64,000 nt of DNA from Myxococcaceae bacterium (GTDB taxonomy: Bacteria > Myxococcota > Myxococcia > Myxococcales > UBA5297), in assembly GCA_017500825.1 (NCBI GenBank), contig JAFVYB010000081.1:1-64000 (forward strand), in the 5' to 3' direction. A program made the translations under genes and the position numbers. The first letter of the stretch is position 1; each line of letters starts with the position of its first letter. Under the pieces are notes generated by a model. It searched no databases. It worked only from the letters and a program-made list of their open reading frames with translations, and was not told the DNA's origin. Below are positions 1-64,000 of the stretch, in pieces.

Positions 1-234
1 GCCAAGAAGCACATCGAAAAGGGCAACTACGGCGGCAAAAAACTGCCCGACGGCTCCAAAAACCCCGCGCATGCGGCGGCCGTCATCGGCGACACCGTGG
101 GCGACCCTTGCAAAGACACCTCCGGCCCCTCGCTCAACATCCTGATCAAGCTGATGAGCATGGTCGCGGTCGTCTTCACGCCGCTCATCGTCCGCTTCTC
201 CCCGGTCATCCAGGGGTGGCTCGGCTTCAATTAA
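1..234 (+). CDS. hppA: Membrane-bound pyrophosphatase (ion-pumping), C-terminal end only
   Basis: Only the last 77 codons lie in the window; the gene begins upstream. Membrane pyrophosphatases hydrolyse cytoplasmic pyrophosphate and pump H+ or Na+ across the inner membrane. The visible tail has the family's conserved last cytoplasmic loop (GDTVGDP, then [18 protein letters not shown]) leading into the final transmembrane helix ([20 protein letters not shown]). The family usually reads GDPFKDT; here the Phe is Cys (DPCKDT), a small oddity close to the substrate-binding region. Which ion is pumped, and whether K+ is required, cannot be told from this end. A hairpin terminator follows at 267-303. 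Confidence 0.93.
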
Positions 235-266
235 TTCCAGCGCCACACTGAACGCTGTTGAGCACA

Positions 267-303
267 AGCCCTCGAACCCCATGCGTTCGGGGGCTTTTTT
301 TAT
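267..303 (+). terminator. Rho-independent terminator of the pyrophosphatase gene
   Basis: AGCCCTCGAA (267-276) pairs with TTCGGGGGCT (286-295) with one G-U pair and a 9-nt loop, followed by a run of T. It lies 33 bases after the pyrophosphatase stop codon. Confidence 0.85.
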
Positions 304-442
304 TTATTATATTATTTTGTTCCCAAACGCCCGGCCCGGCGAGGTTTGTTTGTCTTTCGATTATTCAATATGTCTGTTTTTTGGGGGCGAATGTGTGTCG
401 CTCCAATATCGTTTTCAGATTGTTTAATTGTTTTTGCGAATA

Positions 443-472
443 CAAAAGCACCCGAGCAAAGCGCCCGGATGC
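443..472 (-). terminator. Terminator downstream of the Hsp20 gene
   Basis: On the minus strand GCATCCGGG pairs with CTCGGGTGC (two G-U pairs) and is followed by TTTTGTATT. It sits about 40 bases beyond the Hsp20 stop. The plus strand also carries four T after the stem, so it may act in both directions. Confidence 0.6.
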
Positions 473-513
473 CTTTTGCGTATTGCCGGCCCAAATGGCT
501 GGCATTTTATCCG

Positions 514-945
514 TTAATTGATGGGAATCGACTTGCCGCGCGCGCCCTCGCGTTTGGGGATATGGATTTCGAGAATGCCGTTTTTCATGTCCGCGCGAAT
601 CCGATCATAATCGGCCGTGCTCGGTAGCTGGAACGTGCGCGTGAATGATCCATAGACACTCTCAATGCGCTGATAATTGTCCCGCTTGTCCTCTTTTTCG
701 AGGTGACGCGAACCCTTAATGATCAGCATGGAATCCTCCACCGAGATTTCAACGCTGTTGCGGTCCACGCCCGGCAGATCGGCGCGAAAGACGAGTTCGT
801 CCTTGTCCTCATAAATATCAACCGTGGGCCAATTGGCGCGGACAAACGTGCCCGCCTCTTCGACGGTCAATGGCTCAAACGCGCGCTCAAGACGGCGTGT
901 CAACGTGCGCATATCGCTCATCGGATCCCAACGGGTCATCGCCAT
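514..945 (-). CDS. Small heat shock protein, Hsp20/alpha-crystallin family
   Basis: The 143-residue protein is a full-length Hsp20. These are ATP-independent holdases that form oligomers and keep unfolding proteins soluble. The alpha-crystallin domain covers about residues 37-137: WPTVDIYEDKDE at the start, then ADLPGV and NGILEIHIPKRE, the classic A-x-x-x-G-V-L / I-x-I region (here NGILEIHIPK). The N-terminus MTRWDPMSDMRTLTRRLERAF is typical of bacterial class A proteins. The ATG at 945 is preceded by AAGGAG at good spacing. The upstream region is AT-rich; no CIRCE or other clear heat-shock operator is visible. It stands alone, with its own terminator at 443-472. Confidence 0.95.
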   Translation of the reverse strand: MAMTRWDPMSDMRTLTRRLERAFEPLTVEEAGTFVRANWPTVDIYEDKDELVFRADLPGVDRNSVEISVEDSMLIIKGSRHLEKEDKRDNYQRIESVYGSFTRTFQLPSTADYDRIRADMKNGILEIHIPKREGARGKSIPIN

Positions 946-1200
946 GGTGTTGCTCCTTGTGTGTAGGCCAGCTCAAGTGCTGGGCGCCAAAGGATGGTGG
1001 CGATTTTTCCAAAAACAGCCGCCCATTTGGGGGAATATTAATTTTTCTTTTTTTTTATTTTAAAACGGCCTCTCCTTATTGTTTTTTTTTGTATGCTTCA
1101 GTGCTACTCATTGCTTTTATCATTTTATGAGCGTTCATAAGCTCGATTTTCTTTTTAGAGTTTTATTTAAGTTCCATCTTTCTAAAGTATTTTAATAATT
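946..1200. other. AT-rich spacer between Hsp20 and the inverted-repeat element
   Basis: This gene-free stretch turns sharply AT-rich from about 1030, with long T runs at 1047-1064 and 1081-1090, unlike the GC-rich surroundings. A short palindrome, TTATGA-GCGT-TCATAA, lies at 1125-1140. It should contain the Hsp20 promoter on the minus strand, but no convincing -35/-10 pair was identified. Confidence 0.5.
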
Positions 1201-1334
1201 TTTAAAAACAGTTTAATTCAAGAAACTACTCGGGAAGCGCGAATCGTGAGCGCTCCGGCCGCGCTCCTCTGCCCTAATAACAAGAGGGGAAAAGACCCAT
1301 GGTCGTTTTCCCCTCTTGGCTCCCCTTTTTCCTT
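1201..1334 (+). repeat. Left inverted repeat (IR-L) of the lipoprotein element
   Basis: This ~130-bp segment recurs in inverted orientation at 2599-2734 with scattered mismatches. Shared blocks from outside to inside: TTTAATTCAAGAAACT, CTCGGGAAGCGCG, TCCGGCC, CTGCCCTAAT, the 38-nt hairpin at 1281-1318, and GGCTCCCCTTTTTCCTT. The hairpin is a 13-bp perfect stem (CAAGAGGGGAAAA with TTTTCCCCTCTTG) with the 12-nt loop GACCCATGGTCG. Weaker similarity may extend inward to about 1375 (ACGCAAC, CAAAAGCC). No transposase or recombinase lies between the repeats. Confidence 0.9.
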
Positions 1335-1389
1335 ACGCAGTCGTCTCGAAAAGACAAAACGCAACCACAAAAGCCGTCAAACACGTCAG

Positions 1390-1418
1390 TTGACTTTCCG
1401 CAGAGAGTTTACTACAGG
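1390..1418 (+). promoter_or_regulatory. Possible sigma-70 promoter of the collagen-like lipoprotein gene
   Basis: TTGACT at 1390-1395 is followed after 17 nt by TACAGG at 1413-1418, about 50 bases before the ATG. The -35 match is good and the -10 match is weak. If real, the gene carries its own promoter inside the inverted repeats. Confidence 0.35.
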
Positions 1419-1469
1419 TTCACGGCTTTTTTATCAGAAGCGCGGTTTTCTCTTTCCAAGGGGTTGTCG

Positions 1470-2501
1470 ATGAAAAATAGTAGAATGTTGATGGCCTTGG
1501 CGTTTTCTCTGGTGTTATTCGCATGTGCTGGCGAGAATGGCACCAATGGTGTTGACGGCGTGAATGGCGTCGATGGCACGAATGCCTCGATTCAAACAAC
1601 CGCTTTGACAGTAGGCGATGAAAATTGTCCCAGCGGTGGCGTCAGAATTGATGTTTTGAGCAACGGAATTGTTCAGACAGATCAAACTCAATATGTTTGC
1701 AATGGCGCTAAAGGGGACACTGGCGAAACAGGAGCCCCAGGTGCGCAAGGTCCCTCTGGCGAAACAGGGGACATCGGAACGAACAACACGAATTCGAGTA
1801 TACAAATAACAACCGTGATCGTTGGAGACGAGATGTGTCCAGCGGGGGGCGTGAAAATAGAGGTTTTACTGAATGGAAATGTTCAAACAGATCAAACTCA
1901 ATATGTTTGCAATGGCGCTAAGGGGGACACGGGCGAGGCAGGCATTCCTGGTCCGCAAGGACCGCAAGGACCTAAAGGAGAGCAAGGTGACGCGAGCGAA
2001 ACAGGCGGCAATGTCAGTGGCTCTCGATTAAAAGCGCGTTACGCATCAACCCCAGATGGCGCCAAAGTCTTTATGGGCTGGTATGATTCTCAATTGAATG
2101 AAAAATGCACGTTTATGTTGGCAGAAGATGGGAGAATGAGATGCCTCCCTGTTGCAAATTATGAGCAAAACGTGAATTTTAGCTATGGAGAAGCCTTTCT
2201 AGATAGCCAGTGCCTGGGCCAGAGTTTTCTGGTCGTCTACGAATATAGCTGCGATAAGGGAACCAGTCGCTATGCATTTTTTTATAATTCTAACAGGAGT
2301 TTATGCGAGCGGGCGCAGTCTGTCAGTGTTTTTGAACTTCATTCGCATGAAGAGTGCGATGAAACTGGATATCTTTATAGACTGTCCGAGAGCGGCGAAT
2401 GTGTTAAATCCTATTCGTGCGCAGGTTATACACCCTATACATATACAAAGCTAGACCCAGAAACATTTGTTTCTGTGTCGACAGACGAGACATACGAATA
2501 A
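1470..2501 (+). CDS. Lipoprotein with collagen-like G-X-Y stretches and two DUF7151-type modules
   Basis: The 343-residue protein has a lipoprotein signal (lipobox LFAC, Cys19), so it is probably anchored in the outer membrane and exposed. Three short collagen-like Gly-X-Y stretches (residues about 22-37, 82-102 and 152-175) surround two near-identical 70-residue modules (about 38-107 and 108-177). Each module has VGDE-C-P-GGV and ends YVCNGAKGDTGE, matching the DUF7151 lipoproteins of Myxococcota. The C-terminal ~165 residues are Cys-containing and not recognised. The ATG at 1470 follows AAGGGG and begins the signal peptide; the frame is open from 1299 but that extension is poor. Its GC content is clearly below that of its neighbours. 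The function is unknown; surface adhesion or structure would be a guess. Confidence 0.85.
   Translation: MKNSRMLMALAFSLVLFACAGENGTNGVDGVNGVDGTNASIQTTALTVGDENCPSGGVRIDVLSNGIVQTDQTQYVCNGAKGDTGETGAPGAQGPSGETGDIGTNNTNSSIQITTVIVGDEMCPAGGVKIEVLLNGNVQTDQTQYVCNGAKGDTGEAGIPGPQGPQGPKGEQGDASETGGNVSGSRLKARYASTPDGAKVFMGWYDSQLNEKCTFMLAEDGRMRCLPVANYEQNVNFSYGEAFLDSQCLGQSFLVVYEYSCDKGTSRYAFFYNSNRSLCERAQSVSVFELHSHEECDETGYLYRLSESGECVKSYSCAGYTPYTYTKLDPETFVSVSTDETYE
1579..1998 (+). repeat. 210-bp in-frame tandem duplication inside the lipoprotein gene
   Basis: Two copies with a period of exactly 210 bp (70 codons). The best-preserved part is about 45 bp, starting at 1671 and again at 1881 (GTTCA-ACAGATCAAACTCAATATG in part), with only one early mismatch. 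Other parts have diverged more. The copy number could change by slippage without breaking the frame. Confidence 0.85.
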
Positions 2502-2598
2502 TTTCTCAGGCCTTTTGTGCCCGCATTTTACGCTTTGTTTCGTTGCGGCCTTTGTCGTTGCATTCGCGCGCGTTGCGTATTGCGTTCTGCGGGTTTTA

Positions 2599-2734
2599 AA
2601 GGAAAAAGGGGAGCCACGAGGGGAAAACGACCATGGGTCTTTTCCCCTCGTGTCATTAGGGCAGATGCGTTTGGCCGGATGCACTTGCGATCCGCGCTTC
2701 CCGAGCAGTTTCTTGAATTAAATTATTTTTTAAA
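2599..2734 (-). repeat. Right inverted repeat (IR-R) of the lipoprotein element
   Basis: This is the inverted partner of 1201-1334. Its hairpin at 2615-2652 has a 13-bp perfect stem (CACGAGGGGAAAA with TTTTCCCCTCGTG) and the loop CGACCATGGGTC, the exact reverse complement of the left loop. Compared with the left copy, the third stem pair is C-G instead of A-T: both bases changed together, so pairing is kept. It ends in AT-rich DNA. Part of the outer block (GCGCTTCCCG) recurs at 2758-2767. Confidence 0.9.
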
Positions 2735-2865
2735 TATAAATATTTTTAGAGAGATCGCGCTTCCCGGGCTGTGAAGCGGAGCTCTGGAAAAATAAAAATT
2801 AAAATCGAGCTGATTGGAGTTCAAAGAAAAATAAAAACAACAATGCCGTGCGCCAAAGCACAAAG

Positions 2866-2964
2866 AATCAAACCTGCCGCGCGCTCAAGCGCTTTTAAGC
2901 TGCCCCGCGCTGAAGCGGCCTTTGAGTTGCCGCGTGCTGAAACGCACCTTTGGAACGCTGCGCC
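2866..2964 (+). repeat. Degenerate ~27-bp tandem repeat, about 3.5 units
   Basis: Units start at about 2887, 2913 and 2940, with a half unit before. Each runs AAGCG--CTTT--G-TGCCGCGCGCTG with substitutions and contains a small GCG-CTGA-AGCG-type hairpin. In one frame the repeats encode a 9-residue period (AFKLPRAEA, AFELPRAET), but the reading frame of 65 codons has no ribosome binding site and is not called as a gene. The region 2735-2987 otherwise holds no gene. Confidence 0.6.
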
Positions 2965-2987
2965 ATAGCGGGCGCGCGTCTTTTAAA

Positions 2988-4541
2988 TTATTCGCAGGTT
3001 TCATCTCCTGATTCGCATTCGACGACCACCAATTGATAGGGGCCGACGAGTCCCGCGTAGCTATCCAGGACGATGTCGTAGGTGCCGGCCTCAAATCGCC
3101 GCTGAATGATTTTATCATTGCGCGCGAGGCAACCACTGGCGCCGAGGCCGCCTGTGAGGACGTGCAAATCGATGTCGCTATTGTTTTCGCTGAAGACCAT
3201 CAATCGCACGTTGGTCGCCTGCTTTAGGGTCAACCGGTAATAAAATTCCGCGCCGCTTTCATCGGCGGTCGAACAAACCGGGTAACTGGCAATGATGCTG
3301 TGGGGGCTGCTTGCGGTATTGGCGTGATGGGTGAAGGGCAGGCTGGTGATTTGGAAGGGATCGGTCGGCGCGCCGCTGCCGGAGATGAAGGCGAGGCCCT
3401 CGGTGTCGGGCGCGCGTTCGCCGAGAATGACGGTGCGCCAGGCGTCGCTCAGAAGCTCCATGTTGTTCAGGTTGCGCAGGTTGTAGTTGTAAGTGAGCGC
3501 GTCGGCGGTGAAGTCGCATGGTCTGGACGACGAATTGCCGTGCAGGCCGTCGCTGGCGAGCGCCTGGCCGGGGATGTCTTTGGTCGCGCCGAACATGTCG
3601 AACCAGGGGATTTGGCGGGCTTCGGCCATGCCGCGTGTCAGGGCGTTGTAGGCGGGCACCCAGAGGGGGGCGTCGGGGAATTTAGCGCTGTCGCCGCGGG
3701 GCAGGAGGCCGGTGACGATGGGAACGATGCCCTGATCGATGAGGTGGTCGAGGAGCGCCGTCATGTTGGCGTGGAAGTTCCAGACGGCGTTTTGGTGAAG
3801 CAGCGGGCCTTCTCCCCAGGATTGCATGTCGTTGGTGCCGTAGCTGACGAGGGCGAAGCGCGGGTTGAGCGCGGCGATTTCCTGATCGACGGGGGCGATG
3901 CCGGTGCTGTCGGCGGTCATGGCCCAGCTGGCGGACATGCCGACCTTGGCCGCGAGCGAAGTGCGCGAGAAGGGCGAGCTGTTGCCGGCGCGGAAGGCGG
4001 CGATGGCGTCGGAGAGGTAGGTCCGGCCGTCGAGATCGAGGGCGCTGTCGCTGTCGAAGCAGCGCATGAAGTTGGTGTTCACCGTGTGCGAGTCGCCGAC
4101 CTTGATGAAGGTTTCGGGGTCGCTGTCCGCGTTTTTGGCGGTGATGGCGCGCATCGAGGCGACGACCGAGGGGGAGATGGGCGAGCGCACCCAGCCGTCG
4201 GGATAGAGCACCGGGCGGAGGTCTTCTTCCTCTTCGGGCGGATCGCCGGCATCGGGTTCGGCGTCGAAACCGGCGTCTGGCTCCGCGTCCAACGCGGCGT
4301 CCGAATCGGCATCGGGGCCCGCGTCCGACTCGCCCGCTGTCGCGTCGCTGTCCGGGAGGCCCGCGTCGTCATCCAGTGTGGGCGGTTCGAGTGTGTGCTC
4401 GGCGTCGCTCTCCCCGCTCGTCGCGGCGTCGATCAAAGTCGGCAGTTCGGCGGGCGGCAGCGATTCGCCACAGGCCAGGAAAAAGGGGAGGACCAAAAGT
4501 CCCAAAAGGCGGAAAAACAATGATTGGCGGGCGCGCGACAT
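2988..4541 (-). CDS. SGNH/GDSL-type hydrolase lipoprotein with Asp/Ala-rich linker
   Basis: The 517-residue lipoprotein (lipobox FLAC, Cys24) has a low-complexity acidic linker at about 58-107 (repeats of DAEPDAG), a feature common in myxobacterial surface lipoproteins. It is followed by an SGNH-hydrolase domain: block I GDSH (149-152, Ser151 the probable nucleophile), block III GTND (235-238), block V DGLH (331-334). Family members are esterases or acetyl-polysaccharide deacylases; the substrate here is unknown. The C-terminal ~110 residues (FYYRLTLKQATNVRL, SDIDLHV) look like a PPC-type beta-sandwich. ATG 4541 was chosen over the upstream 4598 because it starts a clean signal peptide and follows GGGAGAG. 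Confidence 0.8.
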   Translation of the reverse strand: MSRARQSLFFRLLGLLVLPFFLACGESLPPAELPTLIDAATSGESDAEHTLEPPTLDDDAGLPDSDATAGESDAGPDADSDAALDAEPDAGFDAEPDAGDPPEEEEDLRPVLYPDGWVRSPISPSVVASMRAITAKNADSDPETFIKVGDSHTVNTNFMRCFDSDSALDLDGRTYLSDAIAAFRAGNSSPFSRTSLAAKVGMSASWAMTADSTGIAPVDQEIAALNPRFALVSYGTNDMQSWGEGPLLHQNAVWNFHANMTALLDHLIDQGIVPIVTGLLPRGDSAKFPDAPLWVPAYNALTRGMAEARQIPWFDMFGATKDIPGQALASDGLHGNSSSRPCDFTADALTYNYNLRNLNNMELLSDAWRTVILGERAPDTEGLAFISGSGAPTDPFQITSLPFTHHANTASSPHSIIASYPVCSTADESGAEFYYRLTLKQATNVRLMVFSENNSDIDLHVLTGGLGASGCLARNDKIIQRRFEAGTYDIVLDSYAGLVGPYQLVVVECESGDETCE

Positions 4542-4919
4542 AGACTCTCCCAAAAAGAAAAACGCGGAGCGTTTATTCGCCAGTAATCGCGAAAACAAAG
4601 GCGTTTATTGAAAACAAAAACACATCAGGCGCGCCGCGAGATCGTCCGGGCGTTTTTGTCAGAGGCGTTCAGCGCCTGCCAGGCGTCTTGGCCAAAACGC
4701 CCTCTTGCGACAAAAAGTCTAGCAATTTCAATGGCTTAGCCATGTTTTGCGGCCCGGGTTGCCAAGGTTCGATCGTGCGTTATCTTCCGCGCTTTTTCGT
4801 GGAGGACGCCCTTTTGCGGCGGCGTGTTTTTTCTCCAAAATCGGCGAGACCTTCCCTGAAAGCGCTGGCCAGGCGCGCCTTTGAGGAATTTTCAGGGATT
4901 TTTGGGATATTCAGGAAAC
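4542..4919. other. Divergent intergenic region upstream of dnaJ
   Basis: This gene-free region lies between the divergent SGNH lipoprotein and dnaJ. A 13-bp palindrome, ATGGCTTAGCCAT, at 4731-4743 could be an operator. No CIRCE element is visible, and no sigma-32-like promoter was recognised with confidence. Confidence 0.3.
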
Positions 4920-6065
4920 ATGGGCCAGGCAAACAAACGCGATTATTACGAAGTCCTCGGCGTTGGGCGCGACGCGGACGCGGCCAAAATCAAATCGGCC
5001 TATCGACAGGCGGCGCTCAAATACCACCCGGACAAAAACCCGGGCGATGCCAAGGCTGAGGAGCTCTTTAAGGAGGCCTCGGAGGCCTACGCAGTCCTCT
5101 CCGACCCGGACAAGCGCGCGCGCTACGATCGGCTGGGCCACGCGGGACTGGAGGGCAACCCGTTCGAGGGCTTTGCCTACAATGGCTCGATCAACGACCT
5201 GCTCTCCGACCTCTTCGCCGATCTCTTTGGCGGCGGCATGGGGGGCATGGGCGGCGGACGGGGTGGACGCGCGGGCGGACCGCCGAGGGGAAGCGACCTG
5301 CGCTACGACCTGACGCTCGAATTCGAGCAGGCGGTCTTTGGCCTTGAGAAGGAGATCAAGGTGAAGCGGCCCAAGCTGTGCGACGAGTGCCAGGGCTCGG
5401 GCGCGCGCAAGGGGACCAATCCGGTGACATGCAGCGCCTGTGGCGGGCGCGGCGAGGTGCGGTTTTCGCAGGGCTTCTTCGCGGTCTCGCGTCCGTGCGG
5501 CAATTGCAGCGGCACAGGCCAGGCCATCGCCAATCCCTGTCCGTCGTGTCGCGGGCGCGGCAAGCGCGATTCAGAGGCCACGCTGACCGTCAAAATCCCG
5601 GCGGGCGTCGACACCGGCACGCGGCTGAGGCTCTCGGGCGAGGGGGAACCCGGCGTTCGCGGCGGCCAGAGCGGCGACCTCTACGTCTTCCTCTCGGTTC
5701 GCGAGCATCCGTTCTTCCACCGCCAGGAACAGGAGATCTTTTGCGAGGTGCCCATCCAGTTCACCGACGCGGCGCTCGGCGCGACCATCGAGGTGCCCAC
5801 GGTGGACGGCAAGGAACCGCTGAAAATTCCGGCTGGCACGCAGACGGGGAAGGTCTTCCACCTGCGCGGCAAGGGCGTCCCGGCGATTAACGGCTACGGT
5901 CGCGGCGACCAGCACATCCGCGTCGTCATCGAGACGCCCTCGCGGCTGACGGCCGAGCAGAAGAAGCTCCTGGAGGAATTCGCGGCCCTCTCCAAGACGA
6001 ACGGCGAGACGCACCCGCAGGGCAAGTCGTTCTGGGAGAAGGTCAAGGCGAAGTTTGAGGCGTGA
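4920..6065 (+). CDS. dnaJ: Chaperone protein DnaJ (Hsp40), type A
   Basis: DnaJ stimulates the ATPase of DnaK and delivers unfolded clients to it. The 381-residue protein has all type A parts: J domain with HPD at 36-38, a Gly/Phe-rich linker (about 75-125, [10 protein letters not shown]), four CxxCxGxG zinc motifs starting at 154, 171, 193 and 207, and two C-terminal client-binding domains. The ATG at 4920 starts [14 protein letters not shown] just after AGGA; the frame is open from 4881, but the extra residues do not look like DnaJ. No dnaK or grpE is nearby. Its 3' end overlaps the convergent carboxypeptidase gene by 23 bases. Confidence 0.97.
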
Positions 6066-8652
6066 GGTCGCGCTCGTTCCCCGGACCGCTTTGGGCCGGG
6101 GCAGGGGGCGCGGGAGAGGCCGCCTTGGACGCGGGAGAGGAAGCGGGCGGCGCTGATTTGACCTCTGGCGCGGGTGCCGCTTTGGGCGCCGTGGCTGGCG
6201 TTGACGGCGCGGGGCTGGCCACGACCGGTCGGGGGGAGGGTGTCGCGGTGGCTTTGGCCTCGCTCGCCTGGGCGCCTGTCTCGTCAGTGGCGGCTCTGGC
6301 TGCGGAGGGGTGGAGGCCTGTTCCTGATTTGTTGGCGGTGGCGTTGTCGGCGTCGCCTGCGGGCAAAAGCGATTCAAAGGCGCGCCTCAGCTCGGCGGCA
6401 AACTCGGCACGCTCGCCCGTCATCTCCTTCAGCCGTCGCGCCACGGCGTGGGGGAAGGGGTGGGGTTCGGCGATTTCAGGCGGCTTGGACGCCTCGTCTG
6501 CCTGCGCGGAAACACTGCCCGCGCTCTCGGAATCATCGGTCGCGGTCTCCGGCTGCAAACCATGGGCGATGAGCGCCAGCGCGCCCTGACGCGTCCAGGG
6601 CAGCGACGATTCGAGGACGTTGAGCAATTCGTCGGCGGCGTTGCGGGCCACTTCCTGCAGCGGTGCGCGCACTTCTTCACCCAGCGCCGGATCCGCGTGC
6701 GCCAGACCTGCAATCTCGACGACTTTGCCGAGCGCGTCGGCGTCTCCCTCGGCGGCCAGCCCCATCAGCGCGGCGACGAGCGGAGTCGCGATCTTCTCGA
6801 CACGGGCAAGGCTCACCAGCCGGCCAAACCCTTCTGGCCTGAGATCCGCGTGTTCGATGAGCGCGCGTACCGCCGCCGGATTGTCAGGCGCGCTGCGATA
6901 GGCGGCCTCGGCCACGATCGCGCGCAGTGCCGGATCGCGCTCGGTCTTCAGGGTGGCGAAGAGCTGCGGCAGGTTGCGCGGGTCTTCCTCGCTGGCGATG
7001 CCGTTGAAGAGGACGAGATCCTCTCTGAGCTGCGCGAGTGGCGTCAGGATCGGGGCGGTGTTCTGGGCCGCCACCTGCTGCCTCGCCCTGTCCGGTGCCC
7101 CGTGCGCCGCGATGGTCGCGCCCAGCGTGTCGAGCGCCGGGACGACGCGGCTGGCCCGTCCGGAAAAGTCGTTGGCCAAAATCGAAAAGGCGAAGCGCTC
7201 GCCGCCCAGCGTCTGCACGTAGCCAGAGAGCGCGCTGACGTTTTCCAGGGTCCCGGTCTTGCCGCGCAGCCGTCGCTCTGCCTCGGTGCCATCCATGCGG
7301 AACTGCAACGTCCCATCCTCGGCGGCGATGCCCATCGAGCTCAAAAACTCGGGCGCCATCGGGAAGTTGCGCCACATCTTCAGGAGCAGGGTGTTGATCT
7401 GGTGCGCCGAGAAGCGGTTGGCGTCGTTGAGGCCCGAGCCGTTCCTCATCACGTAGGTGCCCGGCTTGAGACCGATCTCCGCGTCGAGGAAGTGCTCGAT
7501 GGCGTAAAGCCCCGTGCGCCAGCTGCCGGGCGCGCCGAAGATCTTGGCGCCGAGCGTCTTCACCAGCTGCTCCGAGACGACGTTGGACGAGAACTTGTTC
7601 ACGCGCTTGAGCACCAGATCGAGCGTTTCGCTGCGGTGCAGGAGCAGACTCTGGACGCCGCTTGTGGGGACCGCGCCGCGCCGCACGCCGCCCTTCACCT
7701 CGACGCCGCGCATCTTCAAAAAGCGCTTGAGCGTGTGCCCGAAGTAGAGCCCCGGGTCGTCGACCTTGCGCCAGAAGCTCACCGGCTGCCCGCCCACCGG
7801 GATGCGTCCCGAGACGGTCACCACCTGTTTTTGCCCGTCGGCCGAGAGCGCGCTCGTCACCGAGAGCCTCCTGAGCGCCCGCCGCCCGCGCGTCACGGTC
7901 TTGTTTTCGACGACGATGAAGTCGCTGAGCGGATCGACGACGACGTTGGCCCGCCTGCCGGCGCGTCTGGCCGGGGTGATGTGGACGCCGACGCTGTTCC
8001 AGTTGAGGGAGAGCGCTCCGGGCGGCGCCATGTAAGCGCGGTCGGAATCCTCCTGGTCGTAGCCTGCGCCCACGCGTTCGCCGTCGAAGAAGCGCTCGTC
8101 GAGGACGATGTCGCCCGTCACCTGGCGCAAGCCGCGGTTGTAGAGGTCGCAGGCGATGCGCCACAGGCCCTCGCTGGTGAGCGTCGGATCGCCCCCGCCC
8201 CGGACATAGAGGTTGTCGCGCTTGGCGGCGCCCACGGCCGCGGTCTCGGCGAAAAACTCGGTGTCGAACTGAAACCCGGGCCCGAGCAACGAGAGAGCGG
8301 CGGCAGAGGTGAAGAGCTTCACATTCGAGGCAGGGTTGAGCGGCTCGTCGGCGTTCCGTGCGTAGACGACTTCGCCCGTGTCGAGAGAGACCACCTCGAT
8401 GCCGACGCGCGCCGTGGCCAAAGCCGAACCGGCGATCACTTCCTCGATGGCGGCGGCGAGCGAGGTCTGCCCCACGCCCTCCACGTCTCCCTCTCCGGCG
8501 ATCTTTGAGCTGGCCCGCGCCCCGAAGGCGTCGTCCGCAGCTCGCGCGGCGGCCACGATTCCCGCGTCAGCGTCGTTTGCCTCCTGGGCCTGCGCCGCGG
8601 CGACGGTCAGCCAGGCGAGCGCTCCAAGGCAGGCGGCGATTTTTCGGCTCAT
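6043..8652 (-). CDS. dacB: D-alanyl-D-alanine carboxypeptidase/endopeptidase, PBP4 (DacB) family, with long C-terminal extension
   Basis: PBP4-type enzymes (peptidase S13) trim or cleave peptidoglycan stem peptides in the periplasm. An N-terminal Sec signal ends near AAAQAQ. The three penicillin-binding motifs are present: SNVK (109-112), SSN (355-357) and KTG (465-467), with the extra S13 domain inserted between the first two. The family is normally about 480-500 residues; this protein has 869. Residues ~535-700 look like an alpha-helical repeat (HEAT-like) and the last ~110 are Pro/Ala/Ser-rich low complexity, perhaps a wall-spanning or disordered tail. Its stop lies inside the 3' end of the convergent dnaJ. 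Confidence 0.9.
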
Positions 8653-8815
8653 TCGCTCTCATCCCCCACGGGCCAACCCCTGCGGAAACGGCCGACGAGG
8701 CAAAACTTGCGTCAAAGACTGGCGAAAAAACACGCGCGCCAGCGGGGGGCGCGATGCCCGAGATCGACGCTGGCGCCATAAGCCGCGCCGCCAAACCACG
8801 CGCGCCCGATGAGCG

Positions 8816-8867
8816 CAAAAATAAAGGCCGCGAAAGATTCCAGACGCGTCCGAAACCTCTCGCGGCC
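8816..8867 (-). terminator. Terminator after tRNA-Pro
   Basis: On the minus strand GGCCGCGA pairs with TCGCGGCC across a ~26-nt loop and is followed by TTTATTTTT. It begins three bases after the tRNA 3' end. Confidence 0.7.
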
Positions 8868-8869
8868 TG

Positions 8870-8943
8870 TCGGGAAGACAGGATTTGAACCTGCGACCCC
8901 TTGGACCCGAACCAAGTGCTCTACCAGGCTGAGCCACTTCCCG
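8870..8943 (-). tRNA. tRNA-Pro (anticodon CGG)
   Basis: The cloverleaf fits: acceptor CGGGAAG/CTTCCCG, D-arm with AGCCTGGTAGAGC, anticodon stem CTTGG/CCAAG around loop TTCGGGT, and T-loop GGTTCAAATCC. The anticodon CGG reads CCG. The discriminator base is A and no CCA is encoded, unlike the other two tRNAs in the window. Confidence 0.95.
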
Positions 8944-9068
8944 AAGACAACGGCGCGGCCTTCTACTCGCGAAAACGCGGGTGTCAATTTTTAAGACGCG
9001 CCAAAAATCGCCCGTTCCAAACGCCGTCCATCCCCCCTGTTTTCACTCTTGTTTTAGCCGTTTCGCGC

Positions 9069-9878
9069 TCAACTTAGGCCGCGCACGCGCTCGACATCGC
9101 CGGCGAAAATTTCGCGCGTTTCGCCCGAATCGAGCCTGAGAAAGAGGCTTCCGCGCCCGCCCAGGTCGGTCGCCACGCCCTCGACGATTCCGCTTTCGGT
9201 AAAGGCGCGCACGCGCTGTCCCAGTGTGGCGCTGTGGCGGCGATAGCGCTCGCGCAGGCTGTCAAACCCGGCGGTTTCCAACTCGCCCAGCGTCGCTTCG
9301 AGGTGGTCGAGCAGGCAGGCGAGGACGCGCGCGCGGTCGAGTGGCCGTCCAAGTTCGCGCCGGAGGCTCGTGGCTGTCTCGTTGAGCGGTGGTTCGAGCG
9401 CCTCGGTGTCGAGGTTGACGTTGAGACCGACGCCGACGACCACGTGCCCGATCGCCCGCCCCGCGAGGCTCATCTCCGAGAGGATGCCCGCCACCTTGCG
9501 CGCGCCGATCAACAGGTCGTTGGGCCACTTGATGGCCGCCTGGACGCCAATCTCCTCCAGCGCGTCGCGACAACCCAGCGCCGTGGCCAGCGTGATCAGC
9601 GGCGCCTCCTCGATGGCGAGCGCTGGTCGCAACAGCAGCGAAAACGCGAGATTCACCCCCGGCGGCGAGACCCAGCTGCGCCCTTTTCGACCGCGCCCCT
9701 GGCTCTGGCGCTCGGCGTGGACGAGGTGTCCGTGTGGCGCGCCGCTCAAACCATCCTCGCGGGCGATGTCCGACGTCGAGGTCGCCTCCCGCAAAAGGCG
9801 CGTCGATCGCCCGAGCGCGCGCGTCTTCAGAAACGCCAACAGCCTCTCTTGCGTCAGATCCCGCGCCGCCTCACTCAT
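9069..9878 (-). CDS. birA: Biotin--[acetyl-CoA-carboxylase] ligase, single-function type
   Basis: BirA makes biotinyl-AMP and attaches biotin to a lysine of the carboxyl-carrier protein. The 269-residue protein has the catalytic core motifs GRGRKGRSW (61-69, adenylate-binding loop) and KWPND (117-121) followed by K-VAGILSEM, plus a C-terminal SH3-like domain. There is no N-terminal winged-helix domain, so it should not act as the biotin-operon repressor. The ATG at 9878 overlaps the end of the upstream CFI-box gene by 8 bases, implying translational coupling; the long upstream extension of the frame lies inside that gene and was discarded. Confidence 0.93.
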   Translation of the reverse strand: MSEAARDLTQERLLAFLKTRALGRSTRLLREATSTSDIAREDGLSGAPHGHLVHAERQSQGRGRKGRSWVSPPGVNLAFSLLLRPALAIEEAPLITLATALGCRDALEEIGVQAAIKWPNDLLIGARKVAGILSEMSLAGRAIGHVVVGVGLNVNLDTEALEPPLNETATSLRRELGRPLDRARVLACLLDHLEATLGELETAGFDSLRERYRRHSATLGQRVRAFTESGIVEGVATDLGGRGSLFLRLDSGETREIFAGDVERVRGLS

Positions 9879-11112
9879 CGCGACCTCCGTCCCGCCCCTG
9901 CCGGGCGCGTTGCCCACCGCGAACAAGTCGCGCGTGAATCGCCTCCAGAGCCCAGCGCGTGGCCCGGCGCGTCGGCTTTGTCCGCGAGAGCAGTCGGGCG
10001 AACGAATCGCCGTGTCGGTAGTAGGCGCGGACAAACCGCCTCCCCAGAGGATGCGGCACGAGTCGCGCGTCGCGAAAAGCGCGAAAATCGTCGAGCTCCG
10101 GTGCCCCCTCGCCAAAGGCCATGGTCGCGACAAAGCAGGCGCCCTTGGGAACGATCAGGTGCAGCGCGCCCGAAGTCAGGTTCTCGGCGGCGGCCAGACT
10201 GCCCGTGCACGAATAGAGAAGCGCCACCAGATCGCCCGCGGCTGCCGGGATTCCCTTCTGCGAGGCGTCGTCAAATTCGAGCAGGCGCGCCGGCTCTCCG
10301 AGCAGCTCAAACCCGATCGCGTAGTGACTCGTGACGCCGTGGTTCGTCCGCCTGATCGTGCCGACGCGACCGATCAGCGCGCCAAAGCTCTGCCCACACT
10401 TCGGACACGCCAGGCGATGAAACGCCTTCTGCGCCGCCACCTCGTATTGCGATCGCTTGCGGCAGCGGGTGGCCAGACACGTCAGCTGGACCTTGAGCCG
10501 TTCATCCGAGCGCGGGTCGTAGCGCGAGACACCTGTGGCGCGGTCAAAGACCGGCGGCGTCCCCCCCATGCCGACAAAGCGAAAAAGCACCCCCTCGCAC
10601 ATGGCCTGCCGCGCCGCCGCCATCGCCTCGCTCGCGAGCAGGTCCGCCTCGACGATCCGCCCTTCGCCCATCGCCACGAGCGCCCGCAGGTGCAGCTCCA
10701 TGGCCCGTGTCAGCGCGTTCAGCGACGCCATGGATTCCTGATCGAGCCCGCCCGCCGTCGCGCGCCCCTGCTTGAGTCCGGCAATCGCCTTCTTCAGCCC
10801 TCCCAACGCCTCGCCCCCCTCACGCCCACTCGCCGCCGTCCCCTGCGCCGCCTGTTCCGCGATGGTCGTCACGCGCGCCGCCGCCGCCCCCACGCAATAG
10901 AGCCGCGCGAGGCAATCGATCGCCGGCGCCACGAGCTTTTGCGCCATCTGCGCCGCCGGGTCGTTGTCGCGCCTGTAGGCGGGAGGTTCGGGCAGCGCGC
11001 TAAAGATCGCCTTGGCCTCCAACCGCAGGGCGTCGAGCCCGGGCAACTTGCGCGCGTCGAGAGCGCCGGAGCGCGCCTTGGCCTCCTGAATCAGCTCGTC
11101 TGCCGTCTTCAT
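9871..11112 (-). CDS. CFI-box C-terminal domain protein with zinc ribbon, function unknown
   Basis: The 413-residue protein has a helical Ala-rich N-terminal half, a central zinc-ribbon-like pair (C-x4-C at 212/217, CPKC at 236/239), and a C-terminal CFI-box (about 326-375: CFVATMAFG, then LDDFRAFRDARL, GRRFVRAYY). CFI-box domains occur at the ends of varied bacterial proteins of unknown role. There is no signal peptide or membrane helix, so it is probably cytoplasmic. ATG 11112 (MKTADELIQEAK) was chosen over the frame opening at 11208 because the extra residues are compositionally poor. Its stop overlaps the birA start. Confidence 0.75.
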   Translation of the reverse strand: MKTADELIQEAKARSGALDARKLPGLDALRLEAKAIFSALPEPPAYRRDNDPAAQMAQKLVAPAIDCLARLYCVGAAAARVTTIAEQAAQGTAASGREGGEALGGLKKAIAGLKQGRATAGGLDQESMASLNALTRAMELHLRALVAMGEGRIVEADLLASEAMAAARQAMCEGVLFRFVGMGGTPPVFDRATGVSRYDPRSDERLKVQLTCLATRCRKRSQYEVAAQKAFHRLACPKCGQSFGALIGRVGTIRRTNHGVTSHYAIGFELLGEPARLLEFDDASQKGIPAAAGDLVALLYSCTGSLAAAENLTSGALHLIVPKGACFVATMAFGEGAPELDDFRAFRDARLVPHPLGRRFVRAYYRHGDSFARLLSRTKPTRRATRWALEAIHARLVRGGQRARQGRDGGRDE

Positions 11113-11393
11113 CGCGTTCGCCTCATCTTGATTGAACGAAGTTTGGGCCTCTCGCCCCACGTTGAACGCGCCGCGCCACCTCAAGAGCGTCCCGGCGCCC
11201 CCTTTCACCCGCCCTCAGCCCAAAGCGGCGCGCCATCTGCAATGTCCACCGCCTCAAGAAAAGCCCGCGCCGCCCAAAATCACGCGCCCGCCCGCGTCCC
11301 TTCTCATCCGCCCCGCCCGCCCAGTCGCGCGGCCAAAAAATGGACGGCAGGCGACATGTAGGACAAAAGACTACGCACCGTTCCGGAGGTCCC

Positions 11394-11828
11394 ATGTTCC
11401 ACGTCGGCAAGCTCCTGTTCATCTCTGTCCTGGCCATCGGCCTTGGCGTCTTCCTCGGCACCGTTCCCCTCGCCGACGGCCTGACCGCCGCCGAGCACAG
11501 CGAAGCCTTCTTCGACCGCGACAGCGCCCCACGTTCCCAAATCCACGCCGCCAAACGCATCGAGTCGCGCCAGGCAGCCCGCGTCGCCGCGCCCAAAAAC
11601 GCCCGCGCCACCTCCCGCCAAAGCGCCCGCGCCGCCTCAACCAAACCCAAAGCCTCCCCGGCCCAGGTCGCGACCACCAGAACAGCGCCGCCGCCCGCAG
11701 CCATCGCCGAACCGCCCGCCGCGCCCATGGCCCCGATTACCGCCGGCGCCGCCAATTCACCCGAACAGGCCAGCGCCTCTGACAAAGCCGCCCTGGATCG
11801 AATTATTTCTGGAAAAACAGGGCGTTAA
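11394..11828 (+). CDS. Small membrane-anchored basic Ala/Pro-rich protein, function unknown
   Basis: The 144-residue protein starts with one hydrophobic segment (FHVGKLLFISVLAIGLGVFL, residues 2-21), probably a signal anchor or signal peptide. A low-complexity part rich in Ala, Arg, Ser and Pro follows. No domain is recognised. The ATG at 11394 has a good ribosome binding site (CCGGAGG). The composition suggests a periplasmic or wall-associated tail; no enzymatic motif is visible. Confidence 0.6.
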   Translation: MFHVGKLLFISVLAIGLGVFLGTVPLADGLTAAEHSEAFFDRDSAPRSQIHAAKRIESRQAARVAAPKNARATSRQSARAASTKPKASPAQVATTRTAPPPAAIAEPPAAPMAPITAGAANSPEQASASDKAALDRIISGKTGR

Positions 11829-11917
11829 CGCGCCGTGTTCCGCGCTTGACGATGCAAATCGCCAAAAATAGACGCGCGCGCCCTCGTCAAAGCCAATCGC
11901 CCCCAAAGGTAAATAAA

Positions 11918-12193
11918 ATGGCACGCAAATCGCACTCTCTCTCTCTCTCTCTTGAAACCGTCCTGTGGAATTGTCGCGTCGCCCTGCGTGGCGTTGGCAG
12001 CGGCGAAAAAAATCGCGACGCCGTCATTGGCCTGTGCTTTTTAAAGTTTGCCGGCGATAAGTTTGAAAAACGCCGCGCTAAAATCGCGGAAGAAAACCAG
12101 GATAAAGATCCGAAACTTATAGAAATTCTGCAAAAGAAGGTGTCTTCTTATAATGCAGATAATGTTTTCTATTTGAAGGAAACCGCGCGTTGA
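11918..12193 (+). pseudogene. hsdM: Remnant of a type I restriction-modification methyltransferase gene (hsdM), N-terminal domain only
   Basis: The 91-codon frame matches the N-terminal helical domain of HsdM, the DNA methylase subunit of type I R-M systems: SLETVLWNCRVALRG, then NRDAVIGLCFLKFAGDKF, and NVFYLKETAR. The frame stops with TGA exactly where the family has a conserved Trp after this motif. Reading through gives AEFFK and a second stop, and no catalytic NPPF region, hsdS or hsdR follows. It is therefore a truncated, decayed gene. The ATG at 11918 follows AAAGG. Codons 7-12 (SLSLSL) are encoded by a (CT)9 tract. The DNA becomes AT-rich downstream, unlike the surrounding genome. Confidence 0.8.
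11935..11952 (+). repeat. (CT)9 dinucleotide tract at the start of the hsdM remnant
   Basis: Nine CT units lie six codons after the ATG. Gain or loss of one unit would shift the frame, the classic arrangement of a phase-variable gene. In this copy the gene is already truncated. Confidence 0.85.
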
Positions 12194-12426
12194 GCTGAAT
12201 TTTTCAAATAATTCATTTTTTTTTGTCTAGAAGATTGTGGCGTTTTTTTAGATTGGTTGTTTTTTTTATGTTGGAGACATCATGGCTGTTGCCCTTCATT
12301 ATGATATTTTCTCCTTAAAAAAGTATATCTCACGTCTTGCTGTATACGCCTCGCAAAAATGTTGAGGAGGCAAAAATTCTGTCCATCAATCCACGCGAAT
12401 TTTTTTATTGTTACGGCGCGGCGCTG
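12194..12426. other. AT-rich spacer after the hsdM remnant
   Basis: This is low-GC DNA with T runs (12222-12229, 12260-12268), probably what is left of the imported R-M locus. A 27-codon frame at 12282-12365 (MAVALHYDIFSLKKYISRL) has a good Shine-Dalgarno GGAG but no recognised homology. It may be a fragment and is not called as a gene. Confidence 0.45.
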
Positions 12427-13014
12427 TCACTCCTCAATGGGTTGGCCGGTTTTGAGATCAAAGGTGACGCTGCCGGCGGTGCAGTCGAGGCGCAATGTTT
12501 GCAATGGGGTATTGGGGTTGGCGGAAATATCGCCGGAACGGAATTTATCGAGCTGGGCGACTTCGTTTTCGCCGGGCGCGATGGTCGGCAAAAGCAATTT
12601 GTATTGGCCATTGAGCGTCAGCGTCACTTTGTCCCAGGGCGCTGCTCCGTTGTTTTCCAAATAAAACGCCGTGATCGATTGCTGGAGGCTTTCGACTTTT
12701 TGCACGCGCAGGCGCGCCGTCGTTTGCAGGCCGCCGTCGCCGCAATGGGGCGTGAACGCAATCAAAAGGGCGCAAAGAGAAAGCCCCGCCCATGTCGAAA
12801 CAATGCCCGCCTTTTTTTTGATGACCGGATCAGCCTCGCGGATTTGTTCGCGCGTTCGGTCAATCCAGGCGCGGAGGCGCTCTTTGAAGGGCGCGTTGTC
12901 CGGGAGCGCGTCGGGCGTGGGTTTGCCCGCGGTGGGGGCGTCTGAGGTCGGCGGAGCGGGTTGCCTGGTAGGTTGAGGGGGCTGTTGCGCGGTTGATGTG
13001 GGAGGTGTAGGCAT
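12427..13014 (-). CDS. Single-pass membrane protein of unknown function
   Basis: The 195-residue protein has a Pro/Thr/Gln-rich N-terminus (about 1-40), a helix rich in charged residues, one transmembrane segment (about 72-88, STWAGLSLCALLIAF), then a ~105-residue extracytoplasmic beta-type domain. No family was recognised. The ATG at 13014 lies 35 bases after the stop of the TPR lipoprotein gene, so the two are probably co-transcribed. The open frame extends much further upstream on this strand, but that part is a shadow of the TPR gene. Confidence 0.65.
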   Translation of the reverse strand: MPTPPTSTAQQPPQPTRQPAPPTSDAPTAGKPTPDALPDNAPFKERLRAWIDRTREQIREADPVIKKKAGIVSTWAGLSLCALLIAFTPHCGDGGLQTTARLRVQKVESLQQSITAFYLENNGAAPWDKVTLTLNGQYKLLLPTIAPGENEVAQLDKFRSGDISANPNTPLQTLRLDCTAGSVTFDLKTGQPIEE

Positions 13015-13049
13015 GATGTGGGGCTGCTGGGGTGAGGGACGCGAAGGCG

Positions 13050-14414
13050 TCAGGGCTGTTTGGCGATGGATTGCAGCATCTTGGCGGCGAAGACGTTTTG
13101 CGGCTGCAGGTCGAGGACCTTTTCGAAATAGCCCGCCGCTTTTTCGCCGAGCGCCCGGGCCTTTTCGGGGTTGGTCTCCTCGCGCTTGCGCTTCTCCATG
13201 TGGAGCATGCCCATGCGCATCAGGACTTCGACGTTGTCGCCGTCGTCGTCGAGCAGGCGCTGAAAGACGGTTTCGGCCTCGTCGAGCTTTTCCTGACCGA
13301 TGAGGGCCGCGCCGAGAGAGAGGCGGGCGCGTTTGTCGTCGGGCCTGAGGGTGATCAGGCGCTTCAGCCAGCGCTCGGCCGGCGCGAATTCGGAGACCTG
13401 CAGCGCCATCTGCGCCAGGCGCTCGTAGGCGTGGATGTTGAGCGGATCCTGCTCGATGACCGTCTGGTAGCTGGCCGTGGCCCGGTCGAAGCGCTCTTTG
13501 GCGAAGTAGAGGTCGGCCAAATAGAGGTGGTTGAGCGGGTCTTTGGGCGACAGCTCGATGGCGTAGCGGAACTCCTCCATGGCGCGGCTGGCGTCGTCGA
13601 TGCGCTGGAAGCAGAGGCCGAGAGCCGCGTGGACCGCCGCCAGGTCGGGGAACTGCTGCAGGATCTCCTGGAAGGTGACCATGGCCTGCTGGGGCGCGTC
13701 GTATTGCATGTAGTTGAGGCCGCGCTCGAACTCCTCTGTGACGACTTTGGGGATTTCGCGGAAGGGCAGGTTGAGGCGGGAGATGACCTGGCGGGCGACG
13801 TCGAGGTCGGTGGGGCGCGGCTGCAGGTCGAGGACGGCGCGCAGGGAGTCGAGGGCGCCCTGGCGGTTGCCGGTCCGAGCCTGGGCCTGGGCCAGGGAGA
13901 TGTGGTGGCGCGAAGGGGCGGGATCGAGGTCGCGAGCGCGGGTCAGCGCCTCCATGGCCGCTTCGAAGCGCTCGGCGTCGAGGTGGATGAGGCCGATGCG
14001 GAAGTGGTGCTCGGCCACGTGCGGCGCGAGGGCGGCGGCCTGCGTCAGGTGTTCGAGGGCGCGCGCTTCCTGGGAGGCCGACTGGGCGTAGAGGCCGAGG
14101 CCCATGCCGTAGTGGAGGTTGGCGCGGTTGGGCGTGACGGCGATTTGGGCGGAGAGCTCGCTGAGGACAGGGACGAGCCGACCGCCGCGGAAGGCCGCCT
14201 CGACGAACAGGCGCATGGCGTCGTTCGAGTCGGGGTCGCGCTTGAGGACCTCGCGCAGGGGATCGAGGGCTTCGACGGGGCGTTTCTCGCCGATGAGCCG
14301 GGCCGCGCGCGCGAGGTCGGATTCGTCGGGGCGCAGGGCGGTCGACTGGGAGGCGCAACCAAAAGACGCCATCAGGGCAAGGGCGGGCAAGAGGGCGATG
14401 AGCGGGCGCGACAT
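13050..14414 (-). CDS. TPR-repeat lipoprotein
   Basis: The 454-residue protein has a lipobox (SFGCAS, Cys20) and is built almost entirely of tetratricopeptide repeats (for example MEEFRYAIELSPKDPLNHL, then YQTVIEQDPLNIHAYERLA). TPR lipoproteins act as assembly scaffolds for outer-membrane secretion, pilus or polysaccharide machines; no specific partner is evident. It is the first gene of a pair with the membrane protein 35 bases downstream. No Shine-Dalgarno stands out; the start was chosen from the signal peptide. Confidence 0.85.
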   Translation of the reverse strand: MSRPLIALLPALALMASFGCASQSTALRPDESDLARAARLIGEKRPVEALDPLREVLKRDPDSNDAMRLFVEAAFRGGRLVPVLSELSAQIAVTPNRANLHYGMGLGLYAQSASQEARALEHLTQAAALAPHVAEHHFRIGLIHLDAERFEAAMEALTRARDLDPAPSRHHISLAQAQARTGNRQGALDSLRAVLDLQPRPTDLDVARQVISRLNLPFREIPKVVTEEFERGLNYMQYDAPQQAMVTFQEILQQFPDLAAVHAALGLCFQRIDDASRAMEEFRYAIELSPKDPLNHLYLADLYFAKERFDRATASYQTVIEQDPLNIHAYERLAQMALQVSEFAPAERWLKRLITLRPDDKRARLSLGAALIGQEKLDEAETVFQRLLDDDGDNVEVLMRMGMLHMEKRKREETNPEKARALGEKAAGYFEKVLDLQPQNVFAAKMLQSIAKQP

Positions 14415-14760
14415 CTGGGGTCCTCCGAGGGCGGCGGGCGATGAGGCACGCCCTAGCCCAAAAAAAAGCGCGGGCCCCTAACACGCCCCCAGAGACAAAT
14501 CATTCAGAAGTGAGGGCCGCTCCGGGCGCATGGCGCGAACGGGCAATCGCCTCCAAAACGCGCCTGTCCCTTGTCGCGACAGAGGTGCGCCGAAGGGGGA
14601 GCGCCGGGCCGTTGAGTTCGGCACGGTTTGTGAAACGCCAACGCCGACGCCGCCTCATCCGCCTGGACGCGCGCGCCTTGACTTTTGAGGCGTTTCTTGG
14701 CGTCGGGGCCCGCCCTCGGGCTAACGCCCCTTTCCACCTTCCAAAAACAGAGAGGTCCCC
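14415..14760. other. Divergent intergenic region
   Basis: This gene-free region separates the TPR lipoprotein (minus) from the barrel protein (plus). It should hold both promoters. Only a small hairpin, GCCCG-CCCT-CGGGC, near 14708-14721 was noticed. The short frames here look like noise. Confidence 0.3.
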
Positions 14761-15405
14761 ATGAAAAAAATGTCGCTCCTCCTGACCGCCCTGCTCCTCG
14801 CCCTGGCCCTGCCGCTGAACGCCAACGCGGCCGCGCCGGGAGGTCCCATCCATCTCGACCTGGGCATCGGCTGGTCCTCGTCACTGAACAATTACTCGTC
14901 CGACTATTACGAGGGCACCGAGTCGCAGGGGCCGCAGTTCCTGCTCGGCCTCAAGTTCCGCGTCTCACAGTCGCTCATGCTCGGCCTCGAAGGTTCGCTG
15001 GCCATCCATCCGTGGAGCTATGGCTACGACTACGGCTACGACGACTACGGCTACGCCTATGGTTACAGCTACGAGATCAAGGCCAAGAACCGCATCTTCT
15101 TCACGGGCGACCTGACGCTCACCTACTACCCGATGCGGATCTTCTACTTCATGGCCGGCGCCGGCTTCTCCGGCCTCAACCTCTCGTATGAGGCGGGCTA
15201 CGGATCGGGCGGCGCGAGCTTTGGCGACCTCGACGGCACCGAGTTTGGCTGGAATGGCCTGCTCGCCCTCGGCATCGACCTGCCGATCATCCCGTTTTTC
15301 CGCATCGGCTTTCAGCTGCGCTACCAGGGCGGCTACATCATGAGCGGGGATGAGCTCTACGACTTCAACCTCTTCTCCGGGAACATCACCTTCTCGTTCC
15401 TCTGA
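14761..15405 (+). CDS. Outer-membrane beta-barrel-like protein
   Basis: The 214-residue precursor has a clear Sec signal (MKKMSLLLTALLLALALPLNA, cleavage near ANA). The mature part is rich in Tyr/Gly with alternating hydrophobic strands and ends in Phe-Leu (NITFSFL), typical of small outer-membrane barrels. A Tyr/Gly/Asp-rich loop (YGYDYGYDDYGYAYGYSY, about residues 77-96) is striking and could be an exposed loop. A role as porin or structural protein is inference. The ATG follows GAGAGG. It stands alone with a strong terminator. Confidence 0.75.
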   Translation: MKKMSLLLTALLLALALPLNANAAAPGGPIHLDLGIGWSSSLNNYSSDYYEGTESQGPQFLLGLKFRVSQSLMLGLEGSLAIHPWSYGYDYGYDDYGYAYGYSYEIKAKNRIFFTGDLTLTYYPMRIFYFMAGAGFSGLNLSYEAGYGSGGASFGDLDGTEFGWNGLLALGIDLPIIPFFRIGFQLRYQGGYIMSGDELYDFNLFSGNITFSFL

Positions 15406-15431
15406 GAGAGGCACCCGGGCGCGACGGACTG

Positions 15432-15465
15432 GCGGCCTTCCCGACATCGGGAGGGCCGTTTTTTT
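15432..15465 (+). terminator. Rho-independent terminator of the barrel-protein gene
   Basis: The stem GGCCTTCCCG with CGGGAGGGCC (one bulge) around a short ACAT loop is followed by GTTTTTTT. Confidence 0.88.
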
Positions 15466-15634
15466 GTGCGCGAACGCAAAGGCAGACAGGGCAAAAGGCC
15501 GCCCGCGACGCCCCCCAGGCGCCTGACGTGAAGCGACCCGGAAACGCGCCCGCCAAGTGCCGCCGACCCCTGGACAAAGGCGCGCTGTGCCCATCTGTCG
15601 CCGCGCCCACGCCTTGTTCCCCCGGAGTTTCGCG

Positions 15635-18600
15635 ATGAGCTTTGACCGCCGCCTGTCGTTCTGGACGATCGCCCTCTCATTCACCCTCGCGCTCTCAAGC
15701 TGCGGCCCGTCGACCGGGAAGGCGCCCGAGGTCAGTCCAGAACCGCAGAGGGAATGGGAAGAGGCGTCCATGGCTTCGCGGCGCGTCGATCTCAGGCTGG
15801 CGGAGACGCCGGGACGCGTCATGGGCCGGGACGAAACAGTCCGCGTCACCTCGCGCCCGATGCCGCTCTTCAACACGGTGCCCATCCCGCGGCAGGAGAA
15901 GCGCGCGAATCCCCGTCGACCAGGTCCTGAGGCGCCCGAGGGCACGCCGCCTTTGCCAGAGCGATTTGTCACGACCGACGCGGGGGCGGCCAAAGAGGCG
16001 TTTGCTGTGCGCCAACACGCGCCTGTGGGCGAGGTCGAGCGGCCGCGGGAGGTGAGGCTGCTCTTTTCGGAGGATGTGGCCGAGGCCGTGGCCGGCGCTG
16101 TTCTGGATGAGGTGCCGATCGCCCTGACGCCCAAGGTGAGCGGCACGTGGCGGTGGCTCGATGCGCGCACGCTCGCCTTCACGCCCAAGCGACCGTTTCC
16201 CCCGGCGACGACGTTTGAGGTCGAGGTGGCGGCGGCCTTTCGTTCGGCGCGTGGCGAAAAGCTCTCAGAGGGCGCGCGTTGGCGTTTTTCGACCGGTGGC
16301 GCGCAGCTTTTGGGCGTCTGGCCCGACCCGGGCGAGAACGAGGCGGCGTTGTCCGACTGGCCTCGCGACGCGCCCTTGCTCCTCGCCTTTGACCGCCCTG
16401 TGACCGCCGGGGACGTGAAAGGCCGGCTGGCGCTGACGAGTGAAGGGGGCGTCCATGAGCTGCGCGCGCTCGAAGAAGCCGAGATGGCCCGCGACCCGCT
16501 GATCCGTGACGCCGCGTCCCGCTGGCCCAAGGCGCACCGCGTGGCGTTCAAGGCCGTTCATCCCCTGCCCGCTGACACCGAGGCGACGCTGACCATGGCG
16601 TTCGACGCGTCGCTGCCGGACGAAACCCAGCGCCTGACCGCGTTTCGCACAGAGAAGAGCTTTTCGCGGGCTGAACTCACCTGTTTTTGGGCGCCGTTGC
16701 CGATGGCGCGCGCCGAGCTCGCCATTGACGCCCGCATCGATCGCCAAAGCCTCACAGAGGATCGGCTGCGGCTCGAACCACCGCTGGCGAATCAGTCGAT
16801 CGCGCTCGTCCGCGAGGAGACAGGGGCGCGTCGGGGGCGCAGCGTCGTCGTGGTGACGGGACAGCCGCCGCCGGGGACAACATCGATCAAGGCCACCCTG
16901 CGCGCCGGGACCCGCGATGAGGATGGCGTGTCGAGCGAGGTGGATCTGACCGCCGCGTGCGCGCTGAGCGCCGAGACGCCGCGTGCCTGGCCAGTCGCGG
17001 ATTTGCAGGTGTCGCCGCGCGGTGAGCTCGCCCTGCACGCGACCGCCGCCATGTCGATCGAACTCGCTGTCACGCCCTTGGGCGAAGAGGCGCGCGCCCA
17101 GGCTGTCGACTGCCTTGCCCAAAAAACTGTCCGCGAGTGCCTGCCCCCAAAAATCGAGCCGAACGCCCGCCGCCAAATCGCCATCGCGCCGACGAGCGGG
17201 GAAGAGGAACGCCAGGGGCGGATCCGCGTCGACTTGAGCGAGCACTTTGCCGAGGGCGTGAACGCGCTCTTTGTGACGCTGTCGGGCGAGGGCGTCGAAG
17301 GCGGTCCGATCTGGATCGCGCGCGAACACAACCTGATCTTCGCCGAGCAGATCGGCGCCTCGGTGGTGGCCTTTGTCGTGTCGGCCGAGGATGGCGCGCC
17401 GCGCCCGGGCGTCGAAGTGCGGCTGGTCGACCAGGACAGGCGCGTCCGCCGGGCGGTGAGCGATGGGCAGGGCGTTGCCCGATTCGAGGATGTCGAGGGC
17501 GCCGCTGCGCGCGTCGAGGCAGGGAACGCCTTTGCGCCAGTTTTTCGCGAGTCGCCCGCGCCGCGATTGTTGACACCCCTTCTCGCCCACAGGCCCGGGG
17601 ACGCGATTCGACTCGGCGGCGTTGTCTTTCCCCGGGGAGAGGCCGCGCGCCTGGCCATCGAGATCGCCGGTGTGGGCATCGACGCCAGACAGCCTCCGCG
17701 CGCCACTGCCGCCATCGACAAAAACGGACGATTCGATCACGCCATCCGACTGCCGAGGAGCGTTCCCGACGGCGCCGTCGAAGTCCGCCTGCGTCCCATC
17801 GATACGCGTGGCGCCCCGGCTGGCCGCGAGACGCGCGCGCTTATTCCCGTGGGCCATTGGCAGCGCGGTGGCGAATTGCCGCGCCTCTTTGTCCTCGGCG
17901 ACGAGGTCCTGGCCCAAGAACCCCTGCTCTTTCAGCTCGACGAGGACGCAGCGGAACAGCCGGACAGGGCGCTTCGCTGGCGTGTCGAGGCGGAGACGGT
18001 CGCCCTCGGGTTTGGCGACTTGCCCGGCTTTGTCTTTGGCGATGGGCGGCGGACCTGGGCCCGACCGCCGGCGTGGGCGCGCGCGCTCGACGAAGAGGAC
18101 ATCTGTCGCGCGGATGGACGCGTTGGGCGGATCTCGACCCTCCTTGGCGGCGTCACGGCCAGCGCGGAGAGCGGCGAGGGGTGGCCGTTGGCGCTGTCGG
18201 CGAGCGTGCGTGGCGAAGAGAGCCCCCGTCGGCCGCAGGTGGTTCAAGGACTCGTGCAGCCAGCGACGCGTCTTGTCGGACTGCGGGCCAAACGCGCCTT
18301 TTGGCGACAGGGAGAGACTGCGGAGATCGAGGTGGTCGTCGTCGATTTGGGCGGCCAGATCGCGCCCGGACACACCGTCGACCTGGAGGTCCTGGCGCTC
18401 AGGCCCGAGCCCTGGCTGGGCGGTCACAGGCTGCGCGAAAAGCTCGCGTTCGCCGAATCGCTGCGCAGCGGGACCATGCCGCAGAAAGCGCGGATCAGGC
18501 TCGACGAGCGGGCGCTGCACCGGGTGGTGGCGCGCGTGCGCGATGGGGCGGGACGCGTCGCCCAAAGCGAGATTTCACTCTGGGTCGAGGGCGCGCCGAC

Positions 18601-21430
18601 GCTGGAGGCCAGCGCTGAACAGGGCGCGGGCGGCGAGCTCTTTTTCGAGCCTGGGACAGATGGCGCGCGGTCGGGCGAACTTCTCGCGCGGCTGTCCAAA
18701 CCGCCCAGGGCCGCCTGGATCGTCCTCGTCGGCAGCGGCGGTCATCTCTTCAGCCAACCGATTCGCTTCGGCGACAGCCAGGAGGCGGGTGGATTTCAGA
18801 GCGCGCTCGTGCGCCTCGGCGAATTGCGACTGCCCTGGTCCCATGGCGAAGCGCCCGTCGCCGCCCAGCTCGTCACCTTTGACGGCGCGCGCTTCAACCG
18901 ACTCTCAGAGAGGCTTTTGGCCGGACGCGAGCGCCCTCGTCCGAGCGGTGAGGTGTTTCTCCAACGCGGTCCGAAGGCGACGCGACGCGCCCAGGCCCAG
19001 GTGATTCGCGACGGCGCGCCGCTCGAAGTCGCCATTCACGCCCAGCGCGCCCGACCAGGCGGGTTTCTCATCGAGGTGCGCGACGCGTTGGGCCACCCCG
19101 TCCCGGAGGCGGAGGTGCTCGTCACGGTCGCGGACGATGGGCGCACAGCCGACATGTCGGCGTTTTGGACGCGCACTGAGCCCCAACCGCCCACCTCCGG
19201 ACCTGTGCTCGCCAGCCAGGCTTCCCTGCCCATCTCCCTGCCCCGCGACAGCCGCCTCTGCGTTGCCGCCACGGGCGATCACCTCGATCGCGTCCACATG
19301 GGAGACGCCTTTCGCCTGCGCCATCCCAGTCCCTGGCCAGTCGTGAGCGCGTCCACCGAGTCGCGTTGGCTCAAGACCGATCGCGCGGGGCAGGCGCGGT
19401 TTGTCCGCGGCGAGTCACTGGCGCCGCAGTCCCGACTGCACGTCAGCGCTTTTGACAGCCGTTTGGGCCGAGGCGGGCAGGCCAGCGTCGCGCTCGACGA
19501 TCGCGCCAGCGTGGGCCTCAGGCTCGACCTGCCGCGGTTCGTCCGCCCCGGCGATCAACCCGTCGCGCGGTTTGCCCTCGACAACCCTCTCTCCCGTGAA
19601 GTCGAGGCGCGCCTCGATCTGCGGGCCGCCGGCGCCTGGCTCTCGCCCAAAGAGGACAGCAAAGTCCTGACGCTGCCGCCGAACAGCCAGGTGGAAATCG
19701 CCGTGCCGCTCAAACTCGACGCGGGCGCCCGGTCCGTCCTCCTCAACGCCGAGCTGCGCGCGCTGGGGCGAAAGCGTCTGGTCAGTGGCCGGGCCGAGGT
19801 GGTCGCCGAACTCGCCGAAAAGCGCCTCTGCGGCCCTCTGCCCAAAGGCGCGCACGGGATCGACATCGCCTTCACGCGCGGCAGTCGTTCCAAGCGAGGT
19901 TTTTTGGAGCTCGAAGTCGGCGCCGAGACCTTGCTCGCCCTCGCCGAGGCCTGGCGGACAGTCGCGACGCACCCGATGCCGAGTGACGAGGCGCGGATCG
20001 CCTTTCTCTTCGCGCTTGGCAGCCTGGGGGAGAGGCGGCTGGCCATGGTCGAGCCGGACGCGGCGGTCCGAGGGGCGCATTGGCGGCGCGCTCGCGAGGA
20101 GGTGGCGGCGTTGGCGGAAAACTGGCGACCGGAGGGGCGGTTCGAATGGCGCGGCGAAACGGGCGCGCGCGGCGAATTCCTCACGCTCTTTGCCCTGGAC
20201 GCGTTGTCGCGACTCGATGGCGCCTGGCCGAGGCAGCTCGACGCCCAGAAAAAACTGAGCGCGCGGACGCGTTCGATCCTGTCCGCCTCCGAGGCTGTGT
20301 TCGCGCGCCTTTTGACCGCGTCCCAAACCAGAGCCGATGCGCCCTCGGAGACGGATGACGCGCTTTTGGCCTACGCCCTCCACCTGCGCCACCGCCTGCG
20401 CGGCCCTCTCGACGCCGACACGCGCCAAACCGCGCTTTCTCTCGCCGAACGCCTCTTCGCCGGCGCCACGGGTGAACCGCTCGCCTGGCTTTTGCCCGCG
20501 CTCTCCACCTCGGCTGATTTCGAGCCAATGGCGCGCCGCTTTGAGGAACGGATGCTCTCCGACGGACACGGCACGCACGCGCCCTCCGCCTTTCGCGACG
20601 GTGGCCGCGACCTCTTCCACGCCGAGCACCGCGCCGATGCCGTGGCGATCGAAGCGCTCACGCGCCTGAAACGCGCGCCCAAACTGCGCGAACGACTGAC
20701 GCGCGGTCTTTTGAGCCATCGCGACGAACTGGGCCGCTGGGCAAACCTCCAGGAAAACGCCTGGGCCGTAGCCGCGCTCGCGCCTCTGCCGAACGCCCCT
20801 GTTTCGACGCCGGTGCGCGCCTGGTTCGACGGCTACCTCGGCGAACAACGACTTGGCCGCGACCGCCCGGTAGCGCGCTGGCGATTCCCGCTCGACCTGT
20901 TGCCTGGCAACGCCGACAGGCGCCGACTCGTCGTCGACAACCGCGGGGATGAGGCGATCGCCTGGCGTCTCATCTGGCGCTGGAACGATCCGCGCGAGGA
21001 CGTGATCGACGAGGGCACCTCGCTCAGCCGCACGCTGTCGCCGGAAGGAGGCGAGAAGCTGGAGCGCGATGTCCGATCAGAGGTTCTCCTCAAGACAGGT
21101 CGCCGTCTGCGCGCCGCGCACGCCCTGCACATGTCCGAATGCGCGGGCGATCTCGTCCTGCGTTCGCCCACCCCAGCTGGCCTGGCCGCGCTGACCGACG
21201 AGCTCCATCTCGACATCCGCGACTGTCAGGGCCGTCCCGCGCGCGTCCGCCTCCAGCGCACTCCGGAGGCGATTGAGCTGCACATCTTCGAGGTGGGCAA
21301 AGGCGAGCACCTCGTCGAAGAGCGCTGGCTGGCCACACAGCGCGGCGATTTCGAGGCCCCTGCGTCGAGTCTCAGCGTCGGCGGCGAACGGCGGGTCGTG
21401 GGCGGCAGCGTGCGCATCCGCGTCGAGTGA
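15635..21430 (+). CDS. Bacterial alpha-2-macroglobulin-like lipoprotein without recognisable thioester motif
   Basis: The 1931-residue lipoprotein (lipobox LSSC, Cys23) follows the YfhM/MagD architecture: an N-terminal Ig-like/MG series (VRLLFSEDVAEAVAG, WRWLDARTLAFTPKRPFPPAT), a long set of beta domains, a helical toroid-like region (about 1430-1750) and a final receptor-binding-like domain. Family members sit in the periplasm and trap foreign proteases through a reactive thioester (CxEQ). No CxEQ is found at the expected place before the helical domain, where the sequence reads LLALAEAWRTVATHPMPSDE. The protein may thus work without covalent trapping. No pbpC neighbour is present. ATG 15635 follows CCGGAG; the frame's earlier part lacks a signal. 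Confidence 0.85.
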   Translation: MSFDRRLSFWTIALSFTLALSSCGPSTGKAPEVSPEPQREWEEASMASRRVDLRLAETPGRVMGRDETVRVTSRPMPLFNTVPIPRQEKRANPRRPGPEAPEGTPPLPERFVTTDAGAAKEAFAVRQHAPVGEVERPREVRLLFSEDVAEAVAGAVLDEVPIALTPKVSGTWRWLDARTLAFTPKRPFPPATTFEVEVAAAFRSARGEKLSEGARWRFSTGGAQLLGVWPDPGENEAALSDWPRDAPLLLAFDRPVTAGDVKGRLALTSEGGVHELRALEEAEMARDPLIRDAASRWPKAHRVAFKAVHPLPADTEATLTMAFDASLPDETQRLTAFRTEKSFSRAELTCFWAPLPMARAELAIDARIDRQSLTEDRLRLEPPLANQSIALVREETGARRGRSVVVVTGQPPPGTTSIKATLRAGTRDEDGVSSEVDLTAACALSAETPRAWPVADLQVSPRGELALHATAAMSIELAVTPLGEEARAQAVDCLAQKTVRECLPPKIEPNARRQIAIAPTSGEEERQGRIRVDLSEHFAEGVNALFVTLSGEGVEGGPIWIAREHNLIFAEQIGASVVAFVVSAEDGAPRPGVEVRLVDQDRRVRRAVSDGQGVARFEDVEGAAARVEAGNAFAPVFRESPAPRLLTPLLAHRPGDAIRLGGVVFPRGEAARLAIEIAGVGIDARQPPRATAAIDKNGRFDHAIRLPRSVPDGAVEVRLRPIDTRGAPAGRETRALIPVGHWQRGGELPRLFVLGDEVLAQEPLLFQLDEDAAEQPDRALRWRVEAETVALGFGDLPGFVFGDGRRTWARPPAWARALDEEDICRADGRVGRISTLLGGVTASAESGEGWPLALSASVRGEESPRRPQVVQGLVQPATRLVGLRAKRAFWRQGETAEIEVVVVDLGGQIAPGHTVDLEVLALRPEPWLGGHRLREKLAFAESLRSGTMPQKARIRLDERALHRVVARVRDGAGRVAQSEISLWVEGAPTLEASAEQGAGGELFFEPGTDGARSGELLARLSKPPRAAWIVLVGSGGHLFSQPIRFGDSQEAGGFQSALVRLGELRLPWSHGEAPVAAQLVTFDGARFNRLSERLLAGRERPRPSGEVFLQRGPKATRRAQAQVIRDGAPLEVAIHAQRARPGGFLIEVRDALGHPVPEAEVLVTVADDGRTADMSAFWTRTEPQPPTSGPVLASQASLPISLPRDSRLCVAATGDHLDRVHMGDAFRLRHPSPWPVVSASTESRWLKTDRAGQARFVRGESLAPQSRLHVSAFDSRLGRGGQASVALDDRASVGLRLDLPRFVRPGDQPVARFALDNPLSREVEARLDLRAAGAWLSPKEDSKVLTLPPNSQVEIAVPLKLDAGARSVLLNAELRALGRKRLVSGRAEVVAELAEKRLCGPLPKGAHGIDIAFTRGSRSKRGFLELEVGAETLLALAEAWRTVATHPMPSDEARIAFLFALGSLGERRLAMVEPDAAVRGAHWRRAREEVAALAENWRPEGRFEWRGETGARGEFLTLFALDALSRLDGAWPRQLDAQKKLSARTRSILSASEAVFARLLTASQTRADAPSETDDALLAYALHLRHRLRGPLDADTRQTALSLAERLFAGATGEPLAWLLPALSTSADFEPMARRFEERMLSDGHGTHAPSAFRDGGRDLFHAEHRADAVAIEALTRLKRAPKLRERLTRGLLSHRDELGRWANLQENAWAVAALAPLPNAPVSTPVRAWFDGYLGEQRLGRDRPVARWRFPLDLLPGNADRRRLVVDNRGDEAIAWRLIWRWNDPREDVIDEGTSLSRTLSPEGGEKLERDVRSEVLLKTGRRLRAAHALHMSECAGDLVLRSPTPAGLAALTDELHLDIRDCQGRPARVRLQRTPEAIELHIFEVGKGEHLVEERWLATQRGDFEAPASSLSVGGERRVVGGSVRIRVE

Positions 21431-21460
21431 AAGCGGGCGGCGTCAGCGGCTTGTCCGCGC

Positions 21461-22606
21461 TCAGCGCAACGGCAGGAGCAGGAGGTAATCGCCCCCGGGC
21501 TGGAGGCTGTAGCTGTAGGGCGTCTCGAACGGATAGCGATCCTCGCCTGGCCGCAGATAGCCCGTCTCGATGAGGCGGGAGAGGTCGGTCGGCGGCTCGC
21601 CATGCGCGATGCGGTAGGCCTCGATGGCGCTGACGATGCGGCTCTTCTGGGCGGTGCCGACGATCTCGCGGTAGGCGGCCTCGTTGGGCCACAGCGTCCG
21701 CTGGGCATGGCGTTGGAGCGCCAGATGGCCGACGAGCGCGGTCAGACCCACGAGCAGGCAGGCGTAGAGGAAGGCATTGAGCACGCTTCGCAGATCGCGC
21801 TGCTGTCCCACGCCGCCCGTCGCGCCGCGCCGCGCCGACCTTCCCCGGGCGACGATCTTCAGGAGACCCACGTCGCAGAGGGTGTTGAGCGCGCGCAGCG
21901 CCTCGAATTCGCCCAGCATTGAACGCGCCACGATGTCCGCGATCGAGCGCTCCGGCTCGGCCAGCGCGTAGAGGCACCGCTCGCGATCGCCGAGGGAAAT
22001 CCCCTTCTTTTGCAGCTTCAAAAACTCCGGGCTCTCCGGCAGCGGCAGGCATTTGAGCCGCCTGAAACACGCCTCGTTCGAGTGAAACCTGCGCCTGAGA
22101 CTCGGCCACTGCGACCGCCGCCGCGTTCCCTCCTGCACCACCGCCGCGCACTCGATCGGCGCCAGACCCTCAAAGTCGCGTCCCACCTCGCCGGTGACGA
22201 ATTTCCACGTGCCCGTTGTCCATTCGAAGGGCTGGAAGAGCGCTTCCATCGTCTGCAGGGCGGCGAAATCGCGCAGCGCCTCGCGGGAGAGCGCCCCGGC
22301 GTCGACCAGAATCTCGCCCAGCTGCTTGAGGGTGCGCCGCTGCTCGTCGACGGCGCGGGAACGCTGCTGCTCACTGATGAGACCGGCGCTCACGAGCAGA
22401 TTGCCGAACAGCTCGTTTGGCTTGGGGCGAAAGCGCTTGGCCTTGCAGATGCGTCCTTCGCGAAACGAGACCTCGATGGCGCGATCGCCGCTCGTGCTCA
22501 GGTGCAGCATCCCGGTCCGCTTCTGCTGCGCGAGGAGGGTCAGGAGATCTTCGATCGGGAAGTCCTTGAAGGAACCCTCGTGTGTCTCTGCCTGGACGCT
22601 CTTCAT
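21461..22606 (-). CDS. DUF4388 (PATAN-like) protein with pseudopilin-like C-terminal domain
   Basis: The 381-residue protein starts with a DUF4388 domain (about 10-150: EGSFKDFPIEDLLTLLAQQKRTGML), a sensing/adaptor fold widespread in Myxococcota and often tied to gene regulation or motility. A single membrane helix (about 277-296) is followed by an ~80-residue extracytoplasmic region (AIEAYRIAHGEPPTDLSRLI, then PFETPYSYSL) resembling the C-terminal part of GspG-type pseudopilins. The ATG overlaps the stop of the upstream TPR membrane gene by 4 bases, and the PilZ gene lies further upstream, so a c-di-GMP-linked envelope function is plausible but unproven. Confidence 0.75.
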   Translation of the reverse strand: MKSVQAETHEGSFKDFPIEDLLTLLAQQKRTGMLHLSTSGDRAIEVSFREGRICKAKRFRPKPNELFGNLLVSAGLISEQQRSRAVDEQRRTLKQLGEILVDAGALSREALRDFAALQTMEALFQPFEWTTGTWKFVTGEVGRDFEGLAPIECAAVVQEGTRRRSQWPSLRRRFHSNEACFRRLKCLPLPESPEFLKLQKKGISLGDRERCLYALAEPERSIADIVARSMLGEFEALRALNTLCDVGLLKIVARGRSARRGATGGVGQQRDLRSVLNAFLYACLLVGLTALVGHLALQRHAQRTLWPNEAAYREIVGTAQKSRIVSAIEAYRIAHGEPPTDLSRLIETGYLRPGEDRYPFETPYSYSLQPGGDYLLLLPLR

Positions 22607-24726
22607 CTGAGTTTCCCGAGCGGTGAGAGGTTGTTGCGCTTCTGTTGGGCGCGGAGGGCGCGTCGCGTGACGAGAAAGCTCTGCGACCAGAGAAGGGCGA
22701 TGAGCGCGATGGCCGGCACGCGTTTGATGAGGGGCGGGATCGCGTCAAAGGGCGAGGGGAAGAAGCCGCCGGGGAAGGCGATGAGGAGGGCGAGCAGGCA
22801 GGCGCAGGCGAGTCCCAAAGCGCCGCGCAGGGCCTTGCCGCGCCACATCGCGCCCGAGCCGGGGATGAGCAGCGCGGAGACGAGGATGGCCCGCTGACGC
22901 CACTTTTGACGGCGCTGAATCTGCCATTCGCGTCGCGCGCAGGCGGTCGAATCGGGGCGTCCCGGCTGGCCAAAGACGCTGAAGCAGTCCGCGCACAGGC
23001 CAGGGCTGGGCGAGCGGTGTTCACAGCGGTTGCAGGCGGGCGCGCCACATTTGAAACAGGGACGCGTCACAGGCACCAGCAGGCGCCCCAGGCCATAGAT
23101 GAGCCAGAGCGCGAGAATGGTGACGGTGACCTTGATCGGCGATTGCCGCGCGTGCGTTCCGAAGAAGAACCCCGTCACCCGCCCGCCCAGATCGGCGGCG
23201 ATTTTTTCCTGGCGCGCGTTTTTGGCGAGCGCGCGGACATCGAGCGGAGCGGTGAGGACGAAATGGTTGGCCCGCATGTCGAGCGGCGCGTGGGCAAGCG
23301 CGGGGTCGAGCTGCGCGGCTTCGTCGAACATCGACTTGGCCATTTCGAACAGCTGCCGGGCCTGTTCCGGCTCTGCCGAGAGCTGGGCTTTGCGCAGGTA
23401 GTAGCTGGAGAGGTTGAAGGCGGCCTCGGCGCTCTTCGGGTCGTGCTGGCGGGCGCGCGTGTAGTTCTCAAAGGCGCGCTCCAGGTCGCCGGCGCACAGG
23501 TAGGCGTTGCCAATCGCGATCCACGGCGCGGAGGCGTTCTGGTTGAGACGTGTGGCCTGCCGCAGGAGGGGGATGGCGCGCGCGTATTCACCGCCACGCA
23601 GCGCCTTCCGTCCCAGGATGTAGCTGGCCGCGTAGGCGTGCTCGGATTCCTCGGCGAGGCGCATCTCCTGCGCGCGCATGTGTCCGCCCTCGGGGCCGCT
23701 GCGATCGATGAAGTAGAGCGCCTGGGCGTCGGCATCGAGGATGGGCAGCCGCTCGCTGACCTCGCTCACCAGCGTTGGCATGGCGGCCAGCAGCAGGAGC
23801 GAGAGGCTGAGCGCGGCGCGTTCGCCGAGCGAGGCGTAGGGAATGAGCAGAAGGCCCAGGAAGGCGATCGGTCCGAGCAGGCCAAACCCCTCGATCCAGA
23901 GAAGGGCGGAGAGGATCAAAAGGAGCGGCAGGATGGCGATCGGCCTCACGCCGCGCGGCGCCAGATGCGCGAGGTCATGCAGCAGGAGGCCAGCCGACCG
24001 GAGGAGCGCTGTCACGAGGAGCGCCAGGGCGATGGCGATGGCGAGCACCGGGGCGACGAGGATCAGGTCCATGTGGCGGGCGGCTTCGCCATAGGGTTCG
24101 CGGAAGGAGGCCTTGGACGCGGCCCAGAGTTCCGCGGCGAGCGCGCTCAAGCCGATGCCCGACGATTCGCGGGCCTTCCACGAGGCCAGAAGCGCGACCC
24201 AGTGCGGTTGGGCGAGCGAGGGCGACAGCTCGGCGGCCAGAAGCGCCTTGCGGCGGGCCTCCGCGGGGTTGGCGTCGATCAGGGCCCTGGCCTCGATGAG
24301 GAGCGCGGTCGAAAACGAGAAGAGGTTGTCGATGTCGAGTTCATCGCGCAGGGCGGCGATCTCTCGCTCGATCTCGTGGACGCGGTTCACGTCGCCGTCG
24401 GCCATGGCGTGCCGCCGGTCTTCGAAGAGCGCCTGCAGGCCATCGAAGCCACGCGCGGGGGGCAGCTGGATGGCGGGCGCGTTCACCTCTCCATCGACGG
24501 GCACCGGCGCCTTGGCCTGCCGCAGGTAGTCGCCGCGCAGCGCGGGTTTTTCCTCGTTCGTCGCGTTCGCGGTGGACGGCGAGATCGGCGCGCTCGCCTC
24601 AACGGGCGACGGCGTCAGCCACGACAGACAAAAGAGAAGCGCGGCGGTCGCACAGAAGATGGCGCGTCGGGATTTGAGACCATCGCCAACTTCAGGCGTG
24701 AACGCTGCGCTCGCGAAACAGGACAT
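22603..24726 (-). CDS. Polytopic membrane protein with TPR repeats and a zinc ribbon
   Basis: The 707-residue protein has an N-terminal signal/membrane helix (about 20-38), a group of helices around 215-320, a TPR block (about 360-480: AIPLLRQATRLNQNASAPW), another helix near 535, a zinc-ribbon-like cluster (CFKCGAPACNRC, then CADC) and terminal helices. It is not assigned to a known family. It is the middle gene of a three-gene operon: PilZ protein 20 bases upstream and DUF4388 protein overlapping by 4 bases downstream. The combination suggests assembly of an envelope structure under c-di-GMP control; this is inference. Confidence 0.7.
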   Translation of the reverse strand: MSCFASAAFTPEVGDGLKSRRAIFCATAALLFCLSWLTPSPVEASAPISPSTANATNEEKPALRGDYLRQAKAPVPVDGEVNAPAIQLPPARGFDGLQALFEDRRHAMADGDVNRVHEIEREIAALRDELDIDNLFSFSTALLIEARALIDANPAEARRKALLAAELSPSLAQPHWVALLASWKARESSGIGLSALAAELWAASKASFREPYGEAARHMDLILVAPVLAIAIALALLVTALLRSAGLLLHDLAHLAPRGVRPIAILPLLLILSALLWIEGFGLLGPIAFLGLLLIPYASLGERAALSLSLLLLAAMPTLVSEVSERLPILDADAQALYFIDRSGPEGGHMRAQEMRLAEESEHAYAASYILGRKALRGGEYARAIPLLRQATRLNQNASAPWIAIGNAYLCAGDLERAFENYTRARQHDPKSAEAAFNLSSYYLRKAQLSAEPEQARQLFEMAKSMFDEAAQLDPALAHAPLDMRANHFVLTAPLDVRALAKNARQEKIAADLGGRVTGFFFGTHARQSPIKVTVTILALWLIYGLGRLLVPVTRPCFKCGAPACNRCEHRSPSPGLCADCFSVFGQPGRPDSTACARREWQIQRRQKWRQRAILVSALLIPGSGAMWRGKALRGALGLACACLLALLIAFPGGFFPSPFDAIPPLIKRVPAIALIALLWSQSFLVTRRALRAQQKRNNLSPLGKLR

Positions 24727-24745
24727 GGCGGAAGAGAGGGGCGAA

Positions 24746-25129
24746 TCAGGGTTGTCGCTTGAGAAGGCGGTGCGTCAGCTCGGGGCCAAGGCTCGCCTCC
24801 ATCATCTTTTCGACACTGCTCTCGAATCGCCGCCGCTCAGTTTCGTCGTCCCAGATGAAGCAGATGCCCATGCCAGGGTTGTCGCCCTCGGCTTTGGACC
24901 AGGTCACCTCGCCCAAAAGTTCGTAGGGGGCGGCCGCGCCAGGGAGCGTGAGGAGGAAGCGGAAGCGCGTGCCAATCGAGAGAGGCGCCGTCGTCGCGAT
25001 GAAGGTGCCGCCGTGCGAGATGTTGCGCGTGTAGTCGGCGAAGAAGCTGTTGACCCGCCGGTATTCGACTTTGAGCTCGATGGGGGCGCGCGGTGTCGTT
25101 CTGCTCTCGCTGAAGTTCGCGTTGGACAA
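24746..25129 (-). CDS. PilZ domain protein (TIGR02266-like), probable c-di-GMP receptor
   Basis: The 127-residue protein is a single PilZ domain. The c-di-GMP-binding motifs are intact: RTTPR (RxxxR) near residue 10 and NISHGG ([D/N]xSxxG) near residue 37, followed by a beta barrel (TRFRFLLTLPG, LLGEVTWS). It matches the small PilZ proteins expanded in myxobacteria. It is the first gene of the operon with the TPR/zinc-ribbon membrane protein and the DUF4388 protein, and so could convey c-di-GMP levels to them. Confidence 0.88.
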   Translation of the reverse strand: MSNANFSESRTTPRAPIELKVEYRRVNSFFADYTRNISHGGTFIATTAPLSIGTRFRFLLTLPGAAAPYELLGEVTWSKAEGDNPGMGICFIWDDETERRRFESSVEKMMEASLGPELTHRLLKRQP

Positions 25130-25245
25130 GGTCGTCTCCCAAAAGCCCCGTGGGCAAAAAGGCGGCGGATACTAGGCGGCGAAAGTCAAACCGCAACACC
25201 TCAAGGCGCCCCCCGCGACACGGTCAAAAATGCGTCGTGTGAGAC

Positions 25246-25279
25246 GAGAAAACCTCCCGCGCCATGAAGGGGGGAGGCC
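25246..25279 (-). terminator. Probable terminator of the small NTF2-like lipoprotein gene
   Basis: On the minus strand CCTCCC pairs with GGGAGG around a ~13-nt loop and is followed by TTTTC. The stem is short; it lies about 60 bases past the stop at 25342. Confidence 0.5.
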
Positions 25280-25341
25280 TCTTGGACAGCCTGGACAGTG
25301 TGGCGGCCGGGAGCGCGCGACGCCGGGCCGGATTCGCAGGA

Positions 25342-25842
25342 TCAGATTCCGTGGAGGATCTTCCACATGCCCTCTTCGAGCTGGAGGACCATCTCCTTGG
25401 TGTCCGACTCTGTGCGCCAGACGAGCTTGTCGCTTCCGTTGCCCTCGGGGACCTGAAAACTGATGTCGTAGAAGTAGACGACCGCGGCCTTGACGATCTC
25501 GCCCTCGGGATTCTCCTCGAAGGTGATCTTGCGCACCTCGATGCGCGAACGGACCGACTTGAAGTGGCTGAACCACGCCTTGAGCTTGGGTTCGATGCCC
25601 TGGCGGTCGAAGTCGTCCTCGCCCTCGACGGTCCCGGCGTTCTCGAAGAAGTCGACGCTCGCCAGCGCCACGATCTTCTCGATGTCGCGCGCCTCCAGCG
25701 CCTCTGTGTAGGCCCGCATCACGTCGAGAATCTGCCGCGCCTCGTCCGTGTCCTCGATCATCGTCCCGGGGATGAGCTTGGTCGCGCACGCCGGGGTGAA
25801 AAAGAGAGCCAGGAGGCAGAGGAGGAGAGGGAAACGTTTCAT
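25342..25842 (-). CDS. Lipoprotein with NTF2-like (SnoaL/DUF4440-type) domain
   Basis: The 166-residue protein has a lipobox (FTPAC, Cys19) and a single alpha+beta domain of the NTF2-like type: helix DEARQILDVMRAYTEALEAR, a phase like DIEKIVALASVDFF, then strands KITFEENPEG and AAVVYFYDI ending in MWKILHGI. The fold is a common scaffold for small-molecule binding or unknown periplasmic roles; no catalytic residue can be assigned. It is a monocistronic gene. Confidence 0.75.
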   Translation of the reverse strand: MKRFPLLLCLLALFFTPACATKLIPGTMIEDTDEARQILDVMRAYTEALEARDIEKIVALASVDFFENAGTVEGEDDFDRQGIEPKLKAWFSHFKSVRSRIEVRKITFEENPEGEIVKAAVVYFYDISFQVPEGNGSDKLVWRTESDTKEMVLQLEEGMWKILHGI

Positions 25843-26145
25843 GGAGGCTCCAAAGAGGGACGGCGGATGGGGAGGCCGCGGCCTGGTGTCGTTTGGCGAG
25901 CGCCGACGCGACTGACGATGGCGGGCGGCAGGGACCTCGGGCCCAAAAGGGGCGCCCCTTCGCGTTCAAAACGCCAAAGAAGTCAACGGAAGACGCTGCA
26001 ACCGAGGACCGCTCCAGGGATTCCGCGCCGGTCGATGACCGCTGTCACGGCCCTGGGATGAGAGGATGTCGCGCCTGCGTTCGAGCGCGCTGACATGAAC
26101 GGAAGCGGGCGCCGGGCAGCGGGCTTCTGGCCAGGGCCAAGCGAC
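25843..26145. other. Intergenic stretch before the tRNA-Ala terminator
   Basis: No gene or RNA is seen here. It contains the lipoprotein promoter region on the minus strand. Confidence 0.3.
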
Positions 26146-26182
26146 AAAAGAAAAGGCCCGCTTCCTCGGGGGAAACGGGCCT
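26146..26182 (-). terminator. Terminator after tRNA-Ala
   Basis: On the minus strand AGGCCCG pairs with CGGGCCT around a 15-nt loop and is followed by TTTCTTTT, about 22 bases past the tRNA. Confidence 0.85.
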
Positions 26183-26204
26183 GAACCTTCTGGAATCAAC
26201 TTCA

Positions 26205-26280
26205 TGGTGGAGGCGGTGGGGATCGAACCCGCGACCTCAGCATTGCGAACGCTGCGCTCTCCCAACTGAGCTACGCCCCC
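26205..26280 (-). tRNA. tRNA-Ala (anticodon CGC)
   Basis: The cloverleaf fits: acceptor GGGGGCG with CGCCTCC (one G-U), D-arm AGCTCAGTTGGGAGAGC, anticodon stem CAGCG/TGCTG around TTCGCAA, T-loop GGTTCGATCC. The anticodon CGC reads GCG. The 3' CCA is encoded. Confidence 0.96.
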
Positions 26281-26428
26281 ATGAGGGTGTCTCCTCGGCG
26301 CCAAGGCGTCGAAAAAACGACGCGGCCCTCTAGTCAAAGTCCCCTCGTTCGTCAACTATTTATTTGTCTGAAAATCACGCCCGAGTTTGCCCCGTTTTCC
26401 GGGCTTTTCCCTCGACAAGGAACGCCCC

Positions 26429-27010
26429 ATGTCCCGCCGACCGACTTTGAAATCCGCCATTTGTCCCGCGCTGACGTTCGCGTTCGCCCTCTGCCTCGTC
26501 GGTTGCGGCGAAGAGACGCCCGATCCCAACGTCCACCAGGAAATCGACGCCATCTCGGGCGCCACGGGCGGCGAGCCTGACCATCTCGTCCCGGTCTGCT
26601 GCGACTACGGCCTGGAGGAGCGGCGCCTGGCCGACGAGCTCTTTGCGCTGCTCAACGCCTATCGCGCGGAGAATGGGCTTGAGGCGCTCGAACGCGACGA
26701 CGGACTCGACAGGGCGATGCAGGGCCACTGTCATCACATGGCGATTCACCCCTTCTTCGATCACATCGCGCCCGAGGAAGACATCGCCAGTCCGTGGACG
26801 CGCGCCCAGCTGTGCGGCGCTTCGGCCAACGGCGAAAACATCGCGGCGGGGCAAAGTTCGGCGGCGGCCGTGATGGAGAGCTGGAAGTCGAGCCCCGGGC
26901 ACAACGCCAACATGCTGGACGCGGGCTTCAGGCGCGTGGGCGTCGGCGCCTTTGTCAGTCCGGAGGGCGCGCCCTATCCCCTCTATTGGGGGCAGCTCTT
27001 TGGCCGTTAG
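26429..27010 (+). CDS. CAP/SCP-domain lipoprotein
   Basis: The 193-residue protein has a lipobox (LVGC) and then one CAP (SCP/PR1-like) domain: LFALLNAYRAENGL, HCHHMAIHPFFDHIAPE with the metal-site His, GENIAAGQ, and SPGHNANML. Bacterial CAP proteins are secreted or surface-bound; proposed roles range from lipid binding to peptidoglycan-linked functions, and none is assured. The ATG at 26429 follows AAGGA and begins the signal peptide; an upstream in-frame start was rejected because it delays the signal. Confidence 0.9.
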   Translation: MSRRPTLKSAICPALTFAFALCLVGCGEETPDPNVHQEIDAISGATGGEPDHLVPVCCDYGLEERRLADELFALLNAYRAENGLEALERDDGLDRAMQGHCHHMAIHPFFDHIAPEEDIASPWTRAQLCGASANGENIAAGQSSAAAVMESWKSSPGHNANMLDAGFRRVGVGAFVSPEGAPYPLYWGQLFGR

Positions 27011-27123
27011 CCGTTCGCCAAAATTGAACTCCGCGTGTTCAGGCGTCGCGGGGAACGGAAGCGCGAGATCCGGGGCGTCAGGGGACGGCGAGAACGCGCT
27101 TGTCGCGTGAGGTCGCGCGAAAT

Positions 27124-29412
27124 TCAGCGCCGCGCGGTGGCGCTTAAAAACAGCGCCGATTCCTCGGGCAGAGACTCGCGAAAGGCGCGCCGGCGACGCC
27201 AGGTGTCGAGCCCGCGCCGACTCACCGACTCGTCCTGTTGCGTCCAGAGGGTGATCGCCTCGTCGAAATCGCCCTTGGCGTCGGCCCAGAAGGCGGCGTC
27301 GGTCCAGACGCGGAGGTTTTCCTCGATGAGCGCGGGGTGCGTCAGTCCCGCCACGTGAGCGCGCCTGAGGAAGGGCAACGCGTCGGTGTTTTGTCCGCGC
27401 AGCCAGAGCTGGCGGCCGATGAGGTAGGGGCCGATCGCCCAATCGGGACGCGCGTCGGACAGGCGCTGCAAAGCGAGGAGCTCGGCGAGGCCGGACGATT
27501 TGTCGAAGTAGCGGCGCAAGGTCTCGCGAGCGCTGTCGTCGTCGATGGCCTGTCGCTGGATCAGGGCGCTGCGCTCGTCGCCGGGCATGAGCGGCAGGTC
27601 GAGCGCTTCGTCGAGAGTCGCGCGGGCGCGCCTGAGGTCGCCCTCAAGCCAGGCGATGCGGGCGAGGGCGATTTTGGCGCGTCCTCGGAGGTGGGGCGCC
27701 GCTGTGTCGAGCCGGGTGATGGCCTCGTAGAGGGTGGCCGCGCCGTCGAGATCGTCGAGTTGGAGGCTGAGTTCGGCGCGTCGCGAGAGGTAGCCCGGGT
27801 CCTCGGGGACGATGCTGGAGCAGCGCTCGTAGAGCTCGCGTGCGCGCGCCGGGTCGGAACCGCTCAGCGCCCGCGCTTCTTTTTCCAGGTCGGCGATTTC
27901 GCGCACGCAGGGACGCTGAAAGAGGCCGCCCGCCCGGAATCGCTGCTGCGCCGCGCTTTGCGCCTGGGCCGAGGGCGAAAGGCTGTCGAGAAAGCCGTGC
28001 CACTCGTCGACGAGGGTCTTCAGGGGCTTGCCGGTCGCCGCTTCGAAGTCGCCCGCCGGGTAGAGCGCGCGCAGGGCCAAGGCGCCGTGCCGCTCGTGGA
28101 TGAATCGCAAAAAGCTGCCGACCGCCGTGTAGGACCGGGCGCCGGCGTGCGCGTAGAAGCCGAGCGGTTCGAGAATGGCGCCGATGTCGGGCAGCCGTCC
28201 CTGTTCCCGCATCAGGCGCGCCTGTTCGTGCAGGCCAAACGTCGATGCGCCATCGTCCTCGGCCGCCACGGCCAGCCCCTCGACGAGGCCGATGTTGAGC
28301 CCAACCAGCCCGCTCCAGGAGACGCCAAAGACGGGCGTTCCAAAGTCCGCGCCAAAGAGGTGGGCCAGTTCGTGCCGCGCCGTCGGGTGGGGCCAGGGGC
28401 GATCGAGCGCGTGGAATTGTCCGCGCCAGGGCTTGGCGAAATCGGTGCGCGAGGCGCCGGTCAGACGCCGTTTTTCCTCTGGGCCGCGGTGGAAGAAGGC
28501 GTGAAGGCGCGCCTTGGGCTCGACGCCGAAAAAGTCCGCGAGCTCGCGTGAGGCGAAGGCCATCTCGAAGGCCAGGCGCCGCGCCTGCTGGGGCGATTTT
28601 TCGCGCGGGAAGTGGATCGTCAGGTGGGGCGTCTCGACGCGTCCGCCAAGGATGGCGTCGATGTCTTCCTCGGTGGTGCGCAGTCCGAGGGCGCCGTCAA
28701 AGCGCCAAAAGAGGGCGATGGCGATGAGGCAGGCGGCCAGGGCCCGGCCCAACCGAGAGCGCAGGCGCTCGCGCCATCCGTCGAGCGATTTCAGGGCCGC
28801 GAGGAAGAGGAAGGCGCTCGTCCAGACGAGGGTGAGGGCGCGGAAGGCGATGAGCCGGGCGTCGACGCTGAGCGCCTCGTCGTAGATGGGGCCGGGGAAG
28901 TAGCCGAGCAGGTGGTGGAGGGCGAAGATTTGCGGGCCGTCCCACAGCGGCCAGAGCGTGACCGCGAGCGAGAGGGCCAAGAGCGGCGTGGCGACGAGGA
29001 GGGCGCGGGCGCGGTGGCCGATCCAGCGCTGAAGGCAGAGGCCGATGGCGGCGCCGCAAAGGGCGGTCGGCGGTGGCAGGAGCAGGGCGAAGCCGATTCC
29101 GGTCGAGGCGCGGCAGGTGTCGCCCAGCGCGGCGGTGAGCCAGGCAAAGGCGATCGGCGGGAGGACGGCGGCGAGCGAGAGGAGGCAGGCGCGGGCCCAG
29201 GCCTGGAGCATCGCGGTCGGGCTGGCGCGCGCTTTCAGGCGTTCGGCGGCGGAAAACCCGAGGCAGGGCGCGAGGAACGCGCAGAGGAGTGTCAGGGCGC
29301 TCGACAGCTCAAAGCCGGGCAGATCGAAGAGCGGCCAGAAGGTGAGGCCCACGCCGATGGCGGCGACGGTGGCGACGGCGACAAAAGCGGGACGGCGGAG
29401 CGGGGCGGGCAT
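27124..29412 (-). CDS. Polytopic membrane protein with gluzincin-like metallopeptidase domain and TPR tail
   Basis: The 762-residue protein begins with about seven membrane helices (1-240). A soluble domain follows with a zinc-peptidase signature HELAH (347-351) and a downstream Glu in VEGLA (Glu378), the spacing of gluzincins (peptidase MA-like). The final ~270 residues contain TPR-like repeats (ARELYERCSSIVPEDPGYL). Active-site pieces look intact, so a membrane-tethered protease facing the periplasm is likely; the substrate is unknown. The gene is convergent with the CAP lipoprotein. Confidence 0.75.
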   Translation of the reverse strand: MPAPLRRPAFVAVATVAAIGVGLTFWPLFDLPGFELSSALTLLCAFLAPCLGFSAAERLKARASPTAMLQAWARACLLSLAAVLPPIAFAWLTAALGDTCRASTGIGFALLLPPPTALCGAAIGLCLQRWIGHRARALLVATPLLALSLAVTLWPLWDGPQIFALHHLLGYFPGPIYDEALSVDARLIAFRALTLVWTSAFLFLAALKSLDGWRERLRSRLGRALAACLIAIALFWRFDGALGLRTTEEDIDAILGGRVETPHLTIHFPREKSPQQARRLAFEMAFASRELADFFGVEPKARLHAFFHRGPEEKRRLTGASRTDFAKPWRGQFHALDRPWPHPTARHELAHLFGADFGTPVFGVSWSGLVGLNIGLVEGLAVAAEDDGASTFGLHEQARLMREQGRLPDIGAILEPLGFYAHAGARSYTAVGSFLRFIHERHGALALRALYPAGDFEAATGKPLKTLVDEWHGFLDSLSPSAQAQSAAQQRFRAGGLFQRPCVREIADLEKEARALSGSDPARARELYERCSSIVPEDPGYLSRRAELSLQLDDLDGAATLYEAITRLDTAAPHLRGRAKIALARIAWLEGDLRRARATLDEALDLPLMPGDERSALIQRQAIDDDSARETLRRYFDKSSGLAELLALQRLSDARPDWAIGPYLIGRQLWLRGQNTDALPFLRRAHVAGLTHPALIEENLRVWTDAAFWADAKGDFDEAITLWTQQDESVSRRGLDTWRRRRAFRESLPEESALFLSATARR

Positions 29413-29538
29413 GACAGGGCGGTCTGGCGGTTCGACGGGGGAGGGCGACGGGGCGGCGGACCTTTCCCGATTCCCTCACCTTGGCAAGCCGGGACACGCG
29501 TCCGCGGTGAAGTCGACCGCGTTCCTCTGGCGCGATCC

Positions 29539-30735
29539 TCAGGCGCGAATGGCGCCACCCGCCGCGGCGATGTCTTTCGGGACACGGCGCTCGATCAGCC
29601 GTCGATAAAGACGCGCGTGCGCCTCGACGAGGCGATCCGCGCCCAGGGACCGTTCGACAAAACGGCGGGCGTTTTGGCCCATCTCGAATCGCAGCGCGGG
29701 CGCGTCCAAAAGCGTTTCCAGGCGGGCGGCGAAGACGAGCCGGGCGTCGACAGGCACCACAAACCCGCTCTCCTCGTTGGCCACCAGCTCGGCGTTGCCT
29801 CCGGCATCGGTCACCACCATCGGCAGACCGGCGGCCATGGCTTCGATGATCGCGTTCGACAGCCCTTCCGCGCGCGAGGCGAGCACGCCGATGTGGGCGC
29901 GCCGCAAAATCGCCGGCACATCGCCGCGACGCCCCAAAAACACCACCTCCCGCCGCAATCCGACAGACGCGGCCACGCGCTCCAGCAGCGGCCGCCGCGG
30001 ACCATCGCCGATGAGCCACAGCCGGGCCTTCGGATGGCGCGCTCTGAGCCAGGAGAAGACTTCGATGAGGAGCTCCTGCGCCTTGACCGGGTGGTTCATG
30101 TTTGCCACGTGCGCGACGATGATCTCGCCGTTCTCGACGGGCGGCAGGTTCGATTCGGGGGGACGGCGGGCCTTTTCGTCGAAGCGGGAAAGGTCGATGC
30201 CGTTGCGGATGACCGTGACGCGGTCGCTTTTGAGGCGTTCTTCGCGCGCGATTTGGCGGGCGATGGCCTCGGCGTTGGCGACGAGGTGATCGGCGGCGCG
30301 GCTGACTGCCCTGAGCGCCAGTTTTTGCGCCGCGCTCTGCCAGTGCATGAGGTCGAGTCGGCTGAGCACGACGCGGCATTGGGCCAGGCGCGCGGCGGGG
30401 ACGGCCAGGATCGAGGTGTAGAGGTCGTGCGCGTGGATGAGAGCGACGCGACGCGATTTGAGCCAGCGGGCCAGCCGCCACACCTGTCGGGGCGTCTGCG
30501 GCGAGACAAAGCTGTGGTCGAGCGGAAAGGCCACGGGATCGACGCCGATCTCGCGCGCTGCGTTCAGGTGTCCGCCCTTCAGGCTCAGCGCCGCCAGCTG
30601 GATGTCGAAGCGGTCGATGAGTCCGCGCGTCAGGAGCAGCGCCTGTCCTTCGGTGCCGCCGAGATGGAAGCTGTTGATGAACTGGGCGATGCGCGGGCGT
30701 TCGCGCTCGGCTGGGTCGCGGGGAAGTGGGCTCAT
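29539..30735 (-). CDS. Glycosyltransferase family 4 (group 1)
   Basis: The 398-residue protein is a GT-B glycosyltransferase. The N-terminal domain has FHLGGTEGQA near residue 22, the acceptor-side glycine motif. The C-terminal nucleotide-sugar domain has LIGDGPRRPLLE and the EGLSNAIIEAMAAGLP motif (E-x7-E) that holds the donor. GT4 enzymes build surface polysaccharides. It starts 26 bases after the O-antigen-ligase-like gene, so they form one transcription unit. ATG 30735 has GGAGAG upstream; the longer frame overlaps the preceding gene and was rejected. Confidence 0.92.
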   Translation of the reverse strand: MSPLPRDPAERERPRIAQFINSFHLGGTEGQALLLTRGLIDRFDIQLAALSLKGGHLNAAREIGVDPVAFPLDHSFVSPQTPRQVWRLARWLKSRRVALIHAHDLYTSILAVPAARLAQCRVVLSRLDLMHWQSAAQKLALRAVSRAADHLVANAEAIARQIAREERLKSDRVTVIRNGIDLSRFDEKARRPPESNLPPVENGEIIVAHVANMNHPVKAQELLIEVFSWLRARHPKARLWLIGDGPRRPLLERVAASVGLRREVVFLGRRGDVPAILRRAHIGVLASRAEGLSNAIIEAMAAGLPMVVTDAGGNAELVANEESGFVVPVDARLVFAARLETLLDAPALRFEMGQNARRFVERSLGADRLVEAHARLYRRLIERRVPKDIAAAGGAIRA

Positions 30736-30761
30736 CGGGCGATCTCTCCTGCGCGCGTGGC

Positions 30762-31997
30762 CTAGGCAAAGGCGCGCGACGACTCGACATGGGCGCGGGC
30801 CTGAACGCGCTCGCAGGAAGCTAAAAGCGCCCAGAAGAAAAAGAAGTGCGCCGAGATGAGGTAGCCGCTGAAGAGGTCGCAGAGGAGGAACCCGGCCCCG
30901 CCGGCGACGAGAGATCTGCTCAGGCCGAGGAGCTCCGCGTCGCCGCCAGAGCTGTCGAGCGCGCGCCACGCCCCGAACGCGCCGCCCAGCGCGCCGCCGA
31001 CGAATCCGAGCAACAGGCTCAGGCCGACGAGGCCCAGCTCGCCAAGGACCGAGAGGAAGACGTTGTGCGCCACCAGGGCGAGACCGCGTGCCTCGCGCGG
31101 CGCGTAGTCCTCCCAGGCCAAGGGAAAGGCGCCCAGCCCGACGCCGCCGAGCGGGCGATCGCGGCTGATGTCGGCGGTGACCTCCCAGGCGAAGACGCGT
31201 CCCATGGCCGACACGTCGCGCTCAAAGCTGCCCAGCGACTCGGTGCGATCCCAGAAGCTGGACGGGGCAAAGAGGGCGACCGCGAGGAAGAGGAGGACGA
31301 CGGCGGAAGCGGCGCGCAGACGGCGTTTGCCGAGCATGGCCCAGGTGATCGCGCAGAGGGCGAGTCCCAGGGCGCCACCGCGCGAATGCGTCAAGACGAT
31401 TGCCGCCACCGATCCCACGGCCGAGACGGCGGCCACGGCGCGTTGCCACAGGGCGCGACGGCTGAGCGCGAAGAAGAGCGCGAGAGGGACAATCGACACC
31501 AGCGTCATCGCCAGGTGGTTGGGGTCCTCGTAGACGCCCTCCCAGCTGGCCCGAAAGCCATCGACGAGGTCGATCCCGCCTCGCCAGTGATCGATGGTGC
31601 CGAAGGCGGGCGCCAGCGCGGCGATGACGATGGCGAGGCACAGGCGGCTCAGGCGCGCCGTCGAGCTCACGACGTGGATCGCGGTCAGGTAGATGGCGGC
31701 CAGCTTGCACAGCTCGAAGGCCATGGGACGCGTCACTTCGGGCGCGCGCGACCATGAAAGCGAGCAAAAGGCCCAGGCGCACAGCGCGAGGAGAAAGATG
31801 CCGCGCGGCGCGTCGAGTGAAACCCCGCGGCCTTGAGCCACGCGCCCCATCGCGAGGCCCGCGAGGGCGATGAGCGCGCAGAAGAGAGCCGGACGCAGCG
31901 CGCCGAGCGCCGGGAAGAGATGGGCGACGCTCGCGTAGGTCGAGACGGCAAACCCGACGATCGCCACGAACGCGAAGGCGTCTTTGCCCTGCCGCAT
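30762..31997 (-). CDS. O-antigen ligase/polymerase family membrane protein
   Basis: The 411-residue protein has about 11-12 membrane helices and the Wzy_C/O-antigen-ligase pattern: EGVYEDPNHLAMTL before a long periplasmic loop, LTHSRGGALGL, then PLGGVGLGAFPLAWEDY and VAHNVFLSVLGELGLVG. This family joins or polymerises lipid-linked glycans on the periplasmic face. It heads an operon with the GT4 gene. Ligase versus polymerase cannot be told from sequence alone. Confidence 0.88.
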   Translation of the reverse strand: MRQGKDAFAFVAIVGFAVSTYASVAHLFPALGALRPALFCALIALAGLAMGRVAQGRGVSLDAPRGIFLLALCAWAFCSLSWSRAPEVTRPMAFELCKLAAIYLTAIHVVSSTARLSRLCLAIVIAALAPAFGTIDHWRGGIDLVDGFRASWEGVYEDPNHLAMTLVSIVPLALFFALSRRALWQRAVAAVSAVGSVAAIVLTHSRGGALGLALCAITWAMLGKRRLRAASAVVLLFLAVALFAPSSFWDRTESLGSFERDVSAMGRVFAWEVTADISRDRPLGGVGLGAFPLAWEDYAPREARGLALVAHNVFLSVLGELGLVGLSLLLGFVGGALGGAFGAWRALDSSGGDAELLGLSRSLVAGGAGFLLCDLFSGYLISAHFFFFWALLASCERVQARAHVESSRAFA

Positions 31998-32280
31998 CGC
32001 GCCTCCCTCCGCCTTCCACAGATCTGGCCTCTCGCCCGCGACAGCCGATGGGCCCGCGGAAGCTGCTCACGCCTCCAGTCAGGCGCCTTCCCCCTCTTGG
32101 AATCGGCGCGTCCGCCCCTCGCGAAATGTCCTTGCGCTGCGCCGCGACTCGTCGTTTTCCCGCGCGCCTTTTTGGCGCCGCCCCACGCGTCCATGAGACC
32201 CGCCGCGTTCTGAGGGTGGCTTCCCGCGCCGAAGCGCTCCTCGTCCGCCCAGAACTGCGGACAGGCCGACGGCGGAAAGG

Positions 32281-33489
32281 ATGGTGGCGGTGTTTTCCGA
32301 CGACAGAATCGACGGAGGTTTTTCGGCTGACGAGACGACGGCCGCGGCAGAGGCGGCGCGTTCGGACGGCGCGACTTTGCCCACCTGGGAAGCCATCGGC
32401 GCCCACCTGTCGGCAGGCGATTTGCCCAAGGCGCACGAAGCGTTGCGCGCGCTGTGCGAGGCGTCCCCCGAACTTCCCGAGGCCTGGATCAACCGCGGCT
32501 CTCTGGAGCGGGCCATGGGCGATCTTTCGTCTGCCGCCACCCACCTCGAACGCGGCATCGCCCTCTTGAAAGCCCGTTCGCCTTCCGCCGATCCGCTGCT
32601 CGTGCCCGCCTACCTCAACCTGGCCGAGGTCCTGGAAACGCTCGAAGACGTGTCGCGCGCCGCCGATGTGCTGCGGGAAGCCTTCAGGCGCGCCCCCGAG
32701 TCGCCCTCGCCCCTCATCCAGCTGGCCGGCCTTCAGGCGCGGGCGGGCAATCTCGACGCGGCCAGGCGCACAGCCCGCGACTACTGCTTCGCGGCGGTCA
32801 GCATCCTTTCGGAAAAGCCCTCCATCGCCCTTGTCCGCAAATTCCAAAAAGCGCTCGAAGCGGCGGACGCCATCGACGGACGACTGCTCCTCATCGCCAC
32901 CCGCGAGGCCTACGCCATGGCCTTTGAATCGGCGGCCTTTCCCCTGCGCGAATCGGCGCGCTTCGAGGTGGCGCGCGAGGAGGTTTCCGAAGAGACGGGC
33001 GACGCCTATGCGCTCAACCGCTCGGACGCCTTCGTCGAGGCGACGAACGAATGGCGAACGCTGACGCCCAATCCTGTCTACGGCTTTCCGGGCAACGCGC
33101 CGGCGGCCAGGGAGGCGCTCTTCACCGTGCCCGCCGAACTCGGGGCCCCCTTTGAGACGCGCGTCTCCACCAGGACCGCATGGAATGCGCTGGCCGTGCG
33201 CGTCCGTTTTCGCGAGGCGCTCGACGACGAACGCGCGCAGGCTGCCGAAGACGCCATCGCCACCTGGTTCAGGCGCGGCTTTATGGGCGGCTTTTCCCTG
33301 CAGAGGGACAAAGGGTTTTTCCACGCCCTCTCGCGCCCGGTCCGCGTCGGCGAACGCGCCCTGCGCTGGGAGATCGACCTCGGCCTGGCCAATCAAACCG
33401 CCATCGCCGCCCTCATCGAGACGCTCGCGGACCTGCACCAGCGCCATCCCATCGACCGCCTCGTGCTCGGCGACGGCCTCATCGGCTGA
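32281..33489 (+). CDS. TPR-repeat protein of unknown function
   Basis: The 402-residue cytoplasmic-looking protein has TPR repeats in the first ~170 residues (INRGSLERAMGDLSSAATHL, YLNLAEVLETLEDVSRA) and an unassigned C-terminal domain of about 200 residues. No signal or membrane helix was seen. The start at 32281 lies right behind GGAAAGG, which is close, so a slightly later start is possible. The serine acetyltransferase gene follows 77 bases downstream on the same strand and may be co-transcribed. Confidence 0.7.
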   Translation: MVAVFSDDRIDGGFSADETTAAAEAARSDGATLPTWEAIGAHLSAGDLPKAHEALRALCEASPELPEAWINRGSLERAMGDLSSAATHLERGIALLKARSPSADPLLVPAYLNLAEVLETLEDVSRAADVLREAFRRAPESPSPLIQLAGLQARAGNLDAARRTARDYCFAAVSILSEKPSIALVRKFQKALEAADAIDGRLLLIATREAYAMAFESAAFPLRESARFEVAREEVSEETGDAYALNRSDAFVEATNEWRTLTPNPVYGFPGNAPAAREALFTVPAELGAPFETRVSTRTAWNALAVRVRFREALDDERAQAAEDAIATWFRRGFMGGFSLQRDKGFFHALSRPVRVGERALRWEIDLGLANQTAIAALIETLADLHQRHPIDRLVLGDGLIG

Positions 33490-33566
33490 CCGCGCATTCC
33501 CTCGCGCCACAGGTCAGTCGCCCGCCACCCCATCCCGCCACTTCACCAGGAAGCACCCCAAAAAAG

Positions 33567-34550
33567 ATGACGACGCGATCCCCCTCCATCTCTCAGGGCC
33601 CGGCCACAGCGCGCGGCGACGGCTTCAGCGCCATCGTCGAGGAGTTGGCCTCTGACGCGCCCATGCTCGACGCCCTCCAGCTCATCCCCGGCGTGCGGCG
33701 CGAACTGCCCTCCCGTGACCGCCTGATCGAGCTCGTCGAGATCCTTCGCGCCATCCTCTTTCCCGGCTTCTTCGGCCCCTCGGAGGTCTCCTCCGAAAGC
33801 CTGCGCTACGCCATCGGCGCGGCCATGGATCGCGTCTTCCACGGGTTGAGCGAGCAGATTCGACGCGGCCTGTGCGCCGCCTGCGCCGAACCGCGCGACG
33901 ACACCTGCGTGAAGTGCGCCGAACGCGCGCGCGACATCACCCGACGATTCCTCGAACGCCTGCCACGCCTCAGGGCCGTGCTCCTGACCGACGTGCGCGC
34001 CGCCTACGAGGGCGACCCGGCCGCGCGCAGCCAGGCAGAGGCGCTCTTCTCGTATCCGGGCATCTTCGCCATCACCAACTACCGCCTGGCCCACGAGCTC
34101 TTCGAACTCGGCGTTCCCTTCCTGCCCCGTATCATCACCGAGCACGCCCACAGCCTCACCGGCATCGACATCCACCCCGGCGCCACCATCGGCGGCGCGT
34201 TCTTCATCGACCACGGAACCGGCGTCGTCATCGGCGAGACCTGCGTCATCGGCGAGCGCGTGCGCATCTACCAGGGCGTGACGCTCGGCGCGAAGAGCTT
34301 CCCCCTTGACGGCGAAGGCCGCCCCATCAAGGGCATCGCCCGCCACCCCATCCTCGAAGAGGGCGTCGTCATCTACTCCAACGCCACCCTGCTCGGCCGC
34401 ATCACCGTCGGTCGCGGTTCGACGATCGGCGGCAACGTCTGGCTGACTCACAGCGTCCCGCCCGGCAGCATGATCACCCAGGCCAACGCGCGCTCACCGG
34501 TCCAGGGCGACGGCTTCACGCCCACCCCGCTGCCCGTCCCCAAAACCTGA
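33567..34550 (+). CDS. Serine O-acetyltransferase (left-handed beta-helix)
   Basis: The enzyme makes O-acetyl-serine from serine and acetyl-CoA, the first step of cysteine synthesis. The 327-residue protein has a long helical N-terminal part (about 1-180) with a Cys-rich patch (CAACAEPRDDTCVKC) and a C-terminal hexapeptide-repeat domain: DIHPGATIGGAFFIDHGTGV, IGERVRIYQGVTLGAKSF, and a closing GGNVWLTHSVPPGS. The size and layout match the longer (EpsC-like) serine acetyltransferases rather than E. coli CysE. The ATG at 33567 is preceded by AGGAAG at wide spacing. No cysK is nearby. Confidence 0.9.
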   Translation: MTTRSPSISQGPATARGDGFSAIVEELASDAPMLDALQLIPGVRRELPSRDRLIELVEILRAILFPGFFGPSEVSSESLRYAIGAAMDRVFHGLSEQIRRGLCAACAEPRDDTCVKCAERARDITRRFLERLPRLRAVLLTDVRAAYEGDPAARSQAEALFSYPGIFAITNYRLAHELFELGVPFLPRIITEHAHSLTGIDIHPGATIGGAFFIDHGTGVVIGETCVIGERVRIYQGVTLGAKSFPLDGEGRPIKGIARHPILEEGVVIYSNATLLGRITVGRGSTIGGNVWLTHSVPPGSMITQANARSPVQGDGFTPTPLPVPKT

Positions 34551-34630
34551 AAAAACCTGAAAAAAAACAGTTGCCAAAGCGTCGAATAATCGACAGAAGG
34601 CGCGCGCTTCTTGCAAGCACTCAAGGGGTT

Positions 34631-34659
34631 CGACCTCTCACCTCCCCCCTGAGAGGTCG
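34631..34659 (+). other. Perfect 10-bp hairpin in the serine acetyltransferase 3' region
   Basis: CGACCTCTCA pairs perfectly with TGAGAGGTCG around a 9-nt loop. It has no T run and sits directly before the terminator. It may stabilise the 3' end of the transcript. Confidence 0.5.
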
Positions 34660-34662
34660 TTT

Positions 34663-34710
34663 GAAGGTCGCCGGGTTTTTCTCTCCTTTCCCCGGCGGCC
34701 TTCTTTTTTT
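34663..34710 (+). terminator. Rho-independent terminator after the serine acetyltransferase gene
   Basis: GAAGGTCGCCGGG pairs with CCCGGCGGCCTTC (one G-U) around a ~15-nt loop, followed by seven T. Confidence 0.9.
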
Positions 34711-34760
34711 GTCCGAACGCCGCGCCGAGCTTCACGCCCTGTCAGCACAAGACGCGCCCC

Positions 34761-35402
34761 ATGAACTCCTTTCGCGTCAACGAGATCTTCGAGAGCGTCC
34801 AGGGCGAGACGACCCACGCCGGCCGCCCCTGCCTCTTTGTCCGCTTCACCGGCTGTGATCTGCGCTGCCGCTATTGCGACACGCGCCACGCCTACGACGA
34901 AGGCAGCCTCATGAGCGGCGAGGCCATCGTCGAGAAGCTCCTTGGCTGGCGCACGCGCTTTGTGACGCTCACCGGCGGCGAACCGACCCTGCAGCCCGGC
35001 CTGGCGACGCTCTGCGAGACGCTCATCGAACGCGGCTTCGAGGTCGCCATCGAGACCCACGGCCAGCGCCCGCTCGACCATTTGCCCGCCGCGGTCCGCC
35101 GCATCGTCGACCTGAAGACCCCCGGCTCCGGCAGCGAGGACACGCGCCTTGTCAATCTGGACGCGCTCAGGCCCGGCGACGAGCTGAAGATCGTCGTCAC
35201 CAGCCGCGCCGACTTCGACTGGGCCCGCGCCATCGTCGAGCGCTTCCACCTCGACCGCCGCCTGCCCGTCGTCTTCTCGCCCGCCTTTGGCGAAGTCGAA
35301 CCGCGCGATCTGGTGGCCTGGCTCCTCGACTCCAAACTCGACGCGCGCCTCGGCCTGCAGCTGCACAAGGTCATCTGGGACCCGGCCACCCGCGGCGTGT
35401 GA
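34761..35402 (+). CDS. queE: 7-carboxy-7-deazaguanine synthase
   Basis: QueE is a radical-SAM enzyme that contracts carboxy-tetrahydropterin to 7-carboxy-7-deazaguanine on the way to queuosine. The 213-residue protein is the usual length. It has the 4Fe-4S motif C-x3-C-x2-C at Cys32/36/39 (CDLRCRYC), the N-terminal FESVQGE, and the SAM-binding LTGGEPTLQ. No queC, queD or queF is in the window. The start codon is supported by the family N-terminus (MNSFRVNEIFESVQGE). Confidence 0.95.
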   Translation: MNSFRVNEIFESVQGETTHAGRPCLFVRFTGCDLRCRYCDTRHAYDEGSLMSGEAIVEKLLGWRTRFVTLTGGEPTLQPGLATLCETLIERGFEVAIETHGQRPLDHLPAAVRRIVDLKTPGSGSEDTRLVNLDALRPGDELKIVVTSRADFDWARAIVERFHLDRRLPVVFSPAFGEVEPRDLVAWLLDSKLDARLGLQLHKVIWDPATRGV

Positions 35403-35525
35403 TCGCGCGCCTGCCGCGCCGCTCCCGCGAAATCGCCCGGACGCCTGCGCGCCGAATGTCGGCCTTCGACTTGCGCGCGCGCTTTGGCGACGTATGGGGC
35501 GACGCCTTTCTCGTCCGACGCCCCG

Positions 35526-38090
35526 ATGTCCCTCCTTCGCCGCCTGCGCAGAGCCAGACGCTTCCTGGCCGCCATCCCCTGGGAACACCGCCTCTCCCAG
35601 ATCGGCCAAGCACTCCTCGTCCTCGCGCTCTTTTTCTGTCCGCTCGCCCTTGGCGGCGCGCGCCTGTGGGCCGTGGCCGTGGCCTTTGTCCTCGCCTGCG
35701 CCTCCCTCGCCGCGCTCGCCCTCTCGCGACACCTCGAACAGCGCCGCCTCGTCCTGCCGCTCTTCGCTCTCCCCCTCGCCGCCGCCGCGATCGCCTGCGC
35801 CCTTCAGCTTTGCCCGCTGCCGCCCGGCCTCATCGCCCTCGCCGCGCCCGCGACGCACGCGCTCTTCACCTCGTCGCTTGAGCCCCTCGGCCTCTACCCG
35901 GCCTGGCGCCCGCTCTCGCTCGATCCGCCCGCCACTGCCCGCGCCCTGGTCACGCTGCTCTGCTGCCTCAGCGCCTTTGTCGCCGCCGCCCAAATCGCCA
36001 CCTCCTCGCGCGGTCGCGCCCTTCTCAACGCCACTATTGGCCTGAGCGCCCTGACCGTCGCCCTCATCGGCTTCGGACACGCCCTGGCCCACGCGCGCGC
36101 CCTCTTCGGCGCCTTCAGCTACGCCCAGGCCTCGCCCCCCTTCCTCTCCACCTTCGGCAATCCCAACCACCTGGCCGCCTTCCTCACCCTCGGCGCCCTC
36201 TCGCTCAGCTCCCGCGCCCTCAACGCCACCGAGACTGGCAGGCGCTTTGGCTGGTGGCTGGCCTACCTCGCCGTCGCCGTCGCCATCTTCCTCAGCCTCT
36301 CGCGCGGCGGGATCATCGCCTTTGTCATCGGCCAGGCGCTCCTCCTCTGGAACCACCGCGTCCTCGACGCCGACGCGCGCCACGACTCGGGCGGCCACCG
36401 TCGCCTGCTCGCCTTCCTCGGACTCGGCACAGCGCTGGCCTGCGCGCTCTACATCGCCGCGCAAAAACTCATCGGCGAATGGGCCACCCTGACCTCGCTC
36501 GACGGCCTGACCCACGCCAAGCTCCCGCTCCTCACCGCGACACTTCCGCTCATCCAGGCGCACTGGCGCTTCGGCGTCGGCAAGGGCGCCTTTGAGCCGG
36601 CCTTCGCCAGCTTCATCCCGACCTCCACCAGCGGCGCGCGGACCTTCACCCACCCCGAAAATCTGCCGCTTCAATGGATGGCCGACCTGGGCGTCGTGCC
36701 CGCCGCGCTTCTCCTCATCGGCGTCGCCTTCGCCTTCTGGAGGGGATGCCGCAGCGCTCACCGCGATTGTCTGCGATGGGGCGCGCTGATCGCCGTCCTC
36801 ACCGCCGCGATCCACGACCTCGCCGACTTCAGCCTCGAATTTCTCGGCACGGCCCTGCCCGCCACCGCGCTCTTCGCCCTCGGCACAGCCCACCGCCACA
36901 ACCGCCGCCAGATGGCCGCGACGCTCGCCCTCGCCCTGACCGCGATCACTTTCGCCCTCGGCCTGACGAGCCTCTCCTTTGCCCGCCACGACCTCAGAAG
37001 CGACAGCGCCGCCCTCCTCGCCGCGCCCCAGATCGACCGCGCGCGCCTCCGCCAAGTCATCGCGCGCCACCCGGCCGATGAGTTCCCCCGACGCGTCGCC
37101 GCCGCCCACGCCCTGAACGCCACTCGCCCCGCCGAAGCCCTCTCCTGGTCCGGACAGGCCATGCGCCTCTTCCCCGCGCTCGCCTCTCCCCACGCCCTCG
37201 CCGCGCGCGCCCTCGAACGCATGGGCGCCTTTGCGCAGGCCGCCACCGAATGGACCCTGGCCCTGGAGCGCGGAGACCAACGCGCCGCAGCCGCGCTCGC
37301 CGACCTCTTTGCCCGCGACCGTTTGCCCGCCTCTGACCTCGTCCGCCTCGCCCCCGCCGACCCCGCGCTCGCCCTCTTTCTCGCGCAGCGCCTCGCCGAC
37401 CGCCGCCGCGACAGCGACGCGAACGCCCTCCTCGACCACCTCGACCACGCGAACGAAACGACCGACGCGACCGCCCTCGACCGACTGCGCCTGCGCGCCC
37501 GCCTCGCCGAGCGCCGCAGCGACAGCGACGCCCTCCTTGAACTGGGCCCCAAAATCACCGCCCTCGAAGGCCCGGACAGCCACACAGGCCTCCTCTTCGA
37601 AGTGAGCGCCCTCAGATTGCGCGGCGACATCGACGCCGCCCGCCGTCGCCTGAGCGACCAGCTGACGCGCCTGCCCACCGCCGCCGTGGCGCTCAGACTC
37701 GCCGAATTGGAACTCAGCCAGGGCCAAAGCGCCGCCGCCCGCGAGGCGCTGCGCCAAATTCCCGCCACCATGACCATCGATGAGCGCGTGCGCGCCCTCG
37801 CCTTCGAATCCGCCGCCTTCCGCCGCGATGGCGCCCACGCCAAGGCGCTCACACCCTTGCGCACAGCGGTCAACCTCAAGCCCAAAGACGTGAACCTGCG
37901 CCTCAAGTTTGTCGAAGCGCTGGAGCGCGCCGGCCGCCTGGAAGAAGCCCTGCGGGAGCTCGTTGTCTGTCGGGACAAATCACCGCGCGGACCAAACCGC
38001 GAACAAATCGAATTAATTGAACAAAGAATTCTGCAAAAACACGATCAGCGCACGCATGCGGCGCGAAAGAAATCCCTGGGAATCGACTAA
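35526..38090 (+). CDS. O-antigen ligase family protein with C-terminal TPR region
   Basis: The 854-residue protein has about 12 membrane helices in the first ~470 residues with Wzy_C signatures (TFGNPNHLAAFLTLG, LSLSRGGIIAF, FGVGKGAFEPAFASF), then ~370 residues of TPR-like helices (AAAHALNATRPAEALSWSG, ALRLAELELSQGQSAAAR). Family members with TPR tails polymerise or ligate glycans at the periplasmic face. No glycosyltransferase is adjacent. ATG 35526 (MSLLRRLRRARRF) was chosen; a TTG 42 bases upstream is possible. The end of the gene has AT-richer codons than the rest. Confidence 0.85.
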   Translation: MSLLRRLRRARRFLAAIPWEHRLSQIGQALLVLALFFCPLALGGARLWAVAVAFVLACASLAALALSRHLEQRRLVLPLFALPLAAAAIACALQLCPLPPGLIALAAPATHALFTSSLEPLGLYPAWRPLSLDPPATARALVTLLCCLSAFVAAAQIATSSRGRALLNATIGLSALTVALIGFGHALAHARALFGAFSYAQASPPFLSTFGNPNHLAAFLTLGALSLSSRALNATETGRRFGWWLAYLAVAVAIFLSLSRGGIIAFVIGQALLLWNHRVLDADARHDSGGHRRLLAFLGLGTALACALYIAAQKLIGEWATLTSLDGLTHAKLPLLTATLPLIQAHWRFGVGKGAFEPAFASFIPTSTSGARTFTHPENLPLQWMADLGVVPAALLLIGVAFAFWRGCRSAHRDCLRWGALIAVLTAAIHDLADFSLEFLGTALPATALFALGTAHRHNRRQMAATLALALTAITFALGLTSLSFARHDLRSDSAALLAAPQIDRARLRQVIARHPADEFPRRVAAAHALNATRPAEALSWSGQAMRLFPALASPHALAARALERMGAFAQAATEWTLALERGDQRAAAALADLFARDRLPASDLVRLAPADPALALFLAQRLADRRRDSDANALLDHLDHANETTDATALDRLRLRARLAERRSDSDALLELGPKITALEGPDSHTGLLFEVSALRLRGDIDAARRRLSDQLTRLPTAAVALRLAELELSQGQSAAAREALRQIPATMTIDERVRALAFESAAFRRDGAHAKALTPLRTAVNLKPKDVNLRLKFVEALERAGRLEEALRELVVCRDKSPRGPNREQIELIEQRILQKHDQRTHAARKKSLGID

Positions 38091-38179
38091 AGGATTCAGC
38101 GCTTTATTGTTTTTTTGCGCCGCGCCCGAATGGAAATGCGTCTTTTTAAATTAAAGACGCGCGTCGAGGCGCGACAATA

Positions 38180-38217
38180 AAAGAAACCCCCGTCCGGAGA
38201 GATTTCCGAACGGGGGC
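38180..38217 (-). terminator. Terminator of the Cys-rich lipoprotein gene
   Basis: On the minus strand CCCCCGTTCGGA pairs with TCCGGACGGGGG (small bulge) and is followed by TTTCTTTTATT. Confidence 0.8.
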
Positions 38218-38277
38218 AAATCATCTCTCAATTCAATTCAATCGAGTGGACTGAATGAATTCAGAGAAACCGCGCTC

Positions 38278-40503
38278 TTACTGGCAGGTATTCGTCGTGG
38301 TCGAGCTGTTGCGCGGCTGTGGGGTCACCGAGGTGACGGGGTACGTCGTGTTGTTATTGAGATCCGTCACAGGATTGGCCGTGACGACAACGTCCGTCAC
38401 GCTGGCGGCGGCGCAGCCATTCGCCGAATAGAAGATTTGATTCGACGGCAACGTGGGCAGCTGGGAGCCGCAGACGCTTTCGCCGCCATAGACAAAGAGG
38501 ATGCCCTGCTCGGCGGTCGGGCATTGGGTGCCGACTTTGTCGCCTTCTTCATCCGTGGCGTCGTTGAGCGTGGCGTTGGTGATGCCTTTGACAGCGATGA
38601 GAACCTTTGCGCCTTCCGGTGAAAGCTGAAGGCCGGTGCCTTTATTCATTTTCAAATCAGGCTCGGGAATGTCCTGTTTGTCGTCGCCGATCTTGTTGGC
38701 CGTATCATCCGGGGACCTTTCGCCGATGAGGAAGTAGCCGCCGGCGGGAATGCTTGTCCCCTCGGGAACGGACTTGTTGCTCTTCAGCTGCCAGCTCTTA
38801 CCGGAGCCATCGACCGCCTCGACCAAGACGCTCCAGCCGGAGATGTCGACGGCTTCGGAGCCGGTGTTGTGCAGCTCGATGAAGTCCTGGTGGAAGGCTT
38901 CGCAGGTGGCGGTGCCGAGAAGGGTGGTGGGGCCCATATTCGTCGGATCGCAGAGTTGGTTGCTCTCGCCCGTGCCGCCGCCCGCGTAGAGCGCCGAGAT
39001 GATGACGCCGCCGCTGGGAGTGGCCGCCTGGCAGTTGCCGTCGTCGATCGTGATCTCGAACGGGCCGCGGTCGTAGTTGGTCGAGTCCCAATCGCCGCCA
39101 TCGACGACGACGTAATAGGTGTGACCACTGGTGGCGGTGAAGGTGACGCTCTCACCATCGCAGTAGCTGCCGTTGTTGCTCTGTTTGAAGGCGGTGCGGC
39201 TGTTGAGCGCGGTGAGGACGTAGAGGACGAGGTCGTAGCCGTCTTTGCCATCGACGCAGCGCTCGTCGTTGAAGGGGACGGCGGAGATGGTCACCGTGCC
39301 GTTGGCCGTGGCCGTGTAGCTGTAGACGACCTCGGGGGCCGTGAACTCGTAGCTGGTGAAGCCCTCGCCGAGGACCATGACGCTCGACGCGCCGTTCGCC
39401 GAGGTGTCGCCCCTGGTCGCGGTGCAGGCGGTCAGTTCGATGGGCGTGGGCAGGGTCTCGCAGGTCTGCTGGATGTAGGTGTTGTTGCCGCTGCCACCAA
39501 TCGAGCCGGAGCAGATCTGGCCGCTCGCGCAGGTGCCGCAGTCGACGTTCTTGACGTTGCCGCAGCTGTCGCGACCAGAGGCTGTGCCGCACTCGGTGTG
39601 GAAGTTGGCGCAGAACTGCTGGTCGCTGATTTCCTCGGGGACGCACTCGGTGTCGAGGCAGCGCAGGTAGCTGTCGGAGGTTTCGTCGAGGTTGCACTCG
39701 GTGCCCTCGCGGCATTCGGTGCCGCAGTTGACCATCACGGTGCCGCCGCAGCCGTCGTCGCGGGCGATCTTGCCGCCGCACTCCCAGTAGTTGGGCGCGA
39801 CTCTGCAGTAGTGGGCGTAGGCCGTGTTCGCGTTGAAGGGCTCGCAGCTGCTGACGCAGGTGTTGGTCGAGGTGTTGCAGACGAGGCCATCGGCGCAGGG
39901 ACAGGTGATCTCGATGTTGGCGCAGCCGTTGTTGACGCGCAGCGTGCCGCACTCGGTCAGGCCCTCAGCGTTGCCGCAGTGCTGGGCGATGAGTTCCTCG
40001 TCGGTGATGGTCGGGGTGCAGGTCTGGGAGATGCACTGGCCGCTGGCGTCGCAGGCCATGCCGTCGCCACAGGTGCCGCAGTTGATGGTGAGACCCTCGC
40101 AGCCGTCGGCCACGGTCAGGGCGCCGCACTGGGTCTTGCCCTCGCCCTCGCCGCAGTGGGTGGCGATGGCTTCGTCGCGGGTGATGAGGGGGACGCAGCC
40201 CACGTCGCCGGCGTGGACGCAGACGTTGGAGGCATTGCAGGCCTCGTTGCCCGTGCAGGCGCCGCAGTCGATGGTGAACGTGCTCTCGCAGCCGTCGGGC
40301 ACGCTCAGGGCGCCGCATTCGGCCAGGCCCTCGCCGCAGTTCGCCGCGATGGCCGCTTCGGTGGTGATGGGGGTGCAGGTGGTGCCGGGATCGACGACGC
40401 CGCTGTCGGGCGTTCCCTCGGGCTCGCTTTCGTTGCTGCAGCCGAGGAAGGCCGGGGTGGCGATGAGGCTCAGAGAGCCGATGAGAATCAGGAGTCGTTT
40501 CAT
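38278..40503 (-). CDS. Large Cys-rich lipoprotein with C-terminal lamin-tail (LTD) domain
   Basis: The 741-residue protein has a lipobox (FLGC, Cys22). Residues about 40-335 form five to six Cys-rich modules with a shared pattern (AECGALSV-DGCE---IDCGACTG; TQCGALTVADGCE; TECGTLRVNNGC), the kind of repeat common in myxobacterial surface lipoproteins. A beta-sandwich follows, possibly PPC-like (TVTISAVPFNDERCVDGKDG, GHTYYVVVDGG). Residues about 560-640 form an LTD domain (FIELHNTGSEAVDISGWSV). It is probably exposed on the outer membrane; the function is unknown. Its transcript ends at 38180-38217. Confidence 0.83.
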   Translation of the reverse strand: MKRLLILIGSLSLIATPAFLGCSNESEPEGTPDSGVVDPGTTCTPITTEAAIAANCGEGLAECGALSVPDGCESTFTIDCGACTGNEACNASNVCVHAGDVGCVPLITRDEAIATHCGEGEGKTQCGALTVADGCEGLTINCGTCGDGMACDASGQCISQTCTPTITDEELIAQHCGNAEGLTECGTLRVNNGCANIEITCPCADGLVCNTSTNTCVSSCEPFNANTAYAHYCRVAPNYWECGGKIARDDGCGGTVMVNCGTECREGTECNLDETSDSYLRCLDTECVPEEISDQQFCANFHTECGTASGRDSCGNVKNVDCGTCASGQICSGSIGGSGNNTYIQQTCETLPTPIELTACTATRGDTSANGASSVMVLGEGFTSYEFTAPEVVYSYTATANGTVTISAVPFNDERCVDGKDGYDLVLYVLTALNSRTAFKQSNNGSYCDGESVTFTATSGHTYYVVVDGGDWDSTNYDRGPFEITIDDGNCQAATPSGGVIISALYAGGGTGESNQLCDPTNMGPTTLLGTATCEAFHQDFIELHNTGSEAVDISGWSVLVEAVDGSGKSWQLKSNKSVPEGTSIPAGGYFLIGERSPDDTANKIGDDKQDIPEPDLKMNKGTGLQLSPEGAKVLIAVKGITNATLNDATDEEGDKVGTQCPTAEQGILFVYGGESVCGSQLPTLPSNQIFYSANGCAAASVTDVVVTANPVTDLNNNTTYPVTSVTPQPRNSSTTTNTCQ

Positions 40504-40640
40504 GTGGGACCTCTGGTGAGTGGCCCCTTGGAGAGGGGCGCGGGAAAAATCGGGGGGGCGTCTTTAGGCGAGCGGTATCGTTTGCAAAAGCCCTCTTTCG
40601 AGAGGTGGCCGAGTGGCATGGCGGGCGCCAGATTTGACCG

Positions 40641-41489
40641 ATGCGCGTGCTCTATCTCGAAGGCGACGGCGCGGCCGGGCGCTACCTCGGCGGGACGTTT
40701 CGCAAGATGGGCGTCGACCACCACCTCACCCTGCCCGGGGAATCACCGCCCCAGTCGCTCGGCGGGTTTCAGGCGGTGATCGTCTCCAACTTCCCTCGGC
40801 TGCTGATTCAGGAGGCGGAGGCCTCGATCGCGCAGGCGGTCGCGCGCGCGGGGATGGGGTTCCTCATGGTCGGCGGGCCGCACGCGTTTGGGCGCGGAGG
40901 CTATGTCGAAGACGCGTTGGCGGCGCTTTTGCCGGTCGAGACAAGGGCGGGTGACGATCGGCGCAGGCTTTCGGGCGGCGCGTTGGTGGAGGTGAGGCGT
41001 CCACGGCATCCGCTGCTGCGCTCTCTCAGGTTTGACGAGCCGCTGTCGGTGATGGGGTTCAATCGGCTGCGGCGGCGAGCGGGGACGACTGAACTTTTGA
41101 GCGCGCGGGCCATCGCTCGGGTCGACGCGGCGGGCGTTCACCTGGCTGCCCAAGGCGCGCCTTTGCTCGTGGTGCGCGAGTCCGCGGATGGGGTGAGCGG
41201 GCGCGTGGCGGCGCTGGCGACGAGTCTTTCTCCACCCTGGAGCGGCGGTCTGACCGAGTGGGGCGCGCGGCGGCTGTCGATCGACGCCCAGACAGAGGTC
41301 GGCGAGGGCTACGCGGTCTTTGTCCTCAACCTGGTGCGCTGGCTGTGCGGCGAAGAGGTCCTCTTTCGCGGTGAGGAGCAGACTGTCGAGGCGCCCGGAC
41401 AGAGACTGGACGAGATGTCGCCCGAGGTGCGCGCCAACCGCCCGAGGCCAGAGAGGGAACTCAGCGATCCGCCGGCGCCGACCTGGTGA
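40641..41489 (+). CDS. Glutamine amidotransferase-like protein (DUF1355/PF07090 type)
   Basis: The 282-residue protein resembles the class I glutamine amidotransferase-like family: a Rossmann-type start (MRVLYLEGDGAAGRYLG), then FLMVGGPHAFGRGGYVEDALA where true amidotransferases have the nucleophile elbow, and RVAALATSLSPPWSGG. No catalytic Cys is present at the elbow (GGPH), so amidotransferase activity is doubtful. In related genomes such proteins occur beside von Willebrand factor A-domain proteins, which are absent here. Its 3' end overlaps the convergent membrane-protein gene by 29 bases. Confidence 0.78.
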   Translation: MRVLYLEGDGAAGRYLGGTFRKMGVDHHLTLPGESPPQSLGGFQAVIVSNFPRLLIQEAEASIAQAVARAGMGFLMVGGPHAFGRGGYVEDALAALLPVETRAGDDRRRLSGGALVEVRRPRHPLLRSLRFDEPLSVMGFNRLRRRAGTTELLSARAIARVDAAGVHLAAQGAPLLVVRESADGVSGRVAALATSLSPPWSGGLTEWGARRLSIDAQTEVGEGYAVFVLNLVRWLCGEEVLFRGEEQTVEAPGQRLDEMSPEVRANRPRPERELSDPPAPTW

Positions 41490-41862
41490 GCCTGCGCTCC
41501 AGCCACAGCAGGAAGATCGAGAAGATCGTCCCCAGCAGCATGGTCTGGACAAAGATCAGGGCCACGGTCAGCGCGGCCAGAAGACAGCGATTCCAGAAGG
41601 GTGTGAGCGCGCCGAGGACGGTCTGTTCGACGTAGAGATCGATGAAGCCGGTCAGTCTGAGGAAGGTGATGGGCAGGCCGTCGAGGAAGTTTTGCAGATT
41701 GTCGCCCGCCTTCAGGTCGCCGAGGCGCAACAGCTCCGAGAGGATGCCGAGCAAGAGGTAGCCGCAGCAGATCCAGAAGGACTGCCGCAGCACGACGCGA
41801 AGGAGCGCCCTGAATGATTGTGGCGCGGCGCTGTCGGCTGTCGCGCCTGCCTCATCGCTCAC
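41461..41862 (-). CDS. Small membrane protein with three predicted helices, unknown function
   Basis: The 133-residue protein has hydrophobic segments at about 28-45 (FWICCGYLLLGILSELL), 60-75 and 92-122 (LLAALTVALIFVQTMLLG). No family was recognised. Its ATG overlaps the stop of the 1411-residue TPR gene by 4 bases (ATGA), so the two are translated together; it may anchor or assist that protein. The 3' end runs into the convergent amidotransferase-like gene. Confidence 0.72.
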   Translation of the reverse strand: MSDEAGATADSAAPQSFRALLRVVLRQSFWICCGYLLLGILSELLRLGDLKAGDNLQNFLDGLPITFLRLTGFIDLYVEQTVLGALTPFWNRCLLAALTVALIFVQTMLLGTIFSIFLLWLERRLTRSAPADR

Positions 41863-44800
41863 TTCTTCGACCTCTTCTTGGCCGCCTGCTTACCCTTGGA
41901 CTTGCCCTTGGTCGCCGCCTTCGACTTCGCGTCCGACTTCTCTTTCGACTTCGCCTCGACCTTGGCCTTGTCGCCAGACTTCGCATCCGACTTGTCCGCC
42001 GCGTGGTCGGCGACATTGGCGGGGGCGTTGGAGAGCCGGGCGACAGCCGCTGCGGCGTCGTCGGCGATCGGTCCCTTGGGCGAGAGACGACGGGCGGTGT
42101 CGAGGCTCTTTTGCGCGCGTTCGCGATCTGTTCCCGCGAGCGCCACGCCGAGTTCGAGATGCGCCCGCGCCATCGCGGGTTCGAGGCGAAGTGCGCGCTC
42201 GATCGACGTTTGGACCGTGGCCGCATCGCCGAAGAGTCGCTCCGCGCCCGCCTTGGCCAGCTGCGCCTCGGGGGCGAGGCTGTAGGCCTCCAGCGCTTTG
42301 TCCGCCTGATTGCGCGCCTGATTTTTCTTTTTGGCGGCGACGAGGAGCAGGGCGTGGACCGCGAAGACGCGCGCGCGAACTTCAGCGTCGACAGGCGTCG
42401 TGGCCTCCGCCTTGCCGTCGGAAATGGCCTTGACGAGGGCGTCGATCTCTTTTGGCAGGCCCGCGCGTTCCTTCTTGTCGCCAGCGGCGATGGCGATCTC
42501 GGCGAGACCCACGCGCGCGCGCAGTTCGTCCTCGTCCCGCTTGCGCGCCGCCTCGTAGAGCGCCTTGGCCCCGGCGAAATCGCCCTGTCGCAGCAGTCGA
42601 TCGGCCAGGTCGAGGCGCGTGTCGGCGTTGCCGGAGCGCAGCCGCTTGAGGTCGGCCCGGGCCTGCCCCATCTCGCCGCTGAGGGCGAAGAACTGCACCG
42701 AGGCCAGTTGCACCGCCGGATCTTTGCCGTCAGCCTTGCGCGCCCGCGTCAGGGCACGTCGGGCGGCGTCGAGATCGCCCTTGAGGAGTTTGAGGCGCAG
42801 GTCGGCGAGCAGGATTTCCGTGTCGGGCCTGTCGTCGAGCACCGGATCGAGCGCGCTTTCCACCGCCGCCAGATCGCCGAGGAGGAAGAGCGACTCGACG
42901 AGCGCCAGGCGCGCTTCCAGATGGAAGGGATTGATCTTCAGGGCGCTGTCGAGCTGCTTGCGCGCCTCGTCCACCTGCCCGCTGAGCAGCTGATGCCGAC
43001 CGAGGACACAGCGGCTCTCGTAGTCGCGCAGATCCTTGGCGATGGCGGCCATGAGCGCGGCGTGCGCCTCTTTTTCCTTGCCCTGCCGCAACAGAAGCCG
43101 CCCCGTCGCCGACTGCGCCAGCGACCAGAAGCGATTCTTGGGGCCGATGTTGGCGAGGATGCCCAGCGAACGATCCACGGCGGTCTCGGGATCGAGCCGC
43201 GCGTCGATCAGGGCCAGATAGACAACCGCCTGCGCGGGCAGGTTTTGGCCACTGGGCGCGGTCGAGATGAGGACGCTCTTGGCGCGCTCCAGGCGGTTCA
43301 ACTCGTAGAGGGCGATGCCGTGGAGGATCTGCAGATCGCGGCTGCCCTTGTAGCGCTCGCTGACCTTGAGCGCCTCGCGCGGACGGCCCTGAAGCAGCAG
43401 CGCGCGCGCGTGGAGGACTTTGTAACGCGCGTTTTTGGGGGCTCTCTTGGAGAGGGAGGCGAAGACTTTGGCCGCTTCGTCATGGCGGCCCGACAGCATG
43501 TGCGCCTCGCCCAACGCCCGCTGAAACTCGCCCCGCCGCTTCTCGTGCCGCTCGGCGCCCGCCATGAGGATCTCGACGGCTTTTTCGCCTTCGCCAACGC
43601 GCGCGCGCAGCTGTCCCTCTGCGAGATCGAGTTGCGGCAGCAGCGCCTCCGGCCATGGCGTGGAGGTCTTGGCGGCGGCCTCGTAGCTCTCCCGGGCCTT
43701 TTGCAGGCGCGCGAGGTGTTCCCTGTCGTCCTCGATCGTCTGATCGCGGCGCATCAGGGCCGCCTCGGTGAGGCCAAGGATGGCGCCGACGTGGTTGGGC
43801 GAAATCTGCTGGGCGCGCTCGAACATGGCGAAGGCGCGGTCGGCGTCGGCGCTCTGCGAGGCGATGGCCGGGCGCAGGAGGCTCTGTCCCGAGGCGAGCA
43901 GCGTCTCGACGTGCGAGGCGTCCTCCGTCAGCGATTGCGTCAGGTGGCGGCTGGCGTCGTCCAGCTTCTTCTGGGCGATGAGGCGCTCGGCGAGGAGCAG
44001 ATGGACCTCGGCGCGTTCAAACCCGGTCTTCAGCGCCTTCACGTCGAGCTTGGCCAGCTTGGCGATCGCCTTGCTCTTCGTGATCTTCTGGTCGCGGTCT
44101 TCGAGTCGGTAGTCGATGGCCAGCGCCAAGCCCGGCGCGTGGGCGCGAATCGTCTCCAGATGCTTCTCCGCCTCGGCGCGATCCTCGGCGCGGCCGCCAA
44201 AGCTGTGGAACAGGGCGGCGTGGGCAAAGGCGCGGGTCGTCATGGCGTCGAGATCCGCGGCGTTCTCGTCGAGGAGGCGCTCGGAGAGCTCGATGGCGTC
44301 GCGGTAGGCCTGCGGCGTGGCCAGCGGCAGAGCGCGCGCGGCGTCGGCCCGCCATTGACCGACTCGCGTCCCCTGAGTCTCGCGTGAGCTCTTCTGGAAG
44401 ACGTAACTTCCGGCGGCGGCGACGGCGATGAGGGCGAGCGCGCCAGCCATTTTGGGCCAGTGGCGGCGCAGGAAGGTCGGCTTGGGCTGTGTCAGGAGCT
44501 TTTCGCGCAGCTCTCGCTCGTATTCGCGCGCGATCTCCTCTGCTGTCTGCGCCGTCACCATCACGCTGGGCACCTGGGCCGGGCGGGGCGGCGTCGAGGG
44601 CACAAACTCCGCGGGCAAGTCGTCGAGCAGGCCTCCGCGCCTGGGTGTCGCGGGCTTGAGTGTGACCGGTGGCAGAGGCGGCGGCGCGCCTTTGGGCGGC
44701 AGAGGTGGCGGCGCGGCGAGGCCCATGTCCGGCGTGGCGCTTTTGGGCGGCAGGGGCGGCGGCGTGGCGAACGCCTGCGATTCGATCTCGGCGTCGGGAT

Positions 44801-46094
44801 TCGTCCCAGTCGCGTCAGCGGCGCCTTCTTCTGGCTGCCCGTCGAACAGCGCGGCCTCGGTCAACGGCACGGTCTCCGGCTGGCCAGAGGCCTCCTCGGC
44901 GCCGGAAACAACCTCGCTTTCGGGCTGGGCGGCGACGGGCGCGAGGTCGGCGGTCAGCGGCGCGAGATCGGCCTCGTCCACAGAATCCACGCGCGCGGGC
45001 ATGGGCGCGGGCATGGGAGAAGGCGCGTTGGCGCTCACCATCGGCGCGGTCAGGTGCGGCAGCGGATGGGGCGCTGGGCGGGGGCGTTCCACTGAGGCGA
45101 ACGCTGGCGCGGCGTTTTTGCGCTCGCTCTGGGCGGCCAAATCCTCCGGCGAAAACCATCCCTTGGAGGCGCGGATGGCTTCACTCGACGTGCGGCGCAT
45201 GCCGTCTGGCGAACTGAGCAGCGAGGAGAGCAGGCGCGGCGCGGCGTCGTCACTGGGGGGCGGCATCGCGTCTGCGGACGATGCGTCTGCGGTCGACACG
45301 GCGGCATGGATCGGCGCGGCCTCGGGCGCGGGATCGTCACTGCCCAGCGAGCGGAAGATGGCGGAGAGCTCGCGTTGATCCTCGTCAAAGAGGGGCGCGG
45401 CGGCGGGGAACTCAGGCGCGGCGGGCACGGCCTCTGGCGCGGGGACATAGGCGCCCACGTCGACCATCGTCGGCTGTTCCTGGGAGATGGCGCCCAGCGC
45501 GAGGTCGTCGGTCACGTGCTCAAAGGGCGAAGACGCGGCGGGCGCGGCCTCTGGCGCGGGGACATAGGCGCCCACGTCGACAACAGTCGGCAGGTCCTGG
45601 GCGATCTCGCCGACGCCGGGATCGGCGGCCACGTGATCAAAAGGCGACGGCGCGCTTTCAGCGGCCACGGCGGCGGGATCGACGTGCGCGGCAAGGGCGT
45701 TTTGGGCCTGGGCCAGCCACTGTTGGGCGGCTTCGTCCGCGGGCGACAGCTCGACGGCGCGTTCGAGAAAGGACAGCGCCTCCTGGGCCAACCCGGCCTG
45801 CAGCAGCAGGTCGCCAGCCCGCGTGAGTGTCTGCGCGTCGTCTGGCGTCAGTTGCGCGGCGGCTCGCAGGAACTCGATGGCCTCGGCCGCGCGTCCCAGT
45901 TTGAGCAAGGCGCTGGCGCACAGGACGTGTCCGGGGACCGAGTCCGGGTGGGCGGCCAGTCCCTGTTGGCAAATCTCGATGGCGCGCTCGCAGTCGCCGC
46001 TGTCGATGAGGAGCTCGGCCAGGTTGAGAAAGACGAGGCTGCCGGGATCGGCATGGAGTGTCTGTTCGTAGCTCTCGACCAGTTGGGTCGTCAT
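41859..46094 (-). CDS. Giant TPR protein with single membrane helix and lysine-rich tail
   Basis: The 1411-residue protein has cytoplasmic TPRs at the N-terminus (about 1-135: LVFLNLAELLIDSGDCERA), then a long Pro/Ala/Glu-rich linker (about 140-520) that contains a tandem repeat (SPFDHVAADPGVGEIAQ / SPFEHVTDDLALGAISQ, each ending VDVGAYVPAPEA, about 40 residues apart). One transmembrane helix follows (about 550, MAGALALIAVAAAGSYVF), then ~750 residues of extracytoplasmic TPRs and a Lys/Ala/Ser-rich tail (KSKGKQAAKKRSKK). This inside-linker-outside layout suits a scaffold or signalling bridge across the inner membrane. It is coupled to the small membrane protein downstream. No enzyme motif was found. 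Confidence 0.8.
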   Translation of the reverse strand: MTTQLVESYEQTLHADPGSLVFLNLAELLIDSGDCERAIEICQQGLAAHPDSVPGHVLCASALLKLGRAAEAIEFLRAAAQLTPDDAQTLTRAGDLLLQAGLAQEALSFLERAVELSPADEAAQQWLAQAQNALAAHVDPAAVAAESAPSPFDHVAADPGVGEIAQDLPTVVDVGAYVPAPEAAPAASSPFEHVTDDLALGAISQEQPTMVDVGAYVPAPEAVPAAPEFPAAAPLFDEDQRELSAIFRSLGSDDPAPEAAPIHAAVSTADASSADAMPPPSDDAAPRLLSSLLSSPDGMRRTSSEAIRASKGWFSPEDLAAQSERKNAAPAFASVERPRPAPHPLPHLTAPMVSANAPSPMPAPMPARVDSVDEADLAPLTADLAPVAAQPESEVVSGAEEASGQPETVPLTEAALFDGQPEEGAADATGTNPDAEIESQAFATPPPLPPKSATPDMGLAAPPPLPPKGAPPPLPPVTLKPATPRRGGLLDDLPAEFVPSTPPRPAQVPSVMVTAQTAEEIAREYERELREKLLTQPKPTFLRRHWPKMAGALALIAVAAAGSYVFQKSSRETQGTRVGQWRADAARALPLATPQAYRDAIELSERLLDENAADLDAMTTRAFAHAALFHSFGGRAEDRAEAEKHLETIRAHAPGLALAIDYRLEDRDQKITKSKAIAKLAKLDVKALKTGFERAEVHLLLAERLIAQKKLDDASRHLTQSLTEDASHVETLLASGQSLLRPAIASQSADADRAFAMFERAQQISPNHVGAILGLTEAALMRRDQTIEDDREHLARLQKARESYEAAAKTSTPWPEALLPQLDLAEGQLRARVGEGEKAVEILMAGAERHEKRRGEFQRALGEAHMLSGRHDEAAKVFASLSKRAPKNARYKVLHARALLLQGRPREALKVSERYKGSRDLQILHGIALYELNRLERAKSVLISTAPSGQNLPAQAVVYLALIDARLDPETAVDRSLGILANIGPKNRFWSLAQSATGRLLLRQGKEKEAHAALMAAIAKDLRDYESRCVLGRHQLLSGQVDEARKQLDSALKINPFHLEARLALVESLFLLGDLAAVESALDPVLDDRPDTEILLADLRLKLLKGDLDAARRALTRARKADGKDPAVQLASVQFFALSGEMGQARADLKRLRSGNADTRLDLADRLLRQGDFAGAKALYEAARKRDEDELRARVGLAEIAIAAGDKKERAGLPKEIDALVKAISDGKAEATTPVDAEVRARVFAVHALLLVAAKKKNQARNQADKALEAYSLAPEAQLAKAGAERLFGDAATVQTSIERALRLEPAMARAHLELGVALAGTDRERAQKSLDTARRLSPKGPIADDAAAAVARLSNAPANVADHAADKSDAKSGDKAKVEAKSKEKSDAKSKAATKGKSKGKQAAKKRSKK

Positions 46095-46336
46095 GCGCGC
46101 ACCTCGCTCTTCTCTGGAGCGTGAATGTGACTCAGGCCCGGCGACACTGCGGCACGGGCGAAAGAGCGCCGATGTCCAACGCTGGCGCGTCTCGAATGAA
46201 ACGCCCCGCCAACGGCTGCCGGCAGGGCGCGAAAATCGGGGGTTGAACGGGTCTCAGCGGGCTGGCGCCAAGGGCCTTTTTGAGAGGGGGGAGGCCGCCT
46301 TGACACGCCGGGGCGCGGGCCCCTAGTGGCGCGCCC

Positions 46337-46831
46337 ATGTTCAAGTCAATGCCCTCTTTGAGCTTTTGTTTGCTCCTCTGCGCCCTCTGGACCGCCGCCT
46401 GCGCCACGACGCCGAAAAAGGCCAATCCGCGTGAGCTGCGCGAGACGAGCGAGTCCTTTGCCCGGCGCCTGCGCTGGGGCGACTACAAGGGCATGGCGCA
46501 ATTTCTGCGGCCAGAAGCGCGCCTCGACTTTGTCAAGGGCGTCCTCGATCGCGGCGACGACGAGTTGCTCAAGGTGATCGATTGCGAGCTCGAACACGTC
46601 CAATACGTCCCGGATGGCGCCGTCGTGCTCGCGCGCGTGGTCTGGCATCGGCTGCCTTCGGTGACGGCTCAAAGCGAGGTCGTCTCGCTCCACTTCGAGG
46701 ACGCGGAAGGCCAGTGGCTGATCGGCGCGGTAGAGGGCGGTCCCCTGCCTGTCGCCAAATCGACGGCGCCAGACGCTGAAGCGGGGCGGGGCAAGTCGGC
46801 CGACACGCGCGAAAGCCTGCAGAAGCTCTAG
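46337..46831 (+). CDS. Small lipoprotein of unknown function
   Basis: The 164-residue protein has a lipobox (TAAC, Cys22) after a clear signal. The mature part looks like one alpha+beta domain (ESFARRLRWGDYKGMAQFL, then VLARVVWHRLPSVTAQSEVV, GQWLIGAVEGG) resembling NTF2-like or similar periplasmic folds. No confident family was found. A second in-frame ATG at 46349 is an alternative start; no strong Shine-Dalgarno supports either. Confidence 0.68.
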   Translation: MFKSMPSLSFCLLLCALWTAACATTPKKANPRELRETSESFARRLRWGDYKGMAQFLRPEARLDFVKGVLDRGDDELLKVIDCELEHVQYVPDGAVVLARVVWHRLPSVTAQSEVVSLHFEDAEGQWLIGAVEGGPLPVAKSTAPDAEAGRGKSADTRESLQKL

Positions 46832-46908
46832 GCGCGTTGCCCCAAGGCGCGACGCCAACGCGGGCATCTGGGAACAGCGCCCAGGCCAGCGCAGAACGCC
46901 ACGGCATC

Positions 46909-46945
46909 AAAAAGCCCCCCTCGGCGCGTTTGTCCGAAGGGGGCT
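46909..46945 (-). terminator. Rho-independent terminator of lpxC
   Basis: On the minus strand AGCCCCCTTCGG pairs with CCGAGGGGGGCT (small mismatch) and is followed by TTTTTG. It begins 38 bases past the lpxC stop. Confidence 0.88.
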
Positions 46946-46982
46946 GAAGTCTCTGGCGGCCATTGAGCCGCTGAAGCGCGAC

Positions 46983-47927
46983 TCAGGCCATGGCGGCTGC
47001 CGCGGCGAAGGTCGGCAGCGTTGCCTCGATGCGGGCCATCTCGCCGGGCGTCGCGCGGATCACCTCGTAGCAGGTGGGATCGGAGAGGACGCGCATCGTC
47101 AGCTGGTGGTTGAGGGCGTGCCCCGACTTGTCGGCGCGCAGGTGGCCGATGAGCGGACGGCCCAGGAGGAAGAGGTCGCCGATGGCGTCGAGCGTCTTGT
47201 GGCGGACGAACTCGTCGGCGAAGCGCAGCCCCTCCGGATTGAGGATGCTGAAGCCGTCGACGACGATCGCGTTCTCGATGGAGCCGCCCTTGGCTAGACC
47301 CGCGCTCTTGAGCGCCTCGATGTCCTTCAAAAATCCGAAGGTGCGGGCGCAGGCGATCTCGCGGCAGAAGTTGGCCGATGAGCATTCGAGCTCCATCAGT
47401 TGGTTGCTGATGAGCGGGTGCCTGAAGTCGATGCTGCAGTGGATGCTGAAGCTGTTGGCGGGTGTGAGCGCGGCCGACTTGAAGCCATCGCCGACCTGGA
47501 CCGGACGGCGGATGACGATGAACTCCTTCATCGCGCGCTGCAGGACGACGCCGGCCTCCTGAATGAGGCGGACAAAGGGGAGCGCCGAGCCGTCGAAGAT
47601 GGGGATTTCGGGCGCGTTGACCTCGATGCGCAGGTTGTCGATGCCCATGGCGTGCAGCGCGGCGCAGCAGTGTTCGACGGTGCTCACGCGGACGCCATCG
47701 CGGCCCAGCGTCGTGGCCAGCGCGGTGTCGACCACAAACTGGGCGCGGGCCGGGATGTCGCGCGAGTCGGGCAGATCAACACGGCGGAAGGTGATCCCGT
47801 AGTTTTCGGGCGCGGGCTTGAAGGTCAGGCGGACGCGCTTTCCCGTGTGCAGGCCGACGCCTTCACAGGAGATCTCGTTGGCCAAAGTCCGCTGTCTGTA
47901 GAGGTCCTTGCGTCTCATCTTCATCAT
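46983..47927 (-). CDS. lpxC: UDP-3-O-acyl-N-acetylglucosamine deacetylase
   Basis: LpxC is the zinc-dependent, committed step of lipid A synthesis, so this cell makes lipopolysaccharide. The 314-residue protein has the usual length. Visible motifs are GVGLHTGK (24-30), the zinc-ligand region VEHCCAALHAMGIDN (His86; the common sequence is EHLLAAL), FDGSALPF, the second zinc site RHKTLDAIGD, and SGHALNHQL with the catalytic His. It stands alone with its own terminator, apart from other lpx genes. Confidence 0.97.
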   Translation of the reverse strand: MMKMRRKDLYRQRTLANEISCEGVGLHTGKRVRLTFKPAPENYGITFRRVDLPDSRDIPARAQFVVDTALATTLGRDGVRVSTVEHCCAALHAMGIDNLRIEVNAPEIPIFDGSALPFVRLIQEAGVVLQRAMKEFIVIRRPVQVGDGFKSAALTPANSFSIHCSIDFRHPLISNQLMELECSSANFCREIACARTFGFLKDIEALKSAGLAKGGSIENAIVVDGFSILNPEGLRFADEFVRHKTLDAIGDLFLLGRPLIGHLRADKSGHALNHQLTMRVLSDPTCYEVIRATPGEMARIEATLPTFAAAAAMA

Positions 47928-48265
47928 CAGCCGCGCTCCGTCCGATGTCGGGGGCTGTCACACCCTGTCCGTTCAGGGGGCCCCTCTCGTTTTGTTTTGT
48001 TTCGTGGCGCGGCGCGCTTGGCAATTTCCGTGCCAAACCCTCAAGTCTCGTCGACGGAGACGCCTGTCTCCGATGCGCGCGGCAGTGATCGCTTGGCGGC
48101 GAAAGCGTCAGCGTCGCGCGGGCGCCTTGGTTGTCATGGCGGCGGCACACAATCGCCAATTTAGGCAGCTCTCAGGCGCCGGGCCGTCAGGGGCGCGGCC
48201 CTCTGGCAGGTGACGTGCGCCAGGGAAAGATTTTTCCCTTCATTTTTCGAGCCTGCGGCATCGCG
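47928..48265. other. Intergenic stretch upstream of lpxC
   Basis: No gene or RNA is seen here. It carries the lpxC promoter region on the minus strand; a T/G-rich patch at 47989-48003 is the only compositional feature. Confidence 0.3.
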
Positions 48266-48300
48266 CGAAAAAGCGCTGCCACCCGAGGCGACAGCGCTTC
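48266..48300 (-). terminator. Rho-independent terminator after the DUF1844 gene
   Basis: On the minus strand AAGCGCTGTCGCC pairs with GGTGGCAGCGCTT (two G-U pairs) around a 3-nt loop and runs into TTTTT. Confidence 0.85.
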
Positions 48301-48340
48301 AAAAAAAGGTGATCCCGGAAAGCGGGGGAGGGCGAAAGGC

Positions 48341-48838
48341 TCAGCGCGGCGTGGCGCCCGACTTTTGGATGAAGCGCATCCTCAGGTCGTAGAGGACGGT
48401 CGAGAGGAGCTTTTGTTCGGCGTCGGTGAGGTTGCCGCGCGTCTTTTCTTCGAGCATCGCCAGGACATCGATCGACTGCTTGGCCATGCCGAGGTCGACG
48501 CTGGGGGCGCCCGTCTCGGGATCGTTGGCCTCGCCCAGGTGGATGAGCGCCGAGCTCGCCAGACTGAGGCAGAGCTGGGTGAAATCCATCGGCGGCAACG
48601 ACTTTTGGGCGTCTGGCCTGTCGGGCTTTTTCTCCATCTGCCAGCCCGGCCCCTCGACGACGCGATCGCCGCCCTGAGTGCCCGCCTCTTGTCCGTCTGG
48701 CCGACCCGCCGCTGTCGCGTCCGCCGTCTGACACTCTGGCGTTGCCCGCGCCGAATCTTCCGCTGCTCCGTCGTCGTCAAAGCGGATGCGGCGGTCGGTC
48801 ACCTTGAAGCCCTTCCCGTCCTTCATCTCGTCGCTCAT
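48341..48838 (-). CDS. DUF1844 domain protein
   Basis: The 165-residue protein has a charged, disordered N-terminus and a C-terminal DUF1844 domain (about 83-155: MDFTQLCLSLASSALIHLGE, MAKQSIDVLAMLEEKTRGNL, LLSTVLYDLRMRFI). DUF1844 proteins are small helical proteins found in many Myxococcota, Deltaproteobacteria and Acidobacteria; no function is established. It is followed by a strong terminator and preceded 41 bases upstream by the small 66-residue gene, probably in the same transcript. Confidence 0.85.
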   Translation of the reverse strand: MSDEMKDGKGFKVTDRRIRFDDDGAAEDSARATPECQTADATAAGRPDGQEAGTQGGDRVVEGPGWQMEKKPDRPDAQKSLPPMDFTQLCLSLASSALIHLGEANDPETGAPSVDLGMAKQSIDVLAMLEEKTRGNLTDAEQKLLSTVLYDLRMRFIQKSGATPR

Positions 48839-48879
48839 GCGTCACCTCGGCGTTCTGGCGCGCGTCGTGGCGGGCGCGT

Positions 48880-49080
48880 TCAGTCCTCTTCCTCGGGATG
48901 GTGGCCGGTGGCCTGGACTTCCTGAACTTCGAGCTCGGACTCGATCGGGAGGGCTTGGTCCGCGAGATCGGGCAGGGATGCCAGGTGCTGCTCGTAATCC
49001 TCGGCGCTGATGGCGCCGCGCTTGATGAGGCGGTCGACGAGGCGCTTGTCGAAGACTTTGGGATCGGTGGTCTTGGTCAT
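48880..49080 (-). CDS. Small acidic conserved hypothetical protein (66 residues)
   Basis: The frame MTKTTDPKVFDKRLVDRLIK continues to an acidic end (GHHPEEED) and has a good Shine-Dalgarno (GAGGAAC). The larger open frame upstream is not supported. The helical start (DKRLVDRLIKRGAISAEDYE) looks like a real folded protein, of a type seen beside DUF1844 genes in related bacteria, as remembered rather than searched. Function unknown. Confidence 0.7.
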   Translation of the reverse strand: MTKTTDPKVFDKRLVDRLIKRGAISAEDYEQHLASLPDLADQALPIESELEVQEVQATGHHPEEED

Positions 49081-49449
49081 GGGTGGTTCCTCGCTGTTCG
49101 GAGCTTGTGGGGTCAGGGGCGCCAGAGGGGCCCGCAAAAAGGCGCGGCGCTTTAGGGGAGCGCTCGGCGAAAAGTCAAATCCCGCGCCAGGGGAGGCCGC
49201 GCTCGTCGCGTCACCCTGTCCGGGGGGCGACAAACGCTGTCCGCGCGGTTTGGGCAGGATGTGCGCCGTTGTGTGTCGTTCGGTGCTGTTCCGCGCCGTT
49301 TTGTTCCGCGCCGCGCTGCCCCAAGTCGAGTCGCGCCGCCGTCTCCGGCGATGATCGGGCGCTGGCAAAGCCTCTGTCCCCGCCGCAGCTTGGCCCAACG
49401 CCGCTCTCGGCGTGCCGCTCGCCCAGATCCGGCCTGGAGGTGCCCCGCG
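49081..49449. other. Divergent intergenic region with a short direct repeat
   Basis: No gene is called here. TGTTCCGCGCCG occurs twice, at 49287-49298 and 49302-49313. The regions upstream of both flanking genes are included. Confidence 0.35.
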
Positions 49450-50745
49450 ATGCTCGTCCTTGCGCTTGCGCTCAGTGGGATCCTGCTCGTTCACGCGTTC
49501 GCCGGTTACGGACTCTCCCTGCGCGTCGTCCTGGCTCTGGTCGCGCGCGGTCGAATTCAGAGCGGCCATCCAGTTCGGGAGGCGCCTGGGCTGCCGCCGT
49601 CGGAACTGCCCCGCGTCACGATGGTGGTGGCGGCCCACAACGAGGCGGCCTGCATCGGCGCCAAGCTGCGCAACTTCCAGGCGCTCGACTACCCAAAGGA
49701 GAAGCTCGACCTCATCGTCGGCAGCGACGGTTCGGAAGACGAGACCGACGCCATTGTCGCGCGCTTTGCCCGGGACGACCCGCGCGTCCGCCTCTCGACC
49801 GCCCCCCGCGTCGGCAAGAGCGCTGTCCTCAACCGCTGCGTTCCCCAGGCGCGCGGCGAATGGGTGCTGCTCACCGACGCCAACACCATGCTGCGTCCCG
49901 ACGCCCTGCGCGCGCTCGCCCGCCACACGATCAACCCCGATGTGGGCGCCATCGCCGGCCGACTGGTGCTGCTGAAGCCCGGTTCATCGACCGGAAGCGG
50001 GAACGCGGACGGCTTTGGCGAGACGGCCACCGAGGGCGAGGGCCTCTATTGGCGCCACGAGACCTGGCTGAAATCGACCGAGGCCAGTCTCGGCGTCCTC
50101 CTCGGCATGAACGGCGCGCTCTACGCCCTGCGCCGCGATCTCTTCACGCCCCTGCGTCCGGAGACGATCGTCGACGATTTGGTGATTCCGCTCAGACTCG
50201 TCATCGCCGGTCACGCGCTCGCCTGGGCACCCGACGCGCTCGCCTTCGAAGAGACGGCCACCTCGCTTGCGGACGAATCGCGCCGCCGCGTCCGCATCGC
50301 CGCCGGCAACTTTCAGAGTCTCGCCTGGCTCTGGCCCCTGCTCTCGCCCCGCCGCGGCCTGTGGGCCTACGCTTTCTGGTCGCACAAGGTCCTGCGCTGG
50401 TGCGCGCCCCTCTTTCTCGCCCTCGCCTTTGTCGCCAACGCGGCGCTCGCCCTTCAGGGCCGCCTGTGGTCGGCGCTCTTTGCGGCTCAATGCGTCTTCT
50501 ATGGACTGGCACTCGTGGGCGCGCTCGTCGCTGAACCCGTCTCGGAAGCGCCTTGGCCCCGCCGCGCGAAGTGGACGCGCCTTCTTTTGCTGCCGCGCGC
50601 CATTCATTTTTTCGTGCGCATGAACTGGGCGCAGGCCCGCGGATTTGTCCGATTCGTTCTCGGACGACAGCGGGCCACCTGGGAGCGGACAGCGCGGGCG
50701 TTCGAGGCGGTGGGCGACGCGGCGGATTCTGGCGAGCGCGAGTGA
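49450..50745 (+). CDS. Glycosyltransferase family 2 (membrane-associated)
   Basis: The 431-residue protein starts with a hydrophobic segment (1-25) and a GT-A domain: VVAAHNEAACIGAKL, then VGSDGSEDETDAIV and LLTDANTM (metal-binding acidic motif), MNGALYALRRDLF, and RRRVRIAAGNFQ (QxxRW-like acceptor site). C-terminal hydrophobic helices follow (about 315-395). This layout is that of processive or polysaccharide-forming GT2 enzymes such as poly-N-acetylglucosamine synthases. The ATG at 49450 has GGAGGTG upstream; the 63 codons before it in the same frame are unsupported. Confidence 0.9.
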   Translation: MLVLALALSGILLVHAFAGYGLSLRVVLALVARGRIQSGHPVREAPGLPPSELPRVTMVVAAHNEAACIGAKLRNFQALDYPKEKLDLIVGSDGSEDETDAIVARFARDDPRVRLSTAPRVGKSAVLNRCVPQARGEWVLLTDANTMLRPDALRALARHTINPDVGAIAGRLVLLKPGSSTGSGNADGFGETATEGEGLYWRHETWLKSTEASLGVLLGMNGALYALRRDLFTPLRPETIVDDLVIPLRLVIAGHALAWAPDALAFEETATSLADESRRRVRIAAGNFQSLAWLWPLLSPRRGLWAYAFWSHKVLRWCAPLFLALAFVANAALALQGRLWSALFAAQCVFYGLALVGALVAEPVSEAPWPRRAKWTRLLLLPRAIHFFVRMNWAQARGFVRFVLGRQRATWERTARAFEAVGDAADSGERE

Positions 50746-50898
50746 GTCGATGCGCGGGCCGCGACGACGTGGACCTTCGCGCCACAAAAGTCCTGGCCCA
50801 GCCTCTCCCACCTGAGGACTGGCCGCTCTCGCGTAAGGCGCCAACTTCAGGGCTTTCGGGGAGGTCAATTCCGGCCTCCGCGCCAAGGGAGAAGCCAC

Positions 50899-51186
50899 AT
50901 GAACAAGATGCCGCCCGTGAAGAAGTGCGAAGTCGAGAGCTGTTACTTCAACAACGAGCAGAGGTGCCGCGCTGGCGCCATCACCGTCGGCAGTGGGGAG
51001 CCTCGCTGCGAGACCTTCGCTCAGAGCGCCTCGCATTCGCGCGTCGACACCCAGGCAGAGGTCGGCGCCTGTCACGTCACCAGCTGCCGCTACAACGACC
51101 AGATGCTCTGCGAGGCTGCGGGCATCGACGTCGTCGTCCACAAGGATCACGCCGACTGCGAGACCTACGAGCCGCGCCAAAGCTGA
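50899..51186 (+). CDS. Small protein with two DUF1540 modules
   Basis: The 95-residue protein holds two Cys-rich modules of the DUF1540 type: CEVESCYFNNEQRCRAGAI with CETF (residues 10-41), then CHVTSCRYNDQMLCEAAGI with CETY (58-91). Each has four Cys, suggesting metal binding. No function is known for the family. The ATG has a good Shine-Dalgarno (AAGGGAGAAG). Confidence 0.88.
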   Translation: MNKMPPVKKCEVESCYFNNEQRCRAGAITVGSGEPRCETFAQSASHSRVDTQAEVGACHVTSCRYNDQMLCEAAGIDVVVHKDHADCETYEPRQS

Positions 51187-51205
51187 GTGACGCGACTTAA
51201 GCTTC

Positions 51206-51231
51206 GACGCGTCAGACCGTTTTGACGCGTC
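51206..51231. other. Perfect 9-bp hairpin between convergent genes
   Basis: GACGCGTCA and TGACGCGTC pair around an 8-nt loop, between the end of the DUF1540 gene and recN. There is no clear T run, so it may protect transcript ends or terminate weakly. Confidence 0.45.
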
Positions 51232-51321
51232 TTGGGGCGCCCTTCCCTTTGCGGCGGGGTGCCTCGTTCGCCGGTTTGGCCCCTCGCCTCAGGGTGGCGG
51301 TTCCTCGCGCGGCGGACGCGC

Positions 51322-53163
51322 TCATTTGGCGGGTCGGGGCGACGATTTGGCGGCGCGCGCCTTGCAGGAGGCGGGCGGTTTGTCGGGGGACGCGGCAGTC
51401 GACGGCGCCTCCACTTTTGCTGAAGCATCTTTTGCCGACGCCTTTTCCGGCGATTCCGACACCTCCAACGCCACCCTGCCGCAGGCCTCGATCATGGCCC
51501 GGGCGTTGCCGAGCGCTTCGGGCGTGACGGCGCTGCCGGCCAACATGCGGGCGACTTCGCCAACCCTTCCCTCGTCCGAGAGCGGGCTGATGCAGGTGCG
51601 GACGCGTTCGTCGCGCGATTGTTTGGCCACCGTGAAGTGGCTGTCGGCGAAGGCGGCGATCTGCGGCAGATGCGTCACGACGATGATCTGCCGTTCGAGC
51701 GAGACAGCCTTGAGCACGCGCCCCACCGCGTCGGCCGCGGCGCCACTCATGCCGGTGTCCACCTCATCAAAGACGTAGGTGAAGACGGGATCGACGCGCG
51801 CCAGCACCCGTTTGATCGCCAGCATCAGGCGCGAGAGCTCGCCGCCCGAGGCGATGCGCGAGAGGGATTTGATGGCCTCTCCACGGTTGGGCGAGATGAG
51901 GAACTCGGCGCTTTCCAGGCCGCGGCTATCCACGCGCTGTCCGTCGATGTCCACCGTCCCCGGGCCCCCCGCGTGCGGCGTGAGCGCGACCTCGAAGACC
52001 GTCTTGTCCATGGCCAGCTTCTTCAGCTCGCCCTCGACCGCGCGCGCGAACCTTGCCGCCGCCTCCTGGCGCGCCTTTGAGAGCTCCCCGGCCAGTTCGA
52101 GCGCCTCGCGCCCCAGCCGCTGACACGCCTCGTTGAGCTCGGCCACGCGCTCTTCCTGCCTGTCGAGGCCGTCGATCTCGGCGCGCATCTGGGCGCGTTT
52201 TTGCAAGACGGCCTCCAGCGTTCCTCCGTGCTTGCGGCACAGGCGTTTGAGCGCTTCGAGCCTGTCGGCCACTTCTTCGAGTCGCTCCGGGCTCTGCCTC
52301 AGGTCGCGGGCGTGGCGTGAAATCTCGCGCGCCAACTCGTCGATCTCGATGCGGGCGCTCTGAAGCGAGGCGATCCAGGCCTCCGCCTCGGGCGTGACGT
52401 TGCCGATGGCGCCGAGCGCGTTCAGGGCGCTGGAGAGGCGATCAAGGACGCTGTCCTCGCTCGAATAGAGCAGCGATTCGACGCCGCTCAGGGCCCGCTT
52501 CTGGCGTTCGACAGAGGACAGGGCGCGGCGCTCGGCCTCCAGCTCTTCGATCTCGCCGTCTTTGGGGTCGACGGCCTCGATCTCGTCGATTTGGAATCGC
52601 AGGTAGTCGAGCTTTTGCGCGCGCTCCGCGTCGTCGAGGACAAGCGCCTCGCGCTGTTTGAGGCTGTCGATGAAGGCCGCGTGCGCCGTTCGGTAGCGGG
52701 AGAGGAGATCGCCGTCGCCGGCGAAGGCGTCGATGAGCCCGAGATGCAGCTCTGGCTTCAGCAGGCTGACGTGTTCGTGCTGACCGCTGATGTCGACGAG
52801 GCCGTGGGCAAGCTTTTCGAGTTGGCGGGCGGTGGAGAGGGCGCCGTTGATCCAGACCCGGCCCCGGCCCGTTCGGCTGACGGTGCGCCGGATGAGCAGC
52901 GCGTCGCCGTCGCTCGGCAGGCCCAGTTCCTCAAGCTCGGCGTCGAGGTTCATCCCTTCGAAGAGCGCTTCGACAGAGGCCTCGTCCGCGCCGGTTCGGA
53001 CCAGGTCGAGGCGTGCCCGGCCGCCGAGGATGAGGTGGAGCGCGTCGACGAGCAGCGACTTGCCCGCGCCGGTCTCGCCGGTGACGACGTTGAAGCCCGG
53101 GCCAAAGGCGACCTCGACCGATTCGACGATGGCCAGATTTTGGATTCGCAACGCGGTGATCAT
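51322..53163 (-). CDS. recN: DNA repair protein RecN
   Basis: RecN is an SMC-like ATPase for double-strand-break repair. The 613-residue protein has Walker A GETGAGKS (29-36), coiled coil in the middle, the signature SGGELSRLMLAI and Walker B YVFDEVDTGMSG. The C-terminal ~60 residues (SESPEKASAKDASAK) are low complexity and not part of the core. ATG 53163 (MITALRIQNLAIVES) is the usual RecN start; 16 codons upstream were discarded. It lies 69 bases after nadK, matching the frequent nadK-recN gene order. Confidence 0.95.
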   Translation of the reverse strand: MITALRIQNLAIVESVEVAFGPGFNVVTGETGAGKSLLVDALHLILGGRARLDLVRTGADEASVEALFEGMNLDAELEELGLPSDGDALLIRRTVSRTGRGRVWINGALSTARQLEKLAHGLVDISGQHEHVSLLKPELHLGLIDAFAGDGDLLSRYRTAHAAFIDSLKQREALVLDDAERAQKLDYLRFQIDEIEAVDPKDGEIEELEAERRALSSVERQKRALSGVESLLYSSEDSVLDRLSSALNALGAIGNVTPEAEAWIASLQSARIEIDELAREISRHARDLRQSPERLEEVADRLEALKRLCRKHGGTLEAVLQKRAQMRAEIDGLDRQEERVAELNEACQRLGREALELAGELSKARQEAAARFARAVEGELKKLAMDKTVFEVALTPHAGGPGTVDIDGQRVDSRGLESAEFLISPNRGEAIKSLSRIASGGELSRLMLAIKRVLARVDPVFTYVFDEVDTGMSGAAADAVGRVLKAVSLERQIIVVTHLPQIAAFADSHFTVAKQSRDERVRTCISPLSDEGRVGEVARMLAGSAVTPEALGNARAMIEACGRVALEVSESPEKASAKDASAKVEAPSTAASPDKPPASCKARAAKSSPRPAK

Positions 53164-53232
53164 CGGTGGTGACCGTTTCTTCGAGAGTGGCGGCGCGCGC
53201 GGCGGCGCCAAAGTTCGATGGACTCGGCAGGT

Positions 53233-54141
53233 TCAGCGACCGCCGCCCCAGCCCAGGCGCGAGCGCAGGATGGTGAAGAAGTCGAGGCGCGGATTGCGCA
53301 CGAGCATGACGCGGGAAGGCGCGACTTCGACGCGGACGCGATCGCGCGGTCTGAGTGGCCAGCCGAGCTGTCCGTCGAGCGTGAGGAAGACCTCGGAGCA
53401 TCCCGGGCGCAGGCTGAGTTCGACGCGGCGGTTGCCGGGGATGACGATCGGGCGCTGCGCCAGCGTATGGGGGCAGATCGGCGTGACGAGGATGGCGCTC
53501 AGCGTCGGGTCGAGGATGGGGCCGGCGGCGGAGAGCGAGTAGCCGGTCGATCCGGTGGGCGTGGAGACGATGACGCCGTCGGCGCGGAAGCTGGCCACGG
53601 GCAGGCCGTCGATGCGGGTGTCGAGCTCGATGATGCGAGAGAGCGCGCCCTTCATCACCACCGCCTCGTTGAGCACCTGCGCCGGAGGAACCGGCCTGGA
53701 GTTTTCGCCCGCAGAGTCGGTCGTGTCCGCCGCGGCGACCTCATCCCCGTCGCGACAGAGACTGACGACGAGCTTGACGCGGGGCTGCACCTCGAATCGG
53801 CCCTCGATCACCTCGCCGAGCAATGGCAGCGCGTCGTCGACCGGGATTTCGGTCATGAAGCCGAGCGATCCCAGATGGACGCCAAAGAGGGGGACCTCGC
53901 CGTCGCCGAGCAGGCGCGCCGCGCGCAGCAGCGTGCCGTCACCGCCAAGAACAACGCAGAGATCGGCCTGACAAAACGCGCTTTGGGGCGCCGGTGTCAG
54001 TCCAAGCGCCTCGGCGTTGTCGCGCTCGCCAAAAAACTCGACGCCCCTCTCCCGGAGAAAGCCGCCCAGCGATTCGACGAGCGGCCGCGCTTCGGGCTTG
54101 TGCTCGTTGACGACGAATCCGACGCGCCTGACCGCGCTCAC
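53233..54141 (-). CDS. nadK: NAD kinase
   Basis: NAD kinase phosphorylates NAD to NADP. The 302-residue protein has the catalytic GGDGT motif (66-70), LNEAVV, and the conserved PTGSTGYSLSAAGPI. Its ATG lies 4 bases after the upstream TPR gene and recN follows, so the three are probably one operon. An insert around 125-150 (AAADTTDSAGENSRPV) is a low-complexity loop. Confidence 0.96.
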   Translation of the reverse strand: MSAVRRVGFVVNEHKPEARPLVESLGGFLRERGVEFFGERDNAEALGLTPAPQSAFCQADLCVVLGGDGTLLRAARLLGDGEVPLFGVHLGSLGFMTEIPVDDALPLLGEVIEGRFEVQPRVKLVVSLCRDGDEVAAADTTDSAGENSRPVPPAQVLNEAVVMKGALSRIIELDTRIDGLPVASFRADGVIVSTPTGSTGYSLSAAGPILDPTLSAILVTPICPHTLAQRPIVIPGNRRVELSLRPGCSEVFLTLDGQLGWPLRPRDRVRVEVAPSRVMLVRNPRLDFFTILRSRLGWGGGR

Positions 54142-54145
54142 GGCC

Positions 54146-54985
54146 CTATCCCTTCACCGGTTCGACCGCGCCGAGGCAGGCCAGAAACTCCGGAGAGTTT
54201 CGGATCGACTCGAACATCGGATCGTCGCGCAGCCAGGAGAGCACTTTGCCCGCGTCGAGTTTGAGGGCGTCCTTGAGGGCGGCGATGGACGACTCGGGCT
54301 TGTTCCACAGGGCGTAGAGCGCGGCCAGGTTGTAGGGGATGAGCACCTCTTCCTGATTGAGCTCCTGGGCCCGCTGATAGGCGCGCTCGGCCTCGGCGTA
54401 GAAACCCTTCTGCGCGTAGCAGATGCCCAGATTGAGGTGGCCCTCGAACTCCTCGGGGTCGGCGCGGATGACTTCTTTGAGCTGGTTGATGGCCTCGCGC
54501 AGCTCGTCGTCGTCCATGTGCAGATCGGCGAGTTCCAGGCGCGCGAAGGTGTCGTTCGGTTCGAGCTCGATCGCCGTCTTGAGCGCCTGTTTGGCCTCGT
54601 CGACCTTGCCCAGCTCGGCGTAGGTGATGCCGAGATTGACGTGGGCGTCGCGGTAGTCGGGCTCCTGCTCGATGGCGAGGCGATACTCGCTGACCGCCAT
54701 GTCGAGCGCGTGCGACGAGAGGAAGCAGGCCAGGTTGTAGTGGGCCATGGCGCTGTCCGGCTCGATGTCGAGCGCCGTCAGGTATTCGGCCAGCGCTTCG
54801 CGAAACCGCCCCTTCTCCGCGTGGACCGTCGCCAGGTTGTCGTGGGCGTGAGCGCTGTTCGGATCGAGCTCAATCGCCTTGCGAAACTCGTTGGCCGCCT
54901 CGTCGAGCCACCCCCGATCGGCCAGCTCGATGCCGCGCGCGTTGTGCAGATCCGACTGGATCAGAGGGTCTTTCTTGTCTGCCAT
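54146..54985 (-). CDS. TPR-repeat protein
   Basis: The 279-residue protein consists of about seven TPRs (for example ANEFRKAIELDPNSAHAHDN, LTALDIEPDSAMAHYNLACF, YQRAQELNQEEVLIPYNLAA). There is no signal or membrane helix, so it is a cytoplasmic scaffold. It heads the cluster with nadK (4 bases away) and recN. ATG 54985 (MADKKDPLIQ) was selected because the frame's upstream 85 codons lack TPR character. Confidence 0.88.
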   Translation of the reverse strand: MADKKDPLIQSDLHNARGIELADRGWLDEAANEFRKAIELDPNSAHAHDNLATVHAEKGRFREALAEYLTALDIEPDSAMAHYNLACFLSSHALDMAVSEYRLAIEQEPDYRDAHVNLGITYAELGKVDEAKQALKTAIELEPNDTFARLELADLHMDDDELREAINQLKEVIRADPEEFEGHLNLGICYAQKGFYAEAERAYQRAQELNQEEVLIPYNLAALYALWNKPESSIAALKDALKLDAGKVLSWLRDDPMFESIRNSPEFLACLGAVEPVKG

Positions 54986-55305
54986 GTCGTCGAAAACCTC
55001 TGTGGTGAGAGCTGTCCTGTGCCGCCCTTGTCGCCAGCGCCACAGTGACCGCCCACACCGCCTGAACGCAGCCCCCGCCCGCCGGGAGCGCTCCAACTCA
55101 GGGACAGCGCCCACACCGCGCCAAATTCCCGCTCCCCGGGCCGTCGCCAAAAGGCCGCGCTGCCTACTTTTCCGATCCGCCTTTTGCAAAGGCATGAAAG
55201 CGCCGCGTTTGGGCCAGCCAGGCCGGTCTTCTTCCCTCAAACATCGGCTGTCCGAGGCAGATCTCGCCGCCAGTGCCGCGTCAGCGCGTCGCCTGCTCCA
55301 CAGAG
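54986..55305. other. Intergenic stretch between yhbY and the TPR-nadK-recN cluster
   Basis: No gene is called; the small frames here are shadows. The cluster's promoter should lie here but was not pinpointed. Confidence 0.3.
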
Positions 55306-55809
55306 TCAGCGCATCGCCTTCTTGGATGAACGATGGGGCAAAGAGCGCCGCTTGGACCTCGCCTTGGGAACCGGCGCGGGGACATGCCGCTCGAATTCAG
55401 TCGCGTCGCCTGCCTGGGCAAAGGGGTCGTCGCCCGCGGTTTCGGCCTTGTCCCGGCTCGCTGGTTTGACGCCCGCGCGCGCCACGGTCTTGGTCTTGCC
55501 CGCTTTGGCGCCATCGGAAGGCAGCGCGATGCGCGGTTCGTCGGCGTCAGCTCGATAGAGGAGGAAGGTCCTGCCCAACACTTGAGCGAGCTCGGCCCGC
55601 GTGGCTTCGGCCAGGGCGTCGGCCGCCTCGCGGCGATCCATGGGCGCGCTCTCTCCCACGCGAATTTTGATGAGTTCGTGATCGCTCAGCGCCTGCTCCA
55701 CAGCCGCCAGAAACGCCTCGGAAAGCCCCTCCTTGCCCACCTGCAGAACGGGGTCGAGGTGGTGGCCGAGCCCCCGCAAAAAGCGCCGATCTTTTCCTGA
55801 AAGTGCCAT
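55306..55809 (-). CDS. yhbY: YhbY/CRS1 family RNA-binding protein with basic C-terminal tail
   Basis: YhbY proteins bind the 50S ribosome precursor. The first ~95 residues match the family (MALSGKDRRFLRGLGHHLDP, VGKEGLSEAFLAAVEQAL, HELIKIRVGE, GRTFLLYR). The remaining ~70 residues are a basic, Ala/Lys-rich extension not found in the E. coli protein, perhaps for RNA contact. ATG 55809 was chosen because it is the family start; the ORF begins earlier. Confidence 0.9.
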   Translation of the reverse strand: MALSGKDRRFLRGLGHHLDPVLQVGKEGLSEAFLAAVEQALSDHELIKIRVGESAPMDRREAADALAEATRAELAQVLGRTFLLYRADADEPRIALPSDGAKAGKTKTVARAGVKPASRDKAETAGDDPFAQAGDATEFERHVPAPVPKARSKRRSLPHRSSKKAMR

Positions 55810-56102
55810 CGCTCTGACTGCTCCTGAAGTCTGAAAATCGCCTAAGTTATTGAAATTATTGAGCTTTTTCCCGAGTCCTGAGAAAAGGGCGCGCTCTGTA
55901 GCACAGCGGCCTGGCAATGCCATGCAAAATGACGCGACGGCGCGCGTCGGGACGGCCAGTGGTTTCCGGCGACAAATCCGGGCGCCAGAGCTGGTCGACA
56001 GATCCGCCGCTCAACCGCGGTCGCCGGAGGCCTCAGTCGCGCGTGTGTCCAGGGGAGAAGGCGCTGCCGGCGCTCGATAAGCCTCTGGCCGGGATGGATT
56101 TG
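55810..56102. other. Intergenic stretch upstream of yhbY
   Basis: Nothing recognised. An AT-richer patch at 55838-55868 may include the yhbY promoter. Confidence 0.3.
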
Positions 56103-56660
56103 TCAGCCCCCATCGCGCCGCGCCCATTCGAGCGCGAGCTCCAGGGCCAGCAAAGCCGCGCAAAGTCGCACCTCGCCGCGTTCACCCTCGATGTGTCGGC
56201 GAAAAACGCGCGCTTCAGCGCTGTCGGCGATGGCCAGATAGACCGTTCCCACCGGGTCGTCCGCAGTGCCGCCCGAGGGACCTGCCCAGCCCGTGATGGC
56301 AACGCCGAGATCCGCGCCCGAACGCTCGCGCACCGCTCGGGCCAGGGCTTCTGTCACCGGCGCCGAGACAGGCCCAAATCGCGCCACGAAATCCGGGTCG
56401 AGGCCGCACAGATCGCTCTTGGCCCGCGTCTGGTAGACGACCGCCGAGGAGACGAACGCCGCGCTCGCGCCTGAGACTTCGGTGAGGAGGGCCGCGCAGA
56501 GGCCGCCGGTACACGACTCGGCGAGCGCCACGGTCTTGTTCGCGCCACAGAGGGCGGCGATGGCCTCTGCCGGAAGATTTTGACGGCGGGCGAGAAGAAA
56601 ACGCCGCTCTTCATGGCCCAATGGCCCGTCCAACGCGCCAGCGGTGTCGATGGGCTTCAA
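56103..56660 (-). CDS. pncC: CinA-type nicotinamide-nucleotide amidohydrolase (PncC)
   Basis: The enzyme removes the amide from nicotinamide mononucleotide in NAD recycling. The 185-residue protein is the stand-alone CinA C-terminal domain: VALAESCTGGLCAALLTEV (active-site Ser/Thr region), SGASAAFVSSAVVYQTRAKS and GVAITGWAGPSGGT. A TTG at 56660 with GAGGAGG just upstream was chosen; a GTG at 56762 is possible but its extra residues are not CinA-like. tRNA-Val lies upstream on the same strand with a terminator between. Confidence 0.88.
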   Translation of the reverse strand: MKPIDTAGALDGPLGHEERRFLLARRQNLPAEAIAALCGANKTVALAESCTGGLCAALLTEVSGASAAFVSSAVVYQTRAKSDLCGLDPDFVARFGPVSAPVTEALARAVRERSGADLGVAITGWAGPSGGTADDPVGTVYLAIADSAEARVFRRHIEGERGEVRLCAALLALELALEWARRDGG

Positions 56661-56743
56661 GACAGCCTCCTCCCCAGTGTCCGAGCGAGCCTTGCAAGCT
56701 GCGCACGGAAGTGACGGCGCGCCGCCACTCTCCCGTTTGGGCA

Positions 56744-56780
56744 ACAAAAAACCGGAACCCACGCTGAAGCGAGTCCCGGT
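56744..56780 (-). terminator. Terminator after tRNA-Val
   Basis: On the minus strand ACCGG pairs with CCGGT and the inner bases extend the stem (GACTCGC with GCGTGGGTT, imperfect), followed by TTTTTTGTT, six bases past the tRNA. Confidence 0.75.
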
Positions 56781-56785
56781 CTGAA

Positions 56786-56860
56786 TGGTGGGCGATGCTG
56801 GGTTCGAACCAGCGACCCCTGCCGTGTGAAGGCAGTGCTCTACCGCTGAGCTAATCGCCC
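56786..56860 (-). tRNA. tRNA-Val (anticodon CAC)
   Basis: Acceptor GGGCGAT with ATCGCCC, D-arm AGCTCAGCGGTAGAGC, anticodon stem CTGCC/GGCAG around TTCACAC, T-loop GGTTCGAACCC. The anticodon CAC reads GTG. The 3' ACCA is encoded. Confidence 0.96.
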
Positions 56861-56944
56861 AAAGCCGCCGAAAAACGGCGCGGCCCTCTGCCTATCTGCT
56901 CTCGCTTTGTCAAGCGCAAAACGAGCGGTCTGACATGGCGGCGA

Positions 56945-57655
56945 TCACTCGTCGATCAGCTCGGTCCGGTCTTCCGAAAGCGCCTCTGTCGGGGCGGTCT
57001 GAGGCGGCTCGATGGGGATGCCGGCGGAGAGCTCCGCGCCCATCGGATCGGTGAGGCGGAAGAGAAAGTCGTTGAAGGCGTCGAAATAGCCGTCGTGGCT
57101 CAGCTCGGCGGGAACGAGGCCGGGAAATTCGGGGATTTCGGTCGAGTCGAGTTCGAGTGGCGCCTTCCACAAGGTGTCGCCGCCGATGTGGAAGAGGCGG
57201 GCGCGGCCTTCGAGGAAGAAGCCCGTCTTGCCGGTCTCGGGGTTGAAGCGCAGGCCCGAGCGCTCGACGATGACTTCGAGGACGGTGTTGGCGCCCTTTT
57301 CCTTGAGCAGCTCGTAGCGGGGGCTCTCGGCGCGATCCTGAACGAGCAGGAGGTCGAGGACGGTGGACACCTCGACGCTCGGCATGATCGAGGTCCAGGG
57401 CTCGACGTTGGGCAGGTGGGCGATGATGGCCGAGCGCAGGCGCTCGTTCATCTGAAAGGCGTTGAGGCGGCCGCGCAGGCGTTTTTCGTGGGCCGCGTCC
57501 TTCTCGGCGAGCGCGAGCTGGGGGTCGGTTTCGGCGCGCATCACGATGGCGGGGCGCTCGATGGTGCCGAGGACTTCGGGGTTGAGCGACTTGTGGGCGC
57601 AGGCGCCGAGCAGCAGGGCGAGCGGGACGATCCAAAGCGTGGCGTTCTTTGTCAT
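56945..57655 (-). CDS. Lipoprotein of unknown function
   Basis: The 236-residue protein has a lipobox (LGAC, Cys19) after a short signal. The mature protein is a mixed alpha/beta domain (VEVSTVLDLLLVQDRAESPR, NTVLEVIVERSGLRFNPETG, GRARLFHIGGDTLW) that looks like a stand-alone periplasmic or outer-membrane lipoprotein. No family was recognised. ATG 57655 was chosen from the signal peptide. Confidence 0.68.
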   Translation of the reverse strand: MTKNATLWIVPLALLLGACAHKSLNPEVLGTIERPAIVMRAETDPQLALAEKDAAHEKRLRGRLNAFQMNERLRSAIIAHLPNVEPWTSIMPSVEVSTVLDLLLVQDRAESPRYELLKEKGANTVLEVIVERSGLRFNPETGKTGFFLEGRARLFHIGGDTLWKAPLELDSTEIPEFPGLVPAELSHDGYFDAFNDFLFRLTDPMGAELSAGIPIEPPQTAPTEALSEDRTELIDE

Positions 57656-57736
57656 GTCAGACCTCTCTCTCGTTGGACGCGGTGAGGCGTGCGGGTGAAG
57701 GCGCCCCGAAGGGCGGAAGGCGCGGCCGGCGGGCAC

Positions 57737-58327
57737 TCAGCTGGCAAACGCGCGGATGAAAAGGGGGCGGAGCGCGGGGCCTGCGCTGAGCAGCTTCTGG
57801 TCCAGGTCGACCGAGATGAACTGCTTGAGCGTCACACCGAGGCGCGGCTTCTCCTGGGACAGGCGCTGGAAGTCGGCGGCGGTGATCTCGATGAGCAGCG
57901 TCTCGCTCTCGGCCATGGCGGTGCACAGGTGGTGGGTGGCGTCGTCGAGGAGCGCCGACTGCCCGAGCAATTCGCCCTCGCCCAGGGCCCCCAGTTTGGC
58001 GACGCGGCCGTCTTCGGCCTTCATTGTCAGCTGAACGCGCCCTTCGATGACGAGGTAGAGCGCCTCGGAGGGGGCGCCCTCGTCGAAGAGAATCTGGCCG
58101 ACGCGCAGGAATTTGCGGCGCGCGATGTCGCAGATGAGCTCCAGCCCGCTGACGGGAAAGTCTTTGAGGACAGGGGCCTTCTGCAGGTGGGTGGGCGTGA
58201 CGCGGAGCGCGGGGTTGGACTGGCTCGACAGGCTCGGCTGCTGCGGCCGAAGCGGCATGTTCGTCTGGCTCGACAGTCTCGGTTGCGGCGGCCGAAGCGG
58301 CGAGTTCGGCTGTGTCGGTTTGCTCAT
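57737..58327 (-). CDS. Cyclic-nucleotide-binding-fold (CRP-like) protein with Pro/Gln repeat N-terminus
   Basis: The 196-residue protein has a low-complexity start with a tandem repeat (LRPPQPRLSSQTNMP, LRPQQPSLSSQSNPA) and then a cNMP-binding domain (about 60-160: ILFDEGAPSEALYLVIEGRVQ, LGEGELLGQSALLD). The phosphate-binding cassette lacks the Arg (xRxA) that binds the cyclic phosphate; it reads DDATHHLCTA, so the fold may be present without classical ligand binding. There is no DNA-binding domain. ATG 58327 was chosen. It follows the carbonic anhydrase gene on the same strand. Confidence 0.83.
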   Translation of the reverse strand: MSKPTQPNSPLRPPQPRLSSQTNMPLRPQQPSLSSQSNPALRVTPTHLQKAPVLKDFPVSGLELICDIARRKFLRVGQILFDEGAPSEALYLVIEGRVQLTMKAEDGRVAKLGALGEGELLGQSALLDDATHHLCTAMAESETLLIEITAADFQRLSQEKPRLGVTLKQFISVDLDQKLLSAGPALRPLFIRAFAS

Positions 58328-58382
58328 GGCGTTCTCTTGGGAAAGGCGCGCGTCGGCGCGGGGATTCTTCTCGCGGGCGATC

Positions 58383-58937
58383 TCAGACCAGTGGATCGCG
58401 CTTGGCAAATTCCATGGCGCGGGCGGCGGCCTCTCGATGGCCTGCCTGGTAGCGCAGGTAGTTGGCGGCGTTGTCGAGGAGCGCCTGGACTTCTTCGTCG
58501 GAGAGCGTTCGCAGGACGCGGCCGGGCGTACCCATGACCAGGCTGCGCGGCGGGACGACTGTCCTCGGCGTGACGACCGTTCCGGCGGCGACGAGCGACC
58601 CGCTGCCGATGATTGCGCCGTCGAGGACAATGGCGCCGATGCCGATGAGCGAGCCGTCGCCAATGGCGCAGCCGTGCAGGTTGGCGCCGTGGCCAATGGA
58701 GACGCGCGCGCCGACGACGAGCGGGTGGGTGTCGTGGGTGACGTGGAGGCAGGCGAGGTCCTGGACGTTGGTCTCCTCGCCGATGCGGATGAAGTTCACG
58801 TCGCCGCGAATCACGGCGTTGCACCAGACGCTGGAGCGAGGACCGATCGTCACCTCGCCGATGATCTGGGCGCTCTCGTCGACATAGGCGTCCGCCGCGA
58901 CGCTGGGGAATTTGCCGAGGTAACCGCGCAGGGCCAT
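58383..58937 (-). CDS. Gamma-class carbonic anhydrase family protein
   Basis: The 184-residue protein is a left-handed beta-helix of the gamma carbonic anhydrase type. Zinc-site histidines are in place: HVTHDTH and IGHGANLHGC; also RGDVNFIRIGEETNVQD and the closing GTPGRVLR. Members hydrate CO2 or have other, unproven roles; the family-typical order is intact. It is likely co-transcribed with the cNMP-fold gene 55 bases downstream. Confidence 0.92.
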   Translation of the reverse strand: MALRGYLGKFPSVAADAYVDESAQIIGEVTIGPRSSVWCNAVIRGDVNFIRIGEETNVQDLACLHVTHDTHPLVVGARVSIGHGANLHGCAIGDGSLIGIGAIVLDGAIIGSGSLVAAGTVVTPRTVVPPRSLVMGTPGRVLRTLSDEEVQALLDNAANYLRYQAGHREAAARAMEFAKRDPLV

Positions 58938-59011
58938 GGCTGTGACTCCTGAATCGATGGGGACGCCCCCGAGAGCGCGAGAGCGGTTGTCGCGCGCCAG
59001 CCAGGGATGGT

Positions 59012-59437
59012 TCAGGCCCCGACCCGGGAGAGGACGCCGCCGCGCCCGAGGAAAATTCGCGCGCAGGTGGCGCCGATGGTGACGCCGCAGAGGTCGGCCA
59101 GAAGGTCGCCCGCGCTCGCGTCACGCGATGGAACCGTCGCCTGGTAGAGCTCGTCGGCAAGGCCGCAGAGTCCGCCGAGGGCGATCATGACGGGCAGCGC
59201 GCGCCTGAGTTCGAGGCCGTTTCCCTTGAGAAAAAGCGCCCTGAGCCCCAGCGCGCCGAGGCCGGCGTATTCGAGGAGGTGCGCGAGCTTGTCGGCGTTG
59301 GGAATGGCCATCCACGAGGCGGGGGGCGACAGCCGCGACTGGGAGAGCGACGAGAGCGCGAAGATCATCGCGATGTAGAGCGCCACTGGTCCGACCTGAC
59401 CCGCGATGAGCCCAGCCGACAGACCGCGCTTGTTCAT
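59012..59437 (-). CDS. VanZ-like family membrane protein
   Basis: The 141-residue protein has three to four hydrophobic helices (LIAGQVGPVALYIAMIFAL, HLLEYAGLGALGLRALF, PVMIALGGLCGLADELYQ) and the VanZ-like motifs DKLAHLLEYAGLG and DELYQATVPSRDASAGDLLA. VanZ-like proteins are of unknown general function. The ATG overlaps the miaB stop by 4 bases (ATGA), so the two genes are coupled. The longer frame upstream was dropped. Confidence 0.85.
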   Translation of the reverse strand: MNKRGLSAGLIAGQVGPVALYIAMIFALSSLSQSRLSPPASWMAIPNADKLAHLLEYAGLGALGLRALFLKGNGLELRRALPVMIALGGLCGLADELYQATVPSRDASAGDLLADLCGVTIGATCARIFLGRGGVLSRVGA

Positions 59438-60831
59438 GTGCCGTGACCTCTCTGGGCGCCGAAGAGGGCGTTGGCCGAGGCCGAGGTGATCTCGACCGGC
59501 ACGATCTCGCCGACGCGCGCGCTTCCCTCGAAGTTGACCGTCCTGCTTTCCGGCGTGCGGCCAAAGAGCCTGTCGCCACGCGTCTTGGAAACGCCCTCGA
59601 CCAGGACCTCGACGGCCTGCCCCACCTTGGCCTCGGCGTAGGCGAGCGAGATGTCGCGCGCCACGGCCTGCAGCTTCTCCAATCTGCGCACCTTTTCCTC
59701 GTGCGGCACCCGGCCCCATTCCTCCTCGTGCAGCGCGGCGCTCGTGCCTTCGCGTGGCGAGAAGACGAACGAGTAGATGTTCTCGTAACGGACCTCGCGA
59801 CAGAGGGCGATCGTCTCCTCGAACTCGTCTGCGGTCTCGCCTGGAAAGCCGGCGATGATGTCGGTCGTCAGGGCGATGCCGGGGCGTGCCGCGCGCAGTT
59901 TGGCGACGCGCGAGAGGTAGTCGGCCACGGTGTAACCGCGCCTCATTTTGGCCAGCACGCGATCGCAGCCCGACTGCACCGGCAGGTGGAAGCTCGGCAT
60001 CAGCTTGGGGAGATCGGCAAAGGCCTGGACGAGGTCGTCGCCGAGGTCGTGCGGGTTGCTCGTGGTGAAGCGGACGCGCGCGATGCCATCCACTTCGCAG
60101 ACAGCGCCGAGCAGCGCGGCAAAGGAGCAGCCGCCATCGTAGGAATTGACGTTCTGGCCGATGAGAACCACCTCGCGCACGCCGGCATCGGCCATGGCGC
60201 GCACCTCGGAGAGAACTTCGGCCACTGGACGGCTCAACTCCCGGCCCCGCGTCCGCGGCACGACGCAGTAGGCGCAGCCGTTGTTGCAGCCCTTCATCAC
60301 TGTCACGAGCGCGCTGGCCCGACCGCGCACTGTCTCGGGGTCGGCGCCGGGAAAGGCGTAGCTGTGGCGATCGGTGAAAGAGGTGTCGCAGAGGCGCTCG
60401 CCGTCAAAGGCGCGCCGCACGAGCGCTGGCAGCCGCGGGATGGCATCAGGGCCGAGCACGAGGTTGAGCCACGGCACCTGTCGCAGGAGCGCGTCCTTCT
60501 GGTGTTGGGCCACGCATCCGGCCACGGCCAGGCAGCGACGGCGTCCACCGCGCACGGGTTTGAGCCGTCCGAGGAGCGAAATGACCTTGTGCGACGGCTT
60601 CTCGCGCACCGCGCAGGTGTTGATGAGGGCGAGGTCTGCCTCTTCGAGTGAGTCGGCGCGCGTCATCCCGCTTCGCGTCAAGAGCTCGGCCATGCGCTCC
60701 GAGTCGTATTCGTTCATCTGGCAGCCAAAGGTCTGGATGCAGAAGGTGCGGCCGACGAGCGAATCGCGCGCGCTCTCGGCGGGCGTCTCGGCGGTGGCGA
60801 AGGGGGGGGCGAAATCGGCAGGTGTCGTCAT
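59434..60831 (-). CDS. miaB: tRNA-2-methylthio-N6-dimethylallyladenosine synthase
   Basis: MiaB adds the methylthio group to isopentenyl-adenosine-37 of tRNAs. The 465-residue protein has the three-Cys auxiliary-cluster motif set (FGCQMNEYDSE; NTCAVREKP; AGCVAQ), the radical-SAM motif CNNGCAYCVVPRTRGRE (family usually VPYTRGRE), the core, and a C-terminal TRAM domain (VGQAVEVLVEG, LFGRTPESRTVNF). ATG 60831 was chosen; the longer frame (to 61020) is poor. It is coupled to vanZ. No miaA is in the window. Confidence 0.96.
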   Translation of the reverse strand: MTTPADFAPPFATAETPAESARDSLVGRTFCIQTFGCQMNEYDSERMAELLTRSGMTRADSLEEADLALINTCAVREKPSHKVISLLGRLKPVRGGRRRCLAVAGCVAQHQKDALLRQVPWLNLVLGPDAIPRLPALVRRAFDGERLCDTSFTDRHSYAFPGADPETVRGRASALVTVMKGCNNGCAYCVVPRTRGRELSRPVAEVLSEVRAMADAGVREVVLIGQNVNSYDGGCSFAALLGAVCEVDGIARVRFTTSNPHDLGDDLVQAFADLPKLMPSFHLPVQSGCDRVLAKMRRGYTVADYLSRVAKLRAARPGIALTTDIIAGFPGETADEFEETIALCREVRYENIYSFVFSPREGTSAALHEEEWGRVPHEEKVRRLEKLQAVARDISLAYAEAKVGQAVEVLVEGVSKTRGDRLFGRTPESRTVNFEGSARVGEIVPVEITSASANALFGAQRGHGT

Positions 60832-61033
60832 GGGCGGGCCTCGAACAGGGGAAAGCCCCTCGGCGCAAAAAGGACGCGTCGCGCAAAGTCTCCCCAATGG
60901 AGACCCCGGCACGGGTGGATGCGTGTCGTCCGCGACAGAAGGCGGGCGCCTCGACAGAGAACGGCGTCCGTCATCCCCCGGCCGAGGCGTGGGCGCGGTG
61001 GGCGGCGCGGGAAACAGCATTTTCCGACGCGTT

Positions 61034-61045
61034 GAAAGCGCTTTC
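61034..61045. other. 12-bp palindrome downstream of hydG
   Basis: GAAAGCGCTTTC, extended by CGCG on both sides with small mismatches, lies between hydG and miaB. No T run follows; it may be a weak terminator or an operator. Confidence 0.35.
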
Positions 61046-61067
61046 GCGCGCCCGTTGCGTTCCCGTT

Positions 61068-62474
61068 TCAGACGTAAGCGTCGCGCTCGCCGGCGTTCAC
61101 CCTGTTGATCAGCGCCTGGCTGATGCTTCGCCGCAGGGGGTCCATGGCCGCGATCTTCTCGGCGATGAGCTGTTCACCGCGCGCGCGCGTCTGAGGCGAG
61201 GCGTAGTCGACGAGGTATTCGAGGAAGGTCGACAGGCCGTTGGGATCGCAGTGGCGCTGAATGTCGCCGGGCCGGGCCAGATCCATGAAGTCCTGCCCTG
61301 TGCGCCCCATGCGGTAGCAGCCGGTGCAGAACGAGGGGATGTGCCCCATGGCCATCAGGTCGACGACGATCTCCTCCATCGACCGGTGGTCGCCGATGTG
61401 GAACTGCGCGGCCTGCTCGTCCTCGCGCTCGGTGTAGCCGCCCGGATTGACGCGGCTCATCGCCGAAATCTGCGAGACGCCCAGCTCGATCAGCTCGCGG
61501 CGCAGTTCGGCGCTCTCGCGCGTCGAGAGAATGAGGCCGGTGTAGGGCACGGCGAGGCGGAGGATGGCGACGATCTTGCGGAAGTCGTCGTCGCCAACCG
61601 CGTTGGGCGGACTCGAAGCCATCTGCGAACCGCAGGCGGGCTCGATGCGCGGCATGCTGATGGTGTGCGGCCCGACGCCGAAGCGCGCCTCCAGGTGGTG
61701 GATGTGCTGCATCATGGCGAGCAGCTCGAAGCGCCAGTCGGCCAGACCAAAGAGGGCGCCGATGCCCACGTCGTCGATGCCAGCGGCCATGGCGCGATCC
61801 ATCGCCGTCACGCGGAAGTCGTAGTTGCGCTTGGGACCACCGCGATGGACCTCGGCGTAGACCTTGCGGTCGTAGGTCTCCTGGAAGAGCTGGAAGGTGC
61901 CGATGCGCGCCGCCTTGAGCTCGCGGAACTGCTCGACGCTGAGCGGCGCCACGTTGACGTTGACGCGCCGGATTTCGCCGCCACCGCGCTTCACCGAGTA
62001 AATGGCGTCGATCGAGTCGAGCACGTAGTCGATGCCCTCTCCTGGGTAGCGCTCGCCAGCCACCATCAGCACGCGCTTGTGCCCCTGATCGACGAGCGCC
62101 TCGACCTCGCGAATGATTTCGGCGCGGCTCAGGGCGCGGCGTTCGAGCTCCCGATTGCTCGCGCGGAAGGCGCAGTAGAGGCACTCGTTGTTGCAGAGGT
62201 TGGAGATGTAGAGCGGCGCGAAGAGGACGATGCGCGAGCCGTAGATGCGCTCTTTGACCACTCTCGCGCTCTCGAAGAGCTCGCGGCACAGTTCAGGGTC
62301 GCTGATGGTCGAGAGCGCCGCCGCCTCTTCCAGGGAGACGCCCTTGAGTTCGCGCGCCTTGGCGAGGATGTCGCGCACACGGGCTGGTTCGGCTTGGGCG
62401 CCATCCGCCAGCGCCTGGGCAATCTCGTCGTCGCGGATGAACGCGCCTGTCTGGGCCACATCTGAGTCTGTCAT
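61068..62474 (-). CDS. hydG: [FeFe]-hydrogenase H-cluster maturase HydG
   Basis: HydG is a radical-SAM enzyme that cleaves tyrosine to make the CO and CN ligands of the H-cluster. The 468-residue protein has the SAM-cluster motif C-x3-C-x2-C at Cys94/98/101 (CNNECLYC) and the HydG-specific C-terminal cluster C-x2-C-x22-C (CTGC then 22 residues to the Cys of QRHC), plus YRMGRTGQDFM. These motifs exclude ThiH, its paralogue. Neither hydE, hydF nor a hydrogenase structural gene lies in the window. It stands alone between miaB and glyA. Confidence 0.93.
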   Translation of the reverse strand: MTDSDVAQTGAFIRDDEIAQALADGAQAEPARVRDILAKARELKGVSLEEAAALSTISDPELCRELFESARVVKERIYGSRIVLFAPLYISNLCNNECLYCAFRASNRELERRALSRAEIIREVEALVDQGHKRVLMVAGERYPGEGIDYVLDSIDAIYSVKRGGGEIRRVNVNVAPLSVEQFRELKAARIGTFQLFQETYDRKVYAEVHRGGPKRNYDFRVTAMDRAMAAGIDDVGIGALFGLADWRFELLAMMQHIHHLEARFGVGPHTISMPRIEPACGSQMASSPPNAVGDDDFRKIVAILRLAVPYTGLILSTRESAELRRELIELGVSQISAMSRVNPGGYTEREDEQAAQFHIGDHRSMEEIVVDLMAMGHIPSFCTGCYRMGRTGQDFMDLARPGDIQRHCDPNGLSTFLEYLVDYASPQTRARGEQLIAEKIAAMDPLRRSISQALINRVNAGERDAYV

Positions 62475-62727
62475 CGGCTTTCCGCCTCTTCTCCTGGCCC
62501 GGCATCGAAACAGAGCTCGTGGGTCGCCTGCCGGTCACGAACGGCCCAGGGCGGCAGCGAGGCGTCAGGGCAGACCTTTGGGCGCGACGAGACTCAAAAG
62601 CCCCGCGCGACCACGCCCATCTTTGCGCCACTGCCAGAGGAATGAGTGGGGAGCGGTCGATTCGGATGCGCGCCGCGTTCAGAGGTTGCGTCCTCCCCCG
62701 TCGGCGCCAGGCCGCCCGCGTCGACGC

Positions 62728-63975
62728 TCAGCCGCCCGCGTAGAGCGGAAACTGGGCGCACAGCTCGCCAATCCGTCCCCGCACCTTGCCGCGCACGCCC
62801 TCGTCCTCCGGATTTTCGAGGACATCGACGATCCAGCCGCCCACGAGCGCCATCTCGGCCGGACCAAGGCCGCGCGTCGTCAGCGCCGGTGTGCCGAGGC
62901 GGATGCCCGAGGTGACCGTCGGCTTCTCAGGGTCGAACGGGATCATGTTCTTGTTGACCGTGATGCCCGCCCGCCCGAGCGCGTCCTCCGCCGCCTTGCC
63001 ACTGATCGACTTGGCGCGCAGGTCGACGAGCACGAGGTGGTTGTCGGTGCCGCCGGAACAAAGCCTGAGTCCGCGCGCGATAAGCGTCTCGGCGAGCGCC
63101 TGGGCGTTGGCGAGCACGCGGCGCTGGTAATCGACGAACGAGCCATCGAGCGCCTCTTTGAAAGCCACGGCCTTGGCCGCGATCACGTGCTCCAGAGGCC
63201 CACCCTGGATGCCGGGGAAGATCTGGCTGTCGTCCTTCCTGGCCAGATCCGCCTTGCAGAGGATGAGGCCACCGCGCGGCCCGCGCAGCGTCTTGTGCGT
63301 CGTCGAGGTGACGATGTCGGCCAGCGGCACAGGCGAGGGATGCAGACCGGCGGCGACGAGTCCGGCGATGTGCGCCATGTCCACCATCAGCGCCGCGCCC
63401 ACCTCGTCGGCAATCTCGCGGAAGCGGTCGAATTCGATGATCCGTGGATAAGCGCTGGCCCCGGCGACGATGACCTGCGGCCTGTGCTCGCGCGCGAGAA
63501 AGCGCAGCCGCCCGTAGTCGATGCGCTCCGTCTTTGGGTCGAGCCCGTAGTGCGTCACCTCGTAGAGCTTGCCCGAAAAGTTGAATCTGGCGCCGTGCGT
63601 CAGGTGCCCGCCCGAATTGAGGTCGAGCGAGAGCACGCGCGCGCCCGGCGTGACGAGCGCCATGTAGGCGGCCATGTTGGCCTGCGAACCGGAGTGCGGC
63701 TGGACGTTGGCGTGCTCAGCCCCGAAGAGCTTCTTCACGCGCTCGATGGCCAGCGACTCGGCGCGGTCCACCTCTTCGCAGCCGCCGTAGTAGCGTTTGG
63801 CCGGGTAGCCCTCGGCGTATTTGTTGGTCAGCGTCGACCCGAGCGCTTCGAGAACGGCCCTGGAGACGAAATTCTCGCTGGCGATGAGTTCCAGCCCCTC
63901 CTCCTGGCGCCGCGTCTCGCGGGCGATGATGTCGAAGATGTCGGGATCGATGGCTTGCAGAGCGGTTGGGCGCAT
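62728..63975 (-). CDS. glyA: Serine hydroxymethyltransferase
   Basis: GlyA interconverts serine and glycine with tetrahydrofolate and PLP. The 415-residue protein has the usual length and motifs: [37 protein letters not shown], the PLP lysine in [15 protein letters not shown], and HSGSQAN. The ATG follows GGTCCCCC; the window ends about 25 bases upstream, so its promoter is not seen. hydG follows on the same strand after 253 bases without a clear terminator. Confidence 0.97.
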
Positions 63976-64000
63976 GGGGGACCTCGGGAAGGCGCGGGAA

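Follow-up and report, generated by a model that had tools for sequence, protein, structure and literature searches.

Detached hydG of a Myxococcales draft genome and its likely hydrogenase partners

The question raised by this locus is why a gene for HydG, the radical SAM maturase of the [FeFe]-hydrogenase H-cluster, stands by itself between miaB and glyA. The first-pass annotation offered two answers, either the use of an [FeFe]-hydrogenase in an anaerobic life with the partner genes located elsewhere, or a repurposed enzyme, and it held that finding hydA, hydE and hydF in the genome would make the gene ordinary. The window, by which the whole analysed stretch of 64,000 nucleotides is meant, is part of contig C46 (79,586 bases) of the draft genome G000, which comprises 2.916 Mb in 125 contigs and is 89.08% complete with a contamination of 0.23%. 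The comparison included the two other drafts of the genus, G001 and G002 (the three genus drafts are 89-96% complete), and the family mates G003 and G004.

The hydG gene and its neighbours

The genes concerned are the following:
59434-61020, minus strand: miaB, tRNA methylthiotransferase, downstream of hydG (TIGR01574, 436.5 bits, cut-off 355.3)
61068-62474, minus strand: hydG, [FeFe]-hydrogenase H-cluster radical SAM maturase of 468 aa (TIGR03955, motifs, match to 4wcx)
62728-63975, minus strand: glyA, serine hydroxymethyltransferase (SHMT), 253 bp upstream of hydG (NF000586, 621.2 bits, cut-off 335)

The described position between miaB and glyA was borne out, as both neighbours were verified by profile and all three genes lie on the minus strand. 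In the profile search of the window ORFs, the HydG protein matched the NCBIfam family TIGR03955 (rSAM_HydG) with 542.8 bits against a cut-off of 312.15. With the ThiH model TIGR02351 it reached 299.7 bits, which is under that model's own cut-off of 380, and the TIGR03955 score is 243 bits higher. A pattern scan located the radical SAM motif CX3CX2C, as CNNECLYC from residue 94, and the C-terminal cluster motif CX2CX22C from residue 383, the latter as described for HydG in excerpts from PMC9431212. The earlier statement that the maturase has all its cluster motifs is thus correct, both being intact. The best solved-structure match, 4wcx, spans residues 5-467, and the GC contents at the three codon positions (0.67, 0.43 and 0.89) resemble those of the coding neighbours. 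As judged from its sequence, the window gene encodes an intact, canonical HydG. The protein is homologous over almost its whole length to HydG of the HydEFG systems (TIGR03955; structures 4wcx and 4rtb) and has the two iron-sulphur motifs in common with it; its genome likewise holds the partner set, whereas the gene differs in adjoining glyA and miaB, apart from hydE and hydF.

Besides the hydG locus, the profile search of the 79,586 bases of C46 gave no match over cut-off for HydE, HydF or HydA; the sole match to the HydE model was HydG itself, below the cut-off. The arrangement that marks a HydEFG gene cluster, with hydG close to hydE and/or hydF, is therefore not present on this contig. In G001 and G002, the 19-kb stretches around hydG gave no MiaB match, and the adjacency of miaB and hydG is probably unrelated in function. 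Elsewhere in the window, positions 50899-51186 (plus strand) encode a small protein of 95 aa in which two stretches match DUF1540.

Partner genes in the same genome and the proposed role

The genes for which a genome-wide search had been proposed, hydA, hydE and hydF, are all present on other contigs of G000. HydE is encoded on contig C78 (303.4 bits, cut-off 254.6) and HydF on C21 (544.2 bits, cut-off 325.55). There are two hydrogenases: an [FeFe]-hydrogenase catalytic subunit on C118, assigned to group A6 by NF040763 with a score barely over the cut-off (766.7 bits, cut-off 765), and a monomeric group B enzyme on C47 (TIGR04105, 507.5 bits, cut-off 450). The suggested use of [FeFe]-hydrogenase with the partners elsewhere is thereby supported, and the description of hydG as an orphan holds for contig C46, where HydE, HydF and HydA over cut-off are lacking, but not for the genome, where all are present. 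Because HydE, HydF and two hydrogenases are encoded, the gene is ordinary by the measure that the first-pass annotation itself had set.

On C118, genes for a NuoE-like and a NuoF-like protein are followed in a row by HydA, an order shared with the trimeric HydABC-type (group A6) [FeFe]-hydrogenases, although the NuoE-like and NuoF-like proteins fall short of the respective model cut-offs. Trimers of this type often bifurcate electrons. Numerous hydG loci from other phyla and from other Myxococcota have the maturases close by, whereas in G000 they lie apart from C118. The hydrogenases were checked with patterns for the HydA loops: the C118 HydA carries TSCCPAW and MPCTAK according to the pattern scan, with GGVMEAAL of the third loop seen by eye, and the C47 group B protein left the three patterns unmatched, with TSCCPAY and SCPGGC seen by eye. 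The glycine-cleavage genes gcvH and gcvT, whose products the in vitro maturation pathway employs (PMC11736057, excerpts), were both found in G000. An association of ammonia-lyase genes with nearby hyd genes is also reported in that paper. As this draft is fragmented (125 contigs, 89% complete), the location of the hyd genes on separate contigs does not give their true distances.

HydG is almost certainly an ordinary H-cluster maturase that serves the two [FeFe]-hydrogenases encoded elsewhere, the maturation genes being scattered, and a gene set that is complete but dispersed explains why hydG is found alone. From the gene set and the motifs, it is most likely that HydG is active and that HydG, HydE, HydF and the hydrogenases work jointly. 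According to the chemistry described in excerpts from PMC9431212, HydG would cleave tyrosine by radical SAM chemistry and would use its C-terminal cluster to assemble an Fe(CO)2(CN) unit. HydE and HydF would convert this unit into the [2Fe] part of the H-cluster, which would then be inserted into the HydABC-type group A6 and the monomeric group B enzymes. The gene would stand alone because the maturation genes have been scattered in a small-genome, apparently fermentative lineage.

Gene order in other genomes and alternative readings

In G001 and G002 alike, hydF and HydABC-type genes are present and hydG is detached. Within these drafts, HydE over cut-off and gcvT were not found in G002 (89% complete), and the group B hydrogenase was not found in G001. 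The gcvH match of G001 (G001:C77:43-411), which lies near a contig end, contains one in-frame TGA. In the family, hydG is apart from its partners in all four drafts that have it (G000, G001, G002 and G004); the fifth draft, G003, gave no HydG match. G004 has hydF, hydE and the HydABC-type genes together on a contig separate from that of hydG (C102 and C193), and its HydG is only 48% identical. A HydG tree of 49 rows, two of them identical, was constructed from the window, 10 genome loci and 38 loci chosen from 80. In this tree, G000, G001 and G002 form one starred clade and G004 falls into another starred clade with three other Myxococcota, its branch being very long and the bootstrap not settled.

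The survey of the hydG neighbourhood drew on named genomes, in which 198 stretches encode hydG; the best 80 were retained, and 35 of these extend 9.9 kb or more to each side of the gene, two being from the genus itself and 33 from outside it. From these best 80 of 198, matches to HydE, HydF or HydA occur in the flanks of 27 of the 33 loci, and no partner match within 10 kb was found in six, which is an upper figure, since the queries were G000 proteins and divergent partners could be missed. Among 195 Myxococcota genomes searched at an E-value of 1e-60 or better, HydG is present in 11, each time over cut-off, and in all seven Myxococcota loci outside the family hydE and/or hydF lie within 1.5 kb of hydG. 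In Clostridium autoethanogenum the locus numbers of HydE, HydG and HydF are far apart (PMC9431212, excerpt with Table 3). In C. thermocellum, as reported in excerpts from PMC4355364, deletion of hydG lowered H2 15-fold, additional deletion of the [NiFe] ech genes made H2 undetectable, and the authors concluded that the loss of hydG abolishes all [FeFe]-hydrogenase activity. Given the detached genes in other genomes and these two reports, detachment is neither unknown nor a sign of a new function; the separate location of hydG is mildly unusual.

A further reading concerns the gene upstream, namely that glyA and hydG form a functional unit in which SHMT provides one-carbon units for the dithiomethylamine bridge. 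All three genus drafts have glyA upstream of hydG in the same orientation, and in two of them the genes are adjacent, the gap being 253 bp (G000) and about 260 bp (G002). Moreover, a defined in vitro system for H-cluster maturation, described in excerpts from PMC11736057, includes SHMT together with the T- and H-proteins. However, the three genomes belong to one genus and are not independent, so that they count as one observation; in G001 a distance of 7.6 kb, occupied by further genes, separates glyA from hydG, and G004, from the same family, lacks a glyA within about 9 kb of hydG. Among the 33 outside loci with flanks of 9.9 kb or more on either side, taken from the best 80 of 198, GlyA was matched in only one (L099). 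The glyA-hydG spacer also aligns weakly, with a mean column identity of 61% over 417 columns in three rows, gene ends included. Patterns of sigma-70 promoters and intrinsic terminators were not found around glyA-hydG, which is little informative in a GC-rich genome, and a thin literature search returned no report of a natural glyA-hydG gene link. The functional unit is thus unlikely, and the narrower proposal that hydG was placed beside glyA or under its control on account of SHMT supplying the glycine-cleavage route that leads to the dithiomethylamine bridge is a little more doubtful still; if true, the link would lend genomic support to a route described in vitro. The position of glyA beside hydG is probably chance synteny.

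In G001 (L039, G001:C158:13000-32000), a GC-poor cassette of three enzyme genes, encoding a Cys/Met-metabolism PLP enzyme, a PALP-family enzyme and a methyltransferase, lies between glyA and hydG, together with two further genes of ordinary GC. Its two borders (L039 1201-1351 and 4406-4556) are formed by the 3' end of glyA, which is intact, and by a 151-bp repeat of this end with 86% identity, an arrangement resembling the integration of an island at this end of glyA. Such an island would fit a formerly closer glyA-hydG pair.

That the window contig or the contigs of the partners entered the bin as contamination, with an accidental co-occurrence of hydG and its partners, is very improbable. 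The draft is indeed fragmented into 125 contigs, but its listed contamination is 0.23%, G001 and G002 carry close relatives of the proteins (80 and 71% for HydG, 72 and 66% for HydF, 84 and 78% for HydA), and hydG is detached in both of these drafts too. Weakest of all, and hardly tenable, is a HydG repurposed to another reaction, as a ThiH-like or NosL-like radical SAM enzyme serving no hydrogenase: the location apart from the hyd genes and the relatedness to ThiH (299.7 bits) and NosL would fit it, but HydE, HydF and two hydrogenases are encoded in G000, the HydG model scores 243 bits above a ThiH match that is itself below cut-off, and the C-terminal cluster motif CX2CX22C is preserved. This option of the first-pass annotation found no support and was rejected, as the partners are present in the genome.

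Traits suggesting anaerobic life in the genus

Haem-copper oxidase, cytochrome bd and [NiFe]-hydrogenase gave no match in any of the three genus drafts (89-96% complete), whereas all three models are matched over cut-off in both G003 and G004, the family mates. Pyruvate:ferredoxin oxidoreductase (PFOR) scores over the family cut-off in G000 and G001, and in G002 it is present as four consecutive pieces on one contig, each under the cut-off. The PFOR of G000 (C88:551-4080) is read in two overlapping frames, which cover profile positions 1-1011 and 1011-1166 and are compatible with a frameshift in the draft or with a real split. The three parallel absences, of two oxidase families and of [NiFe]-hydrogenase, suggest, short of proof, strict anaerobiosis, and the gene content suggests that the genus is a small-genome branch of the Myxococcales composed of strict anaerobes. 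The anaerobic life proposed earlier for the window genome is likewise suggested by the presence of PFOR and by the lack of matches to either oxidase family in its 89% complete draft. The genus is not named in the titles and abstract openings of the papers retrieved on Myxococcota with regard to [FeFe]-hydrogenase, anaerobiosis or the termite gut. A modest side result is an apparent Myxococcales branch that has [FeFe]-hydrogenases and is without the two oxidase families searched. One member of the genus was binned from the metagenome Hm464, and an excerpt from PMC10684969 attributes another Hm464 bin to the termite Hodotermes mossambicus.
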